Made by a program: the position numbers and the translations under genes
The notes under the pieces: model-generated
Told to the model about the DNA's origin: nothing
Seen by the model: the letters and a program-made list of their open reading frames with translations, nothing else
The model's database searches: none
Shown: in pieces, positions 1 through 36,147 of the stretch
How the letters are laid out: each line of letters opens with the position of its first letter
How positions within the stretch are numbered: position 1 is the stretch's first letter
NCBI GenBank assembly: GCA_000992085.1
Contig: LBTN01000002.1
Location: forward strand, 1-36,147
Reading direction: 5' to 3'
DNA from: Candidatus Magasanikbacteria bacterium GW2011_GWA2_37_8
Lineage (GTDB): Bacteria > Patescibacteriota > Patescibacteriia > Magasanikbacterales > GWA2-37-8
DNA length: 36,147 nucleotides

Positions 1-104
1 CAGGTGGAACCATATACGATTACAACGATTCAAAAGTTGAATATTTAAATAAATTTTTCAAAAAGAGACGTGCGTATTATCGAAAAAATTTCGGGATGGC
101 ATGA
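1..104 (+). CDS. C-terminal fragment of a CDS truncated by the window edge (reads ...GGTIYDYNDSKVEYLNKFFKKRRAYYRKNFGMA*); product unknown
   Basis: Open frame from position 3 to a TGA at 102-104, followed directly by a terminator-like hairpin. Confidence 0.45.
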   Translation, partial: GGTIYDYNDSKVEYLNKFFKKRRAYYRKNFGMA

Positions 105-118
105 TAATAATAAAAACA

Positions 119-147
119 AAAACAGCGACTAAGTAAGTCGTTGTTTT
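119..147 (+). terminator. Hairpin terminator AAAACAGCGACT-AAGTA-AGTCGTTGTTTT
   Basis: 12-bp stem including one G.U pair, with a T-rich 3' arm, just after the truncated CDS stop. Confidence 0.6.
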
Positions 148-242
148 CATTTACAATTTTTTAGGCAAGTGGGTCGCCCTACTTCTCACAATTTTAGCCA
201 ATGTTAGCCAAGAATGTGGGTCTGGACGATAAAAAAGTGGCC

Positions 243-336
243 TGGCGGAGAGGCAGGGATTCGAACCCTGGATACGGTTTTAATGCCGTATAACACATTA
301 GCAGTGTGCCGCTTTCGACCACTCAGCCACCTCTCC
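243..336 (-). tRNA. tRNA-Ser (anticodon GCU), CCA encoded
   Basis: Minus strand GGAGAGG...CCTCTCC acceptor stem, GGTTCGAATCC T-arm, long variable arm (class II), anticodon loop CACTGCTAATG, 3' CCA. Confidence 0.95.
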
Positions 337-389
337 ATAACGTAATAATTATAACAGAATAATCTAATTAGTCAACCCTAAACTATTAT

Positions 390-1061
390 TTAATCCTTTG
401 CCAAGGTTACTCCCCACACCACTTGCGTGCCAGATTGTTTTAAAATTTCGGCACACGATTGCATGGTGGTACCAGTAGTAAAAACATCATCTACCAAAAT
501 TACTTTGGCTGGTGCCGGTGTACTTCCCTGCCAAACAAATGCACCGGCCAAATTTTTTCGTCGGTCTTCTCCGCTTAGTTTTACCTGTTGAATAGTATTT
601 CGATTTCTTTTTAAACTAGATTTGTCATATTTATGTTGAATACCTTGCATGGTAAAAAAATCCAACAAAATTTCTGAGAGGACTTCTGCTTGATTAAAAC
701 CCCGCTCTCGCTGCCGGCGCGGATAAAGTGGCACTGGAATTATTGTCCATTCTCCCCGCTTTAATTCCGTCGGTAATACTTTATCACCATATTTTGTCAC
801 TAATTTATCCCATACAATTTTAATATCACCAGCAAAATTGTATTTAAATTGTTTTATCAATTTTGCACCGGCTACACATTTATCGTAATTAAAAAAAGCT
901 GTTAAACCATCAACGGCCTTAACAGCTAAAAAAGTAGTGACACCGGTTAATTTTTCTTTTGTTAAGCATTTGTCGCACCACCACTCACCTTCATTACCAC
1001 AACTAATACAATAAACCGGAAATAAAATATCTTTAATTAAACTAATAAACTTTGAAAGCAT
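390..1061 (-). CDS. comF: ComF family phosphoribosyltransferase
   Basis: N-terminal CxxC...WWCxxC zinc-ribbon-like motif, PLYPRRQRERGFNQAEVL, and VILVDDVFTTGTTM PRPP-binding motif. Start trimmed to MLSKFISLIKDILFP because the ORF's upstream 40 aa contain repeat-derived 'HPERSRGIP'. Confidence 0.88.
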   Translation of the reverse strand: MLSKFISLIKDILFPVYCISCGNEGEWWCDKCLTKEKLTGVTTFLAVKAVDGLTAFFNYDKCVAGAKLIKQFKYNFAGDIKIVWDKLVTKYGDKVLPTELKRGEWTIIPVPLYPRRQRERGFNQAEVLSEILLDFFTMQGIQHKYDKSSLKRNRNTIQQVKLSGEDRRKNLAGAFVWQGSTPAPAKVILVDDVFTTGTTMQSCAEILKQSGTQVVWGVTLAKD

Positions 1062-1147
1062 AAATACGAAAGGGATCCCTCGGCTACGCTCGGGATGACA
1101 GATAGATTCCTGCCTTCGCGGGGATGACAGTGTAAATTGTAAAATAT

Positions 1148-1744
1148 TTACTTCACAATCGCAAATTTTTCTACCAACCAATTATCACCGGTTTTTACTA
1201 AAAACACTTGAACGGTTTGATAGGTGCTACTAGTAATACTATTTTTTTCTTCTACGCTATTTGTTTTTAAAACTACCATAGCTTTATCGGCCGACCAATC
1301 GCCTAAATCCATGCTAATCACATTGGTAGTTACACCAACAAAACTTCCGGCTGTTGGGGCGGTTTTCATACGGGCACTAATTTTTATCCACATTTCTGGA
1401 GTTACCAGCTCTTGTACATCAGTGATATTTTGATAATCATTATCGGTCGAATAAGTGCTATAGCGTTCTAAAAAAATTCTGGCTAACTGTTTTACAGCAT
1501 TTTGTTCGGCTTCAAGCGGTGTTGCTGGCTTGATTACAGCACCACTAGGCGGAGTTACAGTTACCCCATTTTGAGCCAAAGTAACACCATTATTAATACT
1601 AATTGTGTTAACTTGCTCGTTACCACCAGGAACAACCGTTGGTGTTGGATTTTTTCGCGCAATTATTAACAACAAACTAATACCCAGGATAAACAAAACT
1701 ACTAAACTAATAATAATAAACAACCGAGCGCGTAATGATAACAT
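1148..1744 (-). CDS. Membrane-anchored hypothetical protein encoded with the T4SS-like genes
   Basis: N-terminal hydrophobic anchor (LFIIISLVVLFILGISLLLII) followed by a soluble domain; same strand, tightly downstream of virB4. Confidence 0.6.
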   Translation of the reverse strand: MLSLRARLFIIISLVVLFILGISLLLIIARKNPTPTVVPGGNEQVNTISINNGVTLAQNGVTVTPPSGAVIKPATPLEAEQNAVKQLARIFLERYSTYSTDNDYQNITDVQELVTPEMWIKISARMKTAPTAGSFVGVTTNVISMDLGDWSADKAMVVLKTNSVEEKNSITSSTYQTVQVFLVKTGDNWLVEKFAIVK

Positions 1745-1766
1745 AAAACAAAATACTAATTAATAA

Positions 1767-3638
1767 TTATTTACCAGTTTGTTGTTCAAAATCTCTCTTG
1801 GCCTTTTCGATCTCTAACAATTGTTGTGGATTAGTGGTTACTAATTGATCTTCGGTATAAGAAGCCACCACTTTGATAGCTGCATGTTTTAAACCAGCAA
1901 AAAATATACCTTCACCCGGACCAGATTCCAATAATAAATATTTTTCGCTATCCGTTAACATAAATACCTTTTGCACCGTATCAACAGCGGCTGGCGATTG
2001 ACGCAAGAGCATCTGTAAAGCCGAGTTGGTAACAATTGCTTGGCCATATTGCGAACGTAAAAAGTCGTTTACATCTTGAGTAATAGTGGTAACACCCAAA
2101 AAATATTTACGACAACGTTTAACCAAAGCAAAGATAAAACGTGCCGAATCTTCATGCTGCATTAACCACCATGCTTCGTCGATAACCAAAATACGTTTCT
2201 TACGTTCCGAACGAACCACATTCCAAATGTAGTTAACAATCGAATAAATTGCTAATGGACGAAGTTCGTCTTCCAAATCACGCACCGAAAACACCACTAA
2301 CTGATTTTTCATATCTACATTAGTGGGCGAATTAAATAACCCGCTAAAAGTACCTTCGGTAAACTTTTGTAATTTTAATACCAAATCCCCCGCCCCTTCC
2401 ATACCTTCTAACACTTCTTGCAAATCTTGCATGATAGGCGAAGAAACTGTGGCCAAATCAGCTTCTGGAGTAATATCTTTTTTGGCGTAAGTTTCGATTA
2501 AGGCGCGATCAACAATTGAATCTTGTTCGGTAGTTAAACCGCCAAGCATAATACGCAACAAGCCTTTGGTAGTAATTACCGCACCCCGGATAACATCTTC
2601 GGTAGAAATTTCCTGACCAATTGGCCGTGGTAAATCAAACGGATTAACTTTACTTTCTGAGGACAAAGAAATATTAATATAAGTACCACCCACAGCATCG
2701 CACAAATGCTTGTATTCCATTTCTGGATCGATAACAATTATATCCACCCCCATCATTAAGGTACGTAAAATTTCTAGTTTAATTGAATAACTTTTACCAG
2801 CACCAGCAGTGGCAAACACCACCATGTTTGCATTCATGAGAGAAAACCGATCAAACAAAATTAAACTGTTATTATGACGATTAATACCATACAAAATACC
2901 ATCATCCGAAGTTAACTCGGCTGAAATAAACGGAAAAGACGCAGCAATTGGCGATGAATTCATGTTAAACGAAATCATTAATTCATCGTTACAAAGTGGT
3001 AAAGTAGAATTAAAACCTTGTTCGGCCTGATACAAAACTTTACGACTATTTATAAGTTTGGAGCCAAAAATGCTTTCCACATCTTCTGTAACTTGGTCTA
3101 ACTGTTCTTTATTTTTTGAATAAATCGTAACATAAAAAGCAAACTGGAAAAAGTGTTCCGTACCCTGAGTTAAATCATCGCGCAAACCTTCAATATCACG
3201 GAGCGCTGTTTCGCGAAGCGGATCGCGAGGGGCACCTTTATCACGATCGGCCGATAATTGTGCCTCCAAAGCACCCACTTTATTTTTTAGTTGTTTTAAA
3301 ATAATGGCCGATTTTACTGGATAAAAAAACATACTAATGTCCATATTGATGGACAAATTAATAATTGGCGAACTCCAACCCACTGTAATATAACGCGGAT
3401 AACTGGTAATAAAAATAGTACGACAAAATACTGTGCCCAATTGCAAAAAGCTAGATTCGACATTAAACGCCGCTGGAGCAACTAAATCACGAATCGAAAC
3501 TACACCTTCGCGATAGACACGCTCTTCTTCTAGGGTAGTTAACTCGACATTAGCACCTTGTGCCAAAGCAGCCGCCTCACGCCCAGCCGCTCCCGTAGGT
3601 TTAAATGGTTTTTGACTAGATAGTGGTTTAAAAGCCAT
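1767..3638 (-). CDS. VirB4-like type IV secretion ATPase
   Basis: Walker A GAGKSYSIKLEILR, Walker B RILVIDEAWWLM, TTITQDVNDFL, typical VirB4/TraC C-terminal domain. Confidence 0.92.
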   Translation of the reverse strand: MAFKPLSSQKPFKPTGAAGREAAALAQGANVELTTLEEERVYREGVVSIRDLVAPAAFNVESSFLQLGTVFCRTIFITSYPRYITVGWSSPIINLSINMDISMFFYPVKSAIILKQLKNKVGALEAQLSADRDKGAPRDPLRETALRDIEGLRDDLTQGTEHFFQFAFYVTIYSKNKEQLDQVTEDVESIFGSKLINSRKVLYQAEQGFNSTLPLCNDELMISFNMNSSPIAASFPFISAELTSDDGILYGINRHNNSLILFDRFSLMNANMVVFATAGAGKSYSIKLEILRTLMMGVDIIVIDPEMEYKHLCDAVGGTYINISLSSESKVNPFDLPRPIGQEISTEDVIRGAVITTKGLLRIMLGGLTTEQDSIVDRALIETYAKKDITPEADLATVSSPIMQDLQEVLEGMEGAGDLVLKLQKFTEGTFSGLFNSPTNVDMKNQLVVFSVRDLEDELRPLAIYSIVNYIWNVVRSERKKRILVIDEAWWLMQHEDSARFIFALVKRCRKYFLGVTTITQDVNDFLRSQYGQAIVTNSALQMLLRQSPAAVDTVQKVFMLTDSEKYLLLESGPGEGIFFAGLKHAAIKVVASYTEDQLVTTNPQQLLEIEKAKRDFEQQTGK

Positions 3639-3739
3639 AGGTTAGAGTTTTTAAGTTATAAAGTTATAAAGTTCATAAAGATTGGATTAAAGTTTGTATA
3701 TTATTACTTTACAAACTTTATAACTTTATAAACTTGCTT

Positions 3740-4423
3740 CTATTTTTCTACCTGAATCGCTTCAAGCGGCGGCAAATGTTCGGTTAAAGCAATATCGGGA
3801 TTATAGGTAGAATAAAATAATTCGATTAATGATTGAGTATCAAGTTGTACCACTTCTAAGCCCATACTAGACAAACCAGCCTGCACCTGACGTACACGCG
3901 CATCCAAATCTTGTTTGCGTTTTAAAAAACGCTCTTCTTTTAATTTTACAGTTACTGCTGGGTTAACCACTTCGGTTAAACGTGCCCAAAAACTTTTCTT
4001 TTTGTTGGACAATGGATCAAACGGCACAATAACATAAAATTGTTTGCTCATAATGTGCCCCAAATCTACTAATTCGGAAACAAACGAACGATAATCCGCA
4101 ATTTGTACACGCAATAATTCGTTACTTTGTTCACGCTCGCGTTGTAATAATTTATCTAGATAAGGTTTAATGTACAACTCACGTGATTGAACAATTATTT
4201 GTAAAGGATGATCAAGACCATTTAAAAAAGAAACGTACGAAGACACAATAGCGGTTTGTTCGTCTTCATTTTTTAATGCAAAATTAATACTTGAAACCAT
4301 AAGTACTGCACGCAAAGTGCCATCTTTTAATACCACTGTATCGTGTTGAATTTCGGCAATCTGCAAATGGTGTTGGGTAGATGGTATAGCTTGTTTTTTT
4401 CTTTTGGCTGATTTGTTTTGCAT
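3740..4423 (-). CDS. TraC-like/VirB4 N-terminal-domain-like protein
   Basis: 227 aa with HDTVVLKDGTLRAVLMVSSINFALKNEDEQ; located between PrgI and VirB4 genes. Confidence 0.65.
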   Translation of the reverse strand: MQNKSAKRKKQAIPSTQHHLQIAEIQHDTVVLKDGTLRAVLMVSSINFALKNEDEQTAIVSSYVSFLNGLDHPLQIIVQSRELYIKPYLDKLLQREREQSNELLRVQIADYRSFVSELVDLGHIMSKQFYVIVPFDPLSNKKKSFWARLTEVVNPAVTVKLKEERFLKRKQDLDARVRQVQAGLSSMGLEVVQLDTQSLIELFYSTYNPDIALTEHLPPLEAIQVEK

Positions 4424-4436
4424 AGATTAAAAATTA

Positions 4437-4862
4437 TCACTCTGGTTTATAATACCCGCCTGTATTTACAGTTAAAGACAAATCTCTTATTCTGTTATAA
4501 GATAAGCGAGGAATCTCTTTGGCTACTTCTACTACCACTACCTTACTAGAAGCCCGGAAATCTTCTAATTCTTTTTTAGTAAAAAATTTTTGCCATATCC
4601 GACGACTGGGCCGACGTAATGTTTGTATAATATTTAAAATAAAATAATGAAAAGGTTGCCCATTAATCTTAACAAACGCCAAGATTAAAGCAAAACTACC
4701 CAAAACTGCCAGTAGAAAAATAAATAAAGTAGTATCGGCCAATTTCCAAGCAATACCCACAATTAAACCAGCCACTAATAAAATAAGAAACTGGCGAGTC
4801 GTTACCGGCCCAAAAATTTTATCTTCTACATCAATAAATTGTGGTACAACAAATTGCTCCAT
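4437..4862 (-). CDS. PrgI family T4SS protein
   Basis: FVVPQFIDVEDKIFGPVTTRQFLILLVAG followed by paired TM segments, as in the PrgI family; directly upstream of TraC-like/VirB4. Confidence 0.82.
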   Translation of the reverse strand: MEQFVVPQFIDVEDKIFGPVTTRQFLILLVAGLIVGIAWKLADTTLFIFLLAVLGSFALILAFVKINGQPFHYFILNIIQTLRRPSRRIWQKFFTKKELEDFRASSKVVVVEVAKEIPRLSYNRIRDLSLTVNTGGYYKPE

Positions 4863-4938
4863 AGTGATGTTAGTTTTTAAAGTTATAAGGTCAAAAATTC
4901 ACAATCCACTACTTTATAAACTTTATAACTTTCAAACT

Positions 4939-6057
4939 TTACAAACCCAGCTCTTTTTCCATTTCAATAATCGCTTTAATTTCTTCCATCTTAATCCCCT
5001 GCCCGCTGGCAACTAAATTGGCTAAGGGGATTTTTTTATTTACAGCAGTACCTACGGCGTTTAGATAATCTTGATATAATGGACAACTTTTCCACGCGGC
5101 CACACCATCAAAATACAAACCAATAAATTCTTCTTTTAAATTAAGAAATTTTTGTTTTAAACGATTAGCCGATTCGGTTGGTTTGTCGGATAAACGACGA
5201 AAATCGGTTAAGGTAAAACGACTAATTTCTTCTACCGGGCTAACTGTTATTGATTTTCCAATAATGTCCTGCATCGGTGGGTTTTTTATTACCGGACGTG
5301 GTGAAATTTTAAATTGGGGCGCAGGCGACGGCTTAAGCTCAACAGGTTTGGCACTTGACTGGGCAGGCGGTAATACGGTTTTTTTAGGCGCGTGTATAAA
5401 AGCGTTAAATGGAGTACTAATGGCTGGAATTTCGTTTGGCTCAACCATAGGTAACATTTTTTCACTGTCATTTCGAACGAGGCTCGCGCCAACGAGAGAT
5501 CTTTTTGCAAATAGGCTCTCTAATTCTCCCTGATTATTATTTTGAGACAACATTGTTAATTTACAAGCATTAACTAATTCTTCGGCTTGTATTTCGGTTA
5601 ACCCTAATCCCCCTTCTTTAATAGATCGTAAAGAAATATCACGAAATTCATCTTCGCTACGAATATCTTTTAAACGTAACTGGATCGCACTGCGCAGCCG
5701 ATTTTGCCAATTGGCTGGCACAACAAAAGATAATTTTTTTATTACCGTGTCTGCCTGATCCAATCTTTTATCACTTAATTTTTGTAACGAGGTCGGCAAG
5801 GGCTCATCTTCTTCAAGTAAAGATTTTTCGTTTTCTAATTTTGTTGTAGCAACTGGTTGATTAACTACCGGCGCAGGCATTACTACTGGTGCTGACATAG
5901 AAACCGAGGTCGGTGCGGCGACTGGTGCAACTGATACTGGCTCATTCGTTGGTACAGCCACGCTTTTCTTATTTTTTAATTCATCTAAAGATACCCGCAC
6001 AAACGTACCGTCGGCTTTTTTTACTAAAACTGTAGGTTGTGTACTACCATTTACCAT
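4939..6057 (-). CDS. Hypothetical protein with Pro/Ala-rich low-complexity linkers, carrying an in-frame REP-like insertion
   Basis: 372-aa ORF in the T4SS-like cluster; contains KRSLVGASLVRNDSE, the translation of an interspersed repeat. Confidence 0.6.
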   Translation of the reverse strand: MVNGSTQPTVLVKKADGTFVRVSLDELKNKKSVAVPTNEPVSVAPVAAPTSVSMSAPVVMPAPVVNQPVATTKLENEKSLLEEDEPLPTSLQKLSDKRLDQADTVIKKLSFVVPANWQNRLRSAIQLRLKDIRSEDEFRDISLRSIKEGGLGLTEIQAEELVNACKLTMLSQNNNQGELESLFAKRSLVGASLVRNDSEKMLPMVEPNEIPAISTPFNAFIHAPKKTVLPPAQSSAKPVELKPSPAPQFKISPRPVIKNPPMQDIIGKSITVSPVEEISRFTLTDFRRLSDKPTESANRLKQKFLNLKEEFIGLYFDGVAAWKSCPLYQDYLNAVGTAVNKKIPLANLVASGQGIKMEEIKAIIEMEKELGL

Positions 6058-6154
6058 ATTTTATAATTACCTATTTTGTCATCCTGAGCGAAGCCGAGGC
6101 CGAAGGTACTCCGAGGAGTAGATCCCTCCACTACGGTCGGGATGACAATTAATT

Positions 6155-7267
6155 TTATTCTTTCCATTTAAATTTGCCGTCAGCTTCATCAAAATAATAT
6201 AATTCAGCAATAGCTGGGTCGTTGTGATCTTCGGATAGTTGATTAAGTGTTTTTAATACACCAGATAAATCCTCATATTCACCGTTAATATCTTTAATAA
6301 AATTTTTATTAACAATATTTTTTACCTGATCAGTAGTAAATTTTTCTGGTTTTCTATTAATAACACTGCTATTGTAAAATGCCAAATCTTCTTCAGTAAC
6401 CACGAATTGATTACCTAATAAACCAGAGTATAAATACAACGCCTCACGAACAATCATCCTTTCTGGCTCACTGCAATTTTTCCATTCTTCTTTTTGATTA
6501 ATAAAATTTAACAAATTAATACCATCAAAAATACCGCGGTTAAAAGCCCTAAATCGATCAACCCAATAAGATAATTTCACTTCATTGCCAGACAGATCTT
6601 TGCCAACTGGCCATTTATTATCATAAACCATAGTGGCAAAAATGGCTAGTTTTTGACGACGGTCGACAATTAATAAATCTTTATCAATTGCCTGAGTAAT
6701 TGGCACACCTAAATCTATTCCTAGTGTTATGGCTAATTGTAGATAAAATGAATTCAGCACAAACACCTGCCACTCATCGTACAAATCAGCGTAATATCTG
6801 GTAAATAACAACAAACAAACTCGAGAATAATATGCGGCCAATTCATCTTCTAATTCGGAAAAGAGAAAATCGTCGCTAGTATAAGTTTCAAACTTTTTTA
6901 ATAATTCCAAAACTGGTTGCGTATAATAACCGACATGCCACAAACTAAGAGAATATAAAAATTGAGCACCAAAATCTTCGCTGACTAAAAGTTCGGAACT
7001 TATTTCTAGTTTCAGTACTTGGTCGGCACTGTACCAAGCAAAACTGTCTTCAACTTCGCCACGTAAATATTTAACCAACCTTTCATAATTTCCAATCATC
7101 TCTTCCCAATCATCTCCATCTATAGGTGATAACACACCGAGTAGATACACCTCCCTCGAATCCAACTTTAAATTTTGCCAACGCAACAAAACTGACACCA
7201 TCTCTGGGTCTTGTTTTGCCAAATCCTGCAAAATTTTCCCTACGTCTTTTTTGAAGTAGGCCTCCAT
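6155..7267 (-). CDS. Hypothetical protein
   Basis: 370-aa ORF in the same-strand cluster, closely spaced to the next gene; no family recognised. Confidence 0.6.
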   Translation of the reverse strand: MEAYFKKDVGKILQDLAKQDPEMVSVLLRWQNLKLDSREVYLLGVLSPIDGDDWEEMIGNYERLVKYLRGEVEDSFAWYSADQVLKLEISSELLVSEDFGAQFLYSLSLWHVGYYTQPVLELLKKFETYTSDDFLFSELEDELAAYYSRVCLLLFTRYYADLYDEWQVFVLNSFYLQLAITLGIDLGVPITQAIDKDLLIVDRRQKLAIFATMVYDNKWPVGKDLSGNEVKLSYWVDRFRAFNRGIFDGINLLNFINQKEEWKNCSEPERMIVREALYLYSGLLGNQFVVTEEDLAFYNSSVINRKPEKFTTDQVKNIVNKNFIKDINGEYEDLSGVLKTLNQLSEDHNDPAIAELYYFDEADGKFKWKE

Positions 7268-7271
7268 AGGT

Positions 7272-9227
7272 TTAAGGTTTAATTTTTTTACGATCTTCTG
7301 GTGTTATTTCACCTAAAATTCTAATAAATGCAGTAATTATAATATCTTTATTTTCTCTATCAATATCATCTAGGCTAAACAAATTTTCTAAATCTTCAGA
7401 AACTTCATCATATTTTTCGTTTAATAATATACTTACTATACAATCAAAATCTTTAGAAAGATCCAAGTCTTTTAATTCTGGAGGTATCTGAGGATCTTGT
7501 TTGTTTAATCCAGCTGGCCATTTTCTAAACTCAGCACTTGAGCCTTTATTAATATATTTATTAATAAACTCTCTAGCTTCAGCACCAAGTAAAGAACTCA
7601 ATATTTTATGTATATTAGGACCGTAAACTTCTGGCTGTTTGTCTCCAATAGTAAATTCATCTCCTGGTTTTGCGCTATCAAGCGATTCTTGAGCTTTGCT
7701 TACTAAATTTTTTGCACCCGCTTGATCGATATGCCCAGCCGAAACTCGACGTGAAACATATTTCATTAATTCATTAAAACCACGGAAGCACATTTTTTCA
7801 ATCGGTCCACCATCTTTATCCATATTGCGTCCTGTTATCCATATTTCAAAATCTTGAAAAACTTCTCGATTATTTAACAAAGATTGCCCACCCTTACTAC
7901 CGCCGACACCGTAAGTGGTAGCCACAGCTGTCAACCAATCATTTGGGTTGTTTATAATACAAGGAATTAAAATATCAGTTACCATTACATCAGCCGCTTC
8001 TTTGCTAGTTAACCCACGACCACGAATACGTTTTACGCTTTCATCATAACGAGCCTTGATACCAGCTATTGCGTTACCTTCTAAATTTTTACCACCAATA
8101 TAAACTTTCTTTTTTTCTTTTTTAGTGGTTGCGTCGATTTCTGTTTCAACATAATTACCGGCCACCTCGGTTAAAGTAATACCCACCATAGCTTTGGCCA
8201 TACGTTGAGTTTTTTGCACATTACGAATATCGCCACCACGACGACGTTGGGTTAAATCATGCAAACTAAAACGTACAAAAGTACCGTTGGCTTCTTCATC
8301 GCATTCAGCAATTTCTTGTGGCTGACCATTCATACCATTTTTTTCTTGCTTTAACAAATCGCTCATGGTAATTTTTTCTGCCAACCGTCCACTTAACGGT
8401 ATATAAGCTACTTCATCTGGGCCACTACCATAAGCCATCTGCAAAGAATGCCCTGCCATTTCACGATGACCATCAGAACTACCACGCCATTCGGCCATAA
8501 GTTGTAAACCAATTTGTACATCCTCATCTTTTATTCTATCAAAATATGCATCAATATCAATTGTTTTATAATCATCTCGCGGATTTTGAGTATTATCTAA
8601 CAAGTCCACTACAAAATCTTTTTCTATTTCGTGCCCCCCATCATCCACGGATGTCTGTTTAATAACTCGAGAAAGACCACCTTTTTTAACAAAATAGTTA
8701 TAAACTAATTCATCAAGATCAAATTTATCTGTTACCAATTCTCGATTCATTTTTATTACATCTACCAAATGAGCAAAATCTGCCAAACTTACTTTTTTCT
8801 CTTCTTCTTCTCCAGTATTAGGGTTTTTTACTTTTACATCAAAAACTTTCTCATCTCCTCGGCCATCCTTTAACATTGGATAAATTTTCTTTGGCACATC
8901 CGAAAAACCAATACCGCCAAATATTTTTAATTGGTCACTACAAACATTCATACCGTCCAAAATTTTACCAATTCGCCAATGAGTCACAGCGTTTGGAACA
9001 TCACAATTAAACATAGCAAAAACCTCCAAATAATTCATTCGGCTATAATCCATAGTTTTGTTATCCCAATCTTGTTTTAAACGTTCTCGCAAATTAGGTT
9101 CAAAAAACTCATCTCCATAATCTATATATTGTAAAGACAAGTCTAACGCTCTACGAGTTACACCGCTTTCGGCTCTTGATTGTTCTGCTTCTCTATTTCT
9201 TCCTCCTTGTTCTTGGGTAGAAGTCAT
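7272..9227 (-). CDS. Hypothetical protein
   Basis: 651-aa ORF between VirB6-like and 370-aa genes; no family recognised. Confidence 0.62.
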   Translation of the reverse strand: MTSTQEQGGRNREAEQSRAESGVTRRALDLSLQYIDYGDEFFEPNLRERLKQDWDNKTMDYSRMNYLEVFAMFNCDVPNAVTHWRIGKILDGMNVCSDQLKIFGGIGFSDVPKKIYPMLKDGRGDEKVFDVKVKNPNTGEEEEKKVSLADFAHLVDVIKMNRELVTDKFDLDELVYNYFVKKGGLSRVIKQTSVDDGGHEIEKDFVVDLLDNTQNPRDDYKTIDIDAYFDRIKDEDVQIGLQLMAEWRGSSDGHREMAGHSLQMAYGSGPDEVAYIPLSGRLAEKITMSDLLKQEKNGMNGQPQEIAECDEEANGTFVRFSLHDLTQRRRGGDIRNVQKTQRMAKAMVGITLTEVAGNYVETEIDATTKKEKKKVYIGGKNLEGNAIAGIKARYDESVKRIRGRGLTSKEAADVMVTDILIPCIINNPNDWLTAVATTYGVGGSKGGQSLLNNREVFQDFEIWITGRNMDKDGGPIEKMCFRGFNELMKYVSRRVSAGHIDQAGAKNLVSKAQESLDSAKPGDEFTIGDKQPEVYGPNIHKILSSLLGAEAREFINKYINKGSSAEFRKWPAGLNKQDPQIPPELKDLDLSKDFDCIVSILLNEKYDEVSEDLENLFSLDDIDRENKDIIITAFIRILGEITPEDRKKIKP

Positions 9228-9252
9228 ATATATTAAATTACTAAAATATTAT

Positions 9253-12200
9253 CTAACGTAAATCTTTTAAAGATTGTTTTAAACCGGGATTATTTGCTAA
9301 CTGTGCAAGTATATGTTCAACTTCTGATTTACTTAAACCGGTATTTAAATTACTATCAAAATACGATTTAAGGTCCCTTTTTAACTGGTCTAACGCGGCC
9401 GGTCCACTTGGAGGATTATCAACATCTATTTTTAAATCATTGATAACTTTTTGTACTGCTGGACCTTCCATATTTGATCGCCAATTTTGCACAATATCAG
9501 ATTCGGAACGCCCACCACCGCGTGGTCTTGAATTTAACGTATTTCTAGCTTCGGCTCTAAATTGGTTCATAAAATCTTCCATAGCCGCTTGATCTGTGGG
9601 ATCAATATGAAGTTCGGCAGCGACTACTTTTGCCTGTTCATCAATATTTTCTGAAGTTAACCTTTCTGAAGTACCCATGTTATCATCCAGATAACGCTGT
9701 CGCTGTAATTCTGCCATCAAACCTTTCTGCCACAAACCATCGTACTGACCTTCAGCTGATCTTTCATAATTTTTAATACCATTCTCTTTATCACCCGCCC
9801 GAGCTTGCCTCTTGGCCGACATAATCTTGTCGAAGATATTACCAAGCCCACGCATAAGCTCTTCTTTCTCCATACGACTGAAATTCTTCTGCATCTGAGC
9901 TACTGCGGTAGAGCCAGCATCGGCTGGCAACTTGGAACCACGCGGTGAAGCAATAACATCTTGTAAAACATCCTCATTTAATAACTCAACTGACTTTGTT
10001 TTTAGCAAAGCAGCTTGATCAGATTTTACTTTAGTATAAGACTGAGCTAACGTACCATCTTTTCCAGCTTCTTTTACAATTTTTTGTTCTACTAACTCTG
10101 CACGTTTTTTTCTGGGATCTCTAAGCGCAGCAGACCAATCTTGGCCTTTACCTTTAGCCCGCAAAAGCGACGCCATCTGACGTAAAGTTTTTAATTCTTG
10201 TCTTTCTAAAAATGTTTGATCCGCATCTGCAACCCCAGCCTTTCCATATACTTGTTTAAAAGTATCTTCTAAACCAGCAGTTGACAGCTGAGCTTTCAAA
10301 CCATTAACATCAAATTTACCATTGGCACCAGGGTTAGCCACGGCCTCTGCTATTTTTTCTAATAGCGCCACCTGTTTTTCGCTATCACCTGTGGACACAC
10401 TTGGTTTAGCGTCAACCTGCTTTTGCAATTCATCTGCTGCCCTAGATTCTTCTTGTAATTGAGAAGATAATGCTTCTTTTTCATCAGTAAGATCTTTATA
10501 ACTGTCAGGTAAATGACCTGCAGATTGATGCTGGGCAATTTTCTGTTCAATCACCCCAACTTGTAGAGATTTTTCTACAGCAGAACTTCGCAATTGTTGA
10601 ATTCTTTTAATTTTTTCTTCATTTTTATCAGAACTCTCTTGAGCACTTTCCATACCTTGAATCTTTTCTTCTGTCTCTATCAATTCTTTGTCTTTAACTG
10701 GGTCTCTATTCACTAGATGAGCTTTAGTATGACTAACATGACGCACTTCGGCCTCACCCATTTGTCGATTACGTTCTTGTACATTAGCATTTTCCCAGTC
10801 ATGTTTTTCTACTAGCGTATCTACGTATTCACCAGCAATACCACCTGGATTACGCGCTAACATTCTATACTTCGCCGATGAATTAGCGGTGTCCACATTA
10901 TTTTTTTCCGCTTCAGCTTGCATACCTAAAAGCGCCGTGCGATCAGCCAAACTCATGCTTTCTAATTCTACTGGGTTACCATCTTTATCTAACGGAGTTA
11001 AACCAGCAAGATCCAAACCACCTTTTGCATAAGGCGGAATAAGCGCTAGTGGTTTAGTAGATTTTAAATCCCGCGTAGTCATTTCTGAAGTAATCCGATC
11101 TGCCACCAATTTGTTCAACTGAGCTTCATTTTGAGAAGCAGCTATTCCTTTTCCCATTGTACCTCTAGAACCATAAATATTCCAACCAAACGGGCCGCCT
11201 CCAGCCTGAGCGCCAGCTAATTTTTTGAGAGATTTGTAAGCGTCTTCACTTTCTTTAGTTTGGGTTTGAATCTTACCATCATTCTCACTTATTTTTAAAT
11301 CAATACTCGCTGTACTTTGCCCATCAGCTAAAGCTTGTTCTCGTTCAGCCGCCAAACCTGCTTTTTCTTTTTCTAAATCTTTTAAAGCTACCTGAGCCTG
11401 TTCATAACGATCTTCAACAACCGAAAATATACGTTGGCCCCTAGCTTTGTTTCTGGCTTCTTTGGCAGCACTACGTTCTTTTACTCTAGCCGCTCTATCA
11501 GCCATTCTGGTTCCAATTCCACCCTCCCAACTTCTACTAGTAGAAGTAGAACCAATAATATCTTCTTTCTGCATTTTTCGAGCCTTTTCTAGTTTTTCTA
11601 CTTTTTTCTCGCCTCGCGCTTCAGACTCTATTACCCCAGATGCTCGACGCATAACAAAAGCCTGAGCACCGGCATTAATATTTGCTAACCATCCTTTTCC
11701 TTTAGCTTCTCTAATTTTGGTAGCAGCCCTACTTTCTAATTCTTCGGCCATTTTATCTCTTCTTTCATCTGCAGCACCCCAAGCTAACCCAGCTCCAGCC
11801 GCTATTGTTTTTCCTCTTCTTACCCACGCCTTTCCACCAACACCCGGGACATTCATTGCTGTCCATTTTAAACCTGTCTTAGCCCCCTTAAGCGCCCCTG
11901 CGCCCAAGAATCTCGCCGCAGACACACCCGATGCAATCATGCCCACCTTCTTGCCAAAGTCTACGGCTTTGCTCATTGCTCCGCCACCCATTACGCCCAA
12001 TTGCTGTGCTACTTTGGCACCCACCAAAAGCATACCAATAGCAATGGCGAAATTGGCCATTTTGGCCCAGCTCATTACCGATGAAATACCGGCTGATTGG
12101 CCACCAATTTGGTCGGCTTCTAAAACAGAATCTTCTTTGATTTTTAAACTAGGATCAATTTGGCTGTGGTTTCCAATTTCGGTACTGATATTGCCTGCAC

Positions 12201-13041
12201 CAACTGTTACAAATGACAGCCAAATAAAAAACACTACCACCGGACCAACAATAACATGGTTGCCAAATTCACTCCACCAATTGCTGGCAAATTTTTGTGT
12301 TTGAGGAATAACACTTAAAACAAATGCCAATGGCGATAAAACAATTAGCACCCAAAGCACAATCATACGAGCTAGAAGCATAAACACAAACACGAGCATT
12401 ACTGCCAACATCATGGCGGCAAAAGTTAATGCTGCCACCGATGCTAAAAACATTTCGGCGTCGTTTATTGTTTGACCAGTAAGTTGTAATAACTTATCGG
12501 CAGAAAAAGCATTAATAAGGTTACCACCAGCAGTGGCCGCGATACCGTTTACAAACGTAATCATTACCACTTGACCAACATCGATAATTACTCCGCAAAT
12601 AATGCGTGAAAAATTTACTAAAATTGCGGCCATTACAAATTTTACTAACATTTTTTTCCACTCGTATTGTTCGATTCCTAAAATAGTACCAAAAGCAATT
12701 AAAAGTAATATCACCACAAAAAACATATTGGTAATATCGCGCACCATTACCCAACCAACATTAACAGCAGTGGAATCGAGGTAACCATTGTAACCAGCCA
12801 GTTCGATAATAAAAGTAAGACAAAATAAAGAAAGTTTTAAAGCCAGTACTGCAAGGGGTAATAAAATATATTGGGCAATAGCATTGGCAATTCCTTCCCA
12901 AAAAGCCGCTGCACCACCAGCACTGGCCAAATAGGCAACTGTTCCTAAAACAAAAATAAAAACAAAACTAATCCAACCGAGTTTTTTGGTAGGAAGTATA
13001 AAGCGTGCGAATTGATTAAGAAAAGCGCGCACGGTAAGCAT
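9253..13041 (-). CDS. VirB6/TrbL-like polytopic T4SS membrane protein with a long charged coiled-coil C-terminal extension
   Basis: About 350 aa of multiple TM segments (IVLWVLIVLSPLAFVLSVIPQTQKFASNWWSEF is TrbL/VirB6-like), then about 900 aa of K/E/Q-rich coiled coil. Confidence 0.8.
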   Translation of the reverse strand: MLTVRAFLNQFARFILPTKKLGWISFVFIFVLGTVAYLASAGGAAAFWEGIANAIAQYILLPLAVLALKLSLFCLTFIIELAGYNGYLDSTAVNVGWVMVRDITNMFFVVILLLIAFGTILGIEQYEWKKMLVKFVMAAILVNFSRIICGVIIDVGQVVMITFVNGIAATAGGNLINAFSADKLLQLTGQTINDAEMFLASVAALTFAAMMLAVMLVFVFMLLARMIVLWVLIVLSPLAFVLSVIPQTQKFASNWWSEFGNHVIVGPVVVFFIWLSFVTVGAGNISTEIGNHSQIDPSLKIKEDSVLEADQIGGQSAGISSVMSWAKMANFAIAIGMLLVGAKVAQQLGVMGGGAMSKAVDFGKKVGMIASGVSAARFLGAGALKGAKTGLKWTAMNVPGVGGKAWVRRGKTIAAGAGLAWGAADERRDKMAEELESRAATKIREAKGKGWLANINAGAQAFVMRRASGVIESEARGEKKVEKLEKARKMQKEDIIGSTSTSRSWEGGIGTRMADRAARVKERSAAKEARNKARGQRIFSVVEDRYEQAQVALKDLEKEKAGLAAEREQALADGQSTASIDLKISENDGKIQTQTKESEDAYKSLKKLAGAQAGGGPFGWNIYGSRGTMGKGIAASQNEAQLNKLVADRITSEMTTRDLKSTKPLALIPPYAKGGLDLAGLTPLDKDGNPVELESMSLADRTALLGMQAEAEKNNVDTANSSAKYRMLARNPGGIAGEYVDTLVEKHDWENANVQERNRQMGEAEVRHVSHTKAHLVNRDPVKDKELIETEEKIQGMESAQESSDKNEEKIKRIQQLRSSAVEKSLQVGVIEQKIAQHQSAGHLPDSYKDLTDEKEALSSQLQEESRAADELQKQVDAKPSVSTGDSEKQVALLEKIAEAVANPGANGKFDVNGLKAQLSTAGLEDTFKQVYGKAGVADADQTFLERQELKTLRQMASLLRAKGKGQDWSAALRDPRKKRAELVEQKIVKEAGKDGTLAQSYTKVKSDQAALLKTKSVELLNEDVLQDVIASPRGSKLPADAGSTAVAQMQKNFSRMEKEELMRGLGNIFDKIMSAKRQARAGDKENGIKNYERSAEGQYDGLWQKGLMAELQRQRYLDDNMGTSERLTSENIDEQAKVVAAELHIDPTDQAAMEDFMNQFRAEARNTLNSRPRGGGRSESDIVQNWRSNMEGPAVQKVINDLKIDVDNPPSGPAALDQLKRDLKSYFDSNLNTGLSKSEVEHILAQLANNPGLKQSLKDLR

Positions 13042-13122
13042 GTTATATATAATTATCTATAGCGTATTATAGCACAAAAAAGACAAAACAACAATTAGTT
13101 GGGGATATCTTTTGTTGTTCCA

Positions 13123-13205
13123 TTTGTCATTCCCGCGAAGGCGGGAATCCAGATTTAAATAAAACTCGTTAACGACTGGATTCCCGCCTTCGCGGGAATG
13201 ACAAA
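13123..13205. repeat. REP-like inverted repeat, 30-bp perfect arms
   Basis: TTTGTCATTCCCGCGAAGGCGGGAATCCAG (13123-13152) and its exact reverse complement (13176-13205), 23-nt spacer. Confidence 0.95.
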
Positions 13206-13232
13206 CGATGAAGATCCTTCGCTACGCTCGGG

Positions 13233-13270
13233 GTGACATAATAATAAAAATAGTTTTATTATTATGTCAC
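13233..13270. repeat. Perfect hairpin GTGACATAATAATAAAA-ATAG-TTTTATTATTATGTCAC
   Basis: 17-bp exact inverted repeat with 4-nt loop. Confidence 0.9.
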
Positions 13271-13336
13271 TTATCCACTTTTCTTGCTTGACAAAAGGAC
13301 AAAAAAGTCACACAATTAATAGTGGATTATTGGGTA

Positions 13337-13365
13337 TTGACAAAAAGCCCAATAAGGAGTATAAT
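13337..13365 (+). promoter_or_regulatory. Perfect-consensus sigma70-type promoter TTGACA-N17-TATAAT
   Basis: TTGACA 13337-13342, 17-nt spacer, TATAAT 13360-13365; points at the GC-rich lipoprotein ORF. Confidence 0.88.
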
Positions 13366-13546
13366 AAAACGTTGTGAAAGTTTACGAAAATAGTTCTTTT
13401 ATAATGTGTAAATTGGCTAATTTTAGCTAATTTACCATCAAGGAGTTAGATGAGTTAAAGGCAAAAAAGTGGAATCAAGCGTTCCGGATTGTGGGTTTAT
13501 ACCTATAGCCCGGAATGTTTGATCCACAGCTTCACAGGAGGGTGCC

Positions 13547-13969
13547 ATGAGCACCAAGTTGCGCTTTGCGTTGCTGGTGGCTGTGTTGGCCACCCTTCTC
13601 GCCGCTTGTGGCGGCACGGACGGGGGCGTCATCAACGACGACCCCAACTACACCGACACGATGTCCGACCCGGACACCGTGTGCAACGAAGTCGCCGACG
13701 ACGGCGAGACGCAGTACGTGTGCCCCACGGGCCACTACTTCTTGGCGGGTTCCAACCCGCCGTGCGTCCTGATCGTCGAAGACGACCCCGAGGTCGTCGA
13801 CCAGTGCCAGCCCGATCCCTCTCTCGAAGGAAAGGACTGTGGCGGTTGCTTGCTGCACTTCAACCCAGAGACCTGTCTCTGGATGTGCGGCCAGCCGCCT
13901 CAAGGCGCGCTTCCTCCGTTCGGATTCACGGGCGAGCTGACGGTCAACGTCAAAAAAATTTGCCCGTAA
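13547..13969 (+). CDS. GC-rich Cys-rich predicted lipoprotein, 140 aa
   Basis: SD AGGAGG upstream of ATG; MSTKLRFALLVAVLATLLAAC signal with LAAC lipobox; strongly GC3-biased codons unlike flanking genes; promoter upstream and terminators downstream. Confidence 0.82.
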   Translation: MSTKLRFALLVAVLATLLAACGGTDGGVINDDPNYTDTMSDPDTVCNEVADDGETQYVCPTGHYFLAGSNPPCVLIVEDDPEVVDQCQPDPSLEGKDCGGCLLHFNPETCLWMCGQPPQGALPPFGFTGELTVNVKKICP

Positions 13970-13988
13970 CGACTCTTCGCAACTCCCC

Positions 13989-14013
13989 CACCGGCAGGCT
14001 TCTCCTGCCGGTG
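13989..14013 (+). terminator. GC-rich hairpin CACCGGCAGG-CTTCT-CCTGCCGGTG, possible first terminator of the lipoprotein cassette
   Basis: Perfect 10-bp stem just after the stop codon; no immediate T tract. Confidence 0.5.
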
Positions 14014-14053
14014 TCGAGGACAAAAGATTGTATTAAAATAAAATCTTTTCCCT

Positions 14054-14085
14054 AACAAAAAACCGTATTACTACGGTTTTTTGTT
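14054..14085. terminator. Bidirectional intrinsic terminator AACAAAAAACCGTA-TTAC-TACGGTTTTTTGTT
   Basis: Perfect 14-bp stem with A tract on one side and T tract on the other. Confidence 0.88.
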
Positions 14086-14100
14086 TTCACTTAATTTTTG

Positions 14101-14180
14101 CCATCCCCGCGAAGGCAGGAATCCAGTTGTAGCCATTATTTTATAACTTTCTAGATCCCCGCCTTCGCGAGGATGACAGT
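14101..14180. repeat. Degenerate copy of the REP-like inverted repeat
   Basis: CCATCCCCGCGAAGGCAGGAATCCAG ... CTAGATCCCCGCCTTCGCGAGGATGACAG. Confidence 0.8.
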
Positions 14181-14193
14181 TGAAAAAAACATC

Positions 14194-17100
14194 TTATCGG
14201 CTAATTGGTGCAACCAATATACTTCCTCCGAACTTAACCCACTGTAGTATGCCCTGACTCGGTTTTTCTTGATTAAAACCACTACACTGATCTACATTGT
14301 TATTCGCATTAACAAAAACGCTCTCATAGCAACCCTCTGAAGAAATGCTCGGATTATTAAGGCTGCCACCACTATAACTCTTCGCACACCCCCCACTACA
14401 CCACCCCCAATTATCCATCACTTGCACACGTGGTTTGAATTTACAAACGTTAAGGGCAGTGTCGAAACAATTTTTTGGCTCTGCTGGGGTACACACCGGC
14501 ATTACATTTTTATCGCACACATAATAATGGGTAAAGCTAAAATACCCTTCTTCACAAGCCCCAGCGGAATCGCCAAAACGTAAACGGCAACCAGAATAAC
14601 TATTTTGTCCAGTTAACATACAACTAAACATTGGTAAAAATGGAGAATCTTCTGCTTCAGAAGTGGTTAAACCACATTTTGGTTTATGATTTTTAAACCA
14701 ACCAGTAGTTTGATATGGGGTAGAATCAGGTTCTCCCCAATCGATCATAACTCTAGTTATCGGCATTTGGTCATGATCAGCGGCCGCATAAAATTCCATT
14801 ATTGCCACACCATTTCCGATAGTTATATTACCAGAAGATTTGGCATTAATTGAGAAAGTATTTTTGATTGAGCTAGCGCTAACTTTGGTAGTATCGGTTT
14901 TGTCGTGTATAACTGCCCAAATACGTGGCGGTTTGGGTGTTATTGCAAAACCAGCGACAGAACTACCTTTGGCCAAATCTTTTTCAACAGCGGTATTGGT
15001 TAATACATAGCGATCAATTTGCCATATCCAATCGCCAAAACTTTTTACAAATAATTCACTTAAGCGTCTATTACCTGCCGAATCATTAGAAATATATGAC
15101 GTTTTTTGCAAAACAGTTCCAGTATCTAACGGATTACCTACACACACGCCTTTCTCTACAGTCTGTTCGCCTATATTACTCTGATAAGTTTTTGAGGGAC
15201 AATCATTAGCAGAACTACACGGGTTACCATGATTAATACCGCCCACACACATACCGCGTATCTGATTTAAGTTAGTACATTTATATGGAACAAAATTTTT
15301 ACAATCTTCTAAAGAACCAGATTTGCAAAAGCTGGTCCCCTTGGCAGCAGTGGTACAAAAATCATTGCCACCAGCAGAACAATCTTTTCCAGCGTTTGGA
15401 CCGCCTACACATTTTTTGGCACTCCCAACTGCACATTTACCATCGCCAGGGTTATTAATATAACTAATACAGTCTGATACTTGATTACAAGACAACGGTT
15501 CCCATCCTAGAAATTGATAAAAACCATTATCATTAAACCTACAAAATTTCTTATCTGTTAAATAATTTGAATATGTAGGATCAAACATAGCAGAACCACA
15601 AAATGCATCCATATAAAAAGGAACACCAATACCACCATTAAACTTTTCTATTGATTGACCCATCCAAAAATATGTAGCCCAATATTCACCGCTCTGATCA
15701 GTTACTGAATTTACATAATCAATGCAATTAGAATTACGCACGCATGGCAAATCAGTTCGATTAAAGCCACTTTCTCCATCACCATTATTATCATTATTAA
15801 AAGGTATGCATGATTGTTCTTTTTTACATGTGATATTAGTTAGTACTACATTTTCAGAGTTACAATCTTGATCTGTACTACAAATTGTTCCTTGTTTTAA
15901 TCCAGGATTAATACAGACTGATGTTGTTTCACACGCAGATGTAAATTCTTCTCGGCATTCTTGTGGATATTCGGTTGATACCGGAACAGCCATAGGCCCT
16001 TGATACGCCCAAGGTGAACAAGTTTTATTTTTATTCACCCCACCATCACAAACATACGTATTACCACAATCTCCATTACTGTTAGGACTGCAATTAAGCG
16101 GCGTACCACTACCAATATTCATCCAAATAGGCCAATAGCCAATTTTACGCCAAGCTTGTTCTTTATCAAACGAACTATTATATTTGGCTAAATAATCTTT
16201 AGTAGTCTCAGTTAATGGAGCGTCACCGCGATTAAACGAGCCAAATGGCGCTGAATATTGATTAAAGGGCAAATCTAAAATCGAAGTATTGCCAGATTTT
16301 AATTTATACATACTATCCTCCCACAACCTGTCGGTTCTGGGTTTACCAGAAATACTAAAAGGCTTGGTGTCGTCATTTATAATTACCTCTCTAATTTGGT
16401 TGCACACTTCTTTTAAATAAAAGTTTAATTTAACTGTCATCTCGCCAGCACCATTACCGCCGTCACATATCTTACTTGACATCCTTCTAACTTTACCAGT
16501 AGTATGATCAAAAATTATTCTAAAAGCAATTTCGTTAGAAAGATTATTAACCGACAATCTTTCGCAGCGCACTGCGGTTAAATTATCATAATTAATTTCT
16601 ACTGTTCCACCAGGACCTTCATGCCAAGCAAAATCTAGGGCTATATCACCACCATCTAAAACATGCGCGGGCCCAGACCAATAATAACCATCACCATCAC
16701 CGCTAGTATCATTACCACCATTCATTACGCCAGAAAGTTTTTGATCAACAAACATTAATAGCTCACTACTAGGGTATTCATTATTTTTTTGAAAAAAAGT
16801 ACCATAAGCTGTTGGTTCTAAACCAATTGCAACTATTTCACTAAAATTTATATTGCTTTCTAGCGGATTTAACGGATGATTTATTCCAAAAATTTTAGTT
16901 GAGTCATTAGCGTTCCATTGTTCAGTAAGCGGAAACCCTGTCCATTCACGCGTAGTTAGTTTATAAAGCTGACTACTTATACCAGAAAAAATTGGTAATA
17001 TATTGGCATTCCCTTTAGCTTCTACACACCAATACTTTCCACTTCCCTCTGGTGGCAAATACCCCGCACTAGCATTAAGATTGTAGCGGCTATTTACACC

Positions 17101-20100
17101 AACTGGGGTATCAAGTGGATACCATAAATCGCAGTGGTTGGTAAGTTCGTTATAGTCTAAACAATATCCTTCCCAACCGATTAGGCGTTTGGTGGATTGT
17201 TTTTTGGGCAACAAACAAGTACCGTCTTGGGTGTTGGCATAACCATTGGTAGAAGGCACACTGCGTTCGTCGCGACAATCATAATCGGTTTGGCAAGTTT
17301 TTCCATCTTTGTTGCCACTACCAATATCAAAACCACCTTGGCAGATGCCGTCGGCGCCCAAAACTTTGCCTAAGCCAAAATATTTATTAATGGTGTCGCC
17401 AACAGTCGTACCAAAAACTGCTTGGGTATAAGAACAATCACAATCTTCACCAGGTTCACATTTAGTAGAACCGACTAAATTTGATTTTGGATCATTATTA
17501 CTAAATGGCGCGGCAGCATCCGGGTAGCCGCGACAAGAACTTTGCGTTAAAGGTGTAGAAGTAGAATTAACTATTTTTTCTCCCTTAATGGTTGTGCAAA
17601 CTTGCCCACTGCTATCAAAAACCCCCAAACCAGCAGTATTACCGCTAGCACACTTACCAGCTTGTAAATCCTCTACCTGATAACTATTAAACAACGAATA
17701 TCCAGTAAAATCTTTGGCTTTAAACGAAACATCGCGAGTTATATATTTATTAAAATCCAAAAAGTTGTTTTGGGTAGTATTATTTACCCAATGTTTGCAT
17801 TGATTGATTAATTGATCTGATGGTTGCGCTTCGTCGCACAACCCCAATTCAATACAAATTTCTTTTTTACCACCAGTAGTTGGATCGGTTACTAACTCCG
17901 AGGTTTTACAAGCCAACCATTCTCCGCAAGAACGATCTTTCTTTACCTGCACAATTAGGTTAGCATCTTTGTTGGTGCCAACATTATTTGGATCGGTTAA
18001 AACATAATGGTTGGCAGCCGACGCCAAGTATGAAGCAGCCGTATCCCATTGTTTAAACGGCTGATCGGTTTGATCAAGCAAAATACAACCATCTTTTTCG
18101 CTAATCTTGCCATTACATTTTTCGTTTTTATTTAATTGACCATTATTTAAGAAATAGTATGCCTTGTCGCCATCATTATGATCGATATATTCGGTACAAC
18201 CACTCTGTTCGCGAGCACAAGCACCAACAAAATTTTGGTAGGTGGAAGTATTGCCAGACGACCACAAACCATATACTCCGCCAGTTTGGATATAGTTTGG
18301 ATAACAAGCTTGTGACCCTGCATCAATACAAGTACTTGTAGATACACCAACAGTACAATCATCGGCTATCTTACAATTTTTATCGCGGTTATTATCACAA
18401 ACACCAACATCACGCCAAAACCAGCCGCTCATATTAGAACCGCCAACCACAACATTAGTTTTGTAATCACAAATCTTTTGTCCAGAGGCTACTGGATCTT
18501 TAAAATAATAACTACCGCCAGCCGAAGAATAGGCATCGCAACCAACCGCTTCGGATTGGCACATAATACCAGTAGCAACAGTGCCAGGAGTCGAACGATA
18601 CAAATCCGGGGTATTTTTAATAGTTACTGTGGTAAATTCATACCCGTTAGTAGTTTTTGTTTGTAAACCAGCCAACGTACAACCCAAATCTGCATTTACA
18701 CAATTACTGGCTTGATCAGCTACTAAGTATATTGGTGAAGTGGAGGTTGTGTCAGCCGGAACATAATAAGTCGAAGGCGAGGTTTCTGCTTTCTTATTAC
18801 CTAATACACCATCTTCTTTAATACGTGGTGCTGTACTCCATTGTGGAAAATCGGCAGTTACAGCAAGATAACTAGTATTAAACATATCTACATAACAACC
18901 ATTAGCTCCAACCGGAACATCACAAGAATAATCTTTACTATTAACAGTAATTGATAATTTAACACCGCCATTAGGCTTGGTGGCTGGTAACCAAATATTA
19001 TACAATCGCGAAGTTGGCTCGGGAGTATTAAAAGTATCAATTAAAGCCGTGCAACCAATCGCACTTTCACGACAAAGATAACTAAAGTTGGTTAAATAAA
19101 TCCATTCATCTTTAGTATTTTTGTAAGCGCTACAACCCAAAGCTTCACCTGGCAAGTTATCGTTTAAATTACTATCACATACACCCCCAACATTTAAGGA
19201 GCTTTTTACCAGCGGCAAATCTTTGGCTACCTGAGTTAAACGAATATTATCTAAGAAAATTTTGCCATTACCAGATAATTGAAGTACTAAATTAGTAGAT
19301 AAAGCTGTACCTTGCAAAACAACACCATTAAATTTAAAGTATTGCCAAGTATCACCCAAACTTATTATACCAACATCAGTAGTAGTAGCAGTACCATTAA
19401 CAAACTTTGTAATCATATTTACACCTGTACCTTTAGCCCAAAAACTTAAGTTATAAGTTTCACCTAAGCTAAGCGCCAGATTTTTGTATAATAAATCGCC
19501 ATTATCGCCAGCAAAGCCCAAAGAATGTTCCCCAGCGTGAGTAGATTCTAATGAAAGTGCAAAAGTACCACCAGAGTTACTCCAACCAGCCAAAGCCAAA
19601 GTAGAAGATGAATTTTCAAAGTCATCTCCAGAAATAATATCTTTTACATTATTCCCAGCATTACCATGATACAAACTGCAGCTAACCGACGTTACTCGGC
19701 AAACTTTGCTGGCGCCAGCAGTGGTTTGTACACCACCTGGTAAGCCGTTGTAATAACAAAAACCATTACGATATTCACCATTTTGGAAACAAACTGGTGT
19801 GGCTCCGGGAGCGCTGGCCAATTCTGGGCTATTTAAACGATATGGCGTGCAATTTTCATTTACAACAATTGTATTTGCAAGCAAGCGATAATAAATAGCA
19901 CCTTTATCGTCGTTAAACTGGCGACAATCTAAACTGGCAGTTTTATTTTTATAAGACGCTTCGTTACAAGTATCTTTAAAAGTTGCTAATTCGGTTGCGT
20001 CTTTAGCAACATATTTTGGCCCACCGATTCTTCCAGAAACTGGATCTGAAGTACCAGTCTTATCTTCTTCTAAAACAAAAGATTGTAATTGATATCCGTT

Positions 20101-22602
20101 AGCTGTGCCTTCGTAAGTAAAATAATTTTTTTGTTTAGTTGCGTCTGGTTTAATACACGCTCGGAGTGAAGAATAATATTCCACTTGCTCTCCTCCACCA
20201 ACAATTTGGCTCATATTGGTAAAACTACTACAACCTACTTCTTCCAAATCACAGGTACGGGCAGAATTTTGATTAATTTCGTTTGGTGGAATAATATATG
20301 TTAAAGCTTGACCATTAGAATAATTATTAGGCAATTCGCGATAGCCTTCATAACCAACGCAACTTTGGTCGCATTGATCATTCCAAGTATAAGTGGCGCC
20401 ACTAACACTATAAGGAGTAAACCGACCCGGTATTTGTTCGCCAGTAAATTGATTGGTATATAAATCACAATTTACTTCTTCGGCAGTACAAACGCTAGCA
20501 TAATTTTTACACTCTGGTTTGGCATTGGCAGCTAATTTAACTAAATCGGTTGCATTGGTTGGCCAATTAGTTATTCCATCGCCCGGAGTAATATCATAAC
20601 ATTTTAAATAATCTGGAGCTTTACGTAAATTAACAGGCAGATTTGTATCGGCGGCAACTTTAAATGCCGTACAACCAGCCGAATTGTTGCCACAAGCAGT
20701 AGAAACTTTATTATTTAAATTAATACCAGTATTAAGCGAAGCTTGTTGAGCACTAAACCCAGCCGTTAACCACCGGCCATTATTATCTTGAACAAGACTG
20801 TAGGCAGTGCAGCCTACTGTATCGGCGTTGCAATTAGCCGTATCCAAAGTACGATACAAATAACTTACCGACGTACCGTTGGCGCCAACAAATTCTCGGC
20901 AAGTCGCATTTTGTGAATTACAACTGGTAGCATCAAAATTCCAGGAATTTTTACTTTTGGTACAATAACCATAGGCATAACAAGATTTTTCTCCTTCTTC
21001 ATAACCAACACAACTTTGTGTGTCTACACATTCTTCGGCACGTTGACCCATTTCTTTACTGATAGTTTGATTACCATACACAAGCGCATTACAACGCATG
21101 CTGTCAATTCGCAAAATCCAATTTGGATCAATTAGATGGCAATAAGGAAAATTAATCGGATCGGGTATTACTACTCCGCCAGCCCCGTAATGACAACTAT
21201 TAAAACCATTCTTAACTTCATTTAAACTCCATGGATTGTCTGGGTTACTGCGTTCGGCCGCAATTTCAAAACCTAATGGTAAAATTCCGGCTAAAACTAA
21301 TTTTTTGATATTGCTATAACAATAAGCTGTGCCAAAACAATTTTTATCAGCATTCATGGTTTTGTTAACTGGCGAAATCAATTTAAAATTACCATTTAAG
21401 ACACCAGATTTAATTGCATCATTAATTGTAATTGGTTCGTCATAAGTTGCTTGACGCACAGCGGCAGCTAAACTATCCGACATTACACAATTATTTGGGC
21501 CTGGTTCTTCAGGACAATCGGCGAATAAAGCCAAAATATCGTAATCACTCTTACTGTGCACTGGGGCACTTAAAATATCAGCGAACAAAGCTTCGGCGGC
21601 CTGCCTTCCCCCAACTGCTATACTTTCGTATTGAGCTGGGCTAGTACCATCACCATTTTCGAAAAATCCTTGCAATGGCAACATGCCCTTTTCTTTAAAA
21701 TTCTTAAGAGCAGTATTGGCAAAAGTATTTAAAAACATTGATAAAGTAGACGGGATAATTGCTGCATAACCAGAAGAAATAGCCGAATTAACTACTGCCT
21801 GATTCTGCTCTTTAGTATTATTTGGCGACTGTTTTTTCATTTCTTCTTCCATAACTGCTGCTGGAGTTTTGATATCTCCAGAAATCAACCTTGTCGCCGG
21901 CAAAAATCCCTTACCAACTAAATCTTCTTGTTTAACTGCATCTGATTTTGTTTGTACTAAATTATCAATTTTAGACACCGATTCCCAATAGATACCCAAG
22001 TCGTTATCGGTTGGAGACAAAGAAACATTAAATTGATTCTGCAAACCAGCAGCAGTACCGTACTTACTTTTCCAAGCATCACCGCTCCAATTTTTAACAA
22101 ATTGTTGAAAATTACAATTTCTGGCTTCTTGAGCTGGTCCACCTTCATCATAACGCCTTTTTAAACCCAACCTAAAAGCTAAATCAACTTTTACATCGGG
22201 AATTTTACAAAGATTTAAACCAAATGGTTTACCTAAATTATATATTGCTTCGCCAAAAGCTTCGGATGCAACACCGCCGATATAATCTTCAAAATTTTTC
22301 GTACGGGCAAATGGTGATTGTCCCTTACCACCAGAAGCCAAATATACTGCAGTATCATAAGCTACCTTACGCATAAAATACGAAATAGCACGCTGAGCGG
22401 CAATTAAAATAGCCGTTTTCCAATTTTCTTTTACACTATCTGCAATGCGAGCAGCCATACCAGGCACATCTCCCAAAATAGTAGTTGGCCAAGCAGCTTT
22501 GGCTGGTGTAGGATTTAAAAAAGACCCGGCCACACTAGTAAACAAAAATAAAACAATTAATGTTCCTAAACTAAATTTCTTAAAATGTGACAAGGGGGAC
22601 AT
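14194..22602 (-). CDS. Giant (2802 aa) secreted Cys-rich repeat protein with an internal CBM/galactose-binding-like module
   Basis: N-terminal signal peptide (FSLGTLIVLFLFTSVAGSFLNPTPAKA); many C-x(n)-GC-xx-[YF] motifs (VGCTAY, VGCSSF, LGCSAY, IGCTAL, VGCDAY, SGCTEY) and C-GG-x(n)-C-x(n)-DC motifs; a FxLSLESTHAGEHSLGF...WQYFKFNG...IFLDNIRLTQ module. Confidence 0.85.
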   Translation of the reverse strand: MSPLSHFKKFSLGTLIVLFLFTSVAGSFLNPTPAKAAWPTTILGDVPGMAARIADSVKENWKTAILIAAQRAISYFMRKVAYDTAVYLASGGKGQSPFARTKNFEDYIGGVASEAFGEAIYNLGKPFGLNLCKIPDVKVDLAFRLGLKRRYDEGGPAQEARNCNFQQFVKNWSGDAWKSKYGTAAGLQNQFNVSLSPTDNDLGIYWESVSKIDNLVQTKSDAVKQEDLVGKGFLPATRLISGDIKTPAAVMEEEMKKQSPNNTKEQNQAVVNSAISSGYAAIIPSTLSMFLNTFANTALKNFKEKGMLPLQGFFENGDGTSPAQYESIAVGGRQAAEALFADILSAPVHSKSDYDILALFADCPEEPGPNNCVMSDSLAAAVRQATYDEPITINDAIKSGVLNGNFKLISPVNKTMNADKNCFGTAYCYSNIKKLVLAGILPLGFEIAAERSNPDNPWSLNEVKNGFNSCHYGAGGVVIPDPINFPYCHLIDPNWILRIDSMRCNALVYGNQTISKEMGQRAEECVDTQSCVGYEEGEKSCYAYGYCTKSKNSWNFDATSCNSQNATCREFVGANGTSVSYLYRTLDTANCNADTVGCTAYSLVQDNNGRWLTAGFSAQQASLNTGINLNNKVSTACGNNSAGCTAFKVAADTNLPVNLRKAPDYLKCYDITPGDGITNWPTNATDLVKLAANAKPECKNYASVCTAEEVNCDLYTNQFTGEQIPGRFTPYSVSGATYTWNDQCDQSCVGYEGYRELPNNYSNGQALTYIIPPNEINQNSARTCDLEEVGCSSFTNMSQIVGGGEQVEYYSSLRACIKPDATKQKNYFTYEGTANGYQLQSFVLEEDKTGTSDPVSGRIGGPKYVAKDATELATFKDTCNEASYKNKTASLDCRQFNDDKGAIYYRLLANTIVVNENCTPYRLNSPELASAPGATPVCFQNGEYRNGFCYYNGLPGGVQTTAGASKVCRVTSVSCSLYHGNAGNNVKDIISGDDFENSSSTLALAGWSNSGGTFALSLESTHAGEHSLGFAGDNGDLLYKNLALSLGETYNLSFWAKGTGVNMITKFVNGTATTTDVGIISLGDTWQYFKFNGVVLQGTALSTNLVLQLSGNGKIFLDNIRLTQVAKDLPLVKSSLNVGGVCDSNLNDNLPGEALGCSAYKNTKDEWIYLTNFSYLCRESAIGCTALIDTFNTPEPTSRLYNIWLPATKPNGGVKLSITVNSKDYSCDVPVGANGCYVDMFNTSYLAVTADFPQWSTAPRIKEDGVLGNKKAETSPSTYYVPADTTSTSPIYLVADQASNCVNADLGCTLAGLQTKTTNGYEFTTVTIKNTPDLYRSTPGTVATGIMCQSEAVGCDAYSSAGGSYYFKDPVASGQKICDYKTNVVVGGSNMSGWFWRDVGVCDNNRDKNCKIADDCTVGVSTSTCIDAGSQACYPNYIQTGGVYGLWSSGNTSTYQNFVGACAREQSGCTEYIDHNDGDKAYYFLNNGQLNKNEKCNGKISEKDGCILLDQTDQPFKQWDTAASYLASAANHYVLTDPNNVGTNKDANLIVQVKKDRSCGEWLACKTSELVTDPTTGGKKEICIELGLCDEAQPSDQLINQCKHWVNNTTQNNFLDFNKYITRDVSFKAKDFTGYSLFNSYQVEDLQAGKCASGNTAGLGVFDSSGQVCTTIKGEKIVNSTSTPLTQSSCRGYPDAAAPFSNNDPKSNLVGSTKCEPGEDCDCSYTQAVFGTTVGDTINKYFGLGKVLGADGICQGGFDIGSGNKDGKTCQTDYDCRDERSVPSTNGYANTQDGTCLLPKKQSTKRLIGWEGYCLDYNELTNHCDLWYPLDTPVGVNSRYNLNASAGYLPPEGSGKYWCVEAKGNANILPIFSGISSQLYKLTTREWTGFPLTEQWNANDSTKIFGINHPLNPLESNINFSEIVAIGLEPTAYGTFFQKNNEYPSSELLMFVDQKLSGVMNGGNDTSGDGDGYYWSGPAHVLDGGDIALDFAWHEGPGGTVEINYDNLTAVRCERLSVNNLSNEIAFRIIFDHTTGKVRRMSSKICDGGNGAGEMTVKLNFYLKEVCNQIREVIINDDTKPFSISGKPRTDRLWEDSMYKLKSGNTSILDLPFNQYSAPFGSFNRGDAPLTETTKDYLAKYNSSFDKEQAWRKIGYWPIWMNIGSGTPLNCSPNSNGDCGNTYVCDGGVNKNKTCSPWAYQGPMAVPVSTEYPQECREEFTSACETTSVCINPGLKQGTICSTDQDCNSENVVLTNITCKKEQSCIPFNNDNNGDGESGFNRTDLPCVRNSNCIDYVNSVTDQSGEYWATYFWMGQSIEKFNGGIGVPFYMDAFCGSAMFDPTYSNYLTDKKFCRFNDNGFYQFLGWEPLSCNQVSDCISYINNPGDGKCAVGSAKKCVGGPNAGKDCSAGGNDFCTTAAKGTSFCKSGSLEDCKNFVPYKCTNLNQIRGMCVGGINHGNPCSSANDCPSKTYQSNIGEQTVEKGVCVGNPLDTGTVLQKTSYISNDSAGNRRLSELFVKSFGDWIWQIDRYVLTNTAVEKDLAKGSSVAGFAITPKPPRIWAVIHDKTDTTKVSASSIKNTFSINAKSSGNITIGNGVAIMEFYAAADHDQMPITRVMIDWGEPDSTPYQTTGWFKNHKPKCGLTTSEAEDSPFLPMFSCMLTGQNSYSGCRLRFGDSAGACEEGYFSFTHYYVCDKNVMPVCTPAEPKNCFDTALNVCKFKPRVQVMDNWGWCSGGCAKSYSGGSLNNPSISSEGCYESVFVNANNNVDQCSGFNQEKPSQGILQWVKFGGSILVAPISR

Positions 22603-22612
22603 AAAAATTTAA

Positions 22613-23236
22613 TTAATTGGCATTTTCTAAAGTAGAGGTCGTAGCCATAGTTTCTGACACCATCTTCATCAAATCAGCATCAGAAATTTTTTCTAATAGA
22701 GTTGCGTCTACGCCAGAACTAATCAAAAGTTCGCGCACTTGTTTCGGGTCTTGCAATACCTGCATAATGTCTATGGTACCGGCATCTATTTGCACACCCA
22801 TAGTTAGATCAATTGCTGGTGTGCCCGAAGCGGTTTTGTTCATCAATTCGGTTTCGGCAACAGCTAAAGCCTCACAATCTTTACCTTCTCCGCAAACTGG
22901 ATTAGTGCCTTTGTCAATTTCTTGCTTATCGGTTAAACCATCAGAATCTGTGTCGGCCAAATAAGGGCTAGTAGTGTAAACATAAAGCTCATCAAAATCG
23001 GTTAAACCATCTTGATCGGTATCACGAAAACGCAAAGCATCTATTGTATTAACTTCTTCTGACAAGTTATCTGGCACTTTATTATTTAATGCAAATGGCG
23101 CATACATAGTATTACGAATTTGTAATATTCCTAAACCTACTGCAAAAATAGCAAAAAACAACAACAAAATAAACCCAATCTTTTGTTCTTTGGTTATTCC
23201 CGGGGTGATGTTTGACCCTGGTTCTAATTCCACCAT
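22613..23236 (-). CDS. Single-TM protein with thrombospondin type-3-like calcium-binding repeats
   Basis: FRDTDQDGLTDFDELYVYTTSPYLADTDSDGLTDKQEIDKGTNP; TM IGFILLLFFAIFAVGLGILQI. Start taken at MVELEPGSN, not the ORF-track start, which overlaps rsmA. Confidence 0.78.
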   Translation of the reverse strand: MVELEPGSNITPGITKEQKIGFILLLFFAIFAVGLGILQIRNTMYAPFALNNKVPDNLSEEVNTIDALRFRDTDQDGLTDFDELYVYTTSPYLADTDSDGLTDKQEIDKGTNPVCGEGKDCEALAVAETELMNKTASGTPAIDLTMGVQIDAGTIDIMQVLQDPKQVRELLISSGVDATLLEKISDADLMKMVSETMATTSTLENAN

Positions 23237-23283
23237 AAGCGTTTTAAATTTTGTGAATTTTTCTGATAATATTATACCACAGA

Positions 23284-24120
23284 TCAATTGTAAAGATAAG
23301 TGGATAACCTTTGCCAATCTGATACTGATAATTCTTGGGCGCGAGCAGTAGGTTTAAGCCCTAATTCAGTAAAGGCCTGATTTAATTTTTCTTTATTATA
23401 ATACGGTAACAAATTTTTAATGAGCAGCTTTCTTTTTTGGGCGAACCCAGCTCGAACTAGTTTAAAAAAGTCGTTATCACTTATCTTTTTCTTTTCCTGA
23501 TTTTTTACTGTTTTAATTGCAATTACCGCCGAATCTACCTCTGGTGCTGGCCAGAATAAAATTCGTGGTACATTTAATATTACCTCTGCATCAGCATAAT
23601 ATTGTACCGATATTGCCAAAAGCGACATATCCCCTGGTTTGGCACAAATTCTTTCTGCTACTTCTTTTTGCACCATAAATATCATAATTTGCGGTGGATT
23701 TTTAGTCTCCAAAAACATTCGAATAATTGGCGAAGTAATTTGATAAGGAAGATTGGCAATAACTTTGTAATTATCTAATTTGGAAGTTTCTAATTTTGGA
23801 AATTGTTGTAAAACATCTCCCCAAATAATTTCTAAATTTTTTATTTCATTTTCTTCGATTTGCTCTTGCCAATATTTAGTTAATTTTTTTTCAATTTCAA
23901 AACTAATTACTTTTTTTACTTCGGGCGCTAATGCTAAAGTAAGAACACCAAAACCCGGCCCAATTTCTACCACTGTATCGGTTTTTTTTAATTCTCCAGC
24001 CGCCACCATCGCTTCGATTGGCAAGGGATCAACCAAATAATTTTGACCGTAACTTTTACTGGGTTTAATGCCATATTCTTGACAAAGTCTTTGTAATTGT
24101 TTTGGAGGAAGAAAAAGCAT
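23284..24120 (-). CDS. rsmA: 16S rRNA dimethyladenosine transferase (KsgA/RsmA)
   Basis: KPSKSYGQNYLVDP, VVEIGPGFGVLTLALAP SAM motif, VIANLPYQITSPII. Confidence 0.95.
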   Translation of the reverse strand: MLFLPPKQLQRLCQEYGIKPSKSYGQNYLVDPLPIEAMVAAGELKKTDTVVEIGPGFGVLTLALAPEVKKVISFEIEKKLTKYWQEQIEENEIKNLEIIWGDVLQQFPKLETSKLDNYKVIANLPYQITSPIIRMFLETKNPPQIMIFMVQKEVAERICAKPGDMSLLAISVQYYADAEVILNVPRILFWPAPEVDSAVIAIKTVKNQEKKKISDNDFFKLVRAGFAQKRKLLIKNLLPYYNKEKLNQAFTELGLKPTARAQELSVSDWQRLSTYLYN

Positions 24121-24198
24121 GGGAATTAATGAATAGTGAATAAGGAATAAGGAGTAAAGAATAAGGAATAATGCGAGATGGCGTGTAATTTATAAAGC

Positions 24199-25335
24199 TC
24201 AATCTGGGTTTAATCCAGCGGCGGTGTATCGATTCGACGCGTTCCATAACAACCAGCCATCGGCGCCATTATTTTCGGCAGCATCGATTTGGGCACGGAT
24301 TTTTGCAGCGTCATATATTGCCCCCATATTAAACGCTTGTAACCACGGACGAGGTTTAGCGCGAGTATTTAAAAAATAATGAAGACCTTTTTCCATACCA
24401 TTGGCAATAACTACTCCTGGATGTTCGGCAGGGTTGGCAAAGCCCAAATGCCCAGCTGGATAATGCGATGGATACATCATTGGGCAAACATAATCAGTAC
24501 TTGAAACCGCATCGGCCAAACGTTGGCCAATACGCATATCATCGGTGCCTTTTTTCTCCATCACAAAACCAAACATATCAAGCGATATCCAAGCGGGTTC
24601 ATCTTTTAAACCATCACTTAAAAAACGATAAAATTCTCCCATCACTTCATACTTAGGTTTGTCGCCAGTAGTATAAACCACTTGACTCATATTGCCATCG
24701 GATGGAAAACGTACATAATCAAAATTAATTTCATCAAAACCCAAACGAATTGCTTCTTTGGCAATAGCTAAATTATAACCCCACACCCCTTGTTGAGTTG
24801 GGTCTACCCAGGCTAAATTTTTGTTATCTCGCCATACCTCCCCACTTTTACTTTTTATTGCCCACTCTATTTTTTTTTCTGCTAAAAGTGGATCCTGAAA
24901 AACTGTTTGCCTGGCAATAACATAAATACTATTGGCATGTAATTTTTTTATCATCGCAACCACATCACCTAAACGATTACTTTTAAGTTTTAACTTTTTT
25001 ACTAATGGCACTTGGCTATCATACAATACTAAGCCGCTATAATCTTTAATATCAATTACCACCGCATTTAACTCGGTTTTATCAATAAGACCAATAATTT
25101 CATCTAATTTCTTGGCGCTACCAGCAGAATAAGCAGTTAAGTAAACTGCCTTAACGGTTTGGGCCGGCGGTTTGGCACGAGAAGGCTCTATATTAAAAAC
25201 AACATTATTTTCTATTGTACTGGTTGCTTCGATTGCCAATACTGCCGTCTGCCATTCCCAAAAAAAAAATACTGCACTTGCTAAAGAAACAACAATAAGG
25301 ACTAAAAGATTAAAATGCTTATCAAAATAATTCAT
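24199..25335 (-). CDS. Putative glycoside hydrolase (DUF4015-like)
   Basis: VKAVYLTAYSAGSAKKLDEIIGLIDKTELNAVVIDIKDYSG and FDEINFDYVRFPSDG are characteristic of this family. Confidence 0.82.
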   Translation of the reverse strand: MNYFDKHFNLLVLIVVSLASAVFFFWEWQTAVLAIEATSTIENNVVFNIEPSRAKPPAQTVKAVYLTAYSAGSAKKLDEIIGLIDKTELNAVVIDIKDYSGLVLYDSQVPLVKKLKLKSNRLGDVVAMIKKLHANSIYVIARQTVFQDPLLAEKKIEWAIKSKSGEVWRDNKNLAWVDPTQQGVWGYNLAIAKEAIRLGFDEINFDYVRFPSDGNMSQVVYTTGDKPKYEVMGEFYRFLSDGLKDEPAWISLDMFGFVMEKKGTDDMRIGQRLADAVSSTDYVCPMMYPSHYPAGHLGFANPAEHPGVVIANGMEKGLHYFLNTRAKPRPWLQAFNMGAIYDAAKIRAQIDAAENNGADGWLLWNASNRYTAAGLNPD

Positions 25336-25342
25336 AAAAAAA

Positions 25343-25936
25343 TTAAATTTTGATTTCTCCTTGTCTTAAAACTTTTATATTGCCGCCAACCACACTAATA
25401 ATAGTGGTAGGGGGATTTTTTTCTAAAACACCAACATCAATAATTGCATCAGGAAAAAATTCCTTGTCTGTGTACATTTCAATTAATTCGTCCGAATTAT
25501 AAACATCGCCAACATCCGCCAAATTAGCAGAGGTGGCCACAATTGGTTTACCAATCTGTTCGGACAAATATTTTGGTGTTTCGGCGGCAGTAACACGTAT
25601 GGCAACAGTACCATCTTTTGAAACTACCCCCTTTGCCAAATTACTAGGTTTTACCCGACCAACTATTGTTAATGCTCCCGGCCAATATTTTTTTGCCAAC
25701 TCCCCCAGAGTTTCATTCCATTCTAAATAATCTTTAGCCATTTTAATTGTAGGCACAACCACCAATAATGGTTTATCTCTACCCCGCCCCTTAATCTTAA
25801 AAATTTTATCAACCGCTTCTTGATTTGTTGCGTCACAACCAAGACCATAACTTGTTTCGGTTGGAAAAATAATTGCCTTACCTTGATTCAATAATTCAAC
25901 CGCAATATTTTTTTCTACTTTTTTTAGTAAAATCAT
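25343..25936 (-). CDS. L-threonylcarbamoyladenylate synthase (Sua5/YciO/YrdC family)
   Basis: GKAIIFPTETSYGLGCDATNQEAVDKIFKIKGR and PIVATSANLA. Confidence 0.92.
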   Translation of the reverse strand: MILLKKVEKNIAVELLNQGKAIIFPTETSYGLGCDATNQEAVDKIFKIKGRGRDKPLLVVVPTIKMAKDYLEWNETLGELAKKYWPGALTIVGRVKPSNLAKGVVSKDGTVAIRVTAAETPKYLSEQIGKPIVATSANLADVGDVYNSDELIEMYTDKEFFPDAIIDVGVLEKNPPTTIISVVGGNIKVLRQGEIKI

Positions 25937-25959
25937 AAACCAAATAATAAATTACTATA

Positions 25960-26026
25960 TTGCTAAATTGTTAAATTGCTAGCGAGACGAATCGTTCAAC
26001 AGTACAACAATTTAACAGTTTAGCAA
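25960..26026. repeat. AT-rich inverted repeat between prfB and the Sua5/YrdC gene
   Basis: TTGCTAAATTGTTAAATTG (25960-25978) versus CAATTTAACAGTTTAGCAA (26008-26026), one mismatch. Confidence 0.75.
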
Positions 26027-26044
26027 TTTAACAATGCCAAAACA

Positions 26045-27145
26045 CTACTTCTTGATCCATCTCAAATATGCCTCCACAAAATCATCTAAATCACCTTCTA
26101 ATACCCCCTCGTCATCTGTCGTTTCATAATCGGAGCGTAAATCTTTAACCAAATGATATGGATGCAAAACATAAGAACGAATTTGCGCACCCCATTCTGG
26201 AGATTTATATTCACCCCGTAATTTTTGATGTTCGGCTTCTTCTTTTTCTTCTTGAATTTTTTGTAATTTGGATTGTAAAACCCGCATCGCTACATCTTTA
26301 TTTTGTTGTTGCGAACGTTCGTTTTGACACTGTACAGTTGTACCAGTGGGAATATGTACGATACGTACAGCCGAATAAGTGGTATTAACAGATTGTCCAC
26401 CTTTTCCTCCAGACATAAAAGTATCAATACGCAAATCTTTTGGATCGATTTGCACCATTTCTGCTTCTTCCATTTCAGGGATTACTTCTATTAATGCAAA
26501 CGAAGTGTGGCGCATTTTTTCGGCATCAAAAGGCGAAATACGTACTAATCGATGAGTGCCGTGTTCTGATTTTAAATGCCCATAAGCATAATTGCCTTCC
26601 ACTCTAAAAATTACCGACTTTATCCCAGCTTCTTGCCCGCGCGTTTCATCTAATATAGTAATTTTGTAACCTTTTTTTTCGGAATAACGAAATATCATTC
26701 GAGACAACATTTCCGCCCAGTCTTGCGCTTCGGTACCACCACTACCAGCATGAATCGCCAAAATCGCATTATGATCGTCGTATTTCTCGCTCATAAGCGT
26801 GCTAAACTCTAATTCGATAATTTGCTTACTTACTAATTCAAATTGTTTTTCAATTTCTTCACGCATGTTTACTTGACTGTCGGCTTCATCCATTTTTGCC
26901 ATTTCTAATAAACCACCAACTTCTTTTGATAGCTCTTGCCATTTAGATTGTTCGTTTTGCAAATAATTTAAACGTTTACTAACTTTACTCGCTTTTTGTT
27001 GATCCGTCCAAAAATTTGGATTATTCATTTCGGTTTCTAACTTATCTATTTCAGATTTTTTTTCTTGTAAATTTAACATTACTTGTAGATCAACAAGTTT
27101 TTTATTTAATTCTTCTAAATTTTTTACCAATTCATGCATTTCCAT
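26045..27145 (-). CDS. prfB: Peptide chain release factor 2
   Basis: SPF tripeptide (VRISPFDAEKMRHTSFA), GGQ motif (GGKGGQSVNTTYSAVRI), CQNERSQQQNKD. Confidence 0.95.
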   Translation of the reverse strand: MEMHELVKNLEELNKKLVDLQVMLNLQEKKSEIDKLETEMNNPNFWTDQQKASKVSKRLNYLQNEQSKWQELSKEVGGLLEMAKMDEADSQVNMREEIEKQFELVSKQIIELEFSTLMSEKYDDHNAILAIHAGSGGTEAQDWAEMLSRMIFRYSEKKGYKITILDETRGQEAGIKSVIFRVEGNYAYGHLKSEHGTHRLVRISPFDAEKMRHTSFALIEVIPEMEEAEMVQIDPKDLRIDTFMSGGKGGQSVNTTYSAVRIVHIPTGTTVQCQNERSQQQNKDVAMRVLQSKLQKIQEEKEEAEHQKLRGEYKSPEWGAQIRSYVLHPYHLVKDLRSDYETTDDEGVLEGDLDDFVEAYLRWIKK

Positions 27146-27148
27146 AAA

Positions 27149-27640
27149 CTAAAAAACATTTTGAATACCAATAGTAACTAGCAAGGTTAAAAACGCTGAA
27201 ATAAAAATTCCACCCAACACATAAGGCCAAGATTTTTTAAAAGGAATACCAAAAACAAATGCCGCTAACGCACCTGTCCAAGCACCAGTGCCAGGCAAAG
27301 GAATTCCAATAAAAAACATTAAACCAAGCAAGCCCCATTTAGCATAATCTCCAGCAAATTTATCTTGTGCTCGAGCCAACGCCTTAATCCACTTGCTCGC
27401 AAAAAAACCAGACTTGTTTTCAATATATTTATGAAATTTATCAGAAAACAACAAAATAACTACGGTAGGAATAAGATTGCCTATTATTGCTAAAATAACC
27501 GCCTTCCAAATTGGCATATGATAACCCAAAATTGCGACTGGCAAAGCCAAACGCAATTCGCCTACCGGCGTCATAGCCATAAGCAAAGTGGCTAATTCTG
27601 GCGAAAAGCCAGAAAAAAATTGGGTTACAGAATCCAACAT
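27149..27640 (-). CDS. Small multi-drug export protein-like membrane protein (COG2426-like)
   Basis: MTPVGELRLALPVAI, GLMFFIGIPLPGTGAWTGALAAFVFGI. Confidence 0.82.
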   Translation of the reverse strand: MLDSVTQFFSGFSPELATLLMAMTPVGELRLALPVAILGYHMPIWKAVILAIIGNLIPTVVILLFSDKFHKYIENKSGFFASKWIKALARAQDKFAGDYAKWGLLGLMFFIGIPLPGTGAWTGALAAFVFGIPFKKSWPYVLGGIFISAFLTLLVTIGIQNVF

Positions 27641-27699
27641 ATAGCTATTTTCTAGTACAGAACTATTTTATACTAAATTACTGTTAAAATCAACTAATA

Positions 27700-27728
27700 T
27701 TGACAAATTAGCTAAAATAGTGTAGGGT
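27700..27728 (+). promoter_or_regulatory. Sigma70-like promoter TTGACA-N17-TAGGGT with an overlapping dyad
   Basis: TTGACA 27700-27705, spacer 17, TAGGGT 27723-27728; dyad TAGTGT-N7-ACACTA (27718-27736) overlaps the -10. Confidence 0.55.
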
Positions 27729-27760
27729 GGACACTAGATAAACGGCGTTGAGGGACGCCA

Positions 27761-27910
27761 ATGCTTACCGAGCTGGTCGGACATGCCGCGAACAGGGTCG
27801 GGGACGTCTTCCTGCGCAACCCAGTGGGAGCGGCGATTACCCTCGTCGCGCTCACCTTCGTCCTGGCCATCTTTGGACAGGAAGAAGAGGACAGCACCGA
27901 CCCGACCTGA
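27761..27910 (+). CDS. GC-rich small ORF, 49 aa, single predicted TM segment and acidic C-terminus (MLTELVGHAANRVGDVFLRNPVGAAITLVALTFVLAIFGQEEEDSTDPT)
   Basis: Not in the supplied ORF track. GAGG SD-like sequence 7 nt before ATG; 38 of 48 codons counted (excluding start and stop) end in G/C; promoter and terminator flank it. Confidence 0.65.
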   Translation: MLTELVGHAANRVGDVFLRNPVGAAITLVALTFVLAIFGQEEEDSTDPT

Positions 27911-28033
27911 CCCCCCCCGCACTGCCACCCCCCCCACTACCACGGGAATAGGGCTGGCCAATCTCCGTTCGTCAGTTCTGTTCCCTAAAGTTTTTGATAA
28001 TTCGAAAATTTTAGTGAACTGATGAATATTATA

Positions 28034-28064
28034 AAAGACATCCTAAATATAGGATGTCCTTTTA
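28034..28064 (+). terminator. Intrinsic terminator AAAGACATCCTA-AATA-TAGGATGTCCTTTT
   Basis: 9-bp perfect core stem followed by a T-rich tract, downstream of the GC-rich small ORF and convergent with groL. Confidence 0.8.
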
Positions 28065-28088
28065 CTTTATAAACTTTACAAACTCTTT

Positions 28089-29747
<1,659 letters not shown>

Positions 29748-29757
29748 TCAGACAAGT

Positions 29758-30048
29758 TTATTCAATAATTGCTAATATTTTTTCTGCACTCAAAATTTTG
29801 TATTCTTCTTTACCTACTTTTACTTCTTCTCCTCCCCATTTTTCAAAAATAACTTTATCACCAACTTTAACTTCCATTTTGGCAATAGTTCCATTTTCTA
29901 ATAATTTTCCAGGGCCGACCGCTACAATTTCTCCTTCCATTTTTTTCTCCTTATCAATTGTTTCTGGCAACAAAATACCAGAAGCAGTTACTTCTTCCTC
30001 CTTAACTGGCTTGATAATAACCCGATCTCCTAATGGACGTATATTCAT
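29758..30048 (-). CDS. groS: Co-chaperonin GroES
   Basis: MNIRPLGDRVIIKPVKEEEVTASGILLPE; start trimmed from the ORF-track start, which runs through the palindrome. Confidence 0.95.
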   Translation of the reverse strand: MNIRPLGDRVIIKPVKEEEVTASGILLPETIDKEKKMEGEIVAVGPGKLLENGTIAKMEVKVGDKVIFEKWGGEEVKVGKEEYKILSAEKILAIIE

Positions 30049-30064
30049 ACACAATAAAGTTAAA

Positions 30065-30098
30065 TTTCCGCCCAAGGCGGATCCGCCTTGGGCGGAAA
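30065..30098. repeat. Perfect 34-nt palindrome TTTCCGCCCAAGGCGGATCCGCCTTGGGCGGAAA
   Basis: Exact self-complementarity about 30081/30082. Confidence 0.95.
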
Positions 30099-30107
30099 GA
30101 ATAAATT

Positions 30108-30134
30108 TTATCACTCATATCGGTCGAGTGATAA
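30108..30134 (-). promoter_or_regulatory. CIRCE-like HrcA operator TTATCACTC-N9-GAGTGATAA upstream of groES-groEL
   Basis: Exact 9-bp inverted repeat with the canonical 9-nt spacer; one position per half-site differs from TTAGCACTC-N9-GAGTGCTAA. Confidence 0.88.
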
Positions 30135-30222
30135 TGTATTAATTATTTTACCCTTTTTTTAATAATTGTCAAGATTTTACAAAGCTAATTTATCCACAAC
30201 AATTTTTGCTTAAAAAAGCAAA

Positions 30223-30336
30223 AACCCAGGGTAGGAGGCAGACTCTTTTAGCCGACCATATAGTGTTTGGACTATGCCTGTCTAGGAAAAGCCCAAAACG
30301 ATGGCGTGCGAAAGTGTTTGCCCCCTACTCTGGGTT
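30223..30336 (+). ncRNA. ssrS: Candidate 6S RNA (SsrS-like)
   Basis: Closing stem AACCCAGGGTAGGAGGCA/TGCCCCCTACTCTGGGTT; bubble and arms resemble E. coli 6S (GGCAGACTCTTTTAGCCGA vs GGCCAGUCCCCUGAGCCGA; CCTGTCTAGGAAAAGCCCAAAACGATGGCG vs CCGUCCGAGAAGCCUUAAAACUGCGACG). Confidence 0.65.
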
Positions 30337-30359
30337 CTACCCTGTAGGGCTTGTTAAGT

Positions 30360-31655
30360 TTATACCGCTTTGGCCTTGGTGTCAACCAGAAGATATGCAC
30401 TCTTTATCCCCACCCCAAAAATCACCCCAACCACCAACATTCCTGGCCACAAACTCACTGGCCAATGCTCAAATAGTCCACTAACTAGTAACACGATAAT
30501 TACTGATAAAAACTGCCTGTTATGCTGCCAAACTACTACAACTAACCAACCGACTAAATAAACAAATAGCGATAAACCAACAATACCTAATTCGGCTAAT
30601 ATTAATAAATATGAATTATGAATTGGTTGTAAAGTTGATAAATACCGATTACTATTTTGTTCTAATAAAACTAAAAAATAATTACCCGAGCCCACACCCA
30701 GCCAAGGATGGGTGTTATAAACTTGCTGCCATTCTGAATATTGTGTGCGTCGAGAGTTTAAAGAAGTGGTTTCTAATTTTCCAGTAGCAGTAAGACGAGT
30801 AAAAAATAATGGAGAAAAAATAATAACAAAAAGAAAAGACAATAACAAATAATAAAAAATTTGACGGCTAATCAATTTTAAATTTATAATATTTTTTCTT
30901 TCTAACAAAATTACAAATATTATTCCTAATGCCCCCGCTAACCAAGCACTACGCGAAAAAGAAAATATCAAACCAACTAAAATTATTATTTGACCAACAC
31001 TTAATAATATTCGAATTTTAAAATGATCCCATTTTAAATATATAATTAAGCCTAATACTAAAGCGATCGCCAAATATATCCCAAGCGGATTAGGCCCGCC
31101 TAAACTACCATACGCGCGTAACCATCTGGCATTGTCTACCCCAATTACGCCCGCACCCAAATCACCCGCACTATGCACTGCCAAACCCAACCACTTGTTT
31201 TCAAAAACATACTGCGTTAAAAACTGAATAACCGCTAATACACCTTGGACAACACCACTTAACCAAAATACAAAAGCTGATTTTTCCCAAGATAATTTGC
31301 TAGCAACTACCGCACCCACCAATCCAAAAATTAAAAACATTCTGGTTAACCATTGCCCAGCAATATCCTTATCCCCCACTTGCCACCACCAAAAAAATAA
31401 TCCAAACAATATTATCATGCCTAGTAATCTACGCTGTCGTAATTGCCAAAGTTTTTTACTAAAAATATTTTGTCTAAAATTTTTGTTTTTTAACCAATTT
31501 AATAAAAGCAAAAACAAAATAATACCTAATAATATTTCGGTACCATACAAACTTAAAGTACCATATTCAAAATTATCCGAACGATAAATCAGCCGTGTTT
31601 GCCACGGAATTAAAAATAATAAAACCAGTAATAAATAATCAATTATTTTTTTCAT
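30360..31655 (-). CDS. O-antigen ligase/polymerase-like (Wzy_C family) membrane protein
   Basis: Polytopic; GSLGGPNPLGIYLAIALVLGLIIY, HPWLGVGSGNYF, PIHNSYLLILAELGIVGLSLF. Confidence 0.85.
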   Translation of the reverse strand: MKKIIDYLLLVLLFLIPWQTRLIYRSDNFEYGTLSLYGTEILLGIILFLLLLNWLKNKNFRQNIFSKKLWQLRQRRLLGMIILFGLFFWWWQVGDKDIAGQWLTRMFLIFGLVGAVVASKLSWEKSAFVFWLSGVVQGVLAVIQFLTQYVFENKWLGLAVHSAGDLGAGVIGVDNARWLRAYGSLGGPNPLGIYLAIALVLGLIIYLKWDHFKIRILLSVGQIIILVGLIFSFSRSAWLAGALGIIFVILLERKNIINLKLISRQIFYYLLLSFLFVIIFSPLFFTRLTATGKLETTSLNSRRTQYSEWQQVYNTHPWLGVGSGNYFLVLLEQNSNRYLSTLQPIHNSYLLILAELGIVGLSLFVYLVGWLVVVVWQHNRQFLSVIIVLLVSGLFEHWPVSLWPGMLVVGVIFGVGIKSAYLLVDTKAKAV

Positions 31656-32577
31656 TCTGTAATTTTTCTAACCACTCCTTACGATAAAATTCGCGGCGAT
31701 CATTTTCGTGTAATTTAATAACGCCTTTATCCAGTACTACACTTTTATCGTTGCTGCTGGCTTTTTCTTTAATAGAAAATTTTAATTTCATCATTTGCCA
31801 ATCACGGGCTTGTTTTTCCAAAAAATCACCATAGCCACCTTGCCACATTCTCTCCCAAATTTTTTGCCACCCGCTGCTTAATTGGGTTGGTAAAACTTTG
31901 TTAATATAATCTTCGGGTAACTGGCTGGCAGCATTTGGTAAAAAATTCTTTGTCCATAAATTATTAGATAATATTTTTTCTCGCCAATTATCTGGATCAA
32001 AAACTGGAACCAATTGATACAACCAATAAATTAAAAAAATATCATCGTCGGCAATTTTCCAATTTGCTAAATCCAAGTGTTCGGTATCGACAAAAAAAGA
32101 TAAACAAATTCGATTAGCCGATTTGTTGCCGTAAGTACGCAGTCCAAACAACCGTAAAATTAAATTAGTAAAAAAACGTACCAACCAAATTCTGTTTGGC
32201 GCAGTGATAATAAAAAAATCAACATCACTACCATGTTTGGCAGTTCCAGCGCCAACCGAATTGCACACAAACACTGCTCGTAAAAACGGTACCGACCGAA
32301 TCATTTTGACGGCTCGCTCGGCCAAACGTAATTTGTGCTCGTTGTACATTAATCTTTGCCTTCTTAATTCTACTATATTTTCTCGTCCAGGAAGAAAATA
32401 ATAACCAAAATGATTTTTAAATGGTAATTGTTCTAAACGTTCACAAAATTCTACATAGGACATTTTCTCTCCAGTGCCACCAACATACAAAAACCGAAAT
32501 AATTCCTCTTTAGTTAAAGGATATTCAAATAAATCAAAATATGACAGAGTTTTAATGATTGATTGTTTCAAATCCAT
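31639..32577 (-). CDS. Nucleotidyltransferase-like protein
   Basis: FVCNSVGAGTAKHGSDVDFFIIT matches the GS...DxD nucleotidyltransferase signature. Confidence 0.7.
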   Translation of the reverse strand: MDLKQSIIKTLSYFDLFEYPLTKEELFRFLYVGGTGEKMSYVEFCERLEQLPFKNHFGYYFLPGRENIVELRRQRLMYNEHKLRLAERAVKMIRSVPFLRAVFVCNSVGAGTAKHGSDVDFFIITAPNRIWLVRFFTNLILRLFGLRTYGNKSANRICLSFFVDTEHLDLANWKIADDDIFLIYWLYQLVPVFDPDNWREKILSNNLWTKNFLPNAASQLPEDYINKVLPTQLSSGWQKIWERMWQGGYGDFLEKQARDWQMMKLKFSIKEKASSNDKSVVLDKGVIKLHENDRREFYRKEWLEKLQNEKNN

Positions 32578-32614
32578 ACATAGAATAGTTTACCGTAAAT
32601 ATCAAAAAAATACA

Positions 32615-32653
32615 AAAAACGCCTTACCCAACAATACAAGGTACGGCGTTTTG
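32615..32653. terminator. Bidirectional hairpin AAAACGCC...GGCGTTTT
   Basis: AAAACGCCttACC / GGTacGGCGTTTT inverted repeat between genes. Confidence 0.65.
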
Positions 32654-32668
32654 ATTTCAAAAAATAAT

Positions 32669-33469
32669 TTAGACCGCTTCATCTAACTCCACCTCTTCTT
32701 CTTTGTCTTTTGCTTCATCAGCTTCAACTTCTGATTCTTTTTGTTTTTCTTCTAAATTAATATCTTTAATAGTTTCATCAAATAAAAACACCATACACAC
32801 CCCACCCATTTCAGCCTGGAAACCACCGGTATTTTGTAAATCAACTTCGCGATGTCCATTTTTCTTAAAAATATCTCGCGCCCGTAAGCCATCGGCTTCG
32901 CTAACTATAAAACAAAACTGCGGAGATACATTGGTCGAATCAGGAGCAAAAGTACTATGACTTAATTGATCTCCACCTTGCATTTCTGATTGGTCCATGC
33001 CAACCAAATATTCGGCACTACCCGATTCTACCATCAACATTCGTGTACTACCAGTTTCACTGCCTGTAACCGAATTAGCATTAGCCATTTCGGTTAAAAA
33101 ATTACGTAATTCATTTAAACCAGCCACACCCAAAGCAGTATCAGAATTTATTTGTTCTGCCACTTCACCGGCTGCTACTACCTTAGCTTCATCTTCTGCC
33201 GAACGCACTTCGTTTATTACTCCGTCGGTTGCTAAATTTTCTTTTGTTTTTTGATTTACTGCAGCCGAACCAATAACTTCACTGATATCATCTATTCGAA
33301 AACGATGTACATTAGGATTAAATTTTTTTGCCCCCACTTCTATAGTATGAGTAAAACTACCATCCCAGCGAGCTACTAAATTTAATTCTTGACTTGGTTG
33401 AGATTTTTTTGTTTCAGCAGATTCGTTTCTATCGCCAGTTGTTTCAATTTTATTTGGATCTTGTGGCAT
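32669..33469 (-). CDS. Hypothetical protein with acidic C-terminal tail
   Basis: 266-aa ORF; EVEADEAKDKEEEVELDEAV C-terminus. Confidence 0.6.
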   Translation of the reverse strand: MPQDPNKIETTGDRNESAETKKSQPSQELNLVARWDGSFTHTIEVGAKKFNPNVHRFRIDDISEVIGSAAVNQKTKENLATDGVINEVRSAEDEAKVVAAGEVAEQINSDTALGVAGLNELRNFLTEMANANSVTGSETGSTRMLMVESGSAEYLVGMDQSEMQGGDQLSHSTFAPDSTNVSPQFCFIVSEADGLRARDIFKKNGHREVDLQNTGGFQAEMGGVCMVFLFDETIKDINLEEKQKESEVEADEAKDKEEEVELDEAV

Positions 33470-33477
33470 ATTAAAAT

Positions 33478-33783
33478 TTAATCATTTTGAGTAAAAGAAA
33501 CATCATTTAAAACTTGGGGTTGAGTGATTGGCGTATTTTTTTCAGTAACTTCATCTACTTCTTTTATCACTCCATCATCAACAATCATTTTACGATCTGT
33601 AATTTCTTTAACTTGAATCGGGCGAATCAAAAAATATTTTTGACTAAAGTAATTTGGCTTAATTACATACTGGTACACAGTGTGAGTATCAATCATAAAT
33701 TTGATATCAAAAACTTTACCAAATTTTACTCCTGAAACAGTAAACACCGGCAAATGAAGAAGATGGTGAAGATTAATTAACAT
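33478..33783 (-). CDS. PRC-barrel-like domain protein
   Basis: HHLLHLPVFTVSGVKFGKVFDIKFMIDTHTVYQYVIKP resembles the PRC-barrel pattern. Confidence 0.6.
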   Translation of the reverse strand: MLINLHHLLHLPVFTVSGVKFGKVFDIKFMIDTHTVYQYVIKPNYFSQKYFLIRPIQVKEITDRKMIVDDGVIKEVDEVTEKNTPITQPQVLNDVSFTQND

Positions 33784-33784
33784 A

Positions 33785-34555
33785 CTATTTGTTTACTACT
33801 TCGCCAGAAATAGCCCTATCGTTATTTGGTTTCGAATCTTTACTTTTTTTATTCATAAACACCTGTTGTGCAGCCATTAAAATAGTACTTAAAAACCAGT
33901 ACAAGGTTAAACCAGCTGGCAAGCTAATACCAATTACTACTGTCATAATTGGCATCATATAAAGCATCTGTTTATTCATCATCGCCATCATATTTTCGTC
34001 TTTGGCACCAGCGCCGGCTTCGGTTGGAGCAGGTTTACGCATCATGGTTTTGGCTTGCAAAAATTGTGCAGCGCCAGCTAATACTGCCAAAACCACACTA
34101 GGTTTGGCCATGTCGATAAAACCTAATGATAACGAATTGATCTGACCAGGATTAGCAATAAAAGTATACAGTGATTGTCCTAAATTAGTTGAGGCTAAAC
34201 CATCGCGTAATACCCAATACAAAGCAATTAAAACTGGCAATTGAATAAGTAATGGCAAACAAGAAGCAAACGGATTTACTTTGTTATTTTTATATAATTC
34301 CATGGTTGCTTGGGCCAATTTTTGTTTATCTTGCCCATATTGCTTTTTTAATTCTTCTAGTTTTGGCTGCAATTCTTGTAATGATTTTTGTGATTTGATA
34401 GAAGATGCAGTTAACGGGTACACTAAAAGACGAATCAGAATAGTGATAATTAAAATTACTACACCCACATCATGGCCAGGGACAATGTTGTACAAACCAA
34501 CAAAAATGTTAAACAGTGGTTGATAAAGAACAACATGAAAAAGTTGAGAAAACAT
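33785..34555 (-). CDS. yidC: YidC/Oxa1 family membrane insertase
   Basis: GVVILIITILIRLLVYPLTASSIKSQKSLQELQPKLEELKKQY and NPFASCLPLLIQLPVLIALYWVL. Confidence 0.95.
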   Translation of the reverse strand: MFSQLFHVVLYQPLFNIFVGLYNIVPGHDVGVVILIITILIRLLVYPLTASSIKSQKSLQELQPKLEELKKQYGQDKQKLAQATMELYKNNKVNPFASCLPLLIQLPVLIALYWVLRDGLASTNLGQSLYTFIANPGQINSLSLGFIDMAKPSVVLAVLAGAAQFLQAKTMMRKPAPTEAGAGAKDENMMAMMNKQMLYMMPIMTVVIGISLPAGLTLYWFLSTILMAAQQVFMNKKSKDSKPNNDRAISGEVVNK

Positions 34556-34640
34556 AAATAAATTATTAAATGGTTAAATTACTAAATTGTTAATGAATTA
34601 TAGCAGATTTGGCTGGATAATCAAGAGATATATAAAAACA

Positions 34641-34668
34641 AACAAAAGGAACGCTTTTATAGCGTTCC
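34641..34668 (-). terminator. Intrinsic terminator downstream of nusA (GGAACGCT-ATAAA-AGCGTTCC-TTTTGTT on the minus strand)
   Basis: Perfect 8-bp stem followed by a T tract on the minus strand. Confidence 0.8.
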
Positions 34669-34692
34669 TAGTAATTTAACAGTTAAACAATC

Positions 34693-35940
34693 TTATTCTT
34701 CTTTTTTCTCTTCAACCACTTCTGTGTTTTCCTCTTCTTTAACTTCGGCTTCACCCTCGGCTTCAATTTCGGCTGGTAACGCCTCGCTAGAAACTTCTTG
34801 GGTGCCGCCTTCTTCTTTAACATTTAATTTCCAAGTGGTAAGTTCGGAAGCTAATCGTACATTTTGGCCACCACGACCAATAGCTAAAGAAAATTGATCT
34901 GGCAAAACAAACACTTCCGCCAATTTATTAGCCTCGTCTAGTTCAACATGCAAAACTTTGGCTGGGGATAAAGATTTAGCAATATATTCGGCAGCATTAT
35001 CACTAAACTGAATCACGTCAATTTTCTCACCAGCTAATTCTTCGATAATGGTATTAATACGGCTGCCACGTTGGCCAATACAAGAACCAATTGGATCGAT
35101 TGAAGCATCGGCGGTATAAACAGCTACTTTGGATCTAAAACCAGCATCACGAGCCACACCTTTAATTTCTACCACACCACTAGCAATTTCTGGAATTTCT
35201 TGACGGAAAATTTCTTGTACCAAACCAACATGATTGCGAGATAAAATCACTTCTGGCCCACGTGAAGTTAATTCAACCGATAATACATAGAACTTCATAC
35301 GACTGCCAGGTCGATAATGTTCGCGACCACTTTGTTGATCTGATGGCAAAACACCAGTAATTTTTCCAAAATCAACCAACACTTTACGGCCTTCTACACG
35401 TTGGATGGTGCCAACAATTAATTCGCCTTCATGTTTTTTAAAATCATCAAACACCATACCGCGTTCGGCTTCACGAATTTTTTGAATAATTACCTGTTTA
35501 GCAGTTTGAGCAGCCATACGACCAAATTCGCCAGCCACTGGTAATGGAATTTCTAATACATCGCCAACTTTGGCTTTTTTATTTACTTCTTTAGCAGCAG
35601 TTAACATCAATTCTGTTTTTGGATTAAAATGAGGCAAATCTTCTAATTCTTCTGGTTCCAAATCTCTGCCTTCTGCCCGAGCCGCTTCACGGCGATCGGT
35701 AGCTTCTTCTTGGGCTTTTTCTAAAGTTTCTTCATCAATATCTTCTACTACAACCTTAACATCCCAGGCTTTCATGTCGCCTGTTTCTGGATCAAACTGT
35801 ACTTTAATATTTTGTTGCTTGTTACCAAAATCTTTACGATAAGCTGCTGCTAGGGCCATTTCGATGGTTTCCATAACAGATTCGAAAGATAAACTTTTTT
35901 CCTCGCATAAAGCTTGGATGGCTTTTGTAATTTCGGACAT
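34693..35940 (-). CDS. nusA: Transcription termination/antitermination factor NusA
   Basis: GTIQRVEGRKVLVDFGKITGVLPSDQQ (S1), DPIGSCIGQRGSRINTIIEELAGEKIDVIQFSDN (KH), LAIGRGGQNVRLASELT. Confidence 0.96.
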   Translation of the reverse strand: MSEITKAIQALCEEKSLSFESVMETIEMALAAAYRKDFGNKQQNIKVQFDPETGDMKAWDVKVVVEDIDEETLEKAQEEATDRREAARAEGRDLEPEELEDLPHFNPKTELMLTAAKEVNKKAKVGDVLEIPLPVAGEFGRMAAQTAKQVIIQKIREAERGMVFDDFKKHEGELIVGTIQRVEGRKVLVDFGKITGVLPSDQQSGREHYRPGSRMKFYVLSVELTSRGPEVILSRNHVGLVQEIFRQEIPEIASGVVEIKGVARDAGFRSKVAVYTADASIDPIGSCIGQRGSRINTIIEELAGEKIDVIQFSDNAAEYIAKSLSPAKVLHVELDEANKLAEVFVLPDQFSLAIGRGGQNVRLASELTTWKLNVKEEGGTQEVSSEALPAEIEAEGEAEVKEEENTEVVEEKKEE

Positions 35941-36062
35941 ATATAAATTAAATTAAATTAAAATTTGACATAAAAAAACAACTTCTTATAGAAGCGTCTT
36001 ATGTCAATATAATATCACATTTAAGTTTTTTTGTCAAGAGCATATTAATTATTGTAAAGGCT

Positions 36063-36106
36063 AAGTTAAAATGTCATACCGGCCGGCAAAGTTAAAATGT
36101 CATACC
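36063..36106. repeat. Two exact direct copies of AAGTTAAAATGTCATACC with 26-nt period
   Basis: 36063-36080 and 36089-36106. Confidence 0.9.
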
Positions 36107-36147
36107 TTGCCTTAATGGCCTTATCTTGCAACCGTTAAAACCGGTTG

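Follow-up and report, generated by a model that had tools for sequence, protein, structure and literature searches.

The unit at positions 27700–28064 is probably a lineage-specific, horizontally acquired single-gene cassette that encodes a small membrane protein and is preceded by a host-type promoter. Its open reading frame (ORF) shows codon-phase periodicity, its architecture recurs through the genome, orthologous sites in relatives are empty, and in one family of such cassettes the base composition is decoupled from that of the flanks. The window, the whole stretch of 36,147 nt analysed here, is the complete contig C2 of a MAG (864,631 bases in 44 contigs) with a mean GC content of 36.5%. 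Two-state HMM segmentation delineated a GC-rich island at 27743–27985 on the plus strand with 65% GC and a peak of 68%, compared with a 99th percentile of 61% for 150-base windows of the genome. The unit lies on the plus strand, opposite both flanking genes, which are a PF06695 (Sm_multidrug_ex) membrane protein gene on the left (27149–27640, minus strand; Pfam, 2.1e-32) and groEL on the right (28089–29723, minus strand), the latter identified from its sequence and from synteny with relatives.

Direct reading of the sequence confirmed the layout described in the first-pass annotation, namely TTGACA-N17-TAGGGT followed by a GC-rich small ORF and then a terminator, with the neighbours on the other strand. 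The promoter-like site (27700–27728, plus strand) consists of a perfect −35 box (TTGACA, 27700–27705), a 17-nt spacer and a weak −10 box (TAGGGT, 27723–27728) matching TATAAT at 3/6 positions, which is why it is missing from our consensus promoter scan. Downstream, the small hairpin GGCGTTGAGGGACGCC (27744–27759, plus strand; read and folded) encloses the GAGGG ribosome site at 27750–27754, an arrangement that may have a regulatory role. The 49-codon ORF MLTELVGHAANRVGDVFLRNPVGAAITLVALTFVLAIFGQEEEDSTDPT, starting with the ATG at 27761 and extending to 27910 (plus strand), is followed by a GC-rich 3′ untranslated stretch with two C8 runs (27911–27966, plus strand; direct reading) and by an AT-rich, bulged two-step hairpin of 61 nt (27967–28027, plus strand), formed by 12 bp outer and 13 bp inner stems with a bulge of 6 nt in the 5′ arm and 1 nt in the 3′ arm. 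A terminator scan located the stem GACATCCTAAATATAGGATGTC at 28037–28058, with T-rich tails on both sides. The earlier description of an AT-flanked intrinsic terminator is to be corrected in that this stem, situated between two convergent transcripts, probably serves groEL too, and the 61-nt hairpin preceding it is a separate element. A bidirectional-looking stem is likewise found at the groEL/PF06695 intergene of cassette-free relatives. At two other loci (L103 and L104) this intergene has very long inverted repeats enclosing hairpins and no simple groEL terminator.

The GC content at codon positions 1, 2 and 3 of the ORF is 0.68, 0.42 and 0.78, respectively, the last agreeing with the earlier remark that most codons end in G or C. 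The difference between the third and second positions was reached in 0 of 20,000 shuffles, and this codon-phase pattern together with the ribosome site supports a translated ORF. Its length is weak evidence, since an ATG ORF of at least 49 codons also arose in 23% of composition-matched shuffles of the island. The translation given in the first-pass annotation was exact. An AlphaFold model calculated without an alignment showed two helices (residues 2–19 and 21–39) and an acidic tail with a mean pLDDT of 87.6, the tail being looser and modelled at lower confidence than both helices. Based on this model, the protein most likely comprises an amphipathic helix, one transmembrane (TM) helix and an acidic tail. 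Searches of its own genome, 192 related genomes, GTDB species genomes, IMG/VR viral contigs, phages and plasmids yielded 0 relatives, and no match was obtained in Pfam, NCBIfam, PHROGs, PADLOC or PDB, although the genome searches could miss relatives of so short a query. Conservation of the reading frame, by which the insertion was originally to be judged, was hence found in none of these collections, and on these sequence comparisons the designation 'conserved small protein' is not supported.

The gene order groEL, PF06695 gene, prfB is conserved across much of the family, with the PF06695 gene present in 23 of the 25 family genomes. In six same-family genomes the groEL/PF06695 intergene is cassette-free and measures 108–233 nt, versus 448 nt here. 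The unit thus resembles a horizontally acquired accessory gene (genomic islet) both in its foreign GC content (65% versus 36.5%) and in its absence from the orthologous site of six genomes; as no homologue was found in another lineage, the class membership of the 49-aa gene rests on composition and empty sites. In the relative G014, the groEL slot is taken by an unrelated GC-rich ORF of 39 aa, which has TTGACA-N17-TAAGGT and GGAGGG and shares the codon-phase GC pattern of the 49-codon ORF. For two other cassettes of the genome (C13:27185 and C20:918), the orthologous intergenes in the relative G017 are short, AT-rich and cassette-free. Two further cassette slots hold different GC-rich islands in G017 (p ~0.05, assuming 350 slots); as a sign of real preference, this recurrence of different islands in the same slots is suggestive only.

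A genome-wide search, set as a check beforehand, supported the initial proposal that two islands in the window point to a recurring class of insertions. HMM segmentation of the genome returned 51 GC-rich segments with a total of 32 kb, about 25–30 of which are single-gene units and some others repeats or native gene regions. Among same-family genomes, 22 such segments were counted in 400 kb of one and 10 in another. The other island noted at the outset (13547–13969, plus strand) was recovered by the HMM and by codon-phase GC as a 140-aa lipoprotein-like ORF of the same architecture (GC3 0.82), for which Pfam, PHROG and viral searches gave no relative. Inverted repeats of the ATTCCCGCCTTCGCGGGAATGACA type, which could be REP-like elements, flank this island at window positions 13126–13205 and 14101–14179. 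The cassettes encode unrelated proteins, most of them without a family, including lipoproteins, small membrane proteins, a PurH fragment and an M49 peptidase. The PurH cassette (C5:9695–10138) contains the N-terminal MGS-like part of PurH alone as its own transcription unit, and the GC-rich ORF at L058:406–2256 (C40) combines a pilin-like N-terminal segment with an M49 peptidase match (1.9e-12).

For comparisons across the class, 29 candidate single-gene islands were hand-picked from the HMM segments, and 23–24 were tested after dropping doubtful ones. The GC profile runs from 0.32 upstream through 0.27 in the promoter to 0.60 in the coding sequence (CDS), and is again 0.33 about 80 nt past the stop codon. 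The consensus −35 is the outstanding word upstream of the cassettes, with ATTGAC found at 15/24 cassettes versus 29/270 intergenic chunks (p 2e-8) and TTGACA, also among the most enriched words, at 18/24 versus 56/270 (p 1e-7). Likewise, promoter-like sites with a consensus −35 precede 12 of 23 cassettes but only 61 of 730 ordinary genes (p 1.6e-7). N-terminal hydrophobic segments are enriched in the cassette proteins (12/23 versus 185/730, p 0.007). An AGCTAAA palindrome occurs near several cassette promoters with weak enrichment (5/24 versus 17/270), and a near-palindrome, ATTTTAGCTAATTT/AAATTAGCTAAAAT, was observed near both cassettes of the window (13420–13433 and 27705–27718), its second copy lying inside the promoter spacer; it is weakly enriched upstream of cassettes. 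A k-mer comparison revealed no end sequence common to the cassettes, the shared words being generic promoter words alone. In the literature on GC-rich islands or integrons in Patescibacteria we found nothing describing this cassette class.

Because the 49-aa protein is without relatives, the argument for the origin of its gene goes via the class. For the 293-aa GC-rich cassette gene at C12:16260–17141 (also locus L030, 16260–17138), 93 relatives were found in GTDB genomes, almost exclusively in Patescibacteria and spread over many lineages (loci L147–L226). The mean gene GC content of this family is 57.0% versus 43.2% for the flanks, and at 55 of 59 loci the gene exceeds its flanks (p 5e-11). 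It depends weakly on flank GC (rho 0.28, for flanks of 29–66%), whereas the PF06695 gene, used as a control, tracks flank GC (rho 0.76) with no offset. The family tree mixes lineages, and the copy in this genome matches copies from other lineages at 59–61% but same-order Magasanikbacteria copies at 43–44%. The untranslated regions of the family are near flank GC, which would be unexpected if an entire GC-rich fragment had simply been transferred recently. We counted this against transfer, since it leaves room for selection on the coding sequence instead of, or besides, repeated transfer. As the family was found on three viral contigs only, a phage reservoir is not indicated. AlphaFold modelled the 293-aa protein, a member of the most widespread cassette family, with confidence (pLDDT 88.5); comparison with the PDB gave no fold at E below 1 and thus no hint of function, and the protein falls into no Pfam family. 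C-terminal remnants of the family (71–72% identical) lie close downstream of GC-rich cassette genes at C3:40306–40431 and C12:17728–17856, as though an earlier copy had been displaced.

Selection on coding sequence or mRNA could also account for the composition of a native, very young gene, arisen de novo or by fast divergence, and this would agree with the absence of any detected homologue of the 49-aa protein, with the host-like promoter and with the restriction of high GC to the CDS in the 293-aa family. We nevertheless regard such an origin as unlikely, since de novo genes are expected to be AT-rich at their start in a genome of 36% GC, the 56 nt of 3′ untranslated sequence of the unit are GC-rich too, the 293-aa family clearly moves across lineages, and relatives have cassette-free orthologous sites. 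The codon-phase GC and the well-placed ribosome site speak in turn against a structured non-coding RNA devoid of a protein gene. The 340-nt transcript does fold better than its shuffles (z −5.6), but this signal stems mostly from the 3′ hairpins; the region 27735–27966 alone reaches a z of only −1.9, making an RNA gene less likely, and an Rfam search of the window returned tRNA only, with no family at the unit, so that we give this interpretation a slight chance. Whether the encoded protein may be a type I toxin, that is a small single-helix membrane toxin, is a related question: its size, its modelled single TM helix, its properties of a small hydrophobic peptide and the ribosome site enclosed in a hairpin would all suit one. 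The consensus scan gave no minus-strand promoter within the unit, however, the tail is acidic and not basic, and no defence family matched; a toxin seems to us very unlikely.

The 61-nt hairpin raises the alternative of a mobile element with structure-specific ends, in which 27967–28027 would act as an attC-like site of an integron-type cassette. The one-gene size fits, some slots are used repeatedly by different cassettes, and intergenic DNA contains few bulged two-step hairpins, several of which are located directly 3′ of GC islands. In this MAG of ~90% completeness, on the other hand, no integron integrase was seen, as the PF00589 tyrosine recombinases number two and are probably XerC/D-like, and inspection of the hairpin by eye showed no GTTRRRY/RYYYAAC core. 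Moreover, hairpins of at least 16 pairs are no commoner 3′ of cassettes than of ordinary genes, and a bulged hairpin follows 0 of 57 loci of the 293-aa family, so that this hairpin type does not define the class. A strict scan for two-step bulges found a handful of hairpins, several of them adjoining cassettes and too few for a claim, and a looser scan was discarded as it gave thousands of matches. We rejected an identity as integron cassette because no integron integrase was seen and the hairpin is not a general feature, and consider an integron-like element of this kind very unlikely. An assembly chimera or contamination of the MAG appears scarcely probable: although GC islands occur within 300 bp of 14 of the 88 contig ends, where ~6 are expected (p 0.002; contigs C1, C4, C6, C8, C10, C11, C12, C23, C24, C27, C34, C38 and C41), the island studied here is internal, with a promoter of host composition and both conserved neighbours present, the independent genome G014 has another GC-rich unit at this site, and members of the cassette class turn up across many assemblies. 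The excess of contig ends could stem from variation among strains or from problems in assembly.

For the horizontally acquired cassette that we favour, an AT-rich host-type promoter would drive a GC-rich mRNA of foreign composition for the 49-residue membrane protein, with the transcript ending at a bidirectional terminator common to groEL. The ~25–30 one-gene cassettes would come from an accessory pool that circulates mainly within Patescibacteria and keeps its coding GC near 57–60% largely whatever the recipient. The DNA probably entered by natural transformation and would then have persisted in the intergenic spaces that separate operons; ComEC is encoded in the genome, so that DNA uptake is possible. 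As neither a homologue nor a donor of the 49-aa gene appeared in any collection searched, we infer the transfer of this particular gene. If expressed and inserted as predicted from its sequence, the protein would most likely reside in the cytoplasmic membrane, with the amphipathic N-terminal helix at the inner face, one TM helix and the acidic tail outside, and could serve there, small as it is, in an effector or modulator role, perhaps at the host-contact surface.

Single-gene transfers in groundwater Patescibacteria occur mostly between Patescibacteria (PMC12455944), and the transferred genes and genomic islands considered there are like our cassettes in that single genes are gained, mostly through exchange within the group. 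In contrast to the cassettes reported here, the portion of that study on which we draw describes neither one-gene GC-rich cassettes with host-type promoters nor a gene pool with GC decoupled from the recipient (PMC12455944). The cassettes share with integron cassettes a compact organization, one gene per unit and, as exemplified by 27700–28064, a hairpin near the 3′ end, but differ in having their own promoter, in being scattered singly, and in that no integron integrase, no attC core and no general hairpin were seen. Similar to small single-TM proteins and type I toxins, the 49-aa protein has about 50 residues and one TM helix, yet it differs from type I toxins in its acidic tail and in that neither a sequence match nor an antisense promoter within the unit was found. 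Bacterial ORFans are likewise short, without homologues and lineage-specific. They are usually AT-richer than their host, whereas the cassettes are much GC-richer than the genome.

Gene exchange among Patescibacteria is already known; the unusual aspect is a pool that is GC-richer than its recipients. We tentatively propose, as one possibility, that one-gene cassettes with their own promoters circulate in a pool common to Patescibacteria, that selection or continual exchange keeps their coding sequences near 57–60% GC whatever the flanks (29–66% GC), and that they occupy preferred slots such as the 3′ side of groEL and others through an undescribed docking route, the 49-aa protein being among the smallest cargos. 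A streamlined Patescibacteria genome nonetheless devotes a few percent to lineage-specific GC-rich single genes, many of which bear signals for membrane location or secretion. Should the pool exist, this composition combined with an intergenic position and a consensus promoter would provide a practical handle for finding accessory proteins of a mostly uncultured group, and would raise the testable question of why the base composition of the cassette genes does not converge on that of the genome.
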